Assembly (NCBI RefSeq): GCF_001889605.1
Contig: NZ_CP018171.1
Coordinates: 4,610,501-4,674,500, forward strand
Direction: 5' to 3'
DNA length: 64,000 nt
Origin: Aquibium oceanicum
GTDB lineage: Bacteria > Pseudomonadota > Alphaproteobacteria > Rhizobiales > Rhizobiaceae
The translations under genes and the position numbers were made by a program. Below are positions 1 to 64,000 of this stretch, in pieces (the first letter of the stretch is position 1; every line of letters begins with the position of its first letter). Under the pieces are notes generated by a model. That model was given only the letters and a program-made list of their open reading frames with translations, was not told the origin of the DNA and did no database searches.

Positions 1-1
1 T

Positions 2-349
2 GGCGTTAAACACTTCAAATTCGAGCCGCGCGGCAAGCGCCGAATCCACGCCAAGCCGAACGCCGGGGAGGTGAAGGCCTGCCGCTGGTGGGTCGACAAG
101 GAACTGGCGATCCTGAAGCCCACCCTCGCCGTGGCGCTCGGCGCAACCGCCGCGCAGTCGCTGCTCGGCAAGACGGTCCCCATCACGAAGATGCGCGGCC
201 AGGTGGTCGAACGCGAAGACGGCCTGCGCGTCTTCCTCACCATCCACCCCTCCTACATCCTGCGCATCCCGGAACCGGCCGACAAGGAGGCGGAGCGCGG
301 AAGATTCTTGGCGGACATGAGGGCGGTCAGGGAACTGATGGCGGCGTAG
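2..349 (+). CDS. UdgX-family uracil-DNA glycosylase, C-terminal part (5' end outside window)
   Basis: The reading frame is open from the left edge and ends at a TAG, giving about 115 residues of the C-terminal half. Near fragment residues 12-16 is KRRIH, the insertion loop that distinguishes UdgX from other family 4-like uracil-DNA glycosylases; in the family its histidine becomes covalently linked to the DNA at the uracil site. The Fe-S-UDG signature HPSYILR follows near fragment residue 82. Family knowledge says UdgX excises uracil and stays cross-linked to the abasic site. The N-terminal half, with the first catalytic motif and most iron-sulfur cysteines, cannot be checked here. The gene is convergent with gckA, and hairpin repeats separate the two. 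Confidence 0.85.
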   Translation, partial: GVKHFKFEPRGKRRIHAKPNAGEVKACRWWVDKELAILKPTLAVALGATAAQSLLGKTVPITKMRGQVVEREDGLRVFLTIHPSYILRIPEPADKEAERGRFLADMRAVRELMAA

Positions 350-401
350 CCGCGAGGTCACCGGCCGATCCCGGCGCCTGCCCTTCATCTACCTGTCGGC
401 A

Positions 402-426
402 TTTTCTCCCCGCAAGCGCGGAGAAA
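402..426. terminator. Hairpin between udgX and gckA, candidate bidirectional terminator
   Basis: A palindrome of the form TTTTCTCC...GGAGAAAA with a GC-rich centre lies in the space between two convergent genes. The flanking T and A runs give it a terminator-like shape in both directions. It also resembles the first hairpin of the REP-like unit at 489-534, so it may be a degraded copy of that repeat. Confidence 0.45.
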
Positions 427-488
427 AGCGCGAACCCGCCACGATCCGCCGATGTTGCAAGTCGGGCCAAACACGGTCGACGCGGCTC

Positions 489-534
489 CTTCTCCCCGCT
501 CGCGGGGAGAAGTGCCCGAGAGGGCGATGAGGGG
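489..534. repeat. REP-like palindromic unit, family A
   Basis: A near-perfect hairpin (CTTCTCCCCG / CGGGGAGAAG) is followed by GTGCCCGAGAGGGCGATGAGGGG. The same two-part unit, hairpin plus a short GC-rich second hairpin, recurs at 9685-9732 inside xdhC. It fills the gap between convergent udgX and gckA. No gene is seen in 350-573. Confidence 0.75.
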
Positions 535-573
535 CGGCGGGATGTGCGCGAGTCCGCGCCAAAAGCGCCACGA

Positions 574-1839
574 CTAACGCACCAGCACCGCCCGAAGATC
601 GTTGACGTTTGTCCCACTCGGCCCCGGCACGAACAGGTCGCCGATCGCCCCGAACGCCGTCCATGCGTCGTTCTCGCCGAGCATCGCACGCGGGTCGAGG
701 CCTGCCGACCGTAGGCGCGACACCGTGGCGAAATCGGCGAAGGCGCCGGCATTGTCCTCGGAACCATCAATGCCGTCCGTGTCGGCGGCGAAGGCGTGGA
801 TGCCGTCGACGCCGTCGATGCCGAGCGCCAGGGACAGCAGGAACTCGGTGTTTCGCCCGCCCTTGCCCTTTCCGCGCAGCGTCACCGTCGTCTCGCCCCC
901 CGACAGGATCACCACCGGCTTGCGAAACGGCCGGTCCCTCAACGCCACCTCGCGCGCGATCGCGGCATGCACGGAACCGACCTCGCGCGCCTCGCCCTCG
1001 ATCGCATCCGACAGGATGACGGCCTCGATCCCCTGCGCCCGCGCGGCCTCGGCCGCCGCCTCCAGCGACACGGCGGCCGAGGCGATGATGTGCGCCTCGT
1101 TGCGGATGAACCGCGCATCGTCGGGATGCGGTGCGTCGGCCTCGGGCGAACGCAGATGGTCCATCACCGCCTCGGGCAGCGCGATCCGCCATGTCTCGAC
1201 CAGCCGCAGCGCGTCCTGTCTCGTGGAAGCATCGGGCACTGTCGGCCCCGAAGACACCAACGACGGCCGGTCGCCGGGAATGTCGGAGACGAGCAGCGTC
1301 ACCACCTTCGCCGGCCAGGCCGCGGCGGCGAGCCGTCCGCCCTTGATCGCAGAGACGTGCTTGCGGATCGTGTTCATCGCCGAGATCGGCGCGCCGGAGG
1401 CAAGCAGCGCCTGGTTGACGGCGATCTCGTCGTCGAGCGTCAGGCTTCCCGCCGGCGCGGGCAAGAGAGCCGAGCCTCCTCCCGAGACGAGTGCCACGAC
1501 GAGATCGTCCTCCGACAGGTCCGAGACCGTCTCCAGAAGCCGCCGCGCGCCCTCCAGCCCCGCCGCGTCGGGCACGGGATGCGCCGCCTCGACGACCTCG
1601 ATCGACCGGCAGGGCACGGCATAGCCGTAGCGGGTGACCACCAGGCCCTCCAGCGGCCCGTCCCAGACATCCTCGAACGCCCTTGCCATTTGTGCGGAGC
1701 CTTTGCCGGCGCCGACGATGACGGTACGCCCGGCCGGCTTCGGCGGCAGATGGCTGCCGATCACGCGCGCCGGATCGGCCGCCGCGACGGCGGCGTCATA
1801 GAGCGAGACGAAGAATGCCCTCGGATCGATCTCGCTCAT
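574..1839 (-). CDS. gckA: Glycerate 2-kinase (MOFRL family; often named hydroxypyruvate reductase TtuD)
   Basis: About 421 residues, the usual length for DUF4147/MOFRL glycerate kinases. The N-terminal domain holds the nucleotide-binding glycine-rich motif VGAGKGSA near residue 45 and VSGGGSALLPAP near 120. The C-terminal MOFRL domain has GGRNTEF, DTDGIDGSEDNAGA and GTNVNDLRA. The family phosphorylates D-glycerate to 2-phosphoglycerate; older annotations call it hydroxypyruvate reductase. The chosen ATG overlaps the stop of hyi as ATGA, so the two are translationally coupled. Hyi makes hydroxypyruvate or tartronate semialdehyde interconvert, and this kinase returns the carbon to lower glycolysis. 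A start seven codons upstream is possible but would overlap hyi further. Confidence 0.88.
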   Translation of the reverse strand: MSEIDPRAFFVSLYDAAVAAADPARVIGSHLPPKPAGRTVIVGAGKGSAQMARAFEDVWDGPLEGLVVTRYGYAVPCRSIEVVEAAHPVPDAAGLEGARRLLETVSDLSEDDLVVALVSGGGSALLPAPAGSLTLDDEIAVNQALLASGAPISAMNTIRKHVSAIKGGRLAAAAWPAKVVTLLVSDIPGDRPSLVSSGPTVPDASTRQDALRLVETWRIALPEAVMDHLRSPEADAPHPDDARFIRNEAHIIASAAVSLEAAAEAARAQGIEAVILSDAIEGEAREVGSVHAAIAREVALRDRPFRKPVVILSGGETTVTLRGKGKGGRNTEFLLSLALGIDGVDGIHAFAADTDGIDGSEDNAGAFADFATVSRLRSAGLDPRAMLGENDAWTAFGAIGDLFVPGPSGTNVNDLRAVLVR

Positions 1840-2627
1840 GATGCTCCCGCTTCCAGCCATTCGCGTGCCCAGCCGAGCCCTTCCTCCGTGGTGCCGGCCG
1901 GCACATACTCGCAGCCGACGAAGCCGTCGTAGCCCCTGGCGTCCAGCGCCTCCAGCACGAAGCGGTAGTCGATCTCGCCCGCGTCCGGCTCGTGCCGGCC
2001 GGGATTGCCGGCGATCTGGATATGCGCGATCAGCTCGCGATGGCGATCGAAGGTCGCCAGCAGTTCCCCGCGCGTGCGGCTCTGGTGGTAGAGATCGTAC
2101 TGGATCCGCACCTGATCCGATCCCACCCGCCGCACGATCCGGGCCGCGTGGTCAACCGAAGTCAGAAGATAGCTCGGCGTGTCGTAGGGGTTGAGCGGCT
2201 CGATCAGCGCGCGGATGCCATGGGGCGCGAAGACACGCGCGGCATAAGCGAGGTTTTCCACGAGGGTCTCTTCACGCTCGTCCATCGACGCGTCGCCCGA
2301 CAGCACGCCGGCCATGCAATGCAATTGCCGGCAACCGATCGTCCGCGCGTAGTCGAGCGCGATCCCCACGCTTTCGGCAAACCGCTCCCGCGCCTCCGGA
2401 AGGCTTGCCAGGCCCCGCTCGCCGGCAGCGAGATCGCCGGGCGGCATGTTGAACAGCACGACCTCCAGCCGGTTGCCCTTCAGTTCGGCAGCGATATCCG
2501 CAGCGGCGAACGCGTAGGGAAACTGGAACTCGACCGCCGAAAAGCCTGCCCAGGCCGCCCGTTCGAAGCGTTCGAGGAACGGGACCTCGCAGAACATGGT
2601 CGACAGATTAGCGGCTAACTTCGGCAT
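1836..2627 (-). CDS. hyi: Hydroxypyruvate isomerase family protein
   Basis: A 263-residue TIM-barrel protein of the AP-endonuclease-2/xylose-isomerase-like superfamily. Hyi family landmarks are visible: FCEVPFLERFERAAWAGF near the N-terminus, IEPLNPYDTPSYLL near residue 140, QYDLYHQSR, HIQIAGNPGRHEPDAGEIDY and GCEYVPAG near the C-terminus. The family interconverts hydroxypyruvate and tartronate semialdehyde, and related OtnI enzymes act on 2-oxo-tetronates. Placement in a purine operon ending in glyoxylate supports the hydroxypyruvate role. The ATG at 2627 has GAGGTG six bases upstream; a GTG two codons earlier is the alternative. Gcl and tartronate semialdehyde reductase, the usual partners, are absent from the window. 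Confidence 0.87.
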   Translation of the reverse strand: MPKLAANLSTMFCEVPFLERFERAAWAGFSAVEFQFPYAFAAADIAAELKGNRLEVVLFNMPPGDLAAGERGLASLPEARERFAESVGIALDYARTIGCRQLHCMAGVLSGDASMDEREETLVENLAYAARVFAPHGIRALIEPLNPYDTPSYLLTSVDHAARIVRRVGSDQVRIQYDLYHQSRTRGELLATFDRHRELIAHIQIAGNPGRHEPDAGEIDYRFVLEALDARGYDGFVGCEYVPAGTTEEGLGWAREWLEAGAS

Positions 2628-2678
2628 CGGCACCTCAGGCGACGATCATGACGGAATCGGCCGGCGAGGCAATGCCGT

Positions 2679-3176
2679 TCACGCCGCGGGCAGCGCCAGC
2701 GCCGCATGATCGAGTCCCAAATGCGCGCAAAGCGCCTCCACCACCAGCGCATGGTCCTCGCGCTGCGGGAGGCCCGATACCGTCACGCAACCGACGATGC
2801 CAGCATTCTTCAGCCGGATCGGGAAGCCGCCGCCGGCCAGCACGAAATCCTTCGGGTCGAGGCCGTGGCGCGGCGCGAAGAGTTCATCGTCGCGGTTCTG
2901 CTCCAGCGCGACACGGTAGGTGCTCCTGCCGAAGCGGCGCAGCACGTTCACCTTGCGGCGCACCCAGTCGGCGTTCGCGTCGGTCGATCCCGGCATGGCG
3001 CAGAAGAAGAGCTGCCGGTCCCAGGTGCGGATATCGATCACGATCGGCAGGTTCCCCGCGACCGCCCGCTCGCGCAGCACGAGCCCGAGGCGGAACGCCT
3101 CCTCCTCGTCGAAACGCTCGAAGACGATCGCCGCCTCCTGATCCTTTATGCGGGCGATGTCGGATTCTCGGCTCAT
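2679..3176 (-). CDS. UPF0303 / heme-degrading-domain family protein
   Basis: A 165-residue protein matching the UPF0303 group (GlcG/HbpS-like fold). Recognisable stretches are WDRQLFFCAMPGSTDANADWVRRK near the middle, then RHGLDPKDFVLAGGGFPIRL and GIVGCVTVSGLPQREDH. That last segment resembles the substrate-proximal region of HbpS/GlcG proteins. The biochemical function of UPF0303 is not settled, so none is assigned. It sits 51 bases upstream of hyi on the same strand, in the run from puuD to gckA, so co-expression with purine and glyoxylate catabolism is likely. The start is chosen at MSRES; a longer frame upstream lacks family similarity. Confidence 0.8.
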   Translation of the reverse strand: MSRESDIARIKDQEAAIVFERFDEEEAFRLGLVLRERAVAGNLPIVIDIRTWDRQLFFCAMPGSTDANADWVRRKVNVLRRFGRSTYRVALEQNRDDELFAPRHGLDPKDFVLAGGGFPIRLKNAGIVGCVTVSGLPQREDHALVVEALCAHLGLDHAALALPAA

Positions 3177-3267
3177 GACGATCCTTCGGGCGGAAGCAGC
3201 GGGTGTTGGCGTTCCCCGACCGGGTAGCATGCCGTGACAGCCTGTCAAACCGCCAGCCTAGCCGGAC

Positions 3268-3969
3268 TCAGTTCCCCTGCAGCCGGGCCGCCGTATCCTC
3301 GCGATCGTTCCCGCCCGCCATGCGCCCGAACGCCTCGCGCCACCCGGCATAAAGCTCCGGCATCGCGGCAAGGATCGCGGCATCCGCCGCGCCGATACGG
3401 CGGGTGAGCCGGGCCTGCGTCACGCGCTTCACCGTCCAGCCGGGATTGCGCCGCTCTTCCAGCACCATCCGGTCTCCGGAGCGGGCATGCCCCGGCTCCA
3501 GCACGCGATAGTACCAGCCGGTCCTGAGCGTCTTCTGGAACAGGAAGGCCATGCGCTCGTCACCCGTGTGGGCGCTGAGCTTCCAGCACGGCTGCCGCCC
3601 CTGGCTGACCTGCACGGTGGCCGTGCCAAAGGACAGGATGTCGCCAATGCAGAGGTTCTCCTCGGTCAGGCCCGAGGTGGAGACGTTCTCGCCGAAGCTG
3701 CCCGGCACGAGATCTTCGCGCCCAAACTCCTTCCGCCATGCCGGATAGTGGTCGCCCGGATAGTGATGGATCGCCTTCTCGGGCCCGCCATGCACCTCGA
3801 GGTCCGCCTGCGCGTCGCGGACGAAGCCCGTGGGCGTGATCTCCAACCTGTCGGACGTGGCACGCTTGCCGATCGCCGACGCCGGCCTGCCCGGCCAGCG
3901 CTCCTCGACCGCGCCGATGAAAAGCCCGTCGATCGTGGCGGAGAGCGGCGGCTCGGGTATGTCAGTCAC
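3268..3969 (-). CDS. MOSC domain protein, YiiM-like
   Basis: A 233-residue protein of the YiiM type. The N-terminal beta-barrel region has GFVRDAQADLEVHGGPEKA and HHYPGDHYPAW. The MOSC core contains SFGENVS, and GRQPCWKL with the conserved cysteine that binds molybdenum cofactor in MOSC proteins. The C-terminal tail matches the 3-alpha domain of YiiM proteins. YiiM relatives reduce N-hydroxylated purine bases such as 6-hydroxylaminopurine, which would suit a purine-degrading operon; that link is inference. The GTG start overlaps the last bases of guaD by 8 nt, indicating coupling. Another molybdenum enzyme, xanthine dehydrogenase, is encoded nearby. Confidence 0.82.
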   Translation of the reverse strand: MTDIPEPPLSATIDGLFIGAVEERWPGRPASAIGKRATSDRLEITPTGFVRDAQADLEVHGGPEKAIHHYPGDHYPAWRKEFGREDLVPGSFGENVSTSGLTEENLCIGDILSFGTATVQVSQGRQPCWKLSAHTGDERMAFLFQKTLRTGWYYRVLEPGHARSGDRMVLEERRNPGWTVKRVTQARLTRRIGAADAAILAAMPELYAGWREAFGRMAGGNDREDTAARLQGN

Positions 3970-5269
3970 GACCCTTCCCCGCCTTCCCCGCCACATACAC
4001 CTCCCTCACTGCGCGATCGTCCCCCAGCGTCTGCAGCAGGAAAAGCTCCTGCGCCAGCGTCGTCACCGTCTCCATTCGCACCTTCATTGCCGGCGTGGCG
4101 GAAGCATCGAGCACGACGATGTCGGCGTCGGTCCCGACCTCCAGCGTGCCGGCCCGATCGGCGATCGACAAAGCCTCGGCGTTGCCGCGCGTCAGCTGCC
4201 AGAAGCTTTGCAGCGGGTTCAGCTTTTCGCCCTGCAGCGCGATCACCTTGTAGGCCTCGTCCATGGTGCGCAGCATGGAATAGTTCGTGCCGCCGCCGAC
4301 GTCGGTGGCCGAGGCGACCCGGAGCGGCTTCCCGCGCCGCCGGTAGCGGTGATAGTCGAACAGGCCCGAGCCGAGGAAGAGGTTCGAAGTCGGGCAGAAC
4401 ACCGCGACCGAGCCGCTATCCGACATCGCGTCCGCCTCGCGCTCGGACAGATGAATGCAGTGGCCGAACAGGCTCTTGGCGCCCAAAAGCCCGTATCGCG
4501 CATAGATGTCGGTATAGTCCTTCGCCTGTGGGTAGAGCTCCTCCGCCCAGCGGATCTCGGCATGGTTTTCCGAAAGGTGCGTCTGCACGTGGCAGTCGGG
4601 ATGCTCGGCGGCCAGCGCGCCGGCCATCTCCATTTGCTCGGGCGTCGAGGTGATCGCAAAGCGCGGCGTGATGGCATAGAGCTGCCGGCCCCTGCCGTGC
4701 CACTCGGCGATCAGCGCCTTGGTGTCGTCGTAGCCCTTCTGCGGCGTGTCGGTGAGCGCCTCGGGCGCGTTGCGGTCCATCATCACCTTGCCGGCGATGT
4801 TGAGCATGTTGCGGGCGTGGCTCTCCTCGAAGAAGGCTTCTGCCGAGGCTTTGTGCACCGAGCAGTAGGCGGAGACCGTGGTGGTGCCCTGGCGGATCGC
4901 CTCGTCGAGGAACAGCCGCGCGATCCGCCGCCCGTGCTGCGCGTCGGCGAATTTCGACTCCTCGGGAAAGGTGTAGTCGTTCAGCCAGTCGAGCAGTTCG
5001 GCGCCGTAGGAGGCGATCACCTGCATCTGCGGGAAATGGACATGGGCGTCGATGAAGCCCGGCAGGACCAGATGCGGCCGGTGGTCGGCGATCTCCACTT
5101 CCGCGCCGGGCTCGCCGCGCACCGTCGCGAAGTCTCCGACCGCCGCGATCCTGCCGTCGCGCACCAGCACCGCCCCGTCCTCCTCGTAGAGGAACGAGGC
5201 GAGGTCGTCGAAAGACGCCGGTTCGCGGTGGAACGAGAGTGCGCGTCCGCGGATGAGAAGCGAGGTCAT
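3962..5269 (-). CDS. guaD: Guanine deaminase
   Basis: A 435-residue amidohydrolase of normal GuaD length. Metal-binding motifs are clear: PGFIDAHVHFPQ near residue 75 (HxH), HLSENHAEI, LFGHCIHLSEREAD, and the late aspartate in ATDVGGGTNYSML. GuaD hydrolyses guanine to xanthine and ammonia, with one zinc ion. It follows puuD by 40 bases on the same strand and overlaps the MOSC gene, so it belongs to a purine operon; its product feeds the XdhABC enzyme encoded 7 kb away. The ATG is placed at MTSLLIRG; an upstream ATG would encroach on the puuD spacer. Confidence 0.93.
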   Translation of the reverse strand: MTSLLIRGRALSFHREPASFDDLASFLYEEDGAVLVRDGRIAAVGDFATVRGEPGAEVEIADHRPHLVLPGFIDAHVHFPQMQVIASYGAELLDWLNDYTFPEESKFADAQHGRRIARLFLDEAIRQGTTTVSAYCSVHKASAEAFFEESHARNMLNIAGKVMMDRNAPEALTDTPQKGYDDTKALIAEWHGRGRQLYAITPRFAITSTPEQMEMAGALAAEHPDCHVQTHLSENHAEIRWAEELYPQAKDYTDIYARYGLLGAKSLFGHCIHLSEREADAMSDSGSVAVFCPTSNLFLGSGLFDYHRYRRRGKPLRVASATDVGGGTNYSMLRTMDEAYKVIALQGEKLNPLQSFWQLTRGNAEALSIADRAGTLEVGTDADIVVLDASATPAMKVRMETVTTLAQELFLLQTLGDDRAVREVYVAGKAGKGRD

Positions 5270-5309
5270 CGGGGCATTGCCTCGCGATACCCGGGCGAAC
5301 GGCACGCGA

Positions 5310-6530
5310 TCAATTCCCCCGCGCCTCCTCGAACCACGCCACGATCAGGGCCCGCTCGTCTGGCGTCACGCCGGTGAGATTTCCCGGAGGCATGGCGTGG
5401 CTGCGGCCAGCCTGCAGGTAGATCTCGCGCGCGTGGGCGGCGATTGTCTCGTCCGTGTCGAGCCGCACGCTCTTCGGCGCCATGTGGATGCCTTCCCAGG
5501 CGGGCTCGGCGGCGTGGCACATGGAGCAGCGCCCCATCACCGTGTCGCGCACGGCTTCGAAATGCGCCGAGGCGAGGAACGGTTCGGCACCGGCCGCAGC
5601 GCGATCCTCGCCGGTCAGCACCTTCGGCACGGTCGAGAGCCACATGATCACGACGAACAGGATCGCCGCGATGAGCCAAGTCCAGGTCGGGTTTCCCTTG
5701 CGCGCATGCACGGTGTTGAAATAGTGCCGGATCACCACCCCCATCAGGAACACCAGCACCGCGATCACCCAGTTGAACTGGGTGGCGAAAGCCAGCGGGT
5801 AGTGGTTCGACAGCATCAGGAACAGCACCGGCAGCGTCAGGTAGTTGTTGTGCAGCGAGCGCGTCTTGGCGATGCGGCCATATTTCGGGTCGGGCTTGCG
5901 CCCCGCGATCAGGTCGGCGACGACGACCTTCTGGTTCGGGATGATGATCATGAAGACGTTGGCCGACATGATCGTCGCCGTGAAGGCGCCGAGATGCAGC
6001 AGCGCGGCACGGCCGGTGAAGAGCTGTGTGTAGCCCCACGACATGAAAACGAGCACCACGAAAAGCACGAGCATTAGCCGCGTGTCGTTCATGCCGAGCG
6101 GCGACCGGCACAACAGGTCGTAGACGATCCAGCCGACGGCGAGCGAGGCGATGGAGATGCCGATCGCCACGGGCGCGGAAACGTCGAGCACGTTCGGGTC
6201 GATCAGGAAAAGCTCCGCGCCGGCATAGTAGACGATGGCCAGCATGGCGAAGCCGGTCATCCAGGTCGTATAGGCCTCCCATTTGAACCATGTGAGATGC
6301 TCCGGCATGTGTGCCGGTGCGACAAGATATTTCTGCACGTGGTAGAAACCGCCGCCGTGGACCTGCCATTCCTCGCCGTATGCGCCTTCGGGCAGTCCGG
6401 GGCGTTTGTGCAGCCCCAGGTCGAGCGCGACGAAATAGAAGGACGAGCCGATCCACGCGATGGCCGTGACGACGTGCAGCCAGCGCATGCCGAAGCTCAG
6501 CCACTCCCAGAAAAGCGCGAAATCGTTCAT
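5310..6530 (-). CDS. puuD: Urate hydroxylase PuuD (membrane protein with cytochrome c domain)
   Basis: A 406-residue inner-membrane protein. About eight hydrophobic helices fill the first 310 residues, beginning LSFGMRWLHVVTAIAWIGSSFYF. A C-terminal cytochrome c domain carries the heme-attachment motif CSMCH near residue 345 and the probable axial Met in HAMPPGNLT. PuuD oxidises urate to 5-hydroxyisourate and passes electrons to the respiratory chain rather than making hydrogen peroxide. It is the first gene of the puuD-guaD-MOSC-UPF0303-hyi-gckA run. GGGGAC lies just before the ATG. A near-palindrome at 6564-6581 in the divergent promoter region may control it. Confidence 0.93.
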   Translation of the reverse strand: MNDFALFWEWLSFGMRWLHVVTAIAWIGSSFYFVALDLGLHKRPGLPEGAYGEEWQVHGGGFYHVQKYLVAPAHMPEHLTWFKWEAYTTWMTGFAMLAIVYYAGAELFLIDPNVLDVSAPVAIGISIASLAVGWIVYDLLCRSPLGMNDTRLMLVLFVVLVFMSWGYTQLFTGRAALLHLGAFTATIMSANVFMIIIPNQKVVVADLIAGRKPDPKYGRIAKTRSLHNNYLTLPVLFLMLSNHYPLAFATQFNWVIAVLVFLMGVVIRHYFNTVHARKGNPTWTWLIAAILFVVIMWLSTVPKVLTGEDRAAAGAEPFLASAHFEAVRDTVMGRCSMCHAAEPAWEGIHMAPKSVRLDTDETIAAHAREIYLQAGRSHAMPPGNLTGVTPDERALIVAWFEEARGN

Positions 6531-6563
6531 GCCCGTGTCCCCTCGTCGAACCCTCGGACATTA

Positions 6564-6581
6564 CGTTTTGCAGTGCAAACG
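6564..6581. promoter_or_regulatory. Near-palindrome in the puuD/LysR divergent region, candidate operator
   Basis: CGTTTTGCAGTGCAAACG is an almost perfect inverted repeat between divergent puuD and the LysR gene. Read toward puuD it contains TGCACTGCAAAA, nearly the same as TGCACTGCGAAAA at 14785-14797 in the uraH/puuE region. A shared regulator, perhaps the adjacent LysR protein, is an inference. AT-rich sequence at 6609-6636 may hold the LysR promoter. Confidence 0.5.
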
Positions 6582-6682
6582 AAAAGCGGGGCGAGGTCCC
6601 GACACTTTCAAAAAAATCTAGACAATATAGGCTGGCGCAAACGCACGGAGTCACGCGCGCCCCGAACCGGATTGCCGACAGG

Positions 6683-7597
6683 ATGGCCTACCTCGACAAC
6701 GTCGCCGTTTTCGTACGCGTGGTGGAACTGGGAAACCTCTCCGCGGCCGGTCGCGACATGCGCATTTCGCCGGCCGTTGCGTCGAACCGCATCAAGGAGC
6801 TGGAAAAGCATCTGGGCGTCCGGCTCTTCAACCGCACGACGCGGCAGCTGATGCCGACCGAGCAGGGCCGCGTCTTCTACGACGGCGCCCGCAAGGTGCT
6901 GGAGGCGGTGGCCGATGCGGAAGCCGCGGTCAGCGCCCTGTCGGGCCAGCCGCGCGGCACCATCCGCGTCACCGCCCCGCTCGGGCTCGGGCGGAGAATG
7001 ATCGCCTCGGGCATTCCCGAATTCCGAGCCCGCTATCCCGACATCGAGGTGCGGCTCAGGCTCTCCGACCACGAGGTCGACATCATGAAGGAAGGCATCG
7101 ACGTTGCCTTCCGTCTCGGCCTGCTCGAGGATTCCAGTCTCAGGATGCGCGGCGTCATGGATTGCGAGCGCGTGCTGGTCGCCGCTCCGCGCTATCTGGA
7201 GGAACACGGGGAGCCGGAAACGCCCGAGGACCTGCTGAAGCACGACTGCCTGATGCTGCGCTATCCCGGTGCGCGCGAACACTTCTGGACGCTCCAGACT
7301 CCCTCCGGCCCGCGTAAGCTCGACGTGCGCGGCCCCTACGATTCCGACGACGGCGACGTGTTGACCGGCTGGGCCATCGCCGGCCACGGCATCGTCCTCA
7401 AGCCGCGTTTCGAGGTCGAACCCTTCATCCGCGACCTGCGACTGAAGGTGATCCTGCCCGATGTTCCGCCGCAGCCGGTGCAACTCGCCGCCGTCTACCC
7501 GCACCGGCAGTACCAGGACACCAAGGTGCGGCTGCTGCTCGACTTCATGGCCGACCGCTGCCAGCGCATGATCCGCGACATCCTGGCGGGCCGCTGA
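6683..7597 (+). CDS. LysR-family transcriptional regulator
   Basis: A 304-residue protein of standard LysR length. Residues 1-60 form the winged helix-turn-helix (FVRVVELGNLSAAGRDMRIS followed by VASNRIKELEKHLGVRLFNR). The remainder is the periplasmic-binding-like effector domain, beginning RGTIRVTAPLGLGRRMI, and resembles the CrgA/AaeR-like subgroup. It is divergent from puuD across 152 bases, the usual geometry for a LysR protein controlling its neighbour. A purine-pathway effector such as urate is plausible but cannot be read from sequence. It is followed one base later by a small membrane-protein gene. Confidence 0.9.
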   Translation: MAYLDNVAVFVRVVELGNLSAAGRDMRISPAVASNRIKELEKHLGVRLFNRTTRQLMPTEQGRVFYDGARKVLEAVADAEAAVSALSGQPRGTIRVTAPLGLGRRMIASGIPEFRARYPDIEVRLRLSDHEVDIMKEGIDVAFRLGLLEDSSLRMRGVMDCERVLVAAPRYLEEHGEPETPEDLLKHDCLMLRYPGAREHFWTLQTPSGPRKLDVRGPYDSDDGDVLTGWAIAGHGIVLKPRFEVEPFIRDLRLKVILPDVPPQPVQLAAVYPHRQYQDTKVRLLLDFMADRCQRMIRDILAGR

Positions 7598-7598
7598 C

Positions 7599-7949
7599 AT
7601 GGCGAAGCGGACCGGCGTCGGCTGGCTTCTCCTGAAGTCGGCGCTTTACGGCCTCACCGGTTTCGTCCTGGTCCCCGCCGTTCTGTTTCTCCTCGTGCTC
7701 GGCCTCGCCTATGCCTTCGATCCGCGCTGTGGCTCGCCGGATGCTTCCGGCTGCGGGTCCGGCGCCGGCGCGATCGCGCTTGCCTCCGCCGTGCCGGCCT
7801 TCGCGCTATGCTTCCTGGTCTCCGTCGCGGTGGCCTTCGCCAGGCAGAGGCGCGGCGAGCCGGACTTCGCGGCCGTCCTCGATCGAACCGTGCCGGCCGA
7901 GACATCCGGGTTGACCCAGCGCAACGACGGAACCGCCCCACCCGCGTAG
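7599..7949 (+). CDS. Small hypothetical membrane protein
   Basis: A 116-residue protein with two predicted transmembrane helices: residues about 10-38 (ALYGLTGFVLVPAVLFLLVLGL) and about 60-83. Between them is a short loop with two cysteines (PRCGSPDASGCG). The C-terminal third is charged and probably cytoplasmic. No family was recognised. It starts one base after the LysR stop codon and precedes the nitroreductase-like gene by 23 bases on the same strand, so all three may be cotranscribed. Codon use and GC content look like those of its neighbours. Confidence 0.65.
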   Translation: MAKRTGVGWLLLKSALYGLTGFVLVPAVLFLLVLGLAYAFDPRCGSPDASGCGSGAGAIALASAVPAFALCFLVSVAVAFARQRRGEPDFAAVLDRTVPAETSGLTQRNDGTAPPA

Positions 7950-7972
7950 GTTCTCGGCATTGGAGTGACCCG

Positions 7973-9055
7973 ATGCCGACACGACGCTCAGTGCTGAAAG
8001 GTGCCGCCGCGAGTGCTGCCTTGCCGGTCGCCGGATGCGGAGGCAGTTCCACCATGGCAAGCTATACAGCCCTCACCGAGGAAATCCGCGAACCGCTCGC
8101 CGCCGATGCGGATCTGATGGAATGCGTTCGATTTGCAACACTCGCAGCCAACAGCCACAACACGCAGCCCTGGCGGTTCGACCTCTCCGCGAACAAGGTC
8201 GCGATCCTGCCCGACCTGGCCCGGCGCACGCCGGCAGTCGATCCCGACGACCACCACCTCCATGCGAGCCTCGGCTGCGCCGCCGAGAATCTTCTCATCG
8301 CGGCCCGGGCGTGCGGGTTGCACGGCGCAGTCGAAGCGCGGGCTGACGGTGCGGTCGCGATTGCCTTTGACGCCGGCCGGCCCGAGGCAACGGATCTCTT
8401 CGCCGCGATCCCGAAGCGGCAGTGCACCCGCTCGGACTATTCCGGCCGGGCGGTGACGGGATCCGACCTCGCCCTGCTCGAGCAGGCCGCGGCGGGAGAC
8501 GGAATCCGCCTCGTCTTCCTGCTGGAAAAGCCTCGGATCGAAAACGTCCTGGAGTACGTCCTTTCGGCGAACACGGCGCAGATGGACGACGACGCCTTCA
8601 TGAGCGAACTGAAGCACTGGCTGCGTTTCAACGAGGCCCAGGCGCTCGCCGCCCGCGACGGCCTGTTCTCCGCCTGCTCGGGCAACCCGACACTGCCCGG
8701 CTGGCTGGTCCCGCTGGTCTTTCCCTTCGCCTTTACCACGAGCGCCGAGAACGACCGATATGCGGCGCAGATCCGCTCGTCCTCCGGCATCGCCGTCTTC
8801 ATCTCCGCCAGGGACGACCGCGCCCACTGGATCGAGGCGGGCCGGAGCTTCCAGCGCTTTGCCCTGAAAGCCACCGCTCTCGGCATCGCCCACGCCTTCG
8901 TCAACCAGCCCGTGGAGGTCCCAGCGAGCCGCTCCGAGTTTGCAAGTTGGCTTGGTCTGGGCGCTGAGGAGCGGCCGGACTTCATCGTCCGCTTCGGCTA
9001 CGCTCCACCATTGCCGATGTCCCTGCGCCGCGACGTGAGGGACATTCTGGTCTGA
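7973..9055 (+). CDS. Acg-family nitroreductase-like protein with Tat/lipoprotein signal
   Basis: A 360-residue protein beginning with a twin-arginine signal (TRRSVLKGAA) that ends in a lipobox-like PVAGC at residue 20, so export by Tat and lipid anchoring are likely. The mature part matches the Acg (Rv3131-like) nitroreductase family: NSHNTQPWRF near residue 58 is its hallmark, with a second half-domain after residue 200 (SSSGIAVFISARDD). In this family one protein contains both half-sites that bind FMN in classical nitroreductase dimers. Substrate is unknown. The start is placed at the Tat signal, 23 bases after the preceding gene. The gene is convergent with xdhC. Confidence 0.8.
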   Translation: MPTRRSVLKGAAASAALPVAGCGGSSTMASYTALTEEIREPLAADADLMECVRFATLAANSHNTQPWRFDLSANKVAILPDLARRTPAVDPDDHHLHASLGCAAENLLIAARACGLHGAVEARADGAVAIAFDAGRPEATDLFAAIPKRQCTRSDYSGRAVTGSDLALLEQAAAGDGIRLVFLLEKPRIENVLEYVLSANTAQMDDDAFMSELKHWLRFNEAQALAARDGLFSACSGNPTLPGWLVPLVFPFAFTTSAENDRYAAQIRSSSGIAVFISARDDRAHWIEAGRSFQRFALKATALGIAHAFVNQPVEVPASRSEFASWLGLGAEERPDFIVRFGYAPPLPMSLRRDVRDILV

Positions 9056-9079
9056 CTATTCGCGGCGCCAGCGGAGTTT

Positions 9080-10009
9080 TCAGGCCGTCGCCAGCGCCGC
9101 CAGGATCTCCGCCGCCGCGAGTGCCGCGATCACCGCCGGCCGCTTGTCGCGCACGGCGTCGCCCCCGATCGGGCAGACCAGACGCGCGAATGCGTCTTCG
9201 CTGCCGCCGGCGTTCTTCAGGTACCAGCTCTTGAATGTCGCCTTCTTGGTCGCCGAGCCGATCATCCCGACATAGGCGGTGTCGGTTCGCCGCAACGCCT
9301 CGGCGACGATGAGGAAATCGAGCGCATGGTCGTGCGTGAGCACCACGAAGGCCGAGCCGGCCGGCGCCTCGCGCACGATCTCTTCCGGCACCGCCGTCAG
9401 CCGCGTCTCGATGTCGAGGGGGAAATCCAGGATGGCGTCCGCGCGCGTCTCAACGATTGTCGCCCGCACCGGCAGCAGCGCCAGCGTCTGCGCGAGCGCA
9501 TGCCCAACATGCCCGCCGCCGAAGACGTAGACGGCGGGCAGCCGTGCATCCTCAGCTTCCGTCTCGGCCATCAGCACTGCCCGGACCCCGTCGTCCACGA
9601 CGGAGATCGCCAGCCCCACGCGCCCGCCGCAGCACTGGCCGATTTCCGGGCCGAGCGGAATGTCGAGCAGGGCGCCAGCCCCCCCTTCTCCCCGTTCACG
9701 GGGAGTAGGTGCCCCGAAGGGGCGGATGAGGGGCGCTGCCGGCCCTGCTCCGCTGCGTCGATCCTTGTTCTCTTCCGGAGAGGGAGCGGAGGCAGGCGGC
9801 GATTCCGGCGCCAGCATCTCCCGCGCCTTGTCGATCGCCATGAATTCGAGCTGCCCCCCACCGACCGTTCCGAAGATCGCAGCGGGAGCCACGAGCATCC
9901 ACGTGCCCGCCTCGCGCGGCGTCGATCCCTTCGCATCGGTCACTTCGACCCGGGCGACGAGCGGGTTCGCGTCAAGGAAGGCACGGAGGTTTGGCGAGGA
10001 AGCCGGCAT
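9080..10009 (-). CDS. xdhC: Xanthine dehydrogenase accessory protein XdhC with an in-frame repeat insertion
   Basis: A 309-residue XdhC, which binds the molybdenum cofactor, promotes its sulfuration and delivers it to XdhB. The N-terminal domain has VEVTDAKGSTPREAG and GTVGGGQLE; the centre has IGQCCGGRV with the paired cysteines; the C-terminal Rossmann part has YVFGGGHVGHALAQ, HDHALDF and VGMIGSATKK. About 45 residues between AREMLAPE and IPLGPEIGQCC (roughly residues 69-113) are proline- and arginine-rich and not typical of the family. This segment includes the REP-like unit at 9685-9732 read in frame. The start ATG at 10009 is the first that gives family sequence. It lies downstream of xdhB across a repeat doublet. 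Confidence 0.9.
   Translation of the reverse strand: MPASSPNLRAFLDANPLVARVEVTDAKGSTPREAGTWMLVAPAAIFGTVGGGQLEFMAIDKAREMLAPESPPASAPSPEENKDRRSGAGPAAPLIRPFGAPTPRERGEGGAGALLDIPLGPEIGQCCGGRVGLAISVVDDGVRAVLMAETEAEDARLPAVYVFGGGHVGHALAQTLALLPVRATIVETRADAILDFPLDIETRLTAVPEEIVREAPAGSAFVVLTHDHALDFLIVAEALRRTDTAYVGMIGSATKKATFKSWYLKNAGGSEDAFARLVCPIGGDAVRDKRPAVIAALAAAEILAALATA
9685..9732. repeat. REP-like unit (family A) inside the xdhC coding sequence
   Basis: The hairpin CTTCTCCCCG-TTCA-CGGGGAGTAG followed by GTGCCCCGAAGGGGCGGATGAGGGG matches the unit at 489-534. Here it is translated as part of XdhC (peptide around LIRPFGAPTPRERG) without interrupting the frame. Confidence 0.8.
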
Positions 10010-10052
10010 CAGGTGATGTCTCCTCCGGGAAGGCCTCGCGCAGGCGGACGCG

Positions 10053-10184
10053 ACCCCCTCCCCCTTGAGGGGAGGGTTGGGGTGGGGGTCTGCGCGCAGC
10101 GCAAGAAAAACAGGGATACGAAGATCCTTCGGGCCCTTCGGGCAGACCCCCACCCCCCACCCCTCCCCTCAAGGGGGAGGGGAG
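10053..10184. repeat. Inverted REP doublet (BIME-like, family C) between xdhB and xdhC
   Basis: Two copies of a unit with hairpin CCTCCCCCTTGAGGGGAGG and a GGGTTGGGGTGGGGGTCTG-type flank face each other at 10053-10092 and 10143-10184. About 50 bases separate them, so the pair can fold into one long structure. The 337-base gap 10010-10346 holds this doublet and no visible gene. It may end or modulate transcription between xdhB and xdhC. Confidence 0.8.
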
Positions 10185-10346
10185 TTCCGGTCGCAAGGCC
10201 CGGCCCCCAACACTCCTGCGAGACTCCATCAGGCATACCGGACAATGGCACGAACGCCCGAAACACATCGGGCAGCTTCGCAGGCCAAAACGGGATCGAG
10301 TGAGGAACGGTCATAGCCGGAACCTAGTCGCCCGGAAGCCGCAGCG

Positions 10347-12692
10347 CTACTTCGCCGCCTCCTTCCGCAACCGCTCCACCGCCATCAGCACCCTTTCCGG
10401 CGTCGCCGGCGCGTCGAGGCGCGGGCAGATGCGATGGTCCGCAACGCTCGCCACCGCATCCGACAGCGCGTGCAGCACCGACATGGCCAGCATGAAGGGC
10501 GGCTCGCCCACGGCCTTGGAGCGGTGGATCGTCGGCTCCGTGTTCTCCGGCCAGTCGGCCAGCGTCACGTTGAAGATCTTGGGTCGGTCCGAAGCGAGCG
10601 GGATCTTGTAGGTCGAAGGCGCGTGGGTCCTCAGCCGGCCCTTGTCGTCCCACACCAGCTCTTCGGTCGTCAGCCAGCCCATGCCCTGGATGAAGCCGCC
10701 CTCGATCTGGCCGAGGTCGATCGCCCGGTTCAGGGAGCGCCCCGTCTCGTGCAGGATGTCGACCCGCTCGACCATGTATTCGCCGGTCAGCGTGTCGATC
10801 GACACCTCCGCGCAGGCGGCGCCGTAGGCGAAGTAGTAGAATGGATGCCCCTCGCCCTTGTCGCGGTCCCAGCGCACCTTCGGCGTCTTGTAGAAGCCGG
10901 TGGCCGACAGTTGCACGCGCGCCATGTAGGCCTGCTGTGTCAGGTCGCCGAAGGCGATCTCCTGGTTTCCGACCCGCACCCGGTTCGGCAGGAATTCGAT
11001 CTGCTCGGTCGGCACCTGGTAGCGCTCGGCCGCGAAATCGATCAGACGCTGCCTGATCGTGCGCGCCGCCGCCTGCGCCGCCATGCCGTTCAGGTCGGTG
11101 CCCGAGGAGGCCGCCGTCGCCGAGGTGTTGGGCACCTTTCCCGTCGTGGTCGCCGTGATCTTCACCTGGCCGATGTCGATCTGGAACTCCTCGGCCACGA
11201 CCTGTGAGATCTTGACGTAGAGCCCCTGCCCCATCTCGGTGCCGCCATGGTTCAGGTGGACGGACCCGTCGGCATAGACGTGCACCAGCGCGCCGGCCTG
11301 GTTGAAGTGGCTCGCGGTGAAGGAGATGCCGAACTTCACCGGCGTCAGCGCAAGTCCCCGCTTCACGTATTGCGAGCGCGCGTTGAAGTGGCTGATCTCG
11401 TCGCGCCGCGGCCCGTAGTCGGCGCTGAGTTCCAGCTCCGAGACGATCTCGCGCACGATGTTGTCCTCCACCGTCTGGTGGTAGGGCGTCACGTTTCGGT
11501 CGCTCGTGCCGTAGAAGTTCCGCTTGCGGATCTCGAGCGGGTCCTTGCCCAGCGCGAACGCGATCTCCTCGATCACCCGCTCGCACCCGACCATGCCCTG
11601 CGGCCCGCCGAAACCGCGAAACGCGGTGTTGGACACCGTGTTGGTGTAGAGCGGCGCCGACTGTGCATGCACGGCCGGATAGAAGTAGGCGTTGTCGCAG
11701 TGGAACAGCGCCCGGTCCGTCACCGGCCCCGACAGGTCGGAGGAATAACCGCAGCGCGCCGCGTAGAGATAGTCGACGCCGAGAATGTTGCCGTCGTCGT
11801 CGAAGCCGACTTCGTAGTCGACCACGAAGTCGTGCCGCTTGCCGGTTGCCGTCATGTCGTCGTCGCGGTCGGGGCGGATCTTTACCGCCCGCCCGAGCCG
11901 CTTTGCCGCCACCGCCGCGATCGCGGCGAACTGGTTGCCCTGCGTTTCCTTGCCGCCGAAACCGCCGCCCATGCGCCGCACCTCGACGGTGACGGCGTGG
12001 GAGGGCACGCCGAGCACGTGGCTCACCATGTGCTGGATCTCGCTCGGATGCTGGGTCGAGGAATAGACCGTCACGTCCATGTCCTCGCCCGGGACGGCCA
12101 TGGCGATGTGGCCTTCCAGGTAGAAATGGTCCTGCCCGCCGATGCGCATCGTTCCCTTGAGACGCCGTGGCGCCGCCTCGATCGCGGCCGCCGCGTCGCC
12201 GCGCTTCAAGGTCAGCGGCGGCGTCACCAGCTTGCCGTTCTTCCGGTCGATGTCCCACACGTCGGTGACGAACGGCTCCTCGTCATAGTCGATCTTCGCC
12301 AGCCGGCACGCCCGGCGCGCCTGCTCGCGCGTCTCGGCGATCACCGCGAAGATAGCTTGGCCGTAGAATTCGACCTTGTCCTCGGCCAGCACCGGCTCGT
12401 CGTGACGGTGCGTCGGCGAGATGTCGTTGGAGGCGGGCATGTCGGCCGCGGTCAGCACCTCCACCACGCCCGGCGCGGCATGAACCGCCGAAAGGTCGAC
12501 CGAGCGGATGGTGCCGTGTGCGCAGGTCGAAAGGCCGAGGCAGCCATGCAACAGCCCCGCAGGCTCGGGCATGTCGTCGATGTAGACCGCCTGCCCGGTG
12601 ACGTGCTTGTGCGCGGAATCGTGACGTTGGTCGGTGGCGACGCCGCCGACGATTGCCTTGGCCTTGGGGGATGGCGTGGCGTGTGTGTTCAT
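10347..12692 (-). CDS. xdhB: Xanthine dehydrogenase, molybdopterin-binding subunit
   Basis: A 781-residue large subunit of bacterial XDH. It begins after the short N-terminal AHKHVTGQAVYIDDMPEP motif of the a/b hammerhead domain. Molybdopterin-domain signatures follow: GQDHFYLEGH near residue 205, RRMGGGFGGKET near 250, AFRGFGGPQGM near 330, HGGTEMGQG and GEPPFMLAMSVLHA near the C-terminus. GGEPP carries the region of the catalytic glutamate. The enzyme hydroxylates hypoxanthine and xanthine to urate. Its ATG shares one base with the xdhA stop codon (TGATG), so translation is coupled. XdhC, needed for cofactor insertion, follows after a 337-base repeat-filled gap. Confidence 0.94.
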   Translation of the reverse strand: MNTHATPSPKAKAIVGGVATDQRHDSAHKHVTGQAVYIDDMPEPAGLLHGCLGLSTCAHGTIRSVDLSAVHAAPGVVEVLTAADMPASNDISPTHRHDEPVLAEDKVEFYGQAIFAVIAETREQARRACRLAKIDYDEEPFVTDVWDIDRKNGKLVTPPLTLKRGDAAAAIEAAPRRLKGTMRIGGQDHFYLEGHIAMAVPGEDMDVTVYSSTQHPSEIQHMVSHVLGVPSHAVTVEVRRMGGGFGGKETQGNQFAAIAAVAAKRLGRAVKIRPDRDDDMTATGKRHDFVVDYEVGFDDDGNILGVDYLYAARCGYSSDLSGPVTDRALFHCDNAYFYPAVHAQSAPLYTNTVSNTAFRGFGGPQGMVGCERVIEEIAFALGKDPLEIRKRNFYGTSDRNVTPYHQTVEDNIVREIVSELELSADYGPRRDEISHFNARSQYVKRGLALTPVKFGISFTASHFNQAGALVHVYADGSVHLNHGGTEMGQGLYVKISQVVAEEFQIDIGQVKITATTTGKVPNTSATAASSGTDLNGMAAQAAARTIRQRLIDFAAERYQVPTEQIEFLPNRVRVGNQEIAFGDLTQQAYMARVQLSATGFYKTPKVRWDRDKGEGHPFYYFAYGAACAEVSIDTLTGEYMVERVDILHETGRSLNRAIDLGQIEGGFIQGMGWLTTEELVWDDKGRLRTHAPSTYKIPLASDRPKIFNVTLADWPENTEPTIHRSKAVGEPPFMLAMSVLHALSDAVASVADHRICPRLDAPATPERVLMAVERLRKEAAK

Positions 12693-14167
12693 CACGCCGC
12701 CCTTTCCCGGCTGACCGTGACATGCGCCGCCCCGGTCGTTTCGAGGAAGAACCGCTTGAGCAGGTTCCTCGCCGCCAGCAACCTGTACTCGGCCGAAGCC
12801 CGCATGTCCGAAATGGGTGCGAAGTCGGTCGAATATGCCTCCATCGCGGCCTCTATGGTCTCCAGCGTCCAGGCCTTGCCGACCAGCGCGGCCTCGACGG
12901 CTAAAGCCCGCTTCGGCGTCGCCGCCATGCCGCCATAGGCAATGCGGGCCGACCGCACCGTGCCGTTTTCGACCACGACATTGAACGCGCCGAGCGCCGC
13001 CGTGATGTCCTCGTCGCGCCGCTTGGTCACCTTGTAGGCGGCGAAGAAGGCGTCTTCGGCCGGCAGCGGCACGTGCACGGCCTCCACGAACTCGCCGGCC
13101 TGCCGGTCCTGCTTGCCGTAGGCGATGAAGAAGTCTTCGAGCGGAATGGTACGCCGCTCCGACCCCTTGCGCAGAGTGAGGCTCGCCCCCAGCGCAATTA
13201 GCGGCGGCGGCATGTCGCCGATCGGCGAGCCGTTGGCGACGTTTCCGCCGATCGTGCCCATGTTGCGCACCTGGTCGCCACCGATCCGGTCGATCAGCCT
13301 TCCGAGCGCCGGAATACGCGAGGAGAGCGCGGCGAAGGCGTCGGTGTAACTGACGCACGCGCCGATCGTGATCGTGCCGTCCGTCTCGGTCACGGTACTG
13401 AGTTCGTCGAGATGCGCGATGAAGACCACCGGCGCGATGTCTCGCATGAACTTCGTCACCCACAGTCCGACGTCGGTCGAACCCGCGACGATCGTCGCCT
13501 TCGGCTCGGCGGCCAGCACCGCCGCGAGGTCGTCGACGTTCGCGGGAATGACGAACCGCTCGTTACCCGTGCCGATCTCGACGCGCCCGCCTCGCCGAAT
13601 TTCGGCAAGCTTTGCCGAGACCGCCTCACGCTCGCCCGCCAGCGGATCGTTTTCCGCCATGCCGTAGCTCGAGACGGCCAGCGCCGCCTTGACGATCGCC
13701 TCGTAGCCCGTGCAGCGGCAGAGATTGCCTTGCAGCGCCTTCTCGATCGCGCCGACCGAGGGCTCCGGCGTGCGCATCCACAGTGCGTAGAGCGACATCA
13801 CGAATCCCGGCGTGCAGAACCCGCATTGCGAGCCGTGGAAATCCACCATCGCCTGCTGCACGGGATGCAGCGCGCCGTCCGTGCCCTTCAGGTGCTCGAC
13901 GGTCACGACGTGGCAGCCATGCACCGAGGCCAGGAACCGGATGCAGGCGTTCACCCCCTCGTAGACCAGTCCCTCCGGCGTCGGCCGCCCGACGAGCACC
14001 GTGCAGGCCCCGCAATCCCCTTCCGCGCAGCCCTCCTTCGTGCCCTTCAGCGAACGGCGCAGCCTGAGATAGTCCAGGAGCGTCTCGTCGGGACGGACGT
14101 CGGACAGCGCGATCTCTGCGCCGTTGAGGAGGAAGCGGATTTTCCCTGTATCCGTGGCCAAATTCAT
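12692..14167 (-). CDS. xdhA: Xanthine dehydrogenase, iron-sulfur and FAD subunit
   Basis: A 491-residue small subunit. Residues 1-90 are a plant-type ferredoxin domain (CAEGDCGACTVL). Residues about 90-165 form the second [2Fe-2S] domain with CGFCTPGFVMS and CRCTGY. From about residue 195 is the FAD-binding domain, with TIVAGSTDVGLWV and TIGGNVANGSPIGD, and a C-terminal CO-dehydrogenase flavoprotein domain. Electrons from the molybdenum site of XdhB pass through these centres to NAD+. The start is the ATG at MNLATDTGK; five residues upstream is another ATG. It is preceded by uraH on the same strand, but a repeat doublet lies between. Confidence 0.94.
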   Translation of the reverse strand: MNLATDTGKIRFLLNGAEIALSDVRPDETLLDYLRLRRSLKGTKEGCAEGDCGACTVLVGRPTPEGLVYEGVNACIRFLASVHGCHVVTVEHLKGTDGALHPVQQAMVDFHGSQCGFCTPGFVMSLYALWMRTPEPSVGAIEKALQGNLCRCTGYEAIVKAALAVSSYGMAENDPLAGEREAVSAKLAEIRRGGRVEIGTGNERFVIPANVDDLAAVLAAEPKATIVAGSTDVGLWVTKFMRDIAPVVFIAHLDELSTVTETDGTITIGACVSYTDAFAALSSRIPALGRLIDRIGGDQVRNMGTIGGNVANGSPIGDMPPPLIALGASLTLRKGSERRTIPLEDFFIAYGKQDRQAGEFVEAVHVPLPAEDAFFAAYKVTKRRDEDITAALGAFNVVVENGTVRSARIAYGGMAATPKRALAVEAALVGKAWTLETIEAAMEAYSTDFAPISDMRASAEYRLLAARNLLKRFFLETTGAAHVTVSRERAA

Positions 14168-14195
14168 GAGCCATGCCCCCAATGTGACGACGAGC

Positions 14196-14335
14196 GACCC
14201 CCACCCCTAGCCCCTCCCCTCGAGGGGGAGGGGGATACCACCGCAACCGTTTCCGCACCACCGCCACCAAGCCGGCTTAGCGGCGAGGAGGCAGCCCTCC
14301 CCTCCCCCTCGAGGAGAGGGGTTGGGAGTCCGGTG
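14196..14335. repeat. Inverted REP doublet (family C) between uraH and xdhA
   Basis: Two inverted copies of the CCCCTCCCCTCGAGGGGGAGGGG-type hairpin lie at 14196-14235 and 14295-14335. They belong to the same family as the 10053-10184 doublet. The pair occupies nearly all of the space between uraH and xdhA. Confidence 0.8.
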
Positions 14336-14354
14336 GTGAAGCTGTGTTCCAAGT

Positions 14355-14711
14355 CTAACTCCCCCTGTAGGTCGAATAGCCGAACGGCGATAAGAGCAGC
14401 GGCACGTGGTAGTGCGTCTCCTCCGCCATGCCGAAGCGGATCGGAATCTCGTCGAGGAAGGCCGGCTCCAGAAGCGCCACCCCGCTGCGCCGCAGATATT
14501 CGCCGGCGAAGAAGACGAGTTCGTAGGTCCCGGTCCGGAATTCCTCGCCCTGAAGCAGCGGCGCGTCGCAGCGGCCGTCGGCATTGGTCTGGACCGTCTT
14601 GAGCTTGCTGTGCGAATTGCCGCTCACGCGATAGAGGGAGATGGAAAGCCCCGCCGCCGGCTTGCCGCTGGCCGTGTCGAGAACGTGCGTGGTCAGTCTT
14701 CCGCCCGTCAT
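14355..14711 (-). CDS. uraH: 5-hydroxyisourate hydrolase (transthyretin-like)
   Basis: A 118-residue HIUase of full length. Family motifs are present: [23 protein letters not shown] at the N-terminus with the catalytic histidine, RCDAPLL with the catalytic arginine, and the C-terminal signature tetrapeptide YRGS. The enzyme hydrolyses the 5-hydroxyisourate made by PuuD to OHCU. The ATG at 14711 starts directly at the conserved domain; a longer upstream frame lacks similarity and would invade the divergent promoter. It is divergent from the puuE/uraD fusion gene, whose UraD domain acts next, and lies upstream of xdhAB. Confidence 0.94.
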
Positions 14712-14784
14712 GGCTGGCTGTCTCTCCGCTTGCCCGATCGATAGTGCATGAAAAGGCCCGATCGGATAAGCATAAGCCGGACTG

Positions 14785-14797
14785 TGCACTGCGAAAA
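14785..14797 (+). promoter_or_regulatory. Motif shared with the puuD promoter region, candidate purine operator
   Basis: TGCACTGCGAAAA lies in the 172-base divergent region between uraH and puuE. It differs from TGCACTGCAAAA upstream of puuD (6566-6577, minus strand) by one inserted G. In each case it reads toward the urate-pathway gene. A weaker relative, GTGCATGAAAA, is at 14744-14754. Confidence 0.4.
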
Positions 14798-14883
14798 GAC
14801 TTTCAAATTTTTCTGCGGGAAAATCGCGGATCGCCTTTGCTAGTGTTGAAAGAACGCTGGCGCGAAGCCGGCGGGAGTGAAGC

Positions 14884-16326
14884 ATGAACCCACCTCGTTA
14901 TCCCCGCGACATGCGCGGCTACGGCGCCAACCCGCCCGATCCGAAATGGCCGGGCGGCGCGCATGTCTGCATCCAGTTCGTGGTGAACTACGAGGAGGGC
15001 GGCGAAAACAACGTGCTCCACGGCGACGCCGCCTCTGAGGCCTTCCTGTCGGAGATCACCGGTGCGCAGCCATGGCCGGGCAAGCGCCACTGGAACATGG
15101 AGTCCATCTACGAATACGGCGCCCGCGCCGGCTTCTGGCGGCTGCACCGCATGTTCACCCAGGCCGGCGTGCCGGTCACCGTCTACGGCGTCGCCTCCGC
15201 GCTCGCCCGCTCGCCCGACCAGGTGGCGGCCATGGCCGAGGCAGGCTGGGAGATCGCCTCCCACGGCCTGCGCTGGATCGACTACCGCGACCATGACGCC
15301 GAAACCGAGCGCGCCGACCTCGAGGAAGCGATCCGGCTGCATGCCGAGGTCGTCGGCGAGCGCCCCACCGGTCTCTATCTCGGCCGCACTTCCGTCAACT
15401 CCGTCCGCCTCGCCTGCGAGGAAGGCGGCTTCGCCTACATCTCCGACACCTATGACGACGACCTGCCCTACTGGCTGGACCATGACGGCCACGGCAACGC
15501 GATCAAGCCGCAACTCGTCATCCCCTACACGCTCGACGCCAACGACATGCGCTTTGCCATCCAGGCGGGCTTCACCGAAGGCGACCAGTTCTTCACCTAT
15601 CTGAAGGACGCCTTCGACACGCTCTATGCTGAAGGCAAAAGTGGACGCGCCGGCATGATGAACGTCGGCCTGCATTGCCGGCTCATCGGCCGCCCCGGCC
15701 GCGCGGCGGCGCTGAAGCGCTTCATCGACTACGTCCAGGGCCACGAGAAGGTCTGGATCGCCCGCCGCATCGACATCGCCGACCACTGGATCGAGCATCA
15801 TCCCTACGCGCCCCCCGCCCTGCGCCCCTCGCGCATGGACCGCGCGGCCTTCGTGGAGAGGTTCGGCTCCATCTTCGAACATTCGCCGTGGATCGCCGAA
15901 CGCGCCTTCGAACTTGAACTCGGGCCGGCGCACGATTCGGCTGGCGGGCTTCACAACGCGCTTGCCCGCATCTTCCGCTCCGCCAGCGAGGACGAGCGTC
16001 TCGGCGTCCTCAAGGCGCATCCCGACCTCGCCGGCAAGCTCGCCGCGGCAAAGCGACTGACGGCCGAATCCTCCGCCGAGCAGGCCTCCGCCGGGCTCGA
16101 CGCGCTGACCGATGCCGAGCGGACCCGCTTCAGCGAACTGAACGAGGCCTACACAGAAAAATTCGGCTTCCCCTTCATCATCGCCGTGAAAGGCCTGACC
16201 AAGGGCGACATCCTTGCCGCCTTCGAGACACGCATCGACAACGACCGCGCCGAGGAGTTCGCCACCGCCTGCCGGCAGGTCGAACGCATAGCGCTGCTGC
16301 GGCTGCGCGACATCCTGCCGGCCTGA
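14884..16326 (+). CDS. puuE: Bifunctional allantoinase PuuE / OHCU decarboxylase UraD fusion
   Basis: A 480-residue two-domain protein. Residues 1 to about 310 are a PuuE-type, metal-independent allantoinase of the polysaccharide-deacetylase fold ([37 protein letters not shown]). Residues about 318-480 are OHCU decarboxylase ([39 protein letters not shown]), with the catalytic His in HPDLAGK. UraD makes S-allantoin from OHCU, and PuuE opens the allantoin ring to allantoate, so the fusion joins consecutive steps. It is first in the plus-strand unit puuE/uraD-allE-allA-deaminase. No allantoate amidohydrolase follows, which leaves one step to be supplied from elsewhere. Confidence 0.93.
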
Positions 16327-16338
16327 GGATTTACAATC

Positions 16339-17172
16339 ATGGCCGGGCCGCAATACGTCGTCACACATGGCGGTCACCCCGCGCAGAGCGAACTGCACAC
16401 GGGCCGCGCCATCTTCACCGAGGCTTATGCCGTCATTCCCAAGGGGGTGATGCGCGACATCGTCACCAGCGCGCTGCCGTTCTGGAACGAAACCCGCGCC
16501 TGGATCATCGCGCGGCCCCTGTCCGGCTTCTCCGAGACCTTCTCGCAATACATCATGGAAGTCGCGCCGGGCGGCGGCAGCGAAAGGCCGGAGCCGGAGG
16601 CGGGCGCTCAGGCCGCGCTGTTCGTGATGGAAGGCGAGATCGTCGTAACGGTCGGCGGCGAGCGCCACCGGCTCCAGCCCGGCGGCTTTGCCTGGCTGCC
16701 GCCCGGAAGCGAATGGACGCTCGCCAATGAAGGCAGCCGCCACGCCGCATTCCACTGGATCCGGAAACTCTATGACCGCGTCGAAGGTATAGACGTGCCA
16801 GAGCCCGTTTTCGGCAACGAGCAGGACATCGTACCGCTCTCCATGCCGGGCACCGCGGGCCGCTGGGCGACGACGCGCTTCCTCGACCCCGACGACATCC
16901 GCTACGACATGCACCTGAACATCGTCACCCTCGAGCCGGGCGGTTTGATTCCCTTCGAGGAGACGCACGTGATGGAGCACGGCCTCTACGTGCTGGAAGG
17001 CAAGGCCGTCTACAAGCTGAACCGGGACTGGGTCGAGGTCGAGGCCGGCGACTTCATGTGGCTGCGCGCCTTTTGCCCGCAGGCCTGCTATGCTGGCGGC
17101 CCCGGAAAGTTCCGCTACCTGCTCTACAAGGACGTCAACCGCCACACAAAGCTCGGCGGGTTCGGGCGGTGA
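16339..17172 (+). CDS. allE: (S)-ureidoglycine aminohydrolase
   Basis: A 277-residue bicupin of the YlbA/AllE family. The first cupin holds ALFVMEGEIVVTVGG near residues 93-107; the second, better conserved cupin holds FEETHVMEHGLYVLEGKAVY near residues 210-230, where the histidines and glutamate bind manganese in the family. The enzyme releases ammonia from ureidoglycine to give (S)-ureidoglycolate. It starts 12 bases after the fusion gene, and its TGA overlaps the GTG of allA. Older databases call such proteins allantoin catabolism protein or glyoxylate-induced protein. Confidence 0.92.
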   Translation: MAGPQYVVTHGGHPAQSELHTGRAIFTEAYAVIPKGVMRDIVTSALPFWNETRAWIIARPLSGFSETFSQYIMEVAPGGGSERPEPEAGAQAALFVMEGEIVVTVGGERHRLQPGGFAWLPPGSEWTLANEGSRHAAFHWIRKLYDRVEGIDVPEPVFGNEQDIVPLSMPGTAGRWATTRFLDPDDIRYDMHLNIVTLEPGGLIPFEETHVMEHGLYVLEGKAVYKLNRDWVEVEAGDFMWLRAFCPQACYAGGPGKFRYLLYKDVNRHTKLGGFGR

Positions 17173-17678
17173 CCCGCACCATCCTCGCCACCCCCCTCAC
17201 CCGCGAGGCCTTCGCTCCCTTCGGCGACGTCATCGACACCGACGGCGCCGAGCACTTCACCATCAACGGTGGCATGTGCGAGCGCTACCACGACCTGGCG
17301 AAGGTCGAGACCGCCGGCCCCGGCGCCCGCGTGCTGGTCTCGATCTTCAAGGGCAAGCCCTATCCCTTCCCGCTCGAACTCACCCTCGTCGAGCGCCATC
17401 CGCTCGGCAGCCAGGCCTTCGTGCCGCTCTCGCCCGCCCCGTTCCTCGTCGTCGTCTGCTCCGACGGGCCGGACGGACCGGAGATGCCGCGCGCATTCCT
17501 CACCCGACCCGGCCAGGGCGTGAACTACAGCCGCAACACCTGGCACGCGGTCCTGACGCCGATCGGCCAACCTCAGGATTTCCTGGTCGTCGACCGCGGC
17601 GGCGACGGCAACAATCTCGAAGAACATCGTTTTTCGGAGCCATGGACGATCCACCTTTCGGAAGGGACCCGCGCATGA
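17169..17678 (+). CDS. allA: Ureidoglycolate lyase
   Basis: A 169-residue AllA-family protein. Conserved stretches include LTREAFAPFGDVIDTDG at the N-terminus, LTLVERHPLGSQAFVPL near the middle, and the cupin-like GVNYSRNTWHAVLTPI, in which the histidine is part of the active site. The enzyme splits ureidoglycolate into glyoxylate and urea. The GTG start overlaps the allE stop (GTGA), and the stop overlaps the next ATG (ATGA), so expression is tightly coupled. Glyoxylate produced here would feed the Hyi/GckA branch encoded at the other end of the island. Confidence 0.93.
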   Translation: MTRTILATPLTREAFAPFGDVIDTDGAEHFTINGGMCERYHDLAKVETAGPGARVLVSIFKGKPYPFPLELTLVERHPLGSQAFVPLSPAPFLVVVCSDGPDGPEMPRAFLTRPGQGVNYSRNTWHAVLTPIGQPQDFLVVDRGGDGNNLEEHRFSEPWTIHLSEGTRA

Positions 17679-18268
17679 CCGACGCATCGCTGATCGACCG
17701 GCTGCTCGACGTCATCAAGCGCGACATCCTGCCGATGACCGCGGCCGGCGTTCAAAAAGGCAACAAGCTCTTCGGTGCCGCGATCCTGAAGAAGTCCGAC
17801 CTGTCGCTGGTGCTCGCCGAAACCAACAACGAGATGGAAAACCCGCTCTGGCACGGCGAGGTGCACGCGCTGAAACGCTTCTACGAAATGCCGAAGAATA
17901 GCCGTCCCGACACAAAGGACTGCGTTTTCGTCGCCACGCACGAGCCCTGCTCGCTCTGCCTCTCGGCCATCACCTGGACCGGCTTCGACAACTTCTACTA
18001 TCTCTTCAGTCACGAGGATTCGCGCGACTCTTTCGCCATCCCGCACGACCTGAAGATCCTGAAGGAGGTCTTCACCCTCGACCCCGGCGGCTACAACGCC
18101 GACAACGCCTACTGGAAGAGCCATTCCATCCGCCGCGAGGTCGAAGCCCTCGCCGAGCCGGATCGCACGCGCCTTCAGGCCCGCATCGCGGCGGTCTCGA
18201 AAAGCTACGACGACCTCTCCGCCGTCTACCAAGAGAGCAAGGCGGAAAACGACATCCCGCTGAATTGA
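17675..18268 (+). CDS. Cytidine/deoxycytidylate deaminase-fold protein in the ureide operon
   Basis: A 197-residue protein with the zinc-dependent deaminase fold. The metal and proton-shuttle motif is HGE (LWHGEVHALKRF, near residue 54) instead of the more common HAE, and the second half-site is HEPCSLC near residue 88, a normal PCxxC. Downstream FDNFYYLFSHEDSRDSFAIPHD is not typical of tRNA adenosine or cytosine deaminases. The gene overlaps allA by ATGA, so it is in the purine-degradation unit and a purine or ureide amine may be its substrate. That role is inference. Close relatives are usually annotated only as nucleoside deaminase. Confidence 0.75.
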   Translation: MTDASLIDRLLDVIKRDILPMTAAGVQKGNKLFGAAILKKSDLSLVLAETNNEMENPLWHGEVHALKRFYEMPKNSRPDTKDCVFVATHEPCSLCLSAITWTGFDNFYYLFSHEDSRDSFAIPHDLKILKEVFTLDPGGYNADNAYWKSHSIRREVEALAEPDRTRLQARIAAVSKSYDDLSAVYQESKAENDIPLN

Positions 18269-18297
18269 CGCTTGATGAATTTGACACCATAATGGTG
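18265..18297 (+). promoter_or_regulatory. mqsRA promoter with palindromic operator on the -10
   Basis: A -35 box TTGACG at 18265-18270 is followed by 17 bases and a -10 box CATAAT at 18288-18293. The perfect 13-base palindrome CACCATAATGGTG at 18285-18297 covers the -10. This is a typical arrangement for autorepression by the antitoxin. The -35 overlaps the stop codon of the preceding deaminase gene. Confidence 0.7.
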
Positions 18298-18304
18298 GCA
18301 TAGG

Positions 18305-18610
18305 ATGGAGAAGCGGAAACCGAGCTACCGTCTCGCGGACATCCGGGCAGCGCTTGGCTCTCCCGAGACGCTCGCGATGACGCTGTCCGCGTTTCGCGAC
18401 GCCACTTTGCTGGGTTTTGATCGTGCGGCCATCGTCGATGTCATCGGTTCGATCAAAGAGAGCATGTTCGTGAAGTCCATGACGACTTACGCCGACCATC
18501 GGGTCTGGCAGGACGTGTATCACGTGCCGGTGGATGATCTGGTCCTCTACATCAAATTCCAGGCCAACACGGTCACCACTTTTACGGTGATGTCATTCAA
18601 GGAGAAATGA
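18305..18610 (+). CDS. mqsR: MqsR-family toxin
   Basis: A 101-residue protein of MqsR length and pattern: basic N-terminus (MEKRKPSYRLADIRAAL), central SMTTYADHRVWQDVYHVPV and C-terminal YIKFQANTVTTFTVMSFKEK. MqsR is an RNase of the RelE/YoeB fold that cuts mRNA, preferentially at GCU in E. coli. The toxin gene precedes the antitoxin gene, as is usual for mqsRA, and overlaps it as ATGA. A promoter and palindromic operator lie immediately upstream. The pair is just downstream of the ureide operon on the same strand. Confidence 0.85.
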   Translation: MEKRKPSYRLADIRAALGSPETLAMTLSAFRDATLLGFDRAAIVDVIGSIKESMFVKSMTTYADHRVWQDVYHVPVDDLVLYIKFQANTVTTFTVMSFKEK

Positions 18611-19029
18611 CGATGCGGACGTCATCCGACATGCCGGATCACATGGTCTCGCCGGAAACGGGCGAAACGCTTCGGCGCGGAACGCGGCCCTTTCCGGTGA
18701 CCTACAAGGGCGAGACGATCGTGGTCGATCTGCCTGGCTACTACGGCGAGTCGGATGGCGACGGCGTGCTTGTTGGCGACGATATGAAGGCCGCGGACGA
18801 GGCGTTGCGTCTCCTGAAGGAGCGGGTGGACGGCGTTCCCACCCCGGACACCATAAGGCGCATCAGGCAGAAACTGAGGCTTTCCCAGCGCGATGCCGGC
18901 CGCGTTTTCAAGGTGGGCGAGAATGCTTTCGACAAGTATGAACGCGGACTTATTCAGCCCAGCGGGCCGACAGTACAACTGATGGCACTCCTCGACCGAC
19001 ACCCGGATCTGCTTGAGGAATTGCGTTAA
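18607..19029 (+). CDS. mqsA: MqsA-family antitoxin lacking the N-terminal zinc cysteines
   Basis: About 140 residues. The C-terminal half is a clear MqsA HTH domain (IRRIRQKLRLSQRDAGRVF, then ENAFDKYERGLIQPSGPTVQL and LLDRHPDLLEELR). The N-terminal half keeps the order of the toxin-binding domain (RPFPVTYKGETIVVDLPGYY) but the two CxxC pairs that bind zinc in E. coli MqsA are missing; the protein has no cysteine. Such zinc-free relatives occur in alphaproteobacteria. It would neutralise MqsR and bind the CACCATAATGGTG palindrome upstream. The start may be at 18607 (ATGA overlap) or 18613. Confidence 0.82.
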   Translation: MTMRTSSDMPDHMVSPETGETLRRGTRPFPVTYKGETIVVDLPGYYGESDGDGVLVGDDMKAADEALRLLKERVDGVPTPDTIRRIRQKLRLSQRDAGRVFKVGENAFDKYERGLIQPSGPTVQLMALLDRHPDLLEELR

Positions 19030-19093
19030 AGCGAAGTGGCGACGTCGCATACCGGTCTTGCTTCCGTGACCGCTCGGGTGTCCCTTGGCCACT

Positions 19094-21106
19094 ATGAAAA
19101 CCGTCACCACCTTCCCCCGTAAAGTCATCGAGCATCCCGACCTCGGCATCGTCATGCCCGACGGCTGCCGTCTTTCGGTGCGCGCCTGGATTCCGGAGGA
19201 CGCGGCGGAGAACCCGGTGCCCGCGATCCTGGAGCATCTGCCCTACCGCAAGCGCGACGGCACCATCGCTCGCGACAATCTCACCCATCCGTACTTCGCC
19301 GGCCACGGCTACGCCTGCCTGCGCGTCGACATGCGCGGCAACGGCGATTCCGAAGGACTGATGGAGGACGAATATTCCGAGCAGGAGTTGCAGGACGCCT
19401 GCGATGTCATCGCCTGGGCCGCGCGCCAACCCTGGTGCAATGGCAATGTCGGCATGATGGGCATCTCCTGGGGCGGCTTCAACGCCCTCCAGGTGGCCGC
19501 GAAGCAGCCGGACGCGCTCAAGGCCATCGTCACGATCTGCTCCACCGACGACCGCTATGCCGACGACATCCACTACAAGGGCGGGCTGCTGCTCAACGAG
19601 AACCAGGGCTGGGGCGCCACCATGCTGTCCTACTCCTCGCGCCCGCCGGACCCGGCGCTCGTCGGCGACAGCTGGCGCGACATGTGGCTCGATCGGCTGG
19701 AGAACGAGCCCTTCCTCCCGGCGGTCTGGCTGTCGCACCAGACCCGCGACGCCTACTGGAAGCGCGGCTCGGTCTGCGAAGATTTTTCGCGGATCAAGGC
19801 AGCGACGCTCACCGTCGGGGGCTGGGGCGACGCCTACAAGAATGCCGTCGCGCGCCTCGTCGCCGGCATCAGCGAAGCCCCCGCCAAGGGCATCGTCGGT
19901 CCGTGGATCCACAAGTATCCCCATTTCGCCGTGCCGAAACCCGCCATCGGCTTCCTCCAGGAAGCGCTGCGCTGGTGGGACCGCTGGCTGAAAGGCGTAG
20001 ACACCGGCGTCGAGAACGATCCGGCGATGCGGCTCTACCTGATGGATTCCGCCCCGCCGCGCGACTGGTACGAGGAGCGGCCGGGCCGCTGGATCGCCGA
20101 AACGGACTGGCCGGCGCCCGGCATCGAGAGCCGCACCTTCGGGCTCGGCCAGAACGGAACTCTGGCGGCCGGCGCGCAAGGTCCGGTCGATTGCGAAATC
20201 CGCTCCCCGCAGGACTGCGGCATGGCGGGCGGCGAATACTGCGCCATCTGGCTCGGTCCCGAACTGCCGGGCGACCAGCGGGTGGACGACGACAAATCCT
20301 GCGGCTTCGATGGCGCGCCGCTGGACGAGGCGCTCGACATCGTGGGCGGTCCGGTCGTGCGGCTGAAACTGTCGGCGAACCGCCCGACGGCCATGGTCGC
20401 GGTGCGGCTCTGCGACGTGCAACCCGACGGCGCTTCCACCCGCATCACCTACGGCGTCTTCAACCTGTGCCACCGCAACTCGCGCGAATTCCCGGACCCC
20501 GTCGTGCCGGGCGAGACCATGGAGATCTCCGTCCGCCTCGACGATGTCGCCTATTCGATCAAGCCCGGCCACCGCCTGCGGGTCGCGGTCTCGTCGACCT
20601 ACTGGCCGATGGTCTGGCCATCGCCGGAAGAGGTGACGCTCACGCTGCAAGAGGGTTCGCTGGATCTGCCGGTGAGACCGTCGGGCGGCGCCGGGGACGA
20701 ATGGACCTTCGAGGAACCGGAAGGCGCGGAGCCGTGGCGCACCGAGACCATCCGCCCGGCCTCCAACCGACGTCAGGCCGGGCGCGATCCGGCCACCGGG
20801 CTCGTGACGCTGGAGATCGAGGACGACTTCGGCGAAGTCCGCGATCTGGAGCACGGGCTGGCATGCGGTAGCATCGCACGTGAAAAATGGTCGATCGACC
20901 CCGCCGATCCCCTGAGCGCCAGGGGAGAGACCCACTGGACCGAGACCCTGTCGCGCGGCGAATGGCAGGTGCGCACCGAAACTGTCACCAGCATGCGCAG
21001 CGATGCCGTGACATTCTTCCTGACAGGACGAATCGACGCTTTCGAGGGGGAGAAGCTTGTATTCACACGAGAATTCGTTAATGAAATCAGCCGTGATCAT
21101 ATCTGA
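19094..21106 (+). CDS. CocE/NonD-family hydrolase (X-Pro dipeptidyl-peptidase-like)
   Basis: A 670-residue alpha/beta hydrolase of the S15/CocE group. Nucleophile elbow GISWGGFNAL lies near residue 125; the acid is probably in GGWGDAYKNA near 243 and the base in GPWIHKYPH near 275. After about residue 325 comes the jelly-roll domain typical of X-Pro aminopeptidases and cocaine esterase (GPVVRLKLSANRPTAMVAVRL; SIKPGHRLRVAVSSTYWP). Family members cleave acyl esters or N-terminal X-Pro dipeptides; the substrate here is unknown. No signal peptide is seen, so it is cytoplasmic. It precedes a peptide-type ABC importer by 153 bases and may process the imported compound. An in-frame TTG three codons upstream is an alternative start. 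Confidence 0.87.
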   Translation: MKTVTTFPRKVIEHPDLGIVMPDGCRLSVRAWIPEDAAENPVPAILEHLPYRKRDGTIARDNLTHPYFAGHGYACLRVDMRGNGDSEGLMEDEYSEQELQDACDVIAWAARQPWCNGNVGMMGISWGGFNALQVAAKQPDALKAIVTICSTDDRYADDIHYKGGLLLNENQGWGATMLSYSSRPPDPALVGDSWRDMWLDRLENEPFLPAVWLSHQTRDAYWKRGSVCEDFSRIKAATLTVGGWGDAYKNAVARLVAGISEAPAKGIVGPWIHKYPHFAVPKPAIGFLQEALRWWDRWLKGVDTGVENDPAMRLYLMDSAPPRDWYEERPGRWIAETDWPAPGIESRTFGLGQNGTLAAGAQGPVDCEIRSPQDCGMAGGEYCAIWLGPELPGDQRVDDDKSCGFDGAPLDEALDIVGGPVVRLKLSANRPTAMVAVRLCDVQPDGASTRITYGVFNLCHRNSREFPDPVVPGETMEISVRLDDVAYSIKPGHRLRVAVSSTYWPMVWPSPEEVTLTLQEGSLDLPVRPSGGAGDEWTFEEPEGAEPWRTETIRPASNRRQAGRDPATGLVTLEIEDDFGEVRDLEHGLACGSIAREKWSIDPADPLSARGETHWTETLSRGEWQVRTETVTSMRSDAVTFFLTGRIDAFEGEKLVFTREFVNEISRDHI

Positions 21107-21162
21107 TCGCGCCACCCTTGGTCCAAATGCGCCATACAATTTACGCCAGGGAATGTCGCTTT

Positions 21163-21177
21163 CGGTCTTGTAGACCG
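21163..21177. promoter_or_regulatory. Perfect inverted repeat upstream of the peptide ABC importer
   Basis: CGGTCT-TGT-AGACCG is a perfect 6-base inverted repeat around a 3-base centre, 83 bases before the SBP start. It has no T tract, so it looks more like an operator than a terminator. GntR-type regulators bind sites of this general form, but no regulator gene is nearby. Confidence 0.4.
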
Positions 21178-21259
21178 GCCATCCTTGGCGCCAATATTCC
21201 TGTCACGAAGAGGCCTTCCAATGGCCCAGGGGCAACATAATCACAGTGAGGAGCATTCC

Positions 21260-22846
21260 ATGTCGAAAGAACTCGAATTTCTGAGCCGCAACGTCGCGCT
21301 CGGCAGGCTGAGCCGGCGCGATTTTCTCGGCCGGGCTGCCGCGTTGGGCGTGGCCGCTCCCTTCGCGAATTCCCTTTTGGCCAGCGCCGCCTTCGGCCAA
21401 GAGCCGGTCAAGGGCGGCACCCTGAAGGCGGGGTTGCAGGGCGGCGAGGCGACGAACAGCCTCGATCCGGCGTCCTTCCTGAGCCAGGTGCCGTTCTCCT
21501 TCGGCAAGTGCTGGGGTGACTATCTGGTCCGCCTCAACCGCGACGGTTCCCTCCAGAACAGGCTCGCCGAGGAAATCGGCGCTTCCGACGACGCCATGAC
21601 CTGGACCATGAAGATCAAGGAGGGCGTCGAGTTCCACAATGGCAAGACGGTCACCGCGGACGACGTGGCGGCAACGATCGAGCGCCATGCGGACGAGAAC
21701 TCGAAGTCGGGGGCGCTCGGAATCCTGAAGAACATCACTGGCGTCAAGGCCAGCGGCAACGAGGTGATCGTCACGCTCGGCAGCGCCGACGCGGACTTCC
21801 CCTACCTGATGGCCGACTATCACCTGATCATCCAGCCGAACGGCGGCAAGGACGATCCGACGGCGGGCATCTCCTGCGGTCCATACAAGGTCACCGTCAA
21901 CGAGCCGGGCGTGCGCCAGGGCGGCGAGAAGTTCGCCAACTACTGGGGTGGCGACGATATGGGCCATGCCGATCAGGTCGAGATCATCGTCATCAACGAC
22001 GCGACCGCGCGCACCTCGGCCCTTCAGGGCGGCCAGGTGCACATGATCAACCGCGTCGAGCCGAAGATCGTCGAACTGATCAAGCGCGTTCCCGGTGTCA
22101 CGATTCAGAACGTCTCGGGTCGCGGCCACTACGTCTTCATCATGCATTGCAACACCGCGCCGTTCGACAACAACGACCTTCGCCTGGCGCTGAAATACGC
22201 CATGAACCGCGAGGAGATGCTGGACAAGATCCTGTTCGGCTACGGCTCGATCGGCAACGACTTCCCCATCAACAAGGCCTATCCGCTGTTCACCGAACTC
22301 GAGCAGCGCACCTACGATCCGGACAAGGCGAAGTTCCACTTCAAGAAGTCCGGACACGATGGCCCGGTGCTGCTGCGCACCTCCGACGTCGCCTTCTCCG
22401 GTGCCGTCGACGCCGCGCAGCTCTACCAGCAGTCCTGCGCTGCTGCCGGCATCACCATCGACGTCAAGCGCGAGCCGGGCGATGGCTACTGGTCGGAAGT
22501 CTGGAACAAGCAGCCCTTCTCCACCTCCTACTGGGGCGGACGTTCCACGCAGGACCAGATGTACACCACCGCCTACTATTCCAAGGCCGACTGGAACGAC
22601 ACGCGCTTCTTCAACGAGAAGTTCGACCAGATGCTGCTCGCCGCGCGCAGCGAGCTCGACGAGGCCAAGCGCAAGCAGATGTATGCCGACATGGGCATGC
22701 TCGTCCGCGACGAAGGCGGCCTGATCCTGCCGATGTTCAACGACTTCATCGATGCGTCCGGCGCCAAGGCGGCCGGGTACGACCCGCATCCGGCGGGCGA
22801 GATGATGGACGGCTACGCGCTGGCCGAATGCTGGCTCGCGGCCTAG
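21260..22846 (+). CDS. Peptide-type ABC transporter substrate-binding protein (SBP family 5), Tat-exported
   Basis: A 528-residue extracytoplasmic binding protein of the DppA/OppA class. The N-terminus carries a twin-arginine signal (LSRRDFLGRAAALGVAAPFANS) ending near AAFGQ at residue 47, so it is probably secreted by Tat. The mature protein shows family 5 features: GGTLKAG, EFHNGKTVTADDV near residue 130, and YAMNREEMLDKI near residue 315. A strong GAGGAG ribosome site sits before the ATG. The ligand is probably a peptide or peptide-like compound. It starts an importer operon with two permeases and a fused ATPase. Confidence 0.92.
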   Translation: MSKELEFLSRNVALGRLSRRDFLGRAAALGVAAPFANSLLASAAFGQEPVKGGTLKAGLQGGEATNSLDPASFLSQVPFSFGKCWGDYLVRLNRDGSLQNRLAEEIGASDDAMTWTMKIKEGVEFHNGKTVTADDVAATIERHADENSKSGALGILKNITGVKASGNEVIVTLGSADADFPYLMADYHLIIQPNGGKDDPTAGISCGPYKVTVNEPGVRQGGEKFANYWGGDDMGHADQVEIIVINDATARTSALQGGQVHMINRVEPKIVELIKRVPGVTIQNVSGRGHYVFIMHCNTAPFDNNDLRLALKYAMNREEMLDKILFGYGSIGNDFPINKAYPLFTELEQRTYDPDKAKFHFKKSGHDGPVLLRTSDVAFSGAVDAAQLYQQSCAAAGITIDVKREPGDGYWSEVWNKQPFSTSYWGGRSTQDQMYTTAYYSKADWNDTRFFNEKFDQMLLAARSELDEAKRKQMYADMGMLVRDEGGLILPMFNDFIDASGAKAAGYDPHPAGEMMDGYALAECWLAA

Positions 22847-22883
22847 GCGGGCCGGGGGCGTGGGGGGCTCTCCGATCCTGAAG

Positions 22884-23822
22884 ATGATCGCCCAGCGCAT
22901 CGCGCTGGGCGTCATCCTGCTGTTTGCGGTGTCGGCGCTCATCTTCGCCGGCACGCAGATCCTTCCAGGCGACGTCGCACAGTCGATTCTCGGCCAGTCG
23001 GCGACGCCGGAATCCCTCGCGAACCTTCGCGAGGAACTCGGGCTCAACCAGCCCGCAATCGTACGCTATTTCGTCTGGCTGGGCGGAGTGGTCACCGGCG
23101 ACCTGGGGACCGCGCTCACCACGCGCCAGGACATAGCGACAACCCTGCTGCCGCGGCTGTGGAACACCCTGTTCCTGGCGTTCTGGGCGGCAATCGTTTC
23201 CGTGCCGCTGGCGATCGTCCTCGGCCTCCTCGCTGTGCGCTACCGCAACGGCCCCATCGACAAGGCGATCTCCGGCTTCGCACTGGCATCGACGTCGCTG
23301 CCCGAATTCTTCGTCGGCTACCTGCTGATCTTCTTCGTCGCCGTGAAGCTGCAGTGGTTCCCGTCCATCTCCACCGTCTACGACGGAATGCCCTTCCTGC
23401 AGAAGCTGCAGGCGATCGTGCTGCCGGCAACCGTGCTGACGCTCGTCGTGCTGGCGCACATGATGCGCATGACCCGCGCCGCGATCCTGAACGTGATGCA
23501 GTCCGCCTATATCGAGACCGCCGAACTCAAGGGCCTCTCGGCCTTCGACATCATCCGCAAGCACGCCTTCCCGAACGCGATCGCACCGATCGTCAACGTG
23601 GTGATGCTCAATCTCGCCTTCCTCGTCGTCGGCGTCGTCGTGGTCGAGGTCATCTTCGTCTATCCCGGCATGGGCCAGTACCTGGTGGACCACGTCGCCA
23701 AGCGCGACGTTCCGGTCGTGCAGGCCGTCGGCCTGATCTTCGCTGCTGTCTACATCAGCCTCAACATCATCGCGGACATCGCGGCCATCCTGGCCAACCC
23801 GCGACTCAGGCATCCGAAATAG
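22884..23822 (+). CDS. Peptide ABC transporter permease, DppB type
   Basis: A 312-residue integral membrane protein with six predicted helices, first at residues 5-28 (RIALGVILLFAVSALIFAGT). The DppB/OppB hallmark ILPGDVAQSILGQ follows, and the ATPase-contacting EAA loop is YIETAELKGLSAFDIIRKHAFPNA near residue 205. The start at 22884 begins right at the first helix; a GTG at 22860 would add eight residues. It lies 37 bases after the SBP gene and 10 bases before the second permease. It forms the inner-membrane channel with the DppC-like protein. Confidence 0.91.
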   Translation: MIAQRIALGVILLFAVSALIFAGTQILPGDVAQSILGQSATPESLANLREELGLNQPAIVRYFVWLGGVVTGDLGTALTTRQDIATTLLPRLWNTLFLAFWAAIVSVPLAIVLGLLAVRYRNGPIDKAISGFALASTSLPEFFVGYLLIFFVAVKLQWFPSISTVYDGMPFLQKLQAIVLPATVLTLVVLAHMMRMTRAAILNVMQSAYIETAELKGLSAFDIIRKHAFPNAIAPIVNVVMLNLAFLVVGVVVVEVIFVYPGMGQYLVDHVAKRDVPVVQAVGLIFAAVYISLNIIADIAAILANPRLRHPK

Positions 23823-23832
23823 GGGCGGGCAG

Positions 23833-24657
23833 ATGCTGGACTTGAGACACATTCCGGCCGGAGCGCTGCTCGGCCTCGTCATCACCGCGCTCTTCCTCTT
23901 CACCGCGATCTTCGCGCCGCTGCTTGCGCCTTATGGCGGCGGTCAGATCGTGGGGGGCGTCTGGGAACCGATGAACGCCCAGCACTGGCTGGGCACCGAC
24001 AACCTCGGACGTGACCTGCTGTCGCGCATGATCTATGGCGCGCGCATCACCATCTTCATCGCGGTGCTGGCTACCGCGCTCTCCTTCAGCATGGGTGCGA
24101 TCCTGGGTTTCACGGCGGCGGTCGTCGGCGGCTGGTTCGACACAATCATGTCGCGCTTCGTCGACCTCCTGATGTCGATCCCCACCCTGATCTTCGGCCT
24201 CGTGGTGCTCTCGGTCCTTCCCTCGACCGTGGTTACGCTGATCCTGGTCATGGGCATCCTCGATTCCACCCGCGTCTACCGCCTCTCACGGGCGGTCGCT
24301 GTCGACATCAACGTCATGGACTTCGTGGAAGCGGCCAAGCTGCGCGGCGAGGGCATGGGCTGGATCATCTTCCGCGAAATCCTGCCCAACGCGCTGTCGC
24401 CGCTCATCTCCGAACTCGGCCTGCGCTTCATCTATGCCGTGCTCTTCCTGTCCGCGCTCTCCTTCCTCGGCCTCGGCGTCCAGCCGCCTGCGGCGGACTG
24501 GGGCGGTATGGTCAAGGAGAACAAGGAGGGCATCGTCTTCGGCATCTCCGCCGCGCTGATCCCCGCCGCCGCGATCGCCGCGCTCGCCATCTCGGTCAAT
24601 CTGGTCGCCGACTGGATTCTCAACCGCACAACCAGCCTGAAGGGAGGGCGCGGCTGA
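23833..24657 (+). CDS. Peptide ABC transporter permease, DppC type
   Basis: A 274-residue membrane protein with the DppC pattern: a first helix (LLGLVITALFLFTAIFAPLLAPY), then HWLGTDNLGRDLLSRMIYGAR near residue 55, the most conserved DppC/OppC signature, and an EAA loop DFVEAAKLRGEGMGWIIFREILPNA near residue 170. The C-terminal helices end with SVNLVADWILNRTT. Its stop codon shares a base with the ATG of the ATPase gene (TGATG), so translation is coupled. Confidence 0.92.
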   Translation: MLDLRHIPAGALLGLVITALFLFTAIFAPLLAPYGGGQIVGGVWEPMNAQHWLGTDNLGRDLLSRMIYGARITIFIAVLATALSFSMGAILGFTAAVVGGWFDTIMSRFVDLLMSIPTLIFGLVVLSVLPSTVVTLILVMGILDSTRVYRLSRAVAVDINVMDFVEAAKLRGEGMGWIIFREILPNALSPLISELGLRFIYAVLFLSALSFLGLGVQPPAADWGGMVKENKEGIVFGISAALIPAAAIAALAISVNLVADWILNRTTSLKGGRG

Positions 24658-26321
24658 TGGCCCGGGTTAAGGCATCGAGGACGGAAGGCGGACCCCTGCT
24701 CGACATCCGCAACCTGAAGATCGAGGCAACCGTCTATCCGCCTGGCGAGGACCCGCGCAACGTCACCATCGTCGACGGCGTCTCGCTGACGCTCCAGAAG
24801 GGCAAGGTGCTGGGGCTCATCGGCGAATCGGGTGCCGGCAAGTCCACGATCGGTCTGTCCGCCATGGGCTACGGCCGCGGCGGCGTGCGCATCACCGGCG
24901 GCGAGGTCATCATAAACGGCCGCGACATCCTGAAGGGCGGCCTGGGCGGCCTGCGCAGGCTGCGCGGCAAGGAGGTCTGCTATGTCGCTCAATCGGCGGC
25001 GGCCGCCTTCAACCCCGCGCACAAGCTGATGGACCAGGTGGTCGAGGCGACGCTGCTGCACGGCGTCGCCAGCCGCGCCGAGGCCGAGAAGCGCGCCGTC
25101 AACCTGTTCCGCAAGCTCAGCCTGCCCAATCCCGAAACCATCGGCGACCGCTATCCGCACCAGGTTTCCGGCGGGCAGTTGCAGCGCGTCATGACGGCGA
25201 TGGCGCTCTGCTCGGAGCCGGACCTGATCGTCTTCGACGAGCCCACGACGGCGCTCGACGTCACCACCCAGATCGACGTGCTCGCCGCCATCAAGGATGC
25301 GATCCGCGACACCGGTGTGGCCGCGCTCTACATCACCCACGACCTCGCCGTCGTCGCCCAGGTCTCGGACGAGATCATGGTGCTGCGCCACGGCAAGCTG
25401 GTCGAATGGGGCGGCACGCGGCAGATCATCAAGGAGCCGCGCCAGGAATACACCAACCAGCTCGTTTCCGTGCATCACATCGAGCACCAGGAAAAGGTGC
25501 CGGGCGAAGCCCCGTTCCTTTCCGTGAAGAACGTGACGGCAGCCTATGGCGGCGGCTCGGTCGACGTCCTGAAGAACGTTTCGGTCGACATCTACCCCGG
25601 CCAGACGCTCGCCGTCGTGGGCGAATCCGGTTCCGGCAAGTCGACGCTGGCCCGCGCCATCACGGGTCTGCTTCCCCCGCGCGAGGGATCGATCAACTTC
25701 GACGGCCGCACGCTTCCCGGAAGGCTCGCCGACCGGACAAAGGACGATTTGCGCGAACTCCAGATGATCTACCAGATGGCCGACGTGGCGATGAACCCGC
25801 GCCAGACGGTGGGCACCATCATCGGCCGGCCGCTGGAGTTCTATTTCGGCCTGCGCGGAAAGGAACGCGACCAGCGCGTGGCCGAGCTCCTCGAGGAGAT
25901 CGAGATGGGCAAGGGCTTCCTCGACCGCTATCCGGCGGAGCTTTCGGGCGGCCAGAAGCAGCGTGTCTGTATCGCCCGCGCGCTGGCCGCCAAGCCCAAG
26001 CTCATCATCTGCGACGAGGTCACCTCGGCGCTCGATCCGCTGGTCGCCAACGGCATCCTGAAGCTCCTGCTCAACCTTCAGTCGGTCGAGAACGTCGCCT
26101 ATCTCTTCATCACCCATGACCTCGCCACCGTGAAGTCGATCGCCGATTCCATCGCCGTCATGTACCGCGGCGCGGTGGTCCGCTACGGCCCCAAGAGCCA
26201 GGTGCTGGAGCCGCCCTTCGACGACTACACCGACCTGCTGCTCTCCTCGGTTCCCGAGATGGAACTGGGCTGGCTGGAGAAGGCGATCTCCGGGCGCAGG
26301 ATGGAGGCGGCGGGGAACTGA
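24657..26321 (+). CDS. Fused double ATPase of a peptide ABC importer (DppD-DppF type)
   Basis: A 554-residue protein with two complete ABC domains. Domain 1 (residues about 10-265) has Walker A GESGAGKST, signature VSGGQLQRV and Walker B LIVFDEP. Domain 2 (about 285-540) has GESGSGKST, LSGGQKQRV and LIICDEV. In most dipeptide systems these are separate DppD and DppF proteins; fused versions such as the GsiA type are common in rhizobia. It powers uptake through the two preceding permeases. The Walker B of domain 2 has the usual catalytic glutamate after aspartate. The next gene is an antitoxin, not a transport component. Confidence 0.92.
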   Translation: MARVKASRTEGGPLLDIRNLKIEATVYPPGEDPRNVTIVDGVSLTLQKGKVLGLIGESGAGKSTIGLSAMGYGRGGVRITGGEVIINGRDILKGGLGGLRRLRGKEVCYVAQSAAAAFNPAHKLMDQVVEATLLHGVASRAEAEKRAVNLFRKLSLPNPETIGDRYPHQVSGGQLQRVMTAMALCSEPDLIVFDEPTTALDVTTQIDVLAAIKDAIRDTGVAALYITHDLAVVAQVSDEIMVLRHGKLVEWGGTRQIIKEPRQEYTNQLVSVHHIEHQEKVPGEAPFLSVKNVTAAYGGGSVDVLKNVSVDIYPGQTLAVVGESGSGKSTLARAITGLLPPREGSINFDGRTLPGRLADRTKDDLRELQMIYQMADVAMNPRQTVGTIIGRPLEFYFGLRGKERDQRVAELLEEIEMGKGFLDRYPAELSGGQKQRVCIARALAAKPKLIICDEVTSALDPLVANGILKLLLNLQSVENVAYLFITHDLATVKSIADSIAVMYRGAVVRYGPKSQVLEPPFDDYTDLLLSSVPEMELGWLEKAISGRRMEAAGN

Positions 26322-26368
26322 GCCGGATCGAGTTGGCGGACAACGCGAACTTTGATAGTTTGCTGAGC

Positions 26369-26614
26369 ATGACCAAGCACACGACGCTTTCGCTGGACGA
26401 GCATTCTGCCGAGTTCATCGAGCAGCAGATCGATGGTGGAAACTACGCGTCGGCCGACGAGGTCGTGGCAGCCGGATTGAAGCTGCTCGAAGCCGAGCAG
26501 GAATACGTCGCAGCCGTGCGTGCCGCTCTGATCGAAGGCGAAAACAGCGGACCGCCCGAGCCCTTCGATTTCGACGATTTCATCGCCCGCAAGAAAGCCA
26601 AGCGGGCGGAATGA
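26369..26614 (+). CDS. parD: ParD-family antitoxin
   Basis: An 81-residue protein of the CC2985/ParD type: an N-terminal ribbon-helix-helix (TTLSLDEHSAEFIEQQIDGG), then SADEVVAAGLKLLEAEQ, and a charged C-terminal tail that would wrap the toxin (SGPPEPFDFDDFIARKKAKR). The start is the ATG at MTKHTT. It lies 47 bases after the ABC ATPase and overlaps parE as ATGA. The pair separates the ATPase from the phosphodiesterase gene that appears to belong to the same operon. Confidence 0.87.
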   Translation: MTKHTTLSLDEHSAEFIEQQIDGGNYASADEVVAAGLKLLEAEQEYVAAVRAALIEGENSGPPEPFDFDDFIARKKAKRAE

Positions 26615-26913
26615 TCGGCTACGTGCTGACCAGGGCGGCTCAGGCCGACCTTGATGGCATTTGGGACTACTCGGAACTGACATGGTCCGAAGACCAGGCC
26701 GAGCGTTACGTCGCCGCGATCCGCGACACCTGCCTGGCCCTCGCGAACGGTGAAAAGACCGGGAGGCCGGCCGACCGGTTTCGACAGGGCTACTACAGGC
26801 AGGCCATCGGCTCGCATTTCATCTTTTACAAGATAACGGAGGACGGGCTCATCCAGGTGATGCGTATCCTGCATCAAAGGATGGACGTCGCGTCCCGCCT
26901 AGGAAAGAAGTGA
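26611..26913 (+). CDS. parE: ParE/RelE-superfamily toxin
   Basis: A 100-residue protein of ParE type: YVLTRAAQADLDGIWDYSELTWSEDQAERYV at the N-terminus and the C-terminal strand HFIFYKITEDGLIQVMRILHQRMD. ParE toxins poison DNA gyrase, while RelE relatives cut mRNA; the IWDY and VMRILHQRMD pattern favours the ParE branch. Translation is coupled to parD by an ATGA overlap. Only three bases separate its stop from the next ATG, so it is likely cotranscribed with the phosphodiesterase gene. Confidence 0.86.
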   Translation: MIGYVLTRAAQADLDGIWDYSELTWSEDQAERYVAAIRDTCLALANGEKTGRPADRFRQGYYRQAIGSHFIFYKITEDGLIQVMRILHQRMDVASRLGKK

Positions 26914-26916
26914 CGC

Positions 26917-27756
26917 ATGCCCCTCTCCTCAAAACTCCTCCTCATCATCCTCGACGGCGTGCCCTGGCGCAACTGGCGGCGGCTGTTCGGCAATCTCGAG
27001 GGCTGGGTGCAGTCCGGCGAGGCGCGCATGTGGAAGATGCGCGCCGTGCTGCCGTCGACATCGGCCTGCTGCTACGCCTCGATCCACACCGGCGTGACGC
27101 CGCAGGTGCACGGCATCCTGTCCAACGAGGTGCGCTTCCGCGTCGCCCAGCCCGACCTCTTTTCCGAGGTGACCAAGGCCGGCGGCAAGACGGGCGCCGT
27201 CACCCATTCCTACTGGTCGGAGTTCTTCAACCGCCATCCCTTCGACCTCGTCAACGACATCGAATATGACGAACCGGGCGGGCCGATCACCCACGGCCGT
27301 TTCCACACCATGACCGGCTACGGCCACGACAACCAGATGACGCCCTCAGACGTCGATCTCTTCGCCACTTTGACCATGCTGTGCCAGCGCCACGGCATCG
27401 ACTACGGCATTCTCCACACCTGCACGCTGGATTCCATGGGCCACCGCTTCGGCCACGACAACACACCGATGGACCATGCCTGCTTCGGCGCCGACGCCAT
27501 GCTCGCCGCCTTCCTGCCGAAATGGCGCGCCGCCGGCTACGAGGTCATGGTCACGGCCGACCACGGCCAGACCGATCGCGGCCATCATGGTGGCCGGGAG
27601 GACCTGCAGCAGGATTTCGCGCTCTATTACTTCGGCGAGGGGAAAGGCCCGAAGGAGGACACCCTCCTCGACCAGCTGCAACTCGCGCCGACCATCCTGA
27701 CGCGGCTCGGCGTGCCTGTCCCCGACACCATGAAGGCAAAGCCGTTCCTGGCCTGA
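26917..27756 (+). CDS. Alkaline phosphatase superfamily protein (type I phosphodiesterase/nucleotide pyrophosphatase-like)
   Basis: A 279-residue enzyme. N-terminal LLLIILDGVPW supplies the first metal ligand; PSTSACCYASIHTGVTPQVHGI near residues 46-67 includes the nucleophile region (Ser/Thr before the ASIHTG segment), where autotransporter-like pyrophosphatases have a conserved threonine. LDSMGHRFGHD near 170 and VTADHGQTDRGHHGG near 210 give the remaining metal ligands. It has no signal peptide. The substrate is unknown. It follows the peptide importer with only the parDE pair between, so it may process an imported phosphorylated compound. It is convergent with the CDF transporter. Confidence 0.8.
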   Translation: MPLSSKLLLIILDGVPWRNWRRLFGNLEGWVQSGEARMWKMRAVLPSTSACCYASIHTGVTPQVHGILSNEVRFRVAQPDLFSEVTKAGGKTGAVTHSYWSEFFNRHPFDLVNDIEYDEPGGPITHGRFHTMTGYGHDNQMTPSDVDLFATLTMLCQRHGIDYGILHTCTLDSMGHRFGHDNTPMDHACFGADAMLAAFLPKWRAAGYEVMVTADHGQTDRGHHGGREDLQQDFALYYFGEGKGPKEDTLLDQLQLAPTILTRLGVPVPDTMKAKPFLA

Positions 27757-27780
27757 CCGGCCCGGCTCGACCGTCCCGGC

Positions 27781-28728
27781 TCAGCCGTCTGCCAGCCGGG
27801 CGCGTCGCTTGCCCCACACGGCCTCGCGCTGCGGCTTGACGTAGACCGCCACGATGTCGGGCGCCTCCTCCCTGAGACGCGCCTCGATGCGTTCGATGGT
27901 GTTCTCGATATCGTCGGCACGGGCGTCGTCGTGGAATTCGGCGCTGATGGTTGCCACGATCTGGCTCGGCCCGACATGCACGGTCATCACGCCGTTGGCG
28001 GCCGTGACCAATGGGTCCTCCGCCGCGATCCGCAGCACGGTGGCCTCGACGGCGGGCGCCGCCGCTTCGCCGATCAGCAGGCCCTTGGTCTCGCGCGCCA
28101 GGAAGATGGCGGTGAAGGCGAGCACCAGCGAAATGCCGATCGAGGCGATACCGTCGAAGATCGGTATTTCCAGGTAGTGGGCGGCGGTGACGCCGGCGAG
28201 CGCGATCACCAGGCCGAGCAGCGCGGCGGTGTCCTCGAACAGCACCGTGAAGACGCTCGGATCCTTGCTCCGGCGGATCGCCTCCACATAACCTACGTCC
28301 CCCTTGACCGACCGGAACTCCTTCAGCGCCACATACCAGGAGCCGCCCTCGAACAGGATCGCGAAGCCGAGCACCGCATAGTTCCATTCCACGCTCACGG
28401 AGGGCTCGGGATGGCGGATGTGCTGCACGCCCTCGTAGAAAGACACCCCCGCCCCGAGCGCGAAGATCAGCAGAGCCACCACGAAGCTCCAGAAATAGAG
28501 CTCGCGCCCGTGGCCGAAGGGATGGGCGAGGTCCGGAGGTTTGGCCGAGCGGCGCAGCCCGTAGAGCATCAGCCCGCCATTGCCGGTGTCGACGAGCGAA
28601 TGAATCCCCTCCGACAGCATGGCGGAACTGCCGGTGAAGAAGGCGGCCAGGAACTTGGTCACGGCGATGAGGAAATTACCGATCAGCGCGGCGTAGATGA
28701 CCTTCTTGGAACCCTTGTGCGCGGCCAA
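27781..28728 (-). CDS. Cation diffusion facilitator family transporter
   Basis: A 315-residue CDF exporter. Six predicted helices begin with YAALIGNFLIAVTKFLAAFFTG. The helix-2 signature SEGIHSLVDTGNGGLMLYGLR holds the HxxxD metal site, and the helix-5 counterpart is VLFEDTAALLGLVIAL with its aspartate. The cytoplasmic C-terminal domain starts after about residue 210. Family members expel zinc, cobalt, iron or related divalent metals. The position-2 ligand is histidine, which often goes with zinc selectivity, but the metal cannot be fixed by sequence. It stands alone, convergent with the phosphodiesterase gene. Confidence 0.9.
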   Translation of the reverse strand: MAAHKGSKKVIYAALIGNFLIAVTKFLAAFFTGSSAMLSEGIHSLVDTGNGGLMLYGLRRSAKPPDLAHPFGHGRELYFWSFVVALLIFALGAGVSFYEGVQHIRHPEPSVSVEWNYAVLGFAILFEGGSWYVALKEFRSVKGDVGYVEAIRRSKDPSVFTVLFEDTAALLGLVIALAGVTAAHYLEIPIFDGIASIGISLVLAFTAIFLARETKGLLIGEAAAPAVEATVLRIAAEDPLVTAANGVMTVHVGPSQIVATISAEFHDDARADDIENTIERIEARLREEAPDIVAVYVKPQREAVWGKRRARLADG

Positions 28729-28814
28729 TGCTGTCTTCCCCCATGGGCGTCACCTTGAACGCGCAATGGGCGGCCGGGTGAGCGGTTCCACGCCCGAGCG
28801 TAGGAAAATCCGTC

Positions 28815-29282
28815 CTACTTGCCCATCACCAGTGCCCAGTAGCGCTTGCCCTGCGCATCGCTGGCGGACGCCAGGCCGTAGCGCGTGAAGCGGGGGTCCA
28901 GCATGTTCTTCCGGTGCGGGGGCGAATCCGCCCACATCTGGAACAGCTTCGCCAGTCCCATCCCGCCATGCGCGATGTTTTCTGCGGCGGGTCCCGGCAC
29001 GCCGTTCTGGCTCATCCTCGTGGCGAAGTCCCGCCCGGAACCCGTCGTGTGAACCATGCGGCCGGTCTCGGCCATATAGCGAGCCTGCTGCTGCGCGGCT
29101 TTCTCCAGCAGCGGATCGGGTCTGGCGCCCGCAAGCCCGTTCACCTGCCGGATATAGCCGAGATACTCTTCCGCGCTTGCCGAGTTTCCGATGCTCGTGG
29201 TCACGATCGGTCGGCCCGCGCAGGCGGCGGCCAAGACGAGCAGCGCGAAGAGGGCGGCATTGCGGAAGACGGACGGCACCAT
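28815..29282 (-). CDS. CAP-domain (SCP/PR1) lipoprotein
   Basis: A 155-residue protein with a lipoprotein signal: MVPSVFRNAALFALLVLAAAC, lipobox LAAAC with the cysteine at residue 21. The CAP domain follows: LEKAAQQQARYMAETGRMVHT, ENIAHGGM near residue 105, WADSPPHRKNMLDPRFTRYGLA and YWALVMGK at the end. The histidines, glutamate and the SPPHR motif form the CAP cavity. Function of bacterial CAP proteins is mostly unknown. An ATG seven codons upstream is also possible. A short inverted repeat, GTAGGA/TCCTAC at 28800-28818, overlaps the stop codon. Confidence 0.82.
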   Translation of the reverse strand: MVPSVFRNAALFALLVLAAACAGRPIVTTSIGNSASAEEYLGYIRQVNGLAGARPDPLLEKAAQQQARYMAETGRMVHTTGSGRDFATRMSQNGVPGPAAENIAHGGMGLAKLFQMWADSPPHRKNMLDPRFTRYGLASASDAQGKRYWALVMGK

Positions 29283-29410
29283 GGAGATACTTGCGATGAG
29301 CAAAGCGAGATCTTTTCCTCTGCCGCCCGATTGCGGCGAACGGCGGGCATAGGATCACGAAACGGCGTTAATGAAGGCTTTTCGCTGTCGCCAAGTAGGT
29401 ACCCGGCGGC

Positions 29411-30352
29411 TCAATAAGGCCACTCGCCCCTGGCCAGCGCCGTCGTCGCTTCCACGATCCGGGAAAAACTGTCGCGCGCCCGCCCCACGGTATGCCGCGC
29501 CCGCAGATAGCCGTGCACCAGGCCCTTTTCCTCGAACCACTCCGCCTTGCCGCCGGCCGCAAGGATTGCGTCTCGATAGGCCTCGCCGTCGGAGGAGAGC
29601 GGGTCGCATTCGGCGGTGACGAGCACGGTCGGCGGCAGACCGGAGAAATCGGTGTCGTGCAGCGGCGCCGCGCGGGTGTCGCCCATCGGCTCCGCGCCGC
29701 CGAAACGGACGCCCCTGTAGAAATCGATGTCGCGCAGCGAAAGCATCGGCGCATCCGCATGGGTGACGTAGGAGCCCTTGGTCTGGTCGCCGCCGAGCCC
29801 GGGATAGATCAGCACCTGCCCGACAGGCGCGCCCGGATGTCCGCGTGAGGCATGCGCCACCGCCGCGGCGAGGTTGCCGCCCGCCGAATCCCCGGCGAGC
29901 ACGACCGGTAGGCCCTGCGTGTCGGCAGCCCAGTAGAACGCGGTCATGGCGTCCTCGAAGGCGGCCGGGTGGATGTGTTCCGGCACCAGCCGGTAGTCGA
30001 CTGAAACCACCGTACAGCCGGTGCGAAGGCACAGTTCCGCGCAGACGTCGTCATGGCTCTCCAGCCCGCCGACGACGAAGCCGCCGCCATGGAAATAGAG
30101 CACCAGCGCCAGAGGCTTCGTCCCCTCCGGCCTGTAGATGCGGATCGGGACGCGATGCGTGTCGGTGCCGAGCGCGGTGGTCTCCACCGTGATCCCGTCG
30201 GGATAGCCGGCATGAAACTCCCGGCACATCCGGTCGTAGATTTCGCGCTGGCGCTCGATGCCGTAGTCGACCGTGTCGGGCGGATAGAACGAGTTCGTCC
30301 GCTCGATGAAGGCCCATGTCTCGGCGTCGATCAGGCTGGTGTAGTCGGTCAT
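29411..30352 (-). CDS. Alpha/beta hydrolase, hormone-sensitive-lipase-like esterase
   Basis: A 313-residue HSL-family esterase. The oxyanion motif HGGGFVVGG is near residue 85, the nucleophile elbow GDSAGGNLAAAVA near 160, the acid probably in TAECDPLSSDG near 255, and the histidine in EKGLVHGYLRA near 285. The family hydrolyses short-chain acyl esters. Its ATG lies seven bases after the CaiD-like gene, so it is the last gene of the carnitine unit. Hydrolysis of an acylcarnitine or a similar ester would fit the context; that is inference. Confidence 0.88.
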   Translation of the reverse strand: MTDYTSLIDAETWAFIERTNSFYPPDTVDYGIERQREIYDRMCREFHAGYPDGITVETTALGTDTHRVPIRIYRPEGTKPLALVLYFHGGGFVVGGLESHDDVCAELCLRTGCTVVSVDYRLVPEHIHPAAFEDAMTAFYWAADTQGLPVVLAGDSAGGNLAAAVAHASRGHPGAPVGQVLIYPGLGGDQTKGSYVTHADAPMLSLRDIDFYRGVRFGGAEPMGDTRAAPLHDTDFSGLPPTVLVTAECDPLSSDGEAYRDAILAAGGKAEWFEEKGLVHGYLRARHTVGRARDSFSRIVEATTALARGEWPY

Positions 30353-30359
30353 CGAACTG

Positions 30360-31142
30360 TCATCGCCCCTTCCACACCGGATCCCTCTTCTCTGCAAACG
30401 CGCGAAACCCTTCCATGTTGTCCTCCGAGGCGTAGAGCGCGTCGACCGTACGGAACTTGCGCTTGGTGATCCAGTTCATCGCGTCCTGGAACCCCATCGC
30501 CTCCGCCTCGCGCGCCACTTCCTTGATGGCGGCGAAGACCAGCGGCGGCCCGCCGGCCAGAAGCCGGGCGACCTCCCATACGCGCGCCTCCAGCCGGTCC
30601 GCCGGCACCACCTCGTTGACGAGGCCCCAGCGGTGCGCCTCGGCGACGTCCATCCAGCGCCCGGTGAGCAGGAGGTCCATGGCGACGTGATAGGGGATGC
30701 GCTTCGGCAGCTTGACTGTGGCGGCATCCGCCAGCGTACCGGCGCGGATTTCGGGCAGGGCGAAGGACGAGTGGTCCGAGGCGTAGATCAGGTCGCAGGA
30801 GAGTGCCAGTTCGAAGCCGCCGCCGACCGCCATGCCGTTGACGCAGGCGATGACCGGCTTGTTCATGTCGATGAGTTCCTGCAGGCCGGCGAACCCGCCG
30901 ACGCCGTAGTCGCCGTCGACCGCATCGCCGCCCGCCGCCGCCTTCAGGTCCCATCCGGCCGAGAAGAACTTTTCGCCCGCCGTCTTGACGATGGCCACGC
31001 GCAGCGCGGGATCGTCGCGGAAGGCCCGAAAAGTCTCGCCCATCAGCCGCGAGGTCGCCAGGTCGATGGCGTTGGCCTTCGGCCGGTCGAGCGTGATCTC
31101 CAGAACCGCGCTTTCGGTTCGGGTGGTGATGACGTCGGTCAT
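30360..31142 (-). CDS. caiD: Enoyl-CoA hydratase/isomerase, CaiD-like
   Basis: A 260-residue crotonase. The oxyanion hole is formed around FSAGWDLKAA near residue 62 and VNGMAVGGGFELALSCD near 105; the catalytic Glu region is FALPEIRAGTLADAA near 135. The C-terminal segment FRAFAEKRDPVWKGR is like CaiD, crotonobetainyl-CoA hydratase. In E. coli CaiD hydrates crotonobetainyl-CoA to carnitinyl-CoA. It overlaps the upstream ATP-grasp reading frame by ATGA. With an acyl-CoA dehydrogenase, a CoA ligase and carnitine dehydrogenase in the same unit, a path from gamma-butyrobetaine to carnitine is plausible. A general enoyl-CoA hydratase role cannot be excluded. Confidence 0.85.
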   Translation of the reverse strand: MTDVITTRTESAVLEITLDRPKANAIDLATSRLMGETFRAFRDDPALRVAIVKTAGEKFFSAGWDLKAAAGGDAVDGDYGVGGFAGLQELIDMNKPVIACVNGMAVGGGFELALSCDLIYASDHSSFALPEIRAGTLADAATVKLPKRIPYHVAMDLLLTGRWMDVAEAHRWGLVNEVVPADRLEARVWEVARLLAGGPPLVFAAIKEVAREAEAMGFQDAMNWITKRKFRTVDALYASEDNMEGFRAFAEKRDPVWKGR

Positions 31143-31768
31143 TCGATGCTCCTCGTCTGTGTCGCCGACGAAGCCGGCGTCGTGAATACCATCAGCGCGT
31201 CCGCGATCCACGCGCCTTGCTCGCATGCGATCAGAGGGTTGATATCGAGCTCTTCAAGCGTCCCCGCGTTCGCCATGGCAAAATCCGCGATCCCCAGAAC
31301 CGCATCGACCACCGCATCGATGTCCGCCTTCGGCCGGCCGCGAAACCCGTCCAGCAGCGGGAAGAGCTTCAACCCGCGCAGCGCCACCTCGACATCCTCG
31401 CGCGATGCCGGCAACAGCAGCGTCGCGGAATCCTTCAGAAGCTCCACCATGACGCCGCCAGACCCGACCGTCATCACCGGCCCGAACAACGCGTCGCGCG
31501 TGATGCCCATGATGAGTTCGGCCACCCCGCCGGTCACCATGCGCTCGACATAGAGGCCGGATCCCAGCCCCGCCATCGCCCGCGCCGCGGCCCCCACCGC
31601 CTCCGCGTCGCACAGGTTCAACCTCACCGCGCCGGCTTCCGACTTGTGGGCGATCCCCAGCGCCTTCACCGCGACCGGATACCCGAGCGCCACCGCCGCC
31701 GCCACCGCCTCGTCTGGCGTCGCCACCCGCCGGCCCTCAGGCACCGGCAGCCCCGCCGAGGCAAGCAT
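31139..31768 (-). CDS. Acyl-CoA synthetase (NDP-forming), ATP-grasp part, separated from the N-terminal part by a repeat
   Basis: About 209 residues from the first available ATG. This is the ATP-grasp_5 domain of an ADP-forming acyl-CoA synthetase: LPVPEGRRVATPDEAVAAA, GYPVAVKALGIAHKSEAGAV, VERMVTGGVAELIMGI, FGPVMTVGSGGVMVELL and LDINPLIA. In-frame homology continues upstream of the ATG (QPDEATAKA), so the domain's true N-terminus is cut into the repeat at 31804-31934. The frame is -1 relative to the upstream part. No ribosome site is evident before the ATG at 31768. Its TGA overlaps the caiD ATG. Archaeal enzymes of this class exist as separate alpha and beta chains, so a split product may still work; a frameshifted gene is equally possible. 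Confidence 0.75.
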   Translation of the reverse strand: MLASAGLPVPEGRRVATPDEAVAAAVALGYPVAVKALGIAHKSEAGAVRLNLCDAEAVGAAARAMAGLGSGLYVERMVTGGVAELIMGITRDALFGPVMTVGSGGVMVELLKDSATLLLPASREDVEVALRGLKLFPLLDGFRGRPKADIDAVVDAVLGIADFAMANAGTLEELDINPLIACEQGAWIADALMVFTTPASSATQTRSIE

Positions 31769-33333
31769 GGCTTTTGCGGTTGCTTCGTCCGGCTGACCCG
31801 CATCCTCTCCCCCCGTCGGGGGGAGAGGTGGCCCGGCGAAGCCGGGACGGAGAGGGGGAACCCGCCGAGCTCGACGCCAGTCCCCCTCTCCGCCTCGCTA
31901 CGCTCGGCACCTCTCCCCCCAATGGGGGGAGAGGATGGAAGACCCCACGCCTCCCCCACGCCCGCCGCCGCCTCCGCCGCATCCACTGCCTCGGCGATCC
32001 CGTAGAGCGGCACGATCCCGCGCGAGATCAGCCCGGCGCAGTATTCCTCCGGCAGGTTCTCCGGCATGGAAGTGACGATCGCGCCCTTGCCGCCGTTGGC
32101 CTTCAGCGCCGCCTCGAAGGCGTTCACAGTCGGCCACCAGTCGACGTCCGTGCAGCGGTCGTTGCGCGGGAAGTCGAGCACGAGCATGTTCAGGTCGAAG
32201 CCGCCCGAGACCATGGCCGAAAAGGTGGCGGTCATGGCCGGCAGGTTATTCCAGATGAAGGTGTGGTAGTCGAGCGGATTGGCGACCGCCACCAGCGGCC
32301 CGAGCGTGGCTTTCACCCGCGCCCGGTGCTCGTCCGATAGCTTGGGAAAGCGCACCCGCCGCCCCTCGACGCTGTCCGCCATCACCGAGGCCTCGCCGCC
32401 GGAACAGCTCATCGATGAAAGCCGGTTTCCGCCGATCGGACCGGCGACGGCGAGCAGCTTCAGCGCCTCCAGGAAGGACGGGATTGTCGCCACGCGCGCG
32501 ATGCCGAGCCGCTTCAGGAAGGCGTCTGATGCCGCGTCCGATCCCGCGAGCGAGGCGGTGTGCGACACCGTCGCCATGCGCGCCTGCTCCGAACGGCCGA
32601 CCTTCATAGCCACGATCGGCTTCTTCAGTTCCCGCGCACGCGCCGCCAGCAGCTCGAAACCCTCGACTGAATCGAACCCCTCGATGTGGAGGCCGAGCGC
32701 CGACACCCGCGAATCCTCGATCAGCCCCAGCGCCATCTGGGACAGCCCGGTCTGCGCCTGATTGCCTGCCGTCATGATGTAGGCGACCGGCAGCCCGCGC
32801 TTCTGCATCGTCATGTTGATGGCGATGTTGGAGGACTGCGTGATAATCGCCACGCCCCGCGCGCCTTCGGCGAGCCGCTCGCCGCCGTGCTGGTCGGGCC
32901 ACAGCAGCGCCCCGTCGGCATAGTTGATCAGCCCGTAGCAGTTAGGCCCGATCACCGGCATGTCGCCCGCCGCGGCGATCAGGTCGGCCTGCAGGCGCGC
33001 CCCGTCGGCGTCGTCCGCGCCGGCCTCCAGGAACCCCGAAGCGAAGCAGATCGCGCCGCCGGCGCCGCGGGCCGAGAGCTCGCGCACCATGTCGATGGTC
33101 AGATGACGGTTGACGCCGATAAAGGTGGCGTCCGGCACGCCGGGAAGATTGTCGATCGAACGGTAGGCCGGTAGGCCCTCCACGACATCCTTGGTCGGGT
33201 GCACCGGCCAGATCGTGCCGGCGAAGCCCATCTTCAGCGACTGCCTGACGACGTTTGACCCGAAGAATCCCCCGCCGATCACCGCGATCGTCTTCGGGCG
33301 CAGCAGGCGGGAAAGATCGCGCGGCGCGTTCAT
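31666..33333 (-). CDS. Acyl-CoA synthetase (NDP-forming), CoA-binding part, reading into a repeat doublet
   Basis: Conserved sequence covers about 460 residues from the ATG at 33333: an N-terminal CoA-binding Rossmann domain (RPKTIAVIGGGFFGSNVVRQS), GPNCYGLINY, ITQSSNIAINM and the succinyl-CoA-ligase-like domain with SCSGGEASVMADS. It ends near GIVPLYGIAEAVDAAE. From about 31945 the frame runs through both halves of the inverted repeat at 31804-31934 as arginine- and proline-rich nonsense and stops at 31666, on the wrong frame over the ATP-grasp coding region. An intact enzyme would be about 700 residues. The start overlaps the DUF2161 stop as ATGA. In context it may activate gamma-butyrobetaine or carnitine with CoA. 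Confidence 0.75.
   Translation of the reverse strand: MNAPRDLSRLLRPKTIAVIGGGFFGSNVVRQSLKMGFAGTIWPVHPTKDVVEGLPAYRSIDNLPGVPDATFIGVNRHLTIDMVRELSARGAGGAICFASGFLEAGADDADGARLQADLIAAAGDMPVIGPNCYGLINYADGALLWPDQHGGERLAEGARGVAIITQSSNIAINMTMQKRGLPVAYIMTAGNQAQTGLSQMALGLIEDSRVSALGLHIEGFDSVEGFELLAARARELKKPIVAMKVGRSEQARMATVSHTASLAGSDAASDAFLKRLGIARVATIPSFLEALKLLAVAGPIGGNRLSSMSCSGGEASVMADSVEGRRVRFPKLSDEHRARVKATLGPLVAVANPLDYHTFIWNNLPAMTATFSAMVSGGFDLNMLVLDFPRNDRCTDVDWWPTVNAFEAALKANGGKGAIVTSMPENLPEEYCAGLISRGIVPLYGIAEAVDAAEAAAGVGEAWGLPSSPPIGGRGAERSEAERGTGVELGGFPLSVPASPGHLSPRRGERMRVSRTKQPQKPCLPRRGCRCLRAGGWRRQTRRWRRRWRSGIRSR
31804..31934. repeat. Inverted REP doublet (family B) inside the acyl-CoA synthetase gene
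   Basis: Two inverted units lie within the gene: 31804-31858, with hairpin CCTCTCCCCCC-GTC-GGGGGGAGAGG and second hairpin GGCCCGGCGAAGCCGGG, and 31881-31934, its inverse. About 22 bases separate them. On the coding strand the distal unit contains runs of six C and six G. Confidence 0.85.
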
Positions 33334-34064
33334 TGTCCCGCTCCGGTCTGCGGCAGGTCGGCGAAGGGGCGCGCGGTCGAGAGCTTTCCAAGTTCGGACC
33401 CGTAGTCGACGATCGCTTCCGTCCCCTTCGGGCTCAGGCCATAGACGCCGGTCCCGACGCGCTCGAACCAGCCGTAGTGATTGTCGGCCATAAGCCTCCG
33501 GGCGTGTCCGACGCCCGTATAGCGCGCGACCAGCGCCGCCTTGGTCGGCCCCAGCACGTTGAGCAGGCTGAGGCACAGCAGCGCCTCCTGCCGGTAGGCC
33601 GTCACGAGGTTGCGCCGTGTCGTCCCGCCGGTGTTCGGATCGCCGACCAGCTTGGCGAACTCCTTCAGCAGCCGCCCCCGACGCGCCTTCGACTGGCGCG
33701 GACGGTAGGGCTCGGGATCGCAGTGGATCTCCACGAACCCGTCTGCCAGCTTCACCGTCAGCAGCCCGAGCCCGAGCCGCCGGCAGAGCTTCCGGTTCTC
33801 CGCAAGCGCCTTCAGCGAAGCCCGTCCCGTGCCGCGCGGCACGGCGATGTAGACGGCGTCGGTCAGCGCCTGCCGATCGATCGCCTGATGGTAGAGCGAC
33901 AGCGAGAACCCCGATTTCAGCTCCACGACCACCGGCTCGTCGCCGTCGCGCACGGCCACGAGATCGGCAGCCCCGATCTCGCCCTTCACCTCGTAGCCCT
34001 GCCCTTCGAGCATGCGCTTGACCGGCAGATAGAGGTCCGCTTCGCGGATCGCCGCTTTCGCCAT
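33330..34064 (-). CDS. DUF2161 protein, probable PD-(D/E)XK nuclease fold
   Basis: A 244-residue protein matching DUF2161. Residues 1-60 contain a PD-(D/E)XK-like core: glutamate in IREADLYLPVKRML, aspartate in GAADLVAV and the ExK pair in VVVELKSGFS. The middle is HQAIDRQALTDAVYIAVP. The C-terminal half looks like a winged helix (TKAALVARYTGVGHARRLMADNHYGWF). No enzymatic activity is established for this family to my knowledge. It is unexpected between an acyl-CoA dehydrogenase (8 bases upstream) and an acyl-CoA synthetase (ATGA overlap), where it appears to be cotranscribed. Confidence 0.8.
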   Translation of the reverse strand: MAKAAIREADLYLPVKRMLEGQGYEVKGEIGAADLVAVRDGDEPVVVELKSGFSLSLYHQAIDRQALTDAVYIAVPRGTGRASLKALAENRKLCRRLGLGLLTVKLADGFVEIHCDPEPYRPRQSKARRGRLLKEFAKLVGDPNTGGTTRRNLVTAYRQEALLCLSLLNVLGPTKAALVARYTGVGHARRLMADNHYGWFERVGTGVYGLSPKGTEAIVDYGSELGKLSTARPFADLPQTGAGQ

Positions 34065-34072
34065 CGGGCGGA

Positions 34073-35236
34073 CTAGCCTCCCACCGCCCTGAGCAGTGCG
34101 CGCGAGATGATGTGGCGCTGGATCTCCGAGGTGCCCTCCCAGATGCGCTCCACCCGCGCGTCGCGCCAGATACGCTCCAGTGGCAGGTCGTCCATCAGGC
34201 CCATGCCGCCGTGGATCTGGATCGCCTCGTCGGCCACGAAGGCGAGCATCTCGGTCGCCTTCAGCTTGGCCATGGCCATGTCCTCGTCGGTTACCGTGCC
34301 GGCGTCATACTTCCACCCCGCCTCGAAGGTCAGGAGGTTCGCCGCCTTCAGTTCCGTCGCCATGTCGGCGAGTTTGAAGGAGATACCCTGGAACTTTCCG
34401 ATCTGTTGGCCGAACTGCTGGCGCTGCGCGGCATAGTCGATCGAATGCGCCAGCGCCCGCTCCGCCCGGCCCAGGCATGTCGCGGCGACCTGGAGCCGCG
34501 TCGCGCCAAGCCACGAATTGGCGACCTCGAACCCTTTGTGAACCTCGCCCAGCACCTGGCTCGCCGGCAGCCGGCAGTCGTCGAATTCCAGCACCGCGTT
34601 GGTGTAGCCGCGATGCGAGACGTTGCGGTAGCCCTCGCGCACCGAAAATCCCGGCGTTCCCTTGTCGACGAAGAAGGCGGTGATCTTCTTGCGCTTTCCC
34701 CGTGGCGTCTCCTCCTCGCCCGAGGCCATGAAGACGATGGCGAAGCCGGCGATGTCGGCATGGCTGATGAAATGCTTGGTGCCGTTCAGCACCCAGTCGG
34801 TCCCGTCCTGAACCGCGCTCGCCTTCATGCCGCGCAGGTCGGAGCCGGCGCTTGGCTCGGTCATCGCCAGGCAGTCCCAGGTCTCGCCGCGGATGCAGGG
34901 ATAGAGATACTTCTCCTTCTGCTCGTCGGTGCCGGCAAGAAGGATGTTGGAAGGCCGCGCAACGCAGGTCCAGTGCAGCGCGTAGTTGGCGCGACCGAGC
35001 TCCTTCTCGTAGAGCAGCCAGGTCAGCGTATCGAGCCCGGCGCCGCCGACCTCTGTCGGCATGTTGGCCGCGTAGAGCCCCGCTTCCATCGCCTTCTTCT
35101 GCAGCTCACGGATCAGGTCCATCTCCAGCCGCCCCGAGCGCTCCACCTCGCGCTCGTGCGGATAGAGCTCGTTCTCCACGAACGCCCGCGTGGTCTCGAC
35201 GATGAGAGACTGTTCCTCGGTCAGGCCGAAATTCAT
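34073..35236 (-). CDS. Acyl-CoA dehydrogenase
   Basis: A 387-residue flavoprotein of standard length. Signatures are AMTEPSAGSDL near residue 130, TKHFISHADIAGFA near 155, and IHGGMGLMDDLPLERIWRDARVERIWEGTSEIQRHII near the C-terminus, where the last glutamate region includes the catalytic base. It binds FAD and introduces a trans-2 double bond into an acyl-CoA, passing electrons to ETF. Placement with CaiD-like, CoA ligase and carnitine dehydrogenase genes suggests gamma-butyrobetainyl-CoA as substrate, but sequence alone does not prove this. It starts 19 bases downstream of the sulfatase gene. Confidence 0.9.
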   Translation of the reverse strand: MNFGLTEEQSLIVETTRAFVENELYPHEREVERSGRLEMDLIRELQKKAMEAGLYAANMPTEVGGAGLDTLTWLLYEKELGRANYALHWTCVARPSNILLAGTDEQKEKYLYPCIRGETWDCLAMTEPSAGSDLRGMKASAVQDGTDWVLNGTKHFISHADIAGFAIVFMASGEEETPRGKRKKITAFFVDKGTPGFSVREGYRNVSHRGYTNAVLEFDDCRLPASQVLGEVHKGFEVANSWLGATRLQVAATCLGRAERALAHSIDYAAQRQQFGQQIGKFQGISFKLADMATELKAANLLTFEAGWKYDAGTVTDEDMAMAKLKATEMLAFVADEAIQIHGGMGLMDDLPLERIWRDARVERIWEGTSEIQRHIISRALLRAVGG

Positions 35237-35255
35237 GTCGTCACCAACTCCCGCT

Positions 35256-36893
35256 TCATCCGTGCACGTCGCCCAGGTCCCAGGCCTTCAGGAGGATCGG
35301 CTGCATCCGGTTCCAGTCGGCGACGCCCGTCGCCTCGGCCCAGCCTTCGTAGTCCCGCGTCAGGCGCGCGGTCAGCGGCTCGTTGCGGCCCATCATGTCG
35401 TTCAGTTCCGTGCGGTCTTCCTCCATGTCGTAGAGTTCCCACGGCTGATTGAACTTCCGGACGAGCTTGAACTTGCCGTCGCGTATCGCGCAGTTGCCCT
35501 CGTGCTCGAAGAAGAGCGGACGTTCCCGCTCCCAGGATCGGCCTTCCAGCAGCGGCAGGATGTTTTCGCCGTCCATCGCCTGGATCGCCTCGCCGCCGAG
35601 TTCGGATGGATAGCCGACGCCGGTCGCGGCGAGGATGGTCGGTAGGACGTCGATCACGTGGCACGGTGAATGGACCACCGTCTGCGGGCGGAACCGCTTC
35701 GGCCATTGCACGATGAGTGGCGTCGAGATGCCTCCCTCGTGCACCCAGTGCTTGAATAGCCGGAACGGCGCGTTGGAGACGTTGGCCCACGGCAGGTCGT
35801 AGCTCATGAAGGTCAGCGGACCGCCGGGCCTCAGCGTCGGCCGGTTGCCGATCTCGATCTTGCGGCCGTCATTGTGCCGGTCGGAGTAGTACTTGCCCCA
35901 GCCGTCCTCCGCCATGAACTCCGCACAGCCGCCATTGTCGGACAGGAAGAGGATCAGCGTGTCGTCGAGAATGCCGAGTTCCTTCAGGCGGGAGGTGACG
36001 CGCCCGATGTTCTGGTCGAGCCGGTCGATCATCGCGGCATAGGCGGCCATGCGGGCAGCCTCCCAGTCCTTGACCTTCACGTCTCCCCAGCCCGGCGCCG
36101 CCTCGTCGCGCGGCGAGATGTTCCATTTGTGTTGTAGCACCCCGCGCGCCTGCATCTCCTCGTGCCGCGCCGTGCGCGTGGCGTCCCAGCCGCCGGAATA
36201 GACACCGTCATAGCGCGCGATGTCCTCTTCCGGCGCCTGCAGCGGCCAGTGCGGCGCGTGGTGGGCCAGATAGAGGAAAAACGGCTGGTCGAGGCTGACG
36301 CTCTCGTCGATCATCTGGATCGCGTTGTCGGTGATTGCATCCGTCAGGTAGAAGTCGGACGGCGACACCTCGACGCGGGAATCGTCGCGCATCATGTAGT
36401 GCGGCGAGAAGAAGTTCATCACGCCATCGACGAAGCCGTAGAAGCGGTCGAAACCGCGCTGGCGCGGCGTCGGATGTTCGACGTCGCCCACACGCCAGCT
36501 GTCGACGAGTCGCGCTGTGTAGTCGCCGCCGACGTGCCACTTGCCCGACATCAGCGTCCGATAGCCGCCGAGCCGCATCAGTTCGGCAATCGTGGCGGCA
36601 TCGTTGCGCAGGAACCCCTGGTAGGCCGGGGTTCCGAGATTGGTCCCCATGTGACCGATCCCGGCCTTGTGCGGATAGAGCCCGGTGAGCAGGGAGGCAC
36701 GCGTGGGGCAGCAGCGCGCGCAATTGTACATCGCCGACAGGAGCACGCCGTTGTGCGCCAGTGCGTCGATGTTTGGCGTGCGGATCTCCGATCCCATGAT
36801 GCCGAGATCGGAAAACCCCATGTCGTCGACGAGCACCAGAACGACGTTCGGCCGCTCCGTTCTGCCCGTTTCGGTCTGCCCTGGCTGCATCAT
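35256..36893 (-). CDS. Arylsulfatase-like sulfatase
   Basis: A 545-residue type I sulfatase. NVVLVLVDDMGFSDLG at the N-terminus gives the calcium-binding aspartates. The modification motif is CCPTRASLLTG near residue 60, matching CxPxR followed by TG, so the first cysteine would become formylglycine. KWHVGG and LAHHAPHWPLQAP provide further active-site residues, and FLSDNGGCAEF the late DN pair. No signal peptide is present, so the enzyme is likely cytoplasmic. The substrate is unknown. It lies in the carnitine unit between carnitine dehydrogenase (62 bases upstream) and acyl-CoA dehydrogenase. A sulfated betaine or choline-like compound is only a guess. Confidence 0.88.
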   Translation of the reverse strand: MMQPGQTETGRTERPNVVLVLVDDMGFSDLGIMGSEIRTPNIDALAHNGVLLSAMYNCARCCPTRASLLTGLYPHKAGIGHMGTNLGTPAYQGFLRNDAATIAELMRLGGYRTLMSGKWHVGGDYTARLVDSWRVGDVEHPTPRQRGFDRFYGFVDGVMNFFSPHYMMRDDSRVEVSPSDFYLTDAITDNAIQMIDESVSLDQPFFLYLAHHAPHWPLQAPEEDIARYDGVYSGGWDATRTARHEEMQARGVLQHKWNISPRDEAAPGWGDVKVKDWEAARMAAYAAMIDRLDQNIGRVTSRLKELGILDDTLILFLSDNGGCAEFMAEDGWGKYYSDRHNDGRKIEIGNRPTLRPGGPLTFMSYDLPWANVSNAPFRLFKHWVHEGGISTPLIVQWPKRFRPQTVVHSPCHVIDVLPTILAATGVGYPSELGGEAIQAMDGENILPLLEGRSWERERPLFFEHEGNCAIRDGKFKLVRKFNQPWELYDMEEDRTELNDMMGRNEPLTARLTRDYEGWAEATGVADWNRMQPILLKAWDLGDVHG

Positions 36894-36955
36894 GCGCTTC
36901 CCCTATCTTACGGCCCGGATCTCCCGGGGCCCAGCGGTATTCCCGGATACGAAGA

Positions 36956-38032
36956 CTACCCCCTCTTTCCCTTCGCGGCTCCCTTCTTCTTTGCCTTCTC
37001 GGCCTTTGCCTTCTCGGCCGCCTTCGACACCTTCGCCTTCGCCGCCTTGCCGAGCTGCTTCACGTAGGCATTGTGCAGTTCGCCGGCGCCCCAGCCCTTG
37101 CCCTTCTCGGCCTTCGCCAGCGCTTCCATGATCCCGACCAGGTTCTCGTCGCGGATCTTTTCCAGCTCCCGGATCGACCATTTGCCGGACTGCTCGTCGG
37201 ACTGGGTGGCGACCAGGTCGACGAGTTCGTCGTTGAACTCAGGAACGTCCATCAGCTTGGTCCAGGGCCAGGCCAGTGCCGGGCCGAACTGGGCCATGAA
37301 GTGGCGCATGCCGGCCTCGCCGCCCGCGATGCGGTAGGTTTGGAACATGCCCATCTGCGCCCAGCGCAGGCCAAAGCCGTAGCGCATGATGTCGTCCAGT
37401 TCCTCGACCGTGCAGATGCCGTCCTTGATCATCCACAGCGCCTCGCGCCAGGCCGCCTCCAGCAGGCGGTTGCCGACGAAGGCGTCGATCTCCTTGTTGA
37501 TGACGACGCATTTCATGCCGATCGAGGTATAGGCCTCCCGCGCGCGTTCGACGAACTCCTTGCCCGTCTTCTCTCCGGGCACCAGTTCGTTGATCGGCAA
37601 CAGATAGACCGGGTTGAACGGATGGGCGACGAGGAAGCGCTCGGGGTGCTTCATGTCCTTCGCCATGTCGGTCGCCTTGAAGCCGGACGTCGAGGAGCCG
37701 ATCAACGCATCGGCGGGCGCCGCGGCCTCGATCTCGGCCAGCGTCTTCAGCTTCACGTCAAGCCGCTCCGGCACGCTCTCTTGGATGAAGTCGGCGCCCG
37801 AAACCGCATCGGCGATGGAGCCCGCATAGGTGATCCTGCCCTCCTTCGGCAGCCCCTTCACCGCCATGCGCTTGTAGGCGCGCCGCGCGTTCTTCATCAC
37901 CTCGTCGACCTTGCGCTTGGCCTCGGGGTGCGGGTCGAACACCGTAACGTCAATGCCGTTCAGCGCCAGCCGCGCGATCCACCCGCCGCCGATGACGCCT
38001 CCCCCGATGCAGGCGGCCCTGGTGATGGTCAT
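36956..38032 (-). CDS. lcdH: L-carnitine 3-dehydrogenase with a lysine/alanine-rich C-terminal tail
   Basis: A 358-residue member of the 3-hydroxyacyl-CoA dehydrogenase family. The N-terminal Rossmann fold has GGGVIGGGWIARLALNG; IQESVPERLDVK and IGSSTSGFKATDMA follow; HPFNPVYLLPINELVPG near residue 140 holds the catalytic histidine, and NRLLEAAWREALWMIKDG the second domain. These match carnitine dehydrogenase (CdhA), which oxidises L-carnitine to 3-dehydrocarnitine with NAD+. About 35 extra C-terminal residues are a low-complexity Lys/Ala tail (AEKAKAEKAKKKGAAKGKRG). Some rhizobial versions instead carry a fused thioesterase. It overlaps the HD gene stop as ATGA. Confidence 0.9.
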   Translation of the reverse strand: MTITRAACIGGGVIGGGWIARLALNGIDVTVFDPHPEAKRKVDEVMKNARRAYKRMAVKGLPKEGRITYAGSIADAVSGADFIQESVPERLDVKLKTLAEIEAAAPADALIGSSTSGFKATDMAKDMKHPERFLVAHPFNPVYLLPINELVPGEKTGKEFVERAREAYTSIGMKCVVINKEIDAFVGNRLLEAAWREALWMIKDGICTVEELDDIMRYGFGLRWAQMGMFQTYRIAGGEAGMRHFMAQFGPALAWPWTKLMDVPEFNDELVDLVATQSDEQSGKWSIRELEKIRDENLVGIMEALAKAEKGKGWGAGELHNAYVKQLGKAAKAKVSKAAEKAKAEKAKKKGAAKGKRG

Positions 38033-38658
38033 GCGGATGCTCCGTTTCTTTCTCTTGCAGTTTCGGGATCGCTCAGGGGCACGCGTTCGCCCGGCCGCAT
38101 GACGGACGGGTCGTAGGCCTTGCGCGAGAATACCTCGGTCACAAAGGGACGGAAGAAATCGATCGGCAGTGTGTCGTAGCCGGGATCGAAGCTCGTCTGG
38201 TCCCAGCGCTCGCAGAATTGGTCGCAATCGTCGAAATAGGGGTGACCGGCGAACTTGTCCCGCGCGTGCGGATCGCCGCCGACATGATGCGCATAATACT
38301 TGCGCTGGAAGTCGCCGTGCTTTTCGACCACCCATGTGCACTGCTCGCGCACGAAGGGCTTCAGGATGGCCGCGGCGTATTCGTCGTGATTGTATGGCGC
38401 GTAGATGTCGCCGACGTCGTGCAGCAGGGCACTGACGATCCAGTCTGTATCGGCGCCATCGCGCCAGGCGCGCGTCGCGGTCTGCAAAGAATGCCCGAGG
38501 CGGGTAATCTTGTAGCCCGACAGGCTCTCATCGAGTTTCACCAGCGCCTCGAGCAGCCTGTCGCCGGTCTTGGCGGCGAAGCCGATCTCATGCTCGTTGA
38601 GGAACTCGTAGTCCTCCCGATCGCCGTCCTTCATCGCGGTGAACTTGACCGTCTTCAA
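38029..38658 (-). CDS. HD-domain protein in the carnitine unit
   Basis: A 209-residue HD-superfamily protein. The histidine of SLQTATRAW precedes the HD pair in VSALLHDVGDIYAPYNHDEYAAAIL, and WVVEKHGDFQRKYYAHHVGGD supplies further histidines; such proteins bind a metal pair and often act as phosphohydrolases or, as in MIOX/PhnZ relatives, as mixed-valent diiron oxygenases. The pattern HDVGD...H is compatible with either. The function here is unknown. It lies between the BKACE gene (41 bases upstream) and carnitine dehydrogenase (ATGA overlap). In Pseudomonas the corresponding cluster has a betainyl-CoA thioesterase instead, which is absent here. Confidence 0.82.
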   Translation of the reverse strand: MKTVKFTAMKDGDREDYEFLNEHEIGFAAKTGDRLLEALVKLDESLSGYKITRLGHSLQTATRAWRDGADTDWIVSALLHDVGDIYAPYNHDEYAAAILKPFVREQCTWVVEKHGDFQRKYYAHHVGGDPHARDKFAGHPYFDDCDQFCERWDQTSFDPGYDTLPIDFFRPFVTEVFSRKAYDPSVMRPGERVPLSDPETARERNGASA

Positions 38659-38699
38659 CGAAGAGCCTCCTCAGTCTGAGTGGTCGCAAAATCCGCGCG

Positions 38700-39617
38700 T
38701 CAGGCAGATACCGGCGCCCGCTTGGTGAGCCCCAGCTTCTTGCGCACCTCGTCCGGCCCGATCACCCGCGCGCCCATGTTCTCCACGACCGTTACGGCGC
38801 GCTCGACCAGCTGCGCATTGGTCGCCAGCACACCCTTGTCGAGCCACAGATTGTCTTCCAGCCCCACGCGCACGTTGCCGCCAGCCAGCACCGCGGCGGC
38901 GGCATAGGCCATCTGGTTGCGCCCGAGCGAGAATGCCGACCAGGTCCAGTCCGCCGGCACGTTGTTGACCATGGCCATGAAGGTGTTCAAATCGTCCGGC
39001 GCGCCCCAGGGCACCCCCATGCAGAGCTGCACCAGCGCCTGTGGCGCCAGCGTGCCCTCCTTCACCAGTTCCTTGGCGAACCACAGATGACCGGTGTCGA
39101 AGGCCTCGATCTCCGGCTTCACGCCGAGTTCGGTCATCATGCCGCCCATGGCGCGCAGCATCCCGGGCGTGTTGGTCATCACGTAGTCGGCCTCGGCGAA
39201 GTTCATCGTGCCGCAGTCGAGCGTGCAGATCTCCGGCAGGCATTCGGCCACGTGCTTCACGCGTTCGGCCGCGCCCGCCATGTCGGTGCCCTTGGGGTTC
39301 AGCGGCAGCGGCTTCTCGGTCGGACCGAACACCATGTCGCCGCCCATGCCGGCCGTGAGGTTCAGCACCACGTCGACCTCCGCCTCGCGGATGCGCTCGG
39401 TCACCTCGCGGTAGAGCGCCACGTCGCGGCGCGGCGCGCCCGTCTCGGGATCGCGCACGTGGCAATGCACGATCGCCGCCCCCGCCCGCGCCGCATCGAT
39501 CGCGGACTCCGCGATCTGCTTGGGCGAGCGCGGCACGTGCGGGCTGCGGTCCTGCGTGGCACCAGAGCCGGTGACGGCGCAGGTGATGAAGACCTCGCGG
39601 TTCATGGTGAGCGGCAT
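38700..39617 (-). CDS. BKACE-family beta-keto acid cleavage enzyme (probable dehydrocarnitine cleavage)
   Basis: A 305-residue DUF849/BKACE protein, a zinc TIM barrel that condenses a beta-keto acid with acetyl-CoA and cleaves it. Zinc ligands are in VHCHVRDPETG near residue 48 and the glutamate further on; ITCAVTGSGA at the start and CTLDCGTMNFAE, VGLEDNLWLDKG are family hallmarks. With carnitine dehydrogenase next door, the likely reaction converts 3-dehydrocarnitine and acetyl-CoA to betainyl-CoA and acetoacetate. The ATG at 39617 has GGAGG about ten bases upstream and begins the unit; an ATG four codons later is less favoured. Confidence 0.9.
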   Translation of the reverse strand: MPLTMNREVFITCAVTGSGATQDRSPHVPRSPKQIAESAIDAARAGAAIVHCHVRDPETGAPRRDVALYREVTERIREAEVDVVLNLTAGMGGDMVFGPTEKPLPLNPKGTDMAGAAERVKHVAECLPEICTLDCGTMNFAEADYVMTNTPGMLRAMGGMMTELGVKPEIEAFDTGHLWFAKELVKEGTLAPQALVQLCMGVPWGAPDDLNTFMAMVNNVPADWTWSAFSLGRNQMAYAAAAVLAGGNVRVGLEDNLWLDKGVLATNAQLVERAVTVVENMGARVIGPDEVRKKLGLTKRAPVSA

Positions 39618-39648
39618 GGAACGATTTCCTCCAGATGCGCCGAAGCAA

Positions 39649-39782
39649 CCCCTCTCCGTTTGCCTTCGGCAGCCACCTCTCCCGGGGGAGAGGAGACGCA
39701 GCCGGAAGCCTTGATACCCATCCTCTCCCCCTCGCGAAGTGATGGAGAGGTGGCACGGGCGAAGCCCGAGACGGACAGGGGG
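39649..39782. repeat. Inverted REP doublet (family B) upstream of the carnitine unit
   Basis: Facing units lie at 39649-39695 (hairpin CCTCTCCCGGGGGAGAGG) and about 39722-39782 (CCTCTCCCCC...GATGGAGAGGTGGC followed by GGGCGAAGCCCG). They occupy most of the 233-base divergent region between the BKACE gene and cdhR, so they lie in or near both promoters. Confidence 0.8.
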
Positions 39783-39850
39783 AAGCCGGTCGATGTCCAT
39801 GCAACTTCCGCCTCCTTGCATCTCCATGCTTCACATTTTACGAATTCATC

Positions 39851-40831
39851 ATGTCAAAAAGCGAAACGCGATCCATCTTCCTCCCGGACCCTGCGCCGCT
39901 CCGCCTGACCTTCCTCGTTTTCTCCGGCGCCTCCATCATGTGCGTCGCCTCGGCGATCGACCCTCTGCGCGCGGCCAACCGGGTGGCGGGAAAGACGCTG
40001 TTCGACTGGTCGATCGTGTCCGCCGACGGCAAGCCGCCGGTCACCACCTCAGGCTTGCCGGTCGCGGTGGCGGGAAAGTTCGATCCGACGGCCCGCGCAG
40101 ACGTACTGGTGGCCGTCGGCGGTTTCGGCACTCGCGCTGGCTCGTCCGGAACGCTGCCGACCGCCTTTCGGCGCGCGGCGCGCTCGGCGCGCGCGGTCGG
40201 CGGCGTGGAAGCCGGCGGCTGGCTGCTCGCCCGCGCCGGTCTTCTTGACGGCCGCGCCGCGACCACGCACTGGGAGGATCTGGAGGATTTCTCGGCCGCC
40301 TTTCCCGACGTCGACGTCCGGCCCGACCGCTACGTCATCGACGGCCCGGTCTTCACCACCGGTGGCGCCTCGCCGACCTTCGACCTGATGCTGCACTTGA
40401 TCCGGTCTCGGCTCGGCATGGCGGTGGCGCTCGATGTCGCATCGGTCTTCATCTACGACCAGGCGCGCGCCGCGACCGACGCGCAGCCGCTGGTCTCGCT
40501 CGGCCGTCTCGACGGCTATGACCCGCGGCTGGCCCAGGCGATCCGCCTGATGGAAAGCCATGTTGACCGGCCGCTGCCGGTCTCGGCCATCGCGCTGCGC
40601 GCCGGCGTCACGGCGCGGACACTGGAAAAGATCTTCGCCGCGGCGATCGGCGAGACCCCCGGCGCCTACTATCTGCGCCTGCGCCTCAACGCCGCCCGCC
40701 GCCTCGTGCTCGACACTTCCGAGCCCATGGCCGACATCGCCGCGCGCACCGGCTTCTCCTCCTCCGCCGCCTTCAGCCGCGCCTTCTCCCGCGCCTTCGG
40801 CAAGGCGCCGGTGAGGATGCGGCGGGGGTGA
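39851..40831 (+). CDS. cdhR: CdhR/GlxA-type AraC-family transcriptional regulator
   Basis: A 326-residue regulator with an N-terminal DJ-1/PfpI-like domain ([48 protein letters not shown]) and a C-terminal AraC DNA-binding domain ([42 protein letters not shown], then [21 protein letters not shown]). The PfpI cysteine is replaced by glutamate in GVEAGGW, as is common in regulatory members. CdhR activates carnitine catabolism in Pseudomonas and is encoded divergently from it, as here. The likely inducer is L-carnitine. Confidence 0.88.
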
Positions 40832-40856
40832 CGCCTTCCACGCCCCGTCCTGGTGG

Positions 40857-40877
40857 TATATATCGAGGGTCTAGACC
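40857..40877 (+). promoter_or_regulatory. vapBC promoter region with palindrome
   Basis: An AT-rich TATATAT at 40857-40863 may be the -10. The perfect 10-base palindrome GGTCTAGACC at 40868-40877 follows, just before the GGAGG of vapB. VapB-type antitoxins bind such sites, so autorepression is a reasonable inference. Confidence 0.45.
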
Positions 40878-40893
40878 AGCGGAGGAAAGCACG

Positions 40894-41163
40894 ATGAACG
40901 AGCAGCCCCGCAAGACGGCAAAACTCTTCATGAACGGCCGCAGCCAGGCCGTCCGCCTGCCTGCTGAATTCCGTTTCGAGGGCACCGAGGTGGAAATCCG
41001 GCGGGATCCGGCGACCGGGGAGGTTGTTCTGTCGCCGATTCTCGAGCGTACCGGCAGCTGGGATCGCTTCCTTGACGCGGTGAGCAAAGTTCGGCCGGAA
41101 GACGTGCCGGATGGTTTCCCATGGAGGGATACGCGGCAACATGATCGCGACCCGTTCGAATGA
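40894..41163 (+). CDS. vapB: VapB-family antitoxin (AbrB/SpoVT fold)
   Basis: An 89-residue protein. The N-terminal swapped-hairpin domain is [22 protein letters not shown], typical of VapB/MazE-like antitoxins, followed by a C-terminal toxin-binding tail ([22 protein letters not shown]). A good ribosome site, GGAGG, lies eight bases before the ATG at 40894. The gene overlaps vapC as ATGA. The pair lies directly downstream of cdhR, only about 60 bases away. Confidence 0.9.
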
Positions 41164-41567
41164 ACGGCCCCTATCTGCTGGACACCAACATGATCAGCTA
41201 CGCCGCTTCTGGCCGATCGCCCGAGGCTATACGCCGGATCACGTCCCGACAGGCCGGAGACATACTGATCTCCGTCATCTCATACGCGGAAGTCAGATAT
41301 GGATTGGTGCGTCGCCCGGGTGCCACGAGACTGGAAACTGCAACCAGGGCGCTCTTCGCTGAGTCGATCATCTTGCCCTGGACGACATCGACCGCCGACC
41401 TCTACTCGGATCTGCGTTCTACGATGGAGCGGGACGGCAAGTCGCTCACGCCCCTCGACATGTTCATAGCTGCGCACGCACTCGAAGCGGGCGCCACATT
41501 GGTCTCCGCCGACACGGCATTTCGCCATGTGCCGGAGCTTATGGTCGAGGACTGGTCGGTCGTCTAG
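41160..41567 (+). CDS. vapC: VapC-family PIN-domain toxin
   Basis: A 135-residue PIN-domain RNase. Acidic residues that bind magnesium are visible: [10 protein letters not shown] at the N-terminus, [12 protein letters not shown] near residue 42, [13 protein letters not shown] near 97 and [12 protein letters not shown] near 115. VapC toxins cleave initiator tRNA or other structured RNAs. The ATG overlaps the vapB stop, so the toxin depends on antitoxin translation. The C-terminus ends VEDWSVV, as in many VapC proteins. Confidence 0.92.
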
Positions 41568-41648
41568 ATTTGCGAGCGGCACGGGCGCGTAGACGAAGGC
41601 ACAGGCCGGTCGCGATGCGCATTGCCATGGGGGCATAGGGAAGGAAAC

Positions 41649-42368
41649 ATGACCGAAATGCTCTCCAGCCCCCCTGCCGATCCGGACGTCGCCTCGATGC
41701 TCGACCGACCCGCCTGGACTGCCCTCACCACCCTTCATGCCCACCTCGCCGAAGGCGGAGACCTGGCGCGGCGGTACGATCCCTCGATCGTCCCTTTCGC
41801 CGCGACGCTCGACGACAGCCCCGAGTGCCTTGCCGCGCTGGCGGCGCTGCCGGCGCCCGGCGAGTCGATGCTGTTCCTGCAGGCCGATCCGGTCGCCCTA
41901 CCGGCGAACCTCACCGCGACGCTGGAAGCGGACGGAGTGCAGATGATCGCCATGGACGACCTGCCCGCGATCGAGGACCCGCGCATCGTTCAACTCGGCG
42001 AGGCCGACGCTTCCGACATGCTGGAACTCGCCACGCTGACGAAACCGGGACCCTTCACGCTGAAGGCGCTGCGCCTCGGCGGGTTCTGGGGCATCCGCCG
42101 CGATGGCCGTCTCGTCGCCATGGCGGGCGAGCGGATGAAACAGCCGGGCTTCACCGAGATTAGTGGTGTCTGCACCCACCCGGAAGCGCGCGGCAATGGC
42201 TACGCCCGCCTCCTGTCGCTGTTCGTCGCCGGACGCATCGCCGCCAGTGGCGAACGGCCCTATCTGCACGCCTGGGCCAGCAATGCGGCGGCCATCCGGC
42301 TCTACGAGAGCCTCGGCTTCACCCTGCGCAGGAAGATGCACGTGACGATGGCGGTGCGGACGTCGTAG
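41649..42368 (+). CDS. GNAT-family N-acetyltransferase (FR47-like)
   Basis: A 239-residue protein. The C-terminal half is a GNAT domain: RLVAMAGERMKQPGFTEISGVCTHPEARGNGYARLLSLFVAGRIAASG, with the acetyl-CoA-binding RGNGYA motif near residue 180, then ERPYLHAWASNAAAIRLYESLGFTLRR. The first 110 residues form a divergent GNAT-like half, as in FR47 proteins. The acceptor substrate is unknown. A ribosome site AGGAA precedes the chosen ATG; a longer frame begins nine codons earlier. A strong hairpin at the stop codon probably ends transcription. Confidence 0.85.
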   Translation: MTEMLSSPPADPDVASMLDRPAWTALTTLHAHLAEGGDLARRYDPSIVPFAATLDDSPECLAALAALPAPGESMLFLQADPVALPANLTATLEADGVQMIAMDDLPAIEDPRIVQLGEADASDMLELATLTKPGPFTLKALRLGGFWGIRRDGRLVAMAGERMKQPGFTEISGVCTHPEARGNGYARLLSLFVAGRIAASGERPYLHAWASNAAAIRLYESLGFTLRRKMHVTMAVRTS

Positions 42369-42391
42369 AGGCGGCGGCTGCCCGCCGCCTC
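42368..42391. terminator. Bidirectional terminator hairpin between GNAT and Old Yellow Enzyme genes
   Basis: GAGGCGGCGG-CTGC-CCGCCGCCTC is a perfect 10-base stem with a 4-base loop. It overlaps the stop codon of the plus-strand gene and lies 11 bases beyond the stop of the convergent minus-strand gene. No T tract follows, so its strength is uncertain. Confidence 0.6.
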
Positions 42392-42402
42392 CATGGGGTT
42401 CC

Positions 42403-43530
42403 TCAGGCGGCCTTGTCGGTGGCGACGGGATAGTCGATGTAGCCCTTGGCGCCGCCGCCGTAAAATGTCGCCCGGTCGCCTTCATTCAGGGGCAGGTCGC
42501 GGCGCAAGCGCTCGACCAGGTCCGGATTGGCGATGAATGGACGGCCGAAGGCGACGAGGTCGGCCCGGCCGCTCGACACGGCCTCCTCGGCCAGGGCCTT
42601 GTCGTAGCCATTGTTGACGATCCAGGCACCCTTGCCGCAGGCCTCGCGATAGGCCGCCTTCAGCGCCGCCCAGTCGAACGGCGCCTCGCCCTGGTTGAAG
42701 TCTCGCGCGCCGCCCGTGGCGCCCTCGACCAGATGAATATAGGCCAGGCCACGCTTGGCGAGCCCGCGAACGACGTGCTCGAAAAGCGGCTGCGGATCGG
42801 GGTCGGAGGCGTCGTTGGCAGGCGTCACCGGCGAGAGCCGGATGCCGGTTCGCGCAGCGCCGGCGCCCTCGATGACGGCGTCCACCACCTCGAACAGGAA
42901 GCGGGCCCGGTTCTCGATCGAGCCGCCGTAGTCATCGGTGCGCCGGTTGCTGCCCGAACGCAGGAACTGGTCGACGAGGTAGCCGTTCGCGCCGTGGATT
43001 TCGACGCCGTCGAAGCCGGCCTCGCTCACCGCGGCCTTCGCGGCCTTCCTGTAGTCGTCGAGGATGCCGGGGATTTCCGAAGCATCCAGCGCCCTCGGCT
43101 CGGAGGTTTCCACGAACGCGCCGGAGCCGTCCTCGCCGAGGACGTAGGTCTTCGACTTCGCGGTGATGGCAGAAGGCGCCACCGGCTTGCCGCCGTCCGG
43201 CTGCAGGCTGACATGCGAGATGCGGCCGACATGCCAGAGCTGGGTGACGATCTTCCCGCCCGCCGCGTGCACGGCATCGGTGACCTTGCGCCAGCCGGCA
43301 AGCTGGTCGGCGCCGTAGAGGCCGGGCACGTCGGCATAGCCCTGGCCCTGGTGGCTGATGGCAGTCGCCTCGGTGATCACCAGCCCGGCGGTCGCGCGCT
43401 GCGAATAGTATTCGGTGGCAAAGGGGCCGGGCACCGCGCCCGGCGAACGGTTGCGCGTCAGCGGCGCCATGGCGATGCGGTTGGAAAGCCGGATGTCGCC
43501 GACCGTGGTCGGATCGAAAAGCGTGGTCAT
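42403..43530 (-). CDS. nemA: Old Yellow Enzyme family ene-reductase (NemA-like)
   Basis: A 375-residue FMN-dependent TIM barrel. Motifs include RIAMAPLTRNRS near residue 18, TQLWHVGRISH near 95, GFDGVEIHGANGYLVDQFLRS near 175 (with the active-site HxxN), and RRTDDYGGSIENRARFLFEV. The C-terminus has VAFGRPFIANPDLVERL. The family reduces activated alkenes, quinones, nitro compounds and N-ethylmaleimide with NAD(P)H. The adjacent ArsR-family gene starts just upstream on the same strand and may be its regulator, as in NemR/nemA-like pairs. Confidence 0.92.
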   Translation of the reverse strand: MTTLFDPTTVGDIRLSNRIAMAPLTRNRSPGAVPGPFATEYYSQRATAGLVITEATAISHQGQGYADVPGLYGADQLAGWRKVTDAVHAAGGKIVTQLWHVGRISHVSLQPDGGKPVAPSAITAKSKTYVLGEDGSGAFVETSEPRALDASEIPGILDDYRKAAKAAVSEAGFDGVEIHGANGYLVDQFLRSGSNRRTDDYGGSIENRARFLFEVVDAVIEGAGAARTGIRLSPVTPANDASDPDPQPLFEHVVRGLAKRGLAYIHLVEGATGGARDFNQGEAPFDWAALKAAYREACGKGAWIVNNGYDKALAEEAVSSGRADLVAFGRPFIANPDLVERLRRDLPLNEGDRATFYGGGAKGYIDYPVATDKAA

Positions 43531-43563
43531 GGGAAGTCCTTTCGGAAGGATACTGGAGGAAGA

Positions 43564-43875
43564 TCAGAGATCGTCGAGCGAGGCGCGGAAGGCCGCGATC
43601 GCCGGCTCGTTGCGGGTGTAGAAGGCCCACTGTCCGACGCGCCGCTGGGTCACCAGTCCGCTGGCGACGAGCGCGGTGAGGTGGGATGAGACCGTCGACT
43701 GGGAGAGCCCGCAGCGCTCGAACTGGCGCGCGCAGATGCCCATCTCGAGCGGGTGATGCTCACCGGAAAAGTGCTTCTCCGGCTCCTTCAGCCAGGCGAG
43801 CATGTCCCGCCGCACCGGGCTCGCCAGTGCCTTGAGGATCGCGTCCCGATCGATGTCGATCTTAGTATCGGTCAT
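43564..43875 (-). CDS. ArsR/SmtB-family regulator
   Basis: A 103-residue winged-helix protein. DAILKALASPVRRDMLAWLKEP starts the fold; the recognition helix is in CGLSQSTVSSHLTALVASGLV, followed by the wing VTQRRVGQWAFY. Two cysteines, in GICARQFERCG, lie next to the DNA-binding helix and could sense electrophiles or metals. It is 33 bases upstream of the Old Yellow Enzyme gene on the same strand, so it probably controls it. The region at 43876-43905 has repeated ATCGAT sequences that could be operator half-sites. Confidence 0.88.
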   Translation of the reverse strand: MTDTKIDIDRDAILKALASPVRRDMLAWLKEPEKHFSGEHHPLEMGICARQFERCGLSQSTVSSHLTALVASGLVTQRRVGQWAFYTRNEPAIAAFRASLDDL

Positions 43876-43979
43876 GATCGATATATGGATCGGGCATCAT
43901 CGATTATCCAGGGAACGTCATCCCATATTCAGCGCCCCAAGAGTTTTCCATTCCCCGCCACCGCGTTCCCGAAACGCAA

Positions 43980-44012
43980 GAGCCGCCCCGTCCGGCAAGG
44001 ACGAGGCGGCTC
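43980..44012 (-). terminator. Rho-independent-type terminator after pcaF
   Basis: Read downstream of pcaF, a 14-base stem (GAGCCGCCTCGTCC / GGACGGGGCGGCTC, one G-T pair) with a 5-base loop is followed by TTGCGTTTCGG. It lies 32 bases after the stop codon. Confidence 0.7.
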
Positions 44013-44043
44013 GGAGGAACCGGAGGCTCGGGCGGAAGCAGCT

Positions 44044-45252
<1,209 letters not shown>

Positions 45253-45253
45253 C

Positions 45254-45925
45254 TCAGAGCTCCGGTACGTTGAGTTCGCCGACCGTGTCGCCGACGACGA
45301 GCGTTGCGCCGGTCACGGCCTGCAGGTCCTCGAGGCTGATCGAGGCCAGCTTTTCGCGCAGCACGAAGCGCTTGTCGACGATGTCGATGACGGCGAGGCT
45401 GGTGAACACCGTCGTCACGCATCCAACGCCGGTCAGCGGCAGCCGGCATTTTTCGAGCAGCTTGGGCTCGCCCTTCTTGGTGACGTGGTCGGTGACCACC
45501 CAGACCTGCTTCGCCCCATGCACGAGGTCCATCGCGCCGCCGACGGCGGGCACCGACTTGGGGCCGGTGCTCCAGTTGGCGAGGTCACCGGTCTCGGCCA
45601 CCTCGTAGGCACCGAGCACCGCGACGTCGAGATGGCCGCCGCGCACCATGGCGAAGCTGTCGGCGTGGTGGAAGAAGGCCGCACCCGGGTTCAGCGTCAC
45701 GGCCTTCTTGCCGGCGTTGATCAGGTCCCAGTCCTCATCGCCCGCCGGCGGGGCCTCGCCGAAATCCAGGATGCCGTTTTCGGTGTGGTAGACCACCTCC
45801 CGCCCCTTCGGCTTGAAGGTAGCGATCATCTCGGGAAAGCCGATGCCGAGATTGACGTAGGAACCGTCGGGCAGGTCCTGCGCCGCGCGCCAGGCGATCT
45901 GCGCGTTGGAAAGCTTCGAGACCAT
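45254..45925 (-). CDS. pcaJ: 3-oxoadipate CoA-transferase subunit B
   Basis: A 223-residue beta subunit. YVNLGIGFPEMIATF near residue 23 and the active-site glutamate region HTENGILDFGEAPP near 48 identify the class I CoA-transferase B subunit; VHGAKQVWVVTDHVTKKGEPKLLEKC and TGVGCVTTVFTSLAVIDI follow. With PcaI it moves CoA from succinyl-CoA to 3-oxoadipate. The ATG shares a base with the pcaI TGA; a GTG one codon earlier would overlap as GTGA. Confidence 0.92.
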   Translation of the reverse strand: MVSKLSNAQIAWRAAQDLPDGSYVNLGIGFPEMIATFKPKGREVVYHTENGILDFGEAPPAGDEDWDLINAGKKAVTLNPGAAFFHHADSFAMVRGGHLDVAVLGAYEVAETGDLANWSTGPKSVPAVGGAMDLVHGAKQVWVVTDHVTKKGEPKLLEKCRLPLTGVGCVTTVFTSLAVIDIVDKRFVLREKLASISLEDLQAVTGATLVVGDTVGELNVPEL

Positions 45926-46641
45926 CACTTGGCTCCCTCGCGCAGCAGCGCCTCTTCCTGTGCCGGATCAGGGACTTCGACCACGCGGTCGACGAAGATG
46001 CCCGGCGTGATGACGGCCTCCGGATCGATCCCGCCCGGCTCGACCACCCGGCTCGCCTGCACGATGGTCGTGGCGGCGGCCATGGCCATCAGCGGCGAGA
46101 AATTGCGGGCCGCCTTGCGGTACGTCAGGTTGCCCTTGCGGTCGGCGAGTTCGGCCTTGATCAGCGCCACGTCCGCCTTCAGCCACCGCTCCCGAACATA
46201 GGGACGCCCGTCGAACTCTTCGACCGGCTTGCCCTCGGCGAGCTGCGTGCCGTAGCTGGTGGGCGTATAGAACGCCGGGATACCCGCCCCGCCGGCACGG
46301 ATCCGCTCCGCCAGCGTGCCCTGCGGCACGAGTTCGAGCTCGATTTCGCCCGCCAGATACTTGTCGGTGAACGCCTTCGGGTCCGACGAGCGCGGGAAGG
46401 AGCACACCATCTTGGCCACCATGCCGGCGTAGATCATCGCCGCGATGCCCACCGCGCCGTTGCCGGCATTGTTGTTGATGACGGTGAGGTTCCCCGGCGC
46501 GCCGGTCGTCTTGTACCGCTCGACCAGCGCGTGGATCAGCTCGATCGGCGCGCCGGCGCCGCCGAAGCCGCCGATCATCACCGACATGCCGTCCTCGACC
46601 GCTTCGAGCGCATCTTCGATGCCTGGATAGATCTTGTTCAT
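45925..46641 (-). CDS. pcaI: 3-oxoadipate CoA-transferase subunit A
   Basis: A 238-residue alpha subunit. GFGGAGAPIELIHALVE near residue 23 is the CoA-transferase signature; VINNNAGNGAVGIAAMI and GTQLAEGKPVEEFDGRPYVRERWLKADVALIKA follow. It is the first gene of pcaIJF and is transcribed divergently from the IclR-type regulator. The 15-base palindrome at 46690-46704 lies 49 bases upstream of its ATG. The pcaHG/pcaBCD genes that would supply 3-oxoadipate are not in the window. Confidence 0.93.
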   Translation of the reverse strand: MNKIYPGIEDALEAVEDGMSVMIGGFGGAGAPIELIHALVERYKTTGAPGNLTVINNNAGNGAVGIAAMIYAGMVAKMVCSFPRSSDPKAFTDKYLAGEIELELVPQGTLAERIRAGGAGIPAFYTPTSYGTQLAEGKPVEEFDGRPYVRERWLKADVALIKAELADRKGNLTYRKAARNFSPLMAMAAATTIVQASRVVEPGGIDPEAVITPGIFVDRVVEVPDPAQEEALLREGAK

Positions 46642-46689
46642 CGTCGGTCGGTCCCGCCGCTGCCGGACGGCTCAAGGCCGCCCAAGAAA

Positions 46690-46704
46690 GTTCGCATTGC
46701 GAAC
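46690..46704. promoter_or_regulatory. PcaR-type operator between pcaI and pcaR
   Basis: GTTCGCATTGCGAAC is a perfect inverted repeat (GTTCGC-ATT-GCGAAC) in the 90-base divergent region. Its length and the GTTCG half-site match the binding site described for the IclR-family regulator PcaR of Pseudomonas putida. The adjacent IclR protein is the likely ligand. Confidence 0.75.
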
Positions 46705-46731
46705 TCATGTTTCCTATGCGATACTTTCTAT

Positions 46732-47550
46732 GTGAGCGACGATCCGAAGTCAATGCGGGAGGTCCCGGCCGGACGCGATGCGGACGAGACTCGCATGCGC
46801 GACCTGGTCGGATCGCTGACGCGCGGGCTCGGCGTCATGGAAATACTCGCCGCGCATCCGCAGGGACTGACGCTGACCGAGACGGCGGAGAAAGCCGGCC
46901 TCACACGCGCCGGCGCCCGCCGCTTCCTGCTCACCCTCGTCGCTTCGGGCTATGCCGTGCAGGACGGACGCACCTTCCGCCTGTCCTCGCGGTTGATCTC
47001 GGTCGCCCGCGCCTGGCTCGGAGGCGCCTCCCTCTGGGCCTTCGCCGAACCCTTCATGCGCGAGGTTTCGACCCGTTTCGGCGAGGCCTGTTCGGCCGCC
47101 GTGCTGTCGGGCGAGGACGTCGTCTACGTCGCCCGCGTGCCCGGCCGGCACATCCTCTCGGTCGCGCTGCACGTGGGCACGCGCCTGCCCGCTTTCTGCA
47201 CCTCGATGGGCCGCGTGCTCCTGTCCGATCTCCCGCGGGGCGACCTCGACCGCTTCCTCGCCCGCGCGGAACTGAGGCCTCTGACCGCCAGGACGCTGAC
47301 CGACCGGGCGGACCTGCGCGCCGCGATCCTCTCGGCGGCGGCCGGAGGCTACGCGCTGGTCGACGAGGAACTGGAACCCGGCCTGCGCTCCATCGCCGTG
47401 CCCGTGCGCGATCGCACCGGCCGCGCCGTCGCCGCCATCAACGTCTCCACCCAGTCGGCGAGGCTGTCGGCTCAGACCATGACCGCCGACGTCCTGCCCG
47501 CCCTGCGCGACGCGGCGCGGCAGATCGAGGATTTCTTCGTGGTGCAGTGA
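46732..47550 (+). CDS. pcaR: IclR-family regulator of beta-ketoadipate genes
   Basis: A 272-residue IclR protein. The N-terminal winged HTH covers residues about 20-80 (GLTLTETAEKAGLTRAGARRFLLTLVASGY); the effector domain follows, with SVALHVGTRLPAFCTSMGRVLLSDL near 145 and IAVPVRDRTGRAVAAINVSTQSAR near 225. The PcaR/PcaU/PobR group has this AFCTSMGRVLL pattern. It is divergent from pcaIJF and probably senses 3-oxoadipate. The GTG at 46732 is taken as start; an ATG eight codons later (46753) is possible, since neither has a strong ribosome site. Confidence 0.86.
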   Translation: MSDDPKSMREVPAGRDADETRMRDLVGSLTRGLGVMEILAAHPQGLTLTETAEKAGLTRAGARRFLLTLVASGYAVQDGRTFRLSSRLISVARAWLGGASLWAFAEPFMREVSTRFGEACSAAVLSGEDVVYVARVPGRHILSVALHVGTRLPAFCTSMGRVLLSDLPRGDLDRFLARAELRPLTARTLTDRADLRAAILSAAAGGYALVDEELEPGLRSIAVPVRDRTGRAVAAINVSTQSARLSAQTMTADVLPALRDAARQIEDFFVVQ

Positions 47551-48161
47551 GGTGGATGGGAGGCGGTGCAGAGAAAGACGCCTCTTCCGTCCCTTAACAC
47601 GCGCGTTGCCCGCGATGCGCTCCCCCGCGACCCCTGCACTCGAACAGACAAAATAGGCAGCAGCCATCGTCGATTCTGTCCACGTGCATCTCCAGTGCCG
47701 CATACTCCCCCTGTCTTTCCACCGGGCTTCGGGTGGCTGCCGGGCCGACCGGGGGGGAAGGCGGCGTGCGGGATTGGCCTCGTCCGGTTGGCGGGGTCGG
47801 GGATTGCCTCGGTAAGGCCCCACGGTCCCGGCCCCTCCTGCGCTGGCGACCTACGGCTTTCGAGCACAGGGTGAGTCAGAGGGGGGCAGCAGCGTCGGCG
47901 GTGCGCGTCTGACGGGCATCGTTCTAGAAAAACAGCGCTGTCGGACCGTCCGCCAGCGCGCGCACCGTTTCCTTCTGCGGAGGGTTTTTCAATGGCCAGA
48001 CGCTTCAGGCGGGCGTGGCGATGATGAAACGCGCCCGCGCACCCTCCCAACTGCAGGGAGGATTCCGCGAACAGATGGCGCACATCGCTGGGAGAAGAGA
48101 TTAGGGCGGATGCGGAACCTGGAGCTCGTTTCCGAGCGATCGCGTTTCGCGGTTCAACTCA
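47551..48161. other. 611-base gap without a recognisable gene
   Basis: The region between pcaR and the GH31 gene is GC-rich, with many stop-poor frames on both strands but no frame with recognisable protein similarity. It ends in a REP-like unit. No tRNA, small RNA or mobile-element boundary could be recognised by eye. It may be a decayed gene or a transcription-termination zone between convergent genes. Confidence 0.5.
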
Positions 48162-48204
48162 CCCCGGACCTACGGTCCGACCTTCCCCGCAAGGGGGAGG
48201 GTTA
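48162..48204. repeat. REP-like unit that supplies the 3' end of the GH31 gene
   Basis: CCGGACCTACGGTCCG (a small hairpin) adjoins CCTTCCCCGCAAGGGGGAGG. The unit resembles family C. On the minus strand it encodes the last residues (LPLAGKVGP) and TAG stop of the glycosidase. Confidence 0.7.
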
Positions 48205-50527
48205 TCAGCTCCCGCTCTCCCAACCCCCTTGCCGCGAGCGCTATCTCCGGGCGGCCTCTGCCGGTCCAGCGTTCTTCCGCCGAAAGCCGCGCTGTCTGCG
48301 CGTCCCACTCCGCGCGGCAGGCGACCAGAGAGGCGTCCCGGTCGCGAAAGCCCCAGCCGAGGCCGTCGTCGAAGAAGATCTCGGTGTCGTTCGTGCCCGC
48401 CTCCGCCCCGGCAAACAGCGTCAGGTCGACGGCCGTGGCGTCGTGCGGGGCCGTGTCCGGCCATCGGGTGGCGAGCGGCAGGATCGCGCCGGAGCGCACC
48501 ATCACGGGCAACTGGCCGAGCGGGGCGGCGACCTGCGCCACCTGGCCGCCTTCGAACACTTCGCCGGAATGGAAATCGTGCCAGCCGCCCGGCGTGCGCG
48601 GCAGGAAGACGCGGGCGTGATAGGTGCCCTGCTCGACCACCGGCGCGACCAGCACGTCCGGTCCGAGCATGAAGCAGGTCGCGTCCGCCCGGCATTCGAC
48701 GTCGTCGAAATGGTAGAAGGCGGGCGCGATCACCGGTGTGCCGTCGCGGTGCGCTTGGAACGCAAGCGAATAGAGAAGCGGCATCATCCGGTAGCGCAGC
48801 GCCAGCGCGGCGCGCACCCGGTCCGTGACGTCGGGGTGCATCCACGGCGTATTGGTCGGATCGGTAAGCTGCGGCTTCCACGAATTCATCACCGCGCGCG
48901 GATGCAGCGACATCATCTCGACCCAGCGCACAAGGAGTTCCGGACCGGCCTTCGGCCCGTCGAAGCCGCCGATGTCGTGGCCGGTGAAGGGCATGCCCGA
49001 CAGGCTCATCGACAGGCCCTGGCGCAGGTTCCATTTCAGCGTGTGCCAGCTCGTGCGATTATCGCCAGACCACGTCTCGCCATAGCGCGCGATGCCGATC
49101 GGCCCGGCGCGAGAGATGGTGTAGGGCCGCCTGTCCGGCGCGCGCTCCAGCGTGACCTCGAAGGTGGCGCGGCTCATCAAAAGCGCGTGCAGCGGCCTGA
49201 CCTCGATCGCCGGAAGCGGAGCGCCGAAGCCGTCGACGGTGGCCGTCTCGTCCCACAGCTCGCATTCGTTGTTGTCGTTCCACGCGGCCGTGAAGCCGGC
49301 ATCGAGCACCTGCGCCGTGATGCCTTCCTTCCACCAGGCGATGGTCGTCTCGTTGGTGAAGTCGAGGCTTGAGCCCTTGCCGCCCCAGAACATCTCCACC
49401 GCCGGCTGGCCATCGGCACGGCGGATGAACCAGCCCTCGGCCGCGGCCCGCGGATAGGCGGGATGTTCGGTCAGGAGCACCGGCTTGACGTTGGCACAGG
49501 TGTTGAACCCGAGCTCGCCGAGGCGACCAAAGAAGCCGGCGCGGTCGGGAAACTTCTCCTCGTTCCAGGTGAAGACGTAGCGGCGCCCATCGGCCTTCGT
49601 GGTGTATCCCGAGCCGGAATGGATGGCGCTGATCGGGATCGCGTCGGCGCGGCAACGCTCGGCGAAGCCGGCGATCACCTCCTGCGCATTGGGAGCGTCG
49701 GCGTGGTGCATGGTGGTGAAGGAAAAGCCCATCGACCAGCGCGGCGCGAAATGCGGCCGGCCGGTGAGATGCATCAGCCTCGGCACGACGTCGCGCACCT
49801 TCGGCCCGGCGATGACGTAGAGGACCAGTCCCTTCTCCTGCACGTCCACGTGCCGGTAGTGCGGGTGGTAATTGGAGTGCTCGGCGCCGAGGTCGAAGGT
49901 GATCTCCGACAGCGTGTCGTAGAGGAGCCCGGCCGCGCCGCCGGCCTCGCTTTCGGCGATGACGAAGGGCGCGTGCTTGTAGAGCGGGTCCTGGGTCTCG
50001 GCATCGTAGCCGAGTGCATCAGTCTGCAGGCACCTGAGCCGCTTGCCAGTGTGGTCGAGCGGCCCGGCCTTGTCGCCGAGCCCGTAGTGCCGGTCGTCCA
50101 GCGTGCGGGCGTGGAAATGGCGGAAGACGCCGCGTTTCTCGAACCACTGGTAGGCGCCAGTGGGACGATCTGCCACCACCGTACGCCACTCGTCACCCTC
50201 GCGGCGGCGCACGGTCAGCGCCAGCGGGGACGGTTGTATGGAGATCTGCCAATCCTCGTCGAACTGAAACGTGTGCGGGTCCTCGCCGCTCGCCGCGAGC
50301 GGTTCGAAACCCTCGGTCGAAAGCCGGTCGCGACCGGACCATGGCACGTCGCCTTCCGGCGCGATCATCCAGGTGCGGTCGACGGCGAACCCGCCTTCCG
50401 GCACGACCGCGATGCGCAGCAGCCAGCCGGCGAGCGCGTCGATGCGCAGCGTGAATCCGGAGGAGAGCGGGGCAGAGAGGCCGCCTGCCCCGACCGTGAG
50501 AGGTTTTGCGAGAGAGATGAAAGACAT
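48170..50527 (-). CDS. Glycoside hydrolase family 31 alpha-glycosidase
   Basis: A 785-residue GH31 enzyme. An N-terminal beta-sandwich (residues 1-230, with HYGLGDKAGPLDHTGKR) precedes the TIM barrel, which contains PRWSMGFSFTTMHH near 265. The nucleophile region is AAWNDNNECELWDE near 418, where GH31 usually has WxDMNE, so the Met is replaced by Asn. The acid/base region is SWKPQLTDPTNTPW near 545 after FTGHDIGGFDG. There is no signal peptide, so it acts on imported substrate. It is the last gene of the uxuAB/ABC unit, starting six bases beyond the ATPase stop. Its last residues come from a REP-like repeat. Alpha-glucosidase, alpha-xylosidase or another specificity is possible. Confidence 0.88.
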   Translation of the reverse strand: MSFISLAKPLTVGAGGLSAPLSSGFTLRIDALAGWLLRIAVVPEGGFAVDRTWMIAPEGDVPWSGRDRLSTEGFEPLAASGEDPHTFQFDEDWQISIQPSPLALTVRRREGDEWRTVVADRPTGAYQWFEKRGVFRHFHARTLDDRHYGLGDKAGPLDHTGKRLRCLQTDALGYDAETQDPLYKHAPFVIAESEAGGAAGLLYDTLSEITFDLGAEHSNYHPHYRHVDVQEKGLVLYVIAGPKVRDVVPRLMHLTGRPHFAPRWSMGFSFTTMHHADAPNAQEVIAGFAERCRADAIPISAIHSGSGYTTKADGRRYVFTWNEEKFPDRAGFFGRLGELGFNTCANVKPVLLTEHPAYPRAAAEGWFIRRADGQPAVEMFWGGKGSSLDFTNETTIAWWKEGITAQVLDAGFTAAWNDNNECELWDETATVDGFGAPLPAIEVRPLHALLMSRATFEVTLERAPDRRPYTISRAGPIGIARYGETWSGDNRTSWHTLKWNLRQGLSMSLSGMPFTGHDIGGFDGPKAGPELLVRWVEMMSLHPRAVMNSWKPQLTDPTNTPWMHPDVTDRVRAALALRYRMMPLLYSLAFQAHRDGTPVIAPAFYHFDDVECRADATCFMLGPDVLVAPVVEQGTYHARVFLPRTPGGWHDFHSGEVFEGGQVAQVAAPLGQLPVMVRSGAILPLATRWPDTAPHDATAVDLTLFAGAEAGTNDTEIFFDDGLGWGFRDRDASLVACRAEWDAQTARLSAEERWTGRGRPEIALAARGLGERELITLPLAGKVGP

Positions 50528-50533
50528 TGAGGG

Positions 50534-51636
<1,103 letters not shown>

Positions 51637-51637
<1 letters not shown>

Positions 51638-52689
51638 CACTTCACTCCCGACTGCGCGATGCCCGCAGTGATGTATTTCTGCAGCACGGCGAAGACCAGC
51701 GTGATCGGCAGGAGCGTCAGCACCGTCATGGCGAGCAGCGGCGCCCAGCTGGTCTGGAGATCGCCCTGGAAGGAGTTCAGCGCGAGTTGCAGCGTGAACT
51801 CCTCCGACCGGTTGAGCACGATCAGCGGCCACAGGAACTCGTTCCAGCGCCACATGACCGAGAAGATGACGAGCACGGCGAGCGCGGGGGCGGCGAGCGG
51901 CAGCACGATGCGCCAGTAGACCCGCCATTCCGATGCGTGGTCCATCCGCGCCGCGTCGAGCAGGTCGTCGGGGATGGTGAGCATGTATTGCCGCAGAAGG
52001 AAGACGCCGGTGGGCGTCGCCACGGCCGGCCAGATCACGCCCCAGGGCGAGTTCACCAGCCCCAGCTCCGACACGACGAGGAAGATCGGTACGAGGTTGA
52101 TCGTGGGCGGGATCATCAGCGTCGCGATGATGAGAATGAAGACGGCGGTGCGGCCCCGGAAGCGGTATTTCGAGAGCGCGAAGGCGGCCATCGAGTTGAA
52201 CAGCACCGTGATGATCGTCGCCACCACGGTGATGAAGACCGAATTCCAGAAATAGAGCGCGAAGTTGAAGCGCTCGAACAGCACCGTGTAGTTCTCGGCC
52301 GCCAGCGCGAACTCCCGCACCGGCACCCGGTCGTTGATGTTGACGTTGATCCGCTCGCCCGGATTTTCCGGATCGACCATCTGCGAATTGAGCCCGATGC
52401 GGCGGATCTGCGCCAGCACCTCGCCCGCGCGCTCGCCGCCTGTGACCCTGAAGAGCTGCAGCGGCTCCTCGTAGCCTTCGACGGTGACGCTGACGGGCGC
52501 CAGCGGCAGCAGGCTCGGCGGGTATTCCTGGAGCGCGGATTCGGTCTTGAACGACGACAGCGCCACCCAGAACACCGGCCCGAACATCAGGACCACCGCC
52601 AGCGCCAGATAGCCCCAGGTCAGCCAGTCCGTCAGGTCGAACCGTCCGCGTCCGCGCGTGCGGGTGAGGAAGGAGAGGACGTTGCTCAT
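51637..52689 (-). CDS. Sugar ABC transporter permease, MalG-like with a long periplasmic loop
   Basis: A 350-residue membrane protein, longer than the usual 270-290. Helix 1 is at residues about 26-48 ([23 protein letters not shown]). An insertion of roughly 90 residues before helix 2 (including [18 protein letters not shown] and [15 protein letters not shown]) would form a periplasmic domain, similar in placement to that in AglG-type alpha-glucoside permeases. The EAA loop is [27 protein letters not shown] near 255. It starts one base upstream of the MalF-like gene's stop region and is coupled to the ATPase gene. Confidence 0.9.
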
Positions 52690-52690
52690 T

Positions 52691-53683
52691 CTATCCCTCC
52701 GCCTGCCGCCGCGTCGCGGCGAGTTGGAGCAGGGTAAGCACCAGAAGCACGGCGGCCATCAAAAGCGAGGCAGCGGCGGCGAGGCCGAAGAGTTGCGGGC
52801 GGTAGGCGAAGCCGGTCTCGTAGATGTACTGCAAGAGCAGCGTCGTGGCCGAGCCGGGGCCGCCGCCGGTCAGCACGAATATCTCGTCGAAAGCCTGCAC
52901 GGCGCGGATGAGCGAAAGCACGATGACCACCACCATGGTCGGCATCAGGAGCGGCATGGTGATCTTCGAAAACACCCGCCACTTCGAGGCACCATCCATC
53001 TCCGCCGCCTCGTAGACGTCGGAGGGGATTGCCTGCAATCCGGCGAGCAGGATCAGCGTGTAGAAGCCCATGTGCGCCCAGATCGACACGAAGACGATCC
53101 AGAAGAAGGCCCAGTCGGCCTCCACCAGCCAGTTGGTCACCGGAAGCTCCCAGGCTTCCAGGCCGGCGTTGAGCACGCCGTAGCGCTGCAAGATCCATTT
53201 CCAGATCAGCGCCACGACGACCGGCGAGAGCAGCACCGGATAGAAGAAGACGGAGCGGAAGAACCCGCGCAGCGGGATGTCGCGATTGAGCACCATCGCG
53301 GTGACCAGCGAGAACAGGATCATGAATCCCACCTGCAGGATCACGAACCAGCCGGTGTTGTGGACCGCACGCCAGAAGATGTCGCGGGCGCAACTGTTGG
53401 GGTCGAGATAGCTCTCGCAGGCGAGCAGCGACTGGAAGTTTTCGAGCCCCACATAGGGACGGTCGGGAAGAAGGATACGGTCGCTGCCCGTCGTGGCGTA
53501 GAAAAAGTTCAGGAAGATTGGCAGGAAGGTGAAGAGGCCGAAGATCAGCAGGTTGGGGAACAGGAAGACCCAGGCGATCCTCTGCGCGCCGGTCATCTTC
53601 TGGAGCGCCAGCATCGGCCGCTCGAACAGCTCGAAGGCGCCGCGATAGAGCCAGGAGGCTCCTGCCGTCACCGGTGCGAACAT
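52691..53683 (-). CDS. Sugar ABC transporter permease, MalF-like
   Basis: A 330-residue protein with about six helices. The first is AWVFLFPNLLIFGLFTFLPIFLNFFYA near residue 38. A periplasmic segment with two cysteines (LLACESYLDPNSCARD) follows. The EAA loop DVYEAAEMDGASKWRVFSKITMPLLMPT is near 230. It pairs with the MalG-like permease. The upstream gap to the SBP gene holds a REP-like hairpin. Confidence 0.91.
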   Translation of the reverse strand: MFAPVTAGASWLYRGAFELFERPMLALQKMTGAQRIAWVFLFPNLLIFGLFTFLPIFLNFFYATTGSDRILLPDRPYVGLENFQSLLACESYLDPNSCARDIFWRAVHNTGWFVILQVGFMILFSLVTAMVLNRDIPLRGFFRSVFFYPVLLSPVVVALIWKWILQRYGVLNAGLEAWELPVTNWLVEADWAFFWIVFVSIWAHMGFYTLILLAGLQAIPSDVYEAAEMDGASKWRVFSKITMPLLMPTMVVVIVLSLIRAVQAFDEIFVLTGGGPGSATTLLLQYIYETGFAYRPQLFGLAAAASLLMAAVLLVLTLLQLAATRRQAEG

Positions 53684-53718
53684 GGCCGTCCCATCGCCTG
53701 GCGGTCTCCTCGGCGGGA

Positions 53719-53744
53719 CCTTCCCCCCGCTGGCGGGGAGAAGG
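53719..53744. repeat. REP-like hairpin between the SBP and permease genes
   Basis: CCTTCCCCCCGCTGGCGGGGAGAAGG is a hairpin resembling the family A unit. It lies in the 86-base spacer between the binding-protein gene and the first permease gene. In E. coli malE-malF the same position holds REP sequences that stabilise the upstream mRNA, so a similar effect is plausible. Confidence 0.6.
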
Positions 53745-53769
53745 AGGCTTCGATGGCTTGGTTGGGCGG

Positions 53770-55041
53770 TTACTTCGCCGCCGCGACCGCTTCCTTGACG
53801 TCCGTGTCAACGCGCTCCAGCGCCTCGTCCAGCGTGGATTCGCCGACGATCGCCTGCGTGACGCGCGTGGCGATGGCGTTCATGATCGCACGGTTGTTCT
53901 TGTAGCCCTGGAACTGGAAGGCCACGGGCGAGAACTCGGAAAGCGCGCTGGCGAAGGTCGTCAGCGCCGCCTTCTCGTCTTCCGACGCGTTCTCGTAGTC
54001 GATGCCCTTGACCTGCAGCGACTGGTTGGCCGGGATGTTCTTGGTCTTGGCCAGCACTTCGGCCTGCACGTCCTCGCGCGAGATGAACTCGATCAGCTTG
54101 CCGAGTTCCTCGGGCGACTTGGTGTGCTTGAAAGCCGCGATCGCCGCACCGCCGGGGATGCCGGTGCAGCCGCCGGGACCGCAGGGTGCCGGCACGGCCA
54201 CCCAGTCGAAGGCGTCGCCGATATCGCGGCCGAAGCGGCCGATCTGCCAGGAGCCGGAGACGTACATCACCAGCGAGCCGTTGGTGAATTCCTTGGCCGC
54301 GTCCTGATAGGACGATCCGCCGGCGCCGGCCCAGACTTCCTTGGCCACCGTGCCATCGTTGTTCCACTCGACGAACTGCTCCGACCAGCCGCGGAAACCG
54401 TCGTCGACGGTGATCGGGTTGCCCTGGTCGTCGAACACCTTGGCACCGTAGGAGATGGCCGGACCCATGTAACGGTGGCCGGAGCGGTCCATGGCCATCG
54501 GATAGGGCGTCTGGGTCTTTTCGGCGACTTCCTTGGCGGCCTTGGCCCAGTCCTCGTAGGTCGCGCCTTTGCCAGGCATTTCCACGCCGGCCTGGTCGAA
54601 CAACGTCTTGTTCACGAAAGGCCCGGTCGCCGTCTGCTGGTCCATGATGGCGTAGATGCCCTTGTCGTCCGGGCCGTTGACGCGGGTCCAGGCCAGCGTC
54701 TTGCCGTACTGCTCCTCGATCTTGGCGGCATCGGAGACGTAAGGCGTCACGTCGAGCATGTACTGCGCGAGACCCCCGAGATCGGTGACGCGGGCGAGGT
54801 CCGGCCCTTCGCCTGAGGCGAGTTGCAGCGGCAGGCCTTCCACGATCGACTTGTAGGGCACGACGTCTACGGCGACGGTGGTGCCGGGATTCTCGCTCTC
54901 GAAAGTCTTGAACGCTTCCGACCAGGCGTCGCATTCGACGCCGTCCTGATAGCAGGCGAAGCGCAGCTCGGCTGCCGAAACGGGCACGGCCGCGAACATG
55001 GCTGCGAAAGCAATTCCGGAGAGCAGGTGGCTGGTTTTCAT
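53770..55041 (-). CDS. Sugar ABC transporter substrate-binding protein (family 1)
   Basis: A 423-residue periplasmic binding protein. The signal peptide is MKTSHLLSGIAFAAMFAAVPVSAAE, cleaved near residue 24. ASGEGPDLARVTDLGGLAQYML near 75 and TNGSLVMYVSGSWQIG near 255 are typical of family 1 sugar SBPs. A good GGGAGGAAG ribosome site precedes the ATG. The ligand is unknown; linkage to uxuA, uxuB and GH31 favours an oligosaccharide containing uronic acid. A promoter with an inverted repeat lies upstream at 55107-55135. Confidence 0.92.
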   Translation of the reverse strand: MKTSHLLSGIAFAAMFAAVPVSAAELRFACYQDGVECDAWSEAFKTFESENPGTTVAVDVVPYKSIVEGLPLQLASGEGPDLARVTDLGGLAQYMLDVTPYVSDAAKIEEQYGKTLAWTRVNGPDDKGIYAIMDQQTATGPFVNKTLFDQAGVEMPGKGATYEDWAKAAKEVAEKTQTPYPMAMDRSGHRYMGPAISYGAKVFDDQGNPITVDDGFRGWSEQFVEWNNDGTVAKEVWAGAGGSSYQDAAKEFTNGSLVMYVSGSWQIGRFGRDIGDAFDWVAVPAPCGPGGCTGIPGGAAIAAFKHTKSPEELGKLIEFISREDVQAEVLAKTKNIPANQSLQVKGIDYENASEDEKAALTTFASALSEFSPVAFQFQGYKNNRAIMNAIATRVTQAIVGESTLDEALERVDTDVKEAVAAAK

Positions 55042-55106
55042 GTCTTCCTCCCTGGGGTGCATCGGCGCATTCGGCGGTGTGGCCGACTGTCTCGGTGCTG
55101 CGAAAT

Positions 55107-55135
55107 TCGTATCTTGTGTCTTATACAAGAGTCAA
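55107..55135 (-). promoter_or_regulatory. Promoter with inverted-repeat operator for the sugar ABC importer
   Basis: On the minus strand, TTGACT (-35) is separated by 17 bases from ATACGA (-10). The spacer is occupied by the inverted repeat TCTTGT-ATAAGAC-ACAAGA at 55112-55130. GntR-family uronate regulators bind TTGT...ACAA sites, so control by such a regulator is plausible. No regulator gene is present nearby. Confidence 0.6.
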
Positions 55136-55261
55136 TCGAACGCTCCCGAGGACAGGGCAACAGGCGCCCCGCTCCGCCAAGCGAGCGGTTCGAACGATCA
55201 TCTTTTCATGACAGGACCATGAAGGCCAGAGCCTACGAGACGTTCGGCGGAAGCCGTGGCG

Positions 55262-56743
55262 CTAGCCACGAATGGCAGCCGCTTCCGCTGAGATCGCGGC
55301 GCGCATGCCCTCGGAAAGCATTCGGTCCAGCCTTCCGGTGAGGGCTTCCCGCCAGTCGCCAGAGGCGGCGAGCTTCTCGGGAAACAGGCCGGGAAGCGCG
55401 AGCAGTTCTCGGACCAATGCCGCGGCGTCCCCTCCCGCGCTGGCGATCCGTCCGGAGATTTCGCCCTCGCGAGGGTCGCGCAGGAGGTAGGTCTCCCCGC
55501 GCTCGTTGACGCCGGTCGCATAGCGCATCCAGGCGGCGACCGAGAAGGCATAGGCATCGATCGGCTGGCCGCGTTCCTGTGCCACCAGGGCCGGCTCGAG
55601 CAGCCGCTGCGGCAGCTTCTGCGTCCCGTCCATGGCGATCTGATAGGTCTGGTGCGCGATGGCGGGGTTGGCGAAGCGCTCCCTCAGGTCCCGCGCATAG
55701 TCCGCGAGGTCGATGCCGGGCACCGGATCGAGCGTCTTCGCCGCCGCGTCCATGTGGCGTTCAATGACCGTGACGAGGTCGGCATCCTTCATGCAGTCGC
55801 GCACGTAGCTGTGCCCGGCGAGGTAACCCGCATAGGCCAGCGTGGAATGCGCGCCGTTGAGCATCCGGAGCTTCATCTTCTCGTAGGGCGCGACGTCCGT
55901 CACGAACAGCGCGCCGCCGGCCTCCCAATCCGGGCGCCCGGCGACGAAGTCGTCCTCGATGATCCACTGCGTGAAGGGCTCGGTCTCCACCGCCGCGCGA
56001 TCCTCCTGGCCGGTCAGGCGGGCCGCGTCGGCGAGCGTGGTATCGGTGCCGGCCGGCGTGATGCGGTCGACCATCGTGGATGGGAAGCTGACATTGGCCT
56101 CGATGAACGCGGCGAGACCGACGTCGCGCTCGCGCGCGAACTCCAGCACCAGCCGCTTCACGACCTTGCCGTTGCTGGGGAGGTTGTCGCAGCACAGCAC
56201 CGAGAAGCCCGGCCGGCCGCTTTCCTTGCGCAGCCGCAGCGCCTCCACGATGTAGCCGACCGCGCCGACAGGGTGTTCAGGGTCTCTCAGGTCGGCGGCG
56301 ATCGCCGGATGCCCCCGGTCGAGACCGCCGGTGCGCCCGTCGAGCCCGTAACCCTTCTCCGTGATGGTGAGGCTGACGATCCGCGTTTCGGGTGCGGCCA
56401 TCGCGGCCAGCACCGCGTCCGATTCCCGCGGCGCCACCAGCACTTTGGCGATGGAGCCGATCACCCGCGCCGAGACGCCTTCAGGACCGCGCACCAGAAG
56501 CGTGTATAGCCCGTTCTGCGGGTTCATGGCGTCGGCGACGTCGCCGGAGCGCAGGCTGACGCCGGTGATCATCCAGTCGCCGCCAGAGGCACCGAGCGCA
56601 TCGTCCGTGCACACCGCCTGATGCGCCTTGTGGAACGCGCCGGTGCCGATATGGACGATGCCGGATTTGAGGGCGGCGCGGTCGTAGGCGGGGGTGGCGA
56701 CGGTGGAGGGCAGGTCCGATGCGACGGAGAGGCGGGTGGTCAT
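55262..56743 (-). CDS. uxuB: Mannitol dehydrogenase family protein, probable D-mannonate oxidoreductase (fructuronate reductase)
   Basis: A 493-residue polyol-specific long-chain dehydrogenase. The N-terminal Rossmann part has IVHIGTGAFHKAHQAVC near residue 30 and FSVLCCDNLPSNGK near 185. The catalytic signature EKMKLRMLNGAHSTLAYAGYL near 290 gives the Lys...Asn...His set. The family includes fructuronate reductase and mannitol or arabinitol dehydrogenases; the neighbouring uxuA makes fructuronate reductase the best call. It is followed by the ABC importer genes after a 220-base gap with its own promoter. Confidence 0.87.
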   Translation of the reverse strand: MTTRLSVASDLPSTVATPAYDRAALKSGIVHIGTGAFHKAHQAVCTDDALGASGGDWMITGVSLRSGDVADAMNPQNGLYTLLVRGPEGVSARVIGSIAKVLVAPRESDAVLAAMAAPETRIVSLTITEKGYGLDGRTGGLDRGHPAIAADLRDPEHPVGAVGYIVEALRLRKESGRPGFSVLCCDNLPSNGKVVKRLVLEFARERDVGLAAFIEANVSFPSTMVDRITPAGTDTTLADAARLTGQEDRAAVETEPFTQWIIEDDFVAGRPDWEAGGALFVTDVAPYEKMKLRMLNGAHSTLAYAGYLAGHSYVRDCMKDADLVTVIERHMDAAAKTLDPVPGIDLADYARDLRERFANPAIAHQTYQIAMDGTQKLPQRLLEPALVAQERGQPIDAYAFSVAAWMRYATGVNERGETYLLRDPREGEISGRIASAGGDAAALVRELLALPGLFPEKLAASGDWREALTGRLDRMLSEGMRAAISAEAAAIRG

Positions 56744-56867
56744 CGGGCGGAACGCATGTGCAGGTTTGCAGTCCGGTTGTCCCAACGTCTCAAAAGGCTG
56801 TCGGGTTCAGACATTTCCTGCGCGAACGGCGGACGAATCTCGCATGACTCGTGGGCTGCAGAAAGCA

Positions 56868-57031
56868 CCCCCTCACCGCCTCGCTTCGCGAGCCACCTCT
56901 CCCCCTGCTCGGGGGAGAGGATACGCAGCTTCGGCATCGCGCCAATGCCTTTGCGCACGAGCGAGATTGGGGCGGCGCTTTTCCTCTCCCCCGGGCAGGG
57001 GGAGAGGTGGCCCGAAGGGTCGGTGAGGGGG
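56868..57031. repeat. Inverted REP doublet (family B) between uxuA and uxuB
   Basis: Facing units at 56868-56920 (hairpin CCTCTCCCCCTGCTCGGGGGAGAGG) and 56983-57031 (CCTCTCCCCCGGGCAGGGGGAGAGG then TGGCCCGAAGGGTCGGTGAGGGGG) are separated by about 60 bases. They occupy the middle of the 321-base gap 56744-57064, which otherwise holds nothing recognisable. Confidence 0.85.
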
Positions 57032-57064
57032 TGCTTTGCGATGCCGGCAAGAGTCATGAGAGTT

Positions 57065-58267
57065 TCACCGCCCAAAATTCAGCCCCGCCATCACCCCGCG
57101 CAGTTCCGCCAGGCCTTTCAGCCGGCCGATCGCGGGATAGCCGGGCTGGGCGCCGCGGTGGAGATCGTCGAGGATGTCCTGGCCGTGGTCGGGCCGCATG
57201 GGGATTTCGGCGTCCGCCCTGCCCTCGCCGCGCCGCCGCTTCTCCTCGTCGAGGAGGGCGGCCACCACCGCGACCATGTCGGTCTGGCCGGAAAGGTGCT
57301 CGTCCTCGAAGAAGGAGCACGGCGTCTCTTCCGTGTCGCGGCGCACGTTGCGCAGGTGCACGAAGTGAATGCGCGGCGCCAGCCGCCGCACCATCGCCGG
57401 CAGGTCGTTGTCGGGACGCGCGCCGAGCGAGCCGGTGCAGAAGGTGACGCCGTTGGCGGAGATGTCGACGGCGTCGAGCACGGCGACATAGTCCGCCTCT
57501 CGCGACATGATGCGCGGCAGGCCGAGCAGCGGGAATGGCGGGTCGTCGGGATGGCAGCAGAGCCTGAGCCCCAGCCGCTCCGCGTCCGGCGCGACCTCAG
57601 CCAGGAAGTCGATCAGGTTCTTGCGCAGCCTGTCGGGGCTGATGCCGTCATAGGTCGAAAGATGCTCCTGGAGTTCGGGCAGCGACCAGCTTTCGACCGC
57701 GCCGGGCAGACCCGCAGTGACGTTGGCGGCGAGTTCTTTTCTGCGGTCCTCGCTCATGGCGCGGAAGCGCTTTTCGCCTTCCGCCGCCACTTCCGGCAAA
57801 AAATCTTCCGCCGCGCCGGAGCGCTTGAGGATGTGGATGTCGAAGGCGGCGAAGTCGAAAAGGTCGAAGCGCATCGCCTTTCCGCCATGCGCCACCGGCC
57901 AGGCGAGGTCGGTGCGCGTCCAGTCAAGCACCGGCATGAAGTTGTAGCAGATCACCTCGATACCTGCTCGCGCCAGGTTTTCGAGGCTGCGGCGGTAGTG
58001 CACGATATGGGCGCGCCAGTCGCCGGTCTGGGTCTTGATCGCCTCGGAGACGGGTAGGCTTTCCACAACCTCCCACTTCAGGTGGTTCATCGAGCCGTCG
58101 CCGGCAAACGCCACCTCGCGCTGCCGCTTCTCGATCTCCTCGGGCCGCCAGATCTCGCCGGTCGGGACATGATGAAGCGCGGTGACGATGCCCTCGACGC
58201 CCGCCTGGCGCGCATCGGAGAGCGTCACCTTGTCCCTAGGACCGAACCACCGCCACGTCTGCCGCAT
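57065..58267 (-). CDS. uxuA: Mannonate dehydratase
   Basis: A 400-residue UxuA. WFGPRDKVTLSDARQAGVEGIVTALHH at the N-terminus, ICYNFMPVLDWTRTDL near 110, LRLCCHPDDPPFPLLGLPRI near 225, and NGVTFCTGSLGARPDND and FVHLRNVRRD near 285-315 are family hallmarks that include the metal-binding His and Cys residues. It dehydrates D-mannonate to 2-keto-3-deoxygluconate after UxuB has reduced fructuronate. It is the first gene of the unit. The ATG at 58267 is preceded by a possible start seven codons earlier. Confidence 0.93.
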   Translation of the reverse strand: MRQTWRWFGPRDKVTLSDARQAGVEGIVTALHHVPTGEIWRPEEIEKRQREVAFAGDGSMNHLKWEVVESLPVSEAIKTQTGDWRAHIVHYRRSLENLARAGIEVICYNFMPVLDWTRTDLAWPVAHGGKAMRFDLFDFAAFDIHILKRSGAAEDFLPEVAAEGEKRFRAMSEDRRKELAANVTAGLPGAVESWSLPELQEHLSTYDGISPDRLRKNLIDFLAEVAPDAERLGLRLCCHPDDPPFPLLGLPRIMSREADYVAVLDAVDISANGVTFCTGSLGARPDNDLPAMVRRLAPRIHFVHLRNVRRDTEETPCSFFEDEHLSGQTDMVAVVAALLDEEKRRRGEGRADAEIPMRPDHGQDILDDLHRGAQPGYPAIGRLKGLAELRGVMAGLNFGR

Positions 58268-58373
58268 CGAACCTCCCCGCAAGCGCAAGCATGTATCGGG
58301 TTTTTGCCCGGCAAGTGCAATGGGGACGGCGATTCCGGCCCGTCTTCCGGCGTGGATATGTAAGCGCGCGGCG

Positions 58374-59294
58374 TCAGTACTTCTTAGGCACGTAGAGCTC
58401 CGGCGGCAGGGTGGCGCGCTCGTAGTTCGGGTTGAACACCCGGTCCGGCAGCGTGATCTCCTCGTGCGGGACCGGCTCGTAGGGAACGAGGCCGAGCAAA
58501 TGGTCCATGCAGTTCAGCCGCGCCCGCTTCTTGTCGTTGCCCTCCACGATGTACCACGGCGCCTCGGGAATGTTCGTGCGCGCGAACATTTCCTCCTTGG
58601 CCTTGGTGTAGGCCTCCCAGCGCACGCGCGACTGGAGGTCCATCGGCGACAGCTTCCACTGCTTCATCGGGTCGTGGATGCGCATCAGGAACCGCATCTG
58701 CTGCTCCTCATCGGTGATAGAGAACCAATATTTGACCAGTCGGATGCCCGACCGCACCAGCATGCGCTCGAATTCGGGAACGTCGTCGAAGAACTGTTCC
58801 ACCTCGTCGGGCGTGGCGAAGCCCATGACGCGTTCCACGCCGGCGCGGTTGTACCAGGAGCGGTCGAACAGCACGATCTCGCCGCCGGCCGGCAGATGCG
58901 GCACGTACCGCTGGAAATACCACTGCGTCTTCTCGCGGTCCGACGGCGCGGGCAGCGCAACGACGCGGGCGATGCGCGGATTGAGCCTCTGGGTTATGCG
59001 CTTGATGACACCGCCCTTGCCGGCCGAATCGCGGCCCTCGAAAAGGACGACGATCTTCTCCTTGGTATGGGCGACCCAGTCCTGCAGCTTGATCAGTTCC
59101 GACTGGAGCCGGATCAGCTCGCGGAAATAGGTCTGGCGCTCGATCGTGTCGGGATGCGCCTTGCGGTAGATCTTGCGGATCTCCATCGAAAGCGCCGGCT
59201 CGGAGAGTTCGAACTCGTAATCCTCGTCGATCGTGTCGGCGAGTTCCGCCTCCAGCCAGTCGAGGCCGTCGGCCGCTCCGTTTTCCCTGTTCAT
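58374..59294 (-). CDS. ppk2: Polyphosphate kinase 2
   Basis: A 306-residue PPK2 family protein. Walker A is VVLFEGRDSAGKGGVIKRI near residue 85; the lid and Walker B region has FDRSWYNRAGVERVMGF near 150; MRIHDPMKQWKLSPMDLQSR and APWYIVEGNDKKRARLN follow. The enzyme transfers phosphate between polyphosphate and nucleotides, usually making GTP or ATP from NDP. The ATG at 59294 has GGAG eight bases before it; ATGs up to 59351 would lengthen the acidic N-terminus. It lies just beyond the xylA terminator, so it is probably a separate transcription unit. Confidence 0.92.
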   Translation of the reverse strand: MNRENGAADGLDWLEAELADTIDEDYEFELSEPALSMEIRKIYRKAHPDTIERQTYFRELIRLQSELIKLQDWVAHTKEKIVVLFEGRDSAGKGGVIKRITQRLNPRIARVVALPAPSDREKTQWYFQRYVPHLPAGGEIVLFDRSWYNRAGVERVMGFATPDEVEQFFDDVPEFERMLVRSGIRLVKYWFSITDEEQQMRFLMRIHDPMKQWKLSPMDLQSRVRWEAYTKAKEEMFARTNIPEAPWYIVEGNDKKRARLNCMDHLLGLVPYEPVPHEEITLPDRVFNPNYERATLPPELYVPKKY

Positions 59295-59370
59295 CCCGTC
59301 ACTCCGCCCCGGTTTCTCTGCGATCGCGTCGTCACCCATATGTCGCGGCAATGACGGAATTATTGCAAAC

Positions 59371-59398
59371 GCCCGCGATCCGGCAGCGGACCGCGGGC
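59371..59398 (-). terminator. Terminator-like hairpin after xylA
   Basis: On the minus strand GCCCGCGGTCC-GCTGCC-GGATCGCGGGC forms an 11-base stem, followed by GTTTGCAATAATT. It lies 24 bases past the xylA stop and before ppk2. The T tract is weak. Confidence 0.5.
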
Positions 59399-59421
59399 GC
59401 CTGGAAAGGGGCGCGGAAGCG

Positions 59422-60747
59422 TCAGACGTAGCGGTTGACGATGTTCTCCAGATACTCCTGCCGGCCCGACTTCGGCTGCGGCTCGATGCCGTTCGACAGA
59501 ACGTGCTCGGAAATCTGCTCCAGCGTGCCGTTGCCCGACAGCATCGCCTTCGCCTCGCCGGACTTCCAGCCGGCGTAGCGCTCCTCGAGCGGACCCGACA
59601 GTGCCTTGTCCTCGATCATCCTGGCGGCGGCCTTGAGGCCGCGAGCGCAGCAGTCCATGCCGCCGATATGGGCGTGCAGCAGGTCCTGCGGGTCGAGCGA
59701 CTGGCGGCGCAGCTTGGCGTCGAAATTGGTACCGCCTGTCGTGAAGCCGCCGCCTTCCAGGATCTGGTAGAAGGCGAGCGCCATCTCCGGCACGTTGTTG
59801 GGGAACTGGTCAGTGTCCCAGCCCGACTGGTAGTCGTTGCGGTTCATGTCGATGGAGCCGAAGATGCCGAGCGCATTGGCCATCGCCAGCTCGTGCTCGA
59901 ACGAGTGCCCGGCCAGGATCGCGTGGCCCTGCTCGATGTTGACCTTGACCTCGTTCTCCAGCCCGAACTTGCGCAGGAATCCATAGACTGTCGCCACGTC
60001 GTAGTCGTACTGGTGCTTGGTCGGCTCCTGCGGCTTCGGCTCGATGAGGATCGTGCCCTCGAAGCCGATCTTGTGCTTGTAGTCGACGACCATCGCCAGG
60101 AAGCGGCCGGCCTGCTCCATCTCGCGCTTCAGGTCGGTGTTGAGCAGCGTCTCGTAGCCTTCGCGGCCGCCCCACAGCACATAGTTCTGGCCGTCGAGGC
60201 GCTTGGTGACGTCGATGCAGCTCTTCACCGTCGCGGCGGCGTAGGCGAAGACGTCCGGATCGGGATTGGTCGCGGCACCCGCCATGTAGCGGCGGTGCGA
60301 GAAGAGGTTGGCCGTGCCCCAGAGCAGCTTGACGCCGGTCTCCTCCATTTTGCCGCCGAAATAGTCGGCGATCTCGTCGAGCCGCGCGATGCTCTCCTTC
60401 AACGTCTCGCCCTCCGGCCGCACGTCGGCGTCGTGGAAGCAGAAGAATGGGGTACCGAGCGCGGAGAACATCTCGAAGGCGACGTCGGCCTTGAGCCGCG
60501 CGAGGTCCATCGTGTCCGTGCCGCCGGCCTGCGGAAACCACGGCCGCTCGAACGTCTGGCCGCCGAAGGGGTCGCCGCCGGGCCAGGCGAAGGAGTGCCA
60601 GTAGGCGACGGAGAAGCGCAAATGGTCTTCCATGCGCTTGCCCATCACCACTTCGTCCTTGTCGTAGAAGCGGTAGGCGAGCGGATTGGTGCTGTCCGGC
60701 CCCTCGAATTCGATTTTGGCGACGTCGCCGAAGAAACCGGTGCTCAT
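59422..60747 (-). CDS. xylA: Xylose isomerase
   Basis: A 441-residue class II xylose isomerase. [21 protein letters not shown] near residue 48, FFCFHDADV near 100 (catalytic His and Asp), [14 protein letters not shown] near 190, and [16 protein letters not shown] near 232 hold the metal-binding residues; [20 protein letters not shown] near 300 follows. It converts D-xylose to D-xylulose in the cytoplasm. The ATG overlaps the xylB stop as ATGA, so the kinase precedes the isomerase in this operon. Confidence 0.96.
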
Positions 60748-62198
60748 GGCGTAACTCCCTTGATGGCAGGATAAAGCGCGCGGAAGCGCCCGTAGGCTTC
60801 CGCATAGGCGTCGGCGAGGCCGCCGTCGGGCTCGATGGTCTCGGCCGTGTCCGGCGCGGTGCAGACGGCGACCGGATCGGCGCCGGTGGCCGCGATCAGC
60901 CCGAGTCGTGCCGCCCCGAAAGCGGCGCCGAAATCACCGTCGGCCGGCAAGTCCACCGGAACGCCGAGCGCCGTGGCGATCGATTTCAGCCAGTAGCGCG
61001 AGCGCGATCCGCCGCCGATGGCGGTGACGCGATCGAGCGTGGTCCCGGCGGCTTTCAGCGCCTCGAGATTGTCGCGCAGCGCGAATGTGACGCCCTCGAC
61101 CACCGCCTGGGTCAGCTCCTTCTGACCGGACTGGTGCCCGAGACCGACGAAGGCGCCGCGGATCGCAGCGTCGTTGTGCGGCGTCCGCTCGCCCGAGAGG
61201 TAGGGAAGGAAGGTGACGCCCGTCGGCGCCTTGAGGTCGTCGCCGAGTTGCTGCGTCAGGTCGCCGGCACTTTTCCCGGTGACGCCCGAAAGCCAATTGA
61301 GCGAATCCGTCGCCGACAGGATCACGCCCATCTGGTGCCAGGTGTCCGGCAGCGCGTGGCAGAAAGTGTGGACCGCGCTTGCCGGGTTGGGCAGGTAGGC
61401 ATCGGTGGCCGCGAAGAGCACGCCCGAGGTGCCGAGCGACACGAACGCATGGCCGTGCCCGACCGTGCCCATGCCGCAGGCCGAAGCCGCGTTGTCGCCG
61501 GCGCCTCCCGCCACGACCACGCCGCCGCCCATGCCCCATTCGGAGGCGAGTTTGCCGCGCAGCGTGCCGCCGGGTGCAGTGCCTTCGACGAGCCCGGGCA
61601 TGTGGCTCTCGTCGAGCCCGGTCGCGGCGAGGAGTTCGCCAGACCATCTGCGCTGCGCGACATCGAGCCAGGCGGTGCCGGCCGAGTCCGACATCTCGGA
61701 AATGTGCTCGCCGGTGAGCCAGAGGCGCAGATAGTCCTTCGGCAACAGCACCTTTGCGACCTTGCCAAAAATGTCCGGCTCGTTGTCCTTCACCCAGACG
61801 AGCTTCGGCGCGGTGAAGCCGGGGAAGACGATGTTGCCGGTGATCTCGCGAAAGCGCGGGTCGGCGTCGAGCCGCGCCGCCTGTTCGTGGCTGCGCGTGT
61901 CGTTCCATAGGATGCAGGGGCGCAACGGCTGGTCGGCGGCATCGAGCAGCGTCGCGCCATGCATCTGGCCAGACAGGCCGATGCCCCTGACGGCAGCGAG
62001 GTCGCGCCCGTGCGAGGCCTTGAGCGCGCCGACCGCTTCCTGGGTAGCGCGGATCCAGGCGGCAGCGTCCTGCTCGGACCAGCCCGAATGCGGCCGCGAT
62101 ACGTCGAGCGCGCCGGTCGCTGAGGCGAGGATGCGCTGATCGGCGTCGATGAGGAGCGCCTTGACCCCCGACGTTCCGAGGTCGAGCCCGAGATACAT
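60744..62198 (-). CDS. xylB: Xylulokinase
   Basis: A 484-residue FGGY kinase. [17 protein letters not shown] at the N-terminus binds phosphate; [13 protein letters not shown] near 75 and [12 protein letters not shown] near 100 are xylulokinase-specific; [15 protein letters not shown] near 232 and [10 protein letters not shown] near 255 bracket the ATP site, with the catalytic Asp in GDNAAS. It phosphorylates D-xylulose for the pentose phosphate pathway. It is the first gene of xylBA; a promoter is likely in the 168-base gap upstream, where a TTTTCA and TATGAG pair is only a weak candidate. Confidence 0.95.
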
Positions 62199-62366
62199 GC
62201 GTTTCTCCTCCCGGCGCGCTTCTTGCCGACGCGCCGCATCTCCCTCGCCGGCCCGTGGATCTGGTCGGACCAGAGTGAGCCGGCACGTTACTCATAGCAA
62301 AAAACGCCCCGCTGAAAACCGGGATTCCGGCCAACCGCGAAGATTTTTTTCGTCCGTCGGAATAAT

Positions 62367-63704
62367 TCAGCGCGACAGCGCGGGAGTGGCCATGTCCTCG
62401 GCCCGGCTGGCGAAGAGCTGCGACAGCGGACTGTCGGGCCGCAGTTCCTTCCGCTCAGAGGCGAGCGCCACGGCGAGCGGACGGTTGCCCGACCGCAACG
62501 CAGCCTCGATCAGCGTCAGGTCGAGCACGTCGCGCTGGGCATGGCTGCCGCCGAAGCGGTGCGCCAGGCCGCGCAGCGGCTTCAGCAGGCGAACGGTGGT
62601 GGCGAAATCGCCGTCGCCGAAGGCCTTGATCGCCCGCGCCGCCGGCAGACCCACGTCGCGCGTGAAGGACGCGTTGTCGTCGCCGCGCGAAACCGCCTCC
62701 TCCTGCGCCCGCAGGAGGGTATCGGCGAGATCGGAGCGCCCCGCGCCCACAAAGGCCATCATCGCGTGTGCGTCGTTGAAGGCATAGTTGCCCGCGGTGG
62801 CGAAGGGCGCCCAGAGGTCCGCCAGCCGCGCCCAGCGCCTGCCGGCATCGACGCCGCGCAGGTAAAGCCGCCACAGCAGCGCGGAGGCGTCGACCATGTT
62901 GAGCACGAAACTCGACTGACCGCCCTCGACCGGACCATCGTAGAGCGCCAGCATCTCGTCGTGGTCACCGAGATCGTAATGGAAGAGCGACAGGTGCCAC
63001 CAGTTGTGGACCTTCATTAGGCTGTCCGTCGACCAGCGGTCCGGGTCGTTGCGCATCCAGGCGATGCCGTCTTGCTGGCGGCTCTGCATCTCCATGACGT
63101 GTGCCACCGCGTGCTGGCCCCAGCCGTCGCGCGGCTCGAGTTCCACCGCGCGGCGCCCGACTGCCTCGGCGCGGGCATAATCCCCGGTCTCCTCCAGCCC
63201 GAAGGCATAGGCCGACAGGATGGCGTGGTAGCCCGGCATGGCCTCGTCCCATTCCGGCACCGCGCGTGCGATGCGGTCGCGCAGCATGCGGGCATTGCCG
63301 GTGAAGAAATCGATCTGGTGGCCGGCCTGCAGGGCAAGCGCGTCGCGCGGATGCTCGAGCGTCAGGTCTTCCAAAATCTCGGACGCCCGGTGCCAGTGCC
63401 CGTCAACCAGGGCGCCGAGCGCGGCGACATGGCCTTGTTCGCGTGCATTGGCAGGCAGCGCTGCCACCGCCGCATGGATGTCGCGCGCCGCCGCGGTGGC
63501 GGCCGGATCGGTGGCGAGCCCGAAGAGCCAGCCCTTCAGCACATGCGCCATGACGAAGCCCGGGCTCTGCGCGATCGCCGCGTCGGCATGGGCGACCGGG
63601 TCGCCCACGAAACGCTGAAGTCCGGACAGCCCGGCCTCGTAGCGTTCCGCGCTCGCCGTGTCGGCCCCCGAGAGGGCAAATCCCAACCGGTCGTGCATGG
63701 TCAT
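62367..63704 (-). CDS. TPR-repeat protein of the TTC38 type
   Basis: A 445-residue soluble protein made of helical repeats. Recognisable segments are PGFVMAHVLKGWLFGLA near residue 50, HPRDALALQAGHQIDFF near 118, GYHAILSAYAFGLEETGDYARAEAVGRRAVELEPRDGWGQHAVAHVMEM near 160-205, and NWWHLSLFHYDLGDHDEMLALYD near 240. This arrangement matches tetratricopeptide repeat protein 38-like bacterial proteins, whose function is not known. The GWGQHAVAHVMEMQ and HNWWHLSLFHYD motifs are the strongest matches. It lies seven bases after the exporter gene and upstream of xylB on the same strand. Confidence 0.8.
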   Translation of the reverse strand: MTMHDRLGFALSGADTASAERYEAGLSGLQRFVGDPVAHADAAIAQSPGFVMAHVLKGWLFGLATDPAATAAARDIHAAVAALPANAREQGHVAALGALVDGHWHRASEILEDLTLEHPRDALALQAGHQIDFFTGNARMLRDRIARAVPEWDEAMPGYHAILSAYAFGLEETGDYARAEAVGRRAVELEPRDGWGQHAVAHVMEMQSRQQDGIAWMRNDPDRWSTDSLMKVHNWWHLSLFHYDLGDHDEMLALYDGPVEGGQSSFVLNMVDASALLWRLYLRGVDAGRRWARLADLWAPFATAGNYAFNDAHAMMAFVGAGRSDLADTLLRAQEEAVSRGDDNASFTRDVGLPAARAIKAFGDGDFATTVRLLKPLRGLAHRFGGSHAQRDVLDLTLIEAALRSGNRPLAVALASERKELRPDSPLSQLFASRAEDMATPALSR

Positions 63705-63711
63705 GAAACCC

Positions 63712-64000
63712 TCAGTTTCCCGTCCGGACGGCAACCGTCGCCACGCCCGCCCCGATCAGCAGCGCTCCACCGGTCCGGTTGAAGGCGGAGACGATCTTCG
63801 GATTGCGGATCGCGTTGCGCGCCCGCGACGCCACCAAGGCGTAGCCGAAGGCGTTGGCGAAAGCGAGGCAGAGGAAGGTCGTCTCGAAGATGACCATCTG
63901 CGCGAGGAAATCGCCGTGCCGGTCGATGAACTGCGGCAGGAAGGCCACGAAGAAGGTGATGCTCTTGGGGTTCAGCGCCGTGACCAGCCAGGCATGCGAG
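63712..64000 (-). CDS. LysE/RhtB-family exporter, C-terminal part (5' end outside window)
   Basis: About 95 residues are visible. The LysE-family motif LNPKSITFFVAFLPQF lies at the start of the visible part, followed by a helix (MVIFETTFLCLAFANAFGYALVA) and the C-terminal GGALLIGAGVATVAV helix. The family exports amino acids and related compounds. The substrate cannot be told. The gene runs off the right edge, so its N-terminus is not seen. The TPR gene follows seven bases after its stop. Confidence 0.82.
   Translation of the reverse strand, partial: SHAWLVTALNPKSITFFVAFLPQFIDRHGDFLAQMVIFETTFLCLAFANAFGYALVASRARNAIRNPKIVSAFNRTGGALLIGAGVATVAVRTGN

Follow-up and report, generated by a model that had tools for sequence, protein, structure and literature searches.

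Palindromic repeats in the interdomain linker of acyl-CoA synthetase genes: mostly in frame in relatives, out of frame in Aquibium oceanicum

In the window, i.e., the whole stretch of 64,000 nucleotides of Aquibium oceanicum DNA analysed here (NZ_CP018171.1, positions 4,610,501 to 4,674,500), the two parts of an acyl-CoA synthetase are encoded in different reading frames, and a palindromic repeat doublet lies at their junction. The earlier note on this DNA had claimed that the gene is split by the doublet. The question is therefore whether such a repeat breaks the enzyme gene or is tolerated in it. The features to which we refer are the following.

31666..33333, minus strand: open reading frame (ORF) in frame A, encoding the CoA-binding and Succ-CoA-ligase-like part (alpha part), then an out-of-frame tail (ORF and Pfam)
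31139..31768, minus strand: ORF in frame B, counted from the first ATG/GTG/TTG, encoding the ATP-grasp part (beta part) (ORF and Pfam)
31945..31947, minus strand: conserved Trp codon (GEAW), start of the interdomain linker (relatives' alignment)
31801..31937, no strand: repeat doublet of two inverted units, with outer arms 31801-31830 and 31908-31937 (sequence, blastn, folding)
31910..31934, no strand: proximal outer palindrome (C6/G6) (sequence)
31804..31828, no strand: distal outer palindrome (C6/G6) (sequence)
31843..31897, no strand: inner arms of the doublet, 31843-31859 and 31881-31897, plus spacer (sequence)
31898..31900, minus strand: TAG of frame B within the proximal unit (sequence)
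31853..31878, minus strand: interval of frame loss, between the frame A and frame B matches to locus L174 (homology with L174)

Frame A opens with the ATG at 33333 on the minus strand, reads through both halves of the doublet and is closed by the TGA at 31668-31666, as the earlier note had described. Frame B encodes the ATP-grasp part and ends with the TGA at 31141-31139. The peptide QPDEATAKA ahead of the ATG at 31768 and the TAG in the proximal unit (31900-31898), both reported before, were found again in this frame, which is stop-free from 31897 on. Pfam assigns CoA_binding_2 and Succ_CoA_lig to frame A and ATP-grasp_5 to frame B. The domain set of an ADP-forming acyl-CoA synthetase (ACD) is complete, but it is spread over two frames, and the window gene lacks the single continuous chain that marks a single-chain ACD. 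Homology nevertheless places the gene among the single-chain ADP-forming acyl-CoA synthetases of the ACD superfamily, with a CoA-binding part followed by a linker and an ATP-grasp part. The closest named match of the alpha part, among the best 80 of 349, is in Aquibium sp. ELW1220 (88%).

The outer inverted arms of the doublet (31801-31830 and 31908-31937) are 30 nt long and 93% complementary, and the C6/G6 arms are balanced in both outer palindromes, which lie where the earlier note had placed them. The RNA from 31950 to 31790 is predicted to fold with −124 kcal/mol (z −7.8), and none of 200 shuffled sequences was equally stable. When the doublet was compared with its own genome by blastn, 28 rows were obtained, of which 2 correspond to the gene itself and the remaining 26 to 12 further regions. 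By a crude composition-based ORF rule, six of these regions are clear of the chosen ORFs and six overlap one, within the first 212 nt or the last bases of the ORF. Exact palindromes number 13, two of them within the synthetase gene. A 13th region, fetched only for its exact palindrome, gave no blastn block. The assembly has two contigs and 5.32 Mb, with completeness 100 and contamination 0.02. The doublet thus has the properties of REP or RAYT-associated repeats, i.e., short palindromic units that occur genome-wide, mostly between genes and often as inverted pairs. A RAYT of the Y1_Tnp family (PF01797) gave 0 matches in the same genome at E 0.001, while the control matched in 5 of 14 genomes. 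Known RNA families gave no match at gathering scores within the window.

Orthologous loci were collected from 60 relatives, from the best 80 of 349 named genome contigs and from 394 genomes of the family. In the latter, at least 210 genomes have a match at E 1e-20 or better among the matches listed, and the best 92 rows of this match list added 83 places as new loci. Loci with an alpha identity below 45%, the duplicates L001, L002 and L039-L043, and L029, which has no beta part, had been left out earlier. With an alpha identity of at least 69%, 172 loci were kept, of which 145 are distinct. The alpha and beta parts are in one frame in 142 of them. The exceptions are the window (gap of 191 nt), L140 (248 nt) and L154 (67 nt), in which the frame is broken and no clean arrangement of two genes is seen. 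The commonest gap is 99-108 nt (84/145), and in-frame gaps range from 54 to 282 nt, i.e., 18 to 94 residues. Among 20 hand-picked, more distant family members, 19 are in frame with gaps of 99-105 nt, and one has no beta part in reach.

This distribution bears on the three readings that the earlier note had offered: plain disruption or sequence error fits best, whereas a split enzyme and slippage gain no support from a set with a single frame in 142 of 145 loci. Two separate functional chains, as in the archaeal alpha/beta ADP-forming synthetases, would agree with the existence of two-chain relatives (4xyl A and B), with the ATG at 31768 and with the still constrained beta part. However, no Shine-Dalgarno-like motif occurs in the 32 nt upstream of this ATG, ATP-grasp profile positions 1-18 are unmatched from it, and the two ORFs overlap by 103 nt. 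The window gene therefore lacks what marks a two-chain ACD, a start signal of its own for the whole beta chain, and we consider this arrangement highly improbable.

The frame change could be located with L174, which carries the same doublet in the same orientation and in frame and reads SSPPVGGRGAERSEAERGT then LRPGFAGPPLPPMGGEE. In the window, the SSPPVGGRGAERSEAERGT stretch is found in frame A and the LRPGFAGPPLPPMGGEE stretch in frame B. The frame A match ends with AERGT at 31879, and homology in frame B starts at 31852 (LRPGF), within the distal unit's inner arm. Because the match switches from frame A to frame B there, the frame is lost in the spacer 31878-31853 and not in the distal C6/G6 runs. 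A break in these runs, considered as a candidate, is ruled out by the frame-wise match. The earlier note had confined any restoring slip to the distal unit; this does not hold, as frame B is free of stops from 31897 on, while the change lies in the spacer. The gap of 191 nt compares with 186 or 192 nt in the in-frame relatives of the same repeat group. The alignment with intact homologues which the note had proposed gave a single frame in nearly all loci; L174 is in frame despite the same doublet. To judge from L174, the doublet by itself does not break the gene. The reversed doublet is also in frame in L124, L104, L166, L128 and L096.

A programmed or slippage frameshift on the repeat could in principle yield the full-length protein, and the strong hairpin and six homopolymer runs (5 or 6 nt) within 31769-31945 could be cited for it. 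Homopolymer runs of six are short for slippage. The segment from 31902 to 31769 contains no in-register X XXY YYZ heptamer, the intact loci need no shift, and the distal C6/G6 runs do not lie at the frame change, although a C5 run (31858-31854) falls inside the interval. We give this mechanism slightly less credence even than two chains.

Another explanation is that the doublet was out of frame from its insertion and broke the gene at that moment. The nearest relative by alpha part, G002 (97% over 148 residues), is uninformative on the linker, as its contig ends 151 nt past the match and the C-terminal alpha part is unmatched. The window's sister L010 has a short linker in which no repeat was detected, and L174 is not the sister of the window in the quick tree; the doublets of the window and L174 therefore need not share an origin, as an insertion out of frame would allow. 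Against it, the window and L174 agree both in the distance between Trp codon and doublet and in that between doublet and beta part, and the two halves match L174 in just those frames that a change in the spacer of an in-frame doublet would produce. We regard an out-of-frame insertion as unlikely.

We next consider how long the frame may have been lost. Between the window and L010, dN/dS is 0.15 in the alpha as well as in the beta part, and the beta part has 12 window-specific versus 15 L010-specific residues. On these values, the beta part of the window does not look clearly relaxed. In strongly conserved beta columns, there are 6 window-specific versus 2 L010-specific changes, small counts that lean towards an older loss. 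Because both parts still look constrained, the loss of frame would be recent, or the assembly is in error.

An error of assembly or base calling in the very stable hairpin, with an intact single-chain gene in the living strain, is a form of our preferred explanation and a possibility of some weight, if short of even. The apparent constraint on both parts, the −124 kcal/mol hairpin and the C5 run inside the frame-loss interval point in this direction, as does L140, which comes from a five-contig genome and breaks near a C7 run. The two-contig genome with its completeness and contamination values and the balanced C6/G6 arms speak against an error. The 55 chosen ORFs of the window include 7 flagged same-strand overlaps. 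One of these is the synthetase gene itself, in five the ORFs belong to different Pfam families, and the seventh (35 nt) lay outside the Pfam scan. The assembly is therefore not visibly indel-rich, by a partial test that breaks without overlap escape. We rank a real, recent frame loss somewhat above an error. If it is real, the gene would yield a CoA-binding chain that ends in a nonsense tail, and an active synthetase would probably be lacking.

How common repeats are at this place was judged with an operational definition, in which a repeat is linker DNA that is copied elsewhere in the fetched DNA, the orthologous gene itself excluded. Copies elsewhere were found for 37 of the 40 linkers of at least 153 nt, for 1 of 14 linkers of 120-141 nt and for 2 of 91 linkers of up to 117 nt; 16 of the 54 linkers of at least 120 nt have no such copies. 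This gives 40 repeat-bearing loci, including the window, and in 38 of them the gene is in frame, which contradicts the claim that the gene is split by the doublet. With one locus per genome, a repeat-bearing linker occurs in 40 of the 92 family genomes with an orthologue of at least 69% alpha identity. Counted from the conserved GEAW Trp codon, the repeat starts at a median distance of 6 nt downstream (quartiles −2 and 12.75, n = 40). Repeats are not universal: most named loci, many of them from Mesorhizobium, have no linker repeat (present in 15 of the best 80 of 349).

Frame loss affects 2 of 40 repeat-bearing genomes versus 1 of 52 others (Fisher p 0.58), i.e., there is no significant statistical tie of frame loss to repeats among the 92 genomes. 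The earlier note would have counted relatives with the same split and no repeat against a role of the doublet. One such locus exists, L154, which is frame-broken with a short linker and no detected repeat (its sister L104 bears a group F1 repeat). In L140, a loss of the same kind as in the window lies inside its own group F4 repeat, near the C7 run where this repeat begins, and its sister L150 is in frame.

The inserts were sorted by eye into five groups (35 loci), with five loci outside any group. Groups F1 and F3 have opposite-strand matches in different loci. Under single linkage (blastn E 1e-6, at least 40 nt), 38 of 40 inserts fall in one cluster, and we therefore do not claim that the groups are unrelated. 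At least 22 changes of repeat presence and 35 of repeat group are required on a quick tree of 99 rows. On a careful tree, reduced to 74 rows by removal of 25 unsure or redundant ones, the minimum is 18 and 30. Such numbers do not separate gain from loss. In the careful tree, well-supported sisters have differing inserts, e.g., L053/L055, L014/L175, L012/L015 and L164/L169. The 80 named loci (886 kb) contain 91 repeat-like blocks, of which 15 lie in the linker, 11 overlap ORFs and 65 are elsewhere, a count that is not an unbiased census because the linkers themselves were the queries. Of the 11 blocks, which overlap other ORFs (crude rule) or an end of the synthetase ORF itself, 7 are no more than about 300 nt from an ORF start, 2 are at the synthetase 3' end, and 2 are 30-nt stubs. 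Taken together, these data suggest that one and the same linker has repeatedly acquired different repeats in this part of the family.

The repeat-encoded codons have dN/dS values of 0.44-1.22 (8 pairs), compared with 0.06-0.15 in the alpha part and 0.12-0.32 in the beta part (10 pairs). On these ratios, the repeat peptide appears to drift almost freely; frame and openness are kept, the residues hardly. An AlphaFold2 model was made for L124, which has the reversed doublet in frame (21 sequences; mean pLDDT 82, pTM 0.82). Residues 481-516, within the repeat-encoded linker, have a pLDDT below 50, as have residues 1-12, 265-270 and 360-363, while the flanking blocks 461-470 and 521-530 reach 95 and 90. 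The linker is hence predicted to be disordered. The best Foldseek matches of the model are the single-chain DddX (7cm9), PatZ and Nmar_0206 (8wzu), followed by the two-chain archaeal enzymes.

Nmar_0206 and DddX share the domain order and fold, and the available text on Nmar_0206 describes, between these domains, a loop of 18 residues (W452-K469) that is exposed to solvent and occurs in 72.5% of 138 superfamily sequences (PMC11494057). This linker also opens at a Trp, to which the GEAW Trp (31945..31947) would correspond. It differs in its length of 18 residues, compared with in-frame gaps of 54 to 282 nt here, and repeats are unmentioned in the available text (PMC11494057). The loop is rated there as highly conserved, which counts against a tolerant linker.

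We nevertheless hold it to be quite probable that a tolerant linker repeatedly captures repeats in frame, and that here the frame was then lost through a slight and recent change in length, unless the assembly is at fault. The linker would tolerate foreign sequence and let captured repeats persist; therefore, palindromic repeats that are stop-free and divisible by three in length would survive there. They would be translated as a disordered tether, their presence in frame resting on comparison and the disorder on prediction. Capture would be recurrent in this part of the family, as the comparison and the trees suggest. In the window, the frame is not maintained through the spacer of the doublet, and the ATP-grasp part is therefore not joined to the CoA-binding part. 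A bolder version takes the linker as a true insertion hot spot to which several mobile repeat groups are steered, with a very stable hairpin that acts on the gene, e.g., by ribosome pausing between the domains, and small length changes in the repeat by which a lineage would lose and regain the active enzyme. This we find improbable.

Rickettsia palindromic elements (RPE) were reportedly introduced by Ogata et al. in 2000 as in-frame repeats in protein genes. In the available parts of later papers, in-frame palindromic repeats in proteins are described for Rickettsia and other genera (PMC2229807, PMC10969869). As far as these texts go, RPE are alike in being palindromic repeats of ~100-150 nt, translated in frame in conserved proteins and apparently tolerated; they differ in affecting many genes of one genus, whereas here a single linker in a single enzyme is affected, across dozens of genomes. 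Moreover, there are several repeat groups here, two of them in both orientations, and the window copy itself is out of frame, unlike the 38 of 40 loci whose repeat would be read in frame within a conserved protein. The accessible text of another study catalogues intragenic REPs and reports differing REPs near one recB site in two Xanthomonas species (PMC3733652). The likeness is that different repeats occur at about one site of an orthologous gene; that portion of the study concerns two species, compared with 40 of 92 family genomes and an interdomain linker here. Overlap of REPs with coding regions is described as rare in the available part of a further paper (PMC12306157). Among the top-ranked open-licence PMC papers, none is by title about repeats in this synthetase linker.

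Translated palindromic repeats are thus already known, one linker with many captures would be a variant of them, and the window copy would be an ordinary broken or misread example. The value lies in the linker series, whose members may serve as natural insertion experiments on how repeats enter proteins and decay, and on how a tether of 18 to 94 residues affects a two-domain enzyme.

The synthetase linker, the stretch between the CoA-binding and ATP-grasp parts, is also frame-broken at the junction region in the orthologous locus L140, where the repeat group differs from that of the window. The genome carrying L140 (G322) consists of five contigs. In its sister locus, L150, the linker is in frame.

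Six orthologous linkers (L141, L144, L146, L011, L107, and L198) were scored repeat-free and encode peptides such as PPSGRP or ISPLDGEMA. By eye, such peptides look like decayed repeats, and the repeat count may therefore be too low. Repeats also occur at the 3′ end of the synthetase gene in two further relatives (L048, 7109-7257; L049, 7154-7302), where they appear to read into the synthetase C-terminus.

Within the window, another doublet of the same kind as the linker doublet lies at 56868-57031, between the ORFs 55262-56785 and 57065-58288. Its palindromic heads point inward, whereas those of the linker doublet point outward.

A lone related repeat unit (39719-39788) is located within the first codons of the ORF 38700-39827. 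This ORF is a BKACE gene whose Pfam match starts at residue 79, and the unit perhaps lies upstream of the true start.

The synthetase has the following neighbors:

Window 30360-39827: enoyl-CoA hydratase family, acyl-CoA dehydrogenase, 3-hydroxyacyl-CoA dehydrogenase, and BKACE genes

The best match of the enoyl-CoA hydratase family gene is crotonobetainyl-CoA hydratase, yet it falls under the cut-off of that family. Together, the genes look like a catabolic cluster, and its substrate, at a guess, is perhaps carnitine-like compounds.
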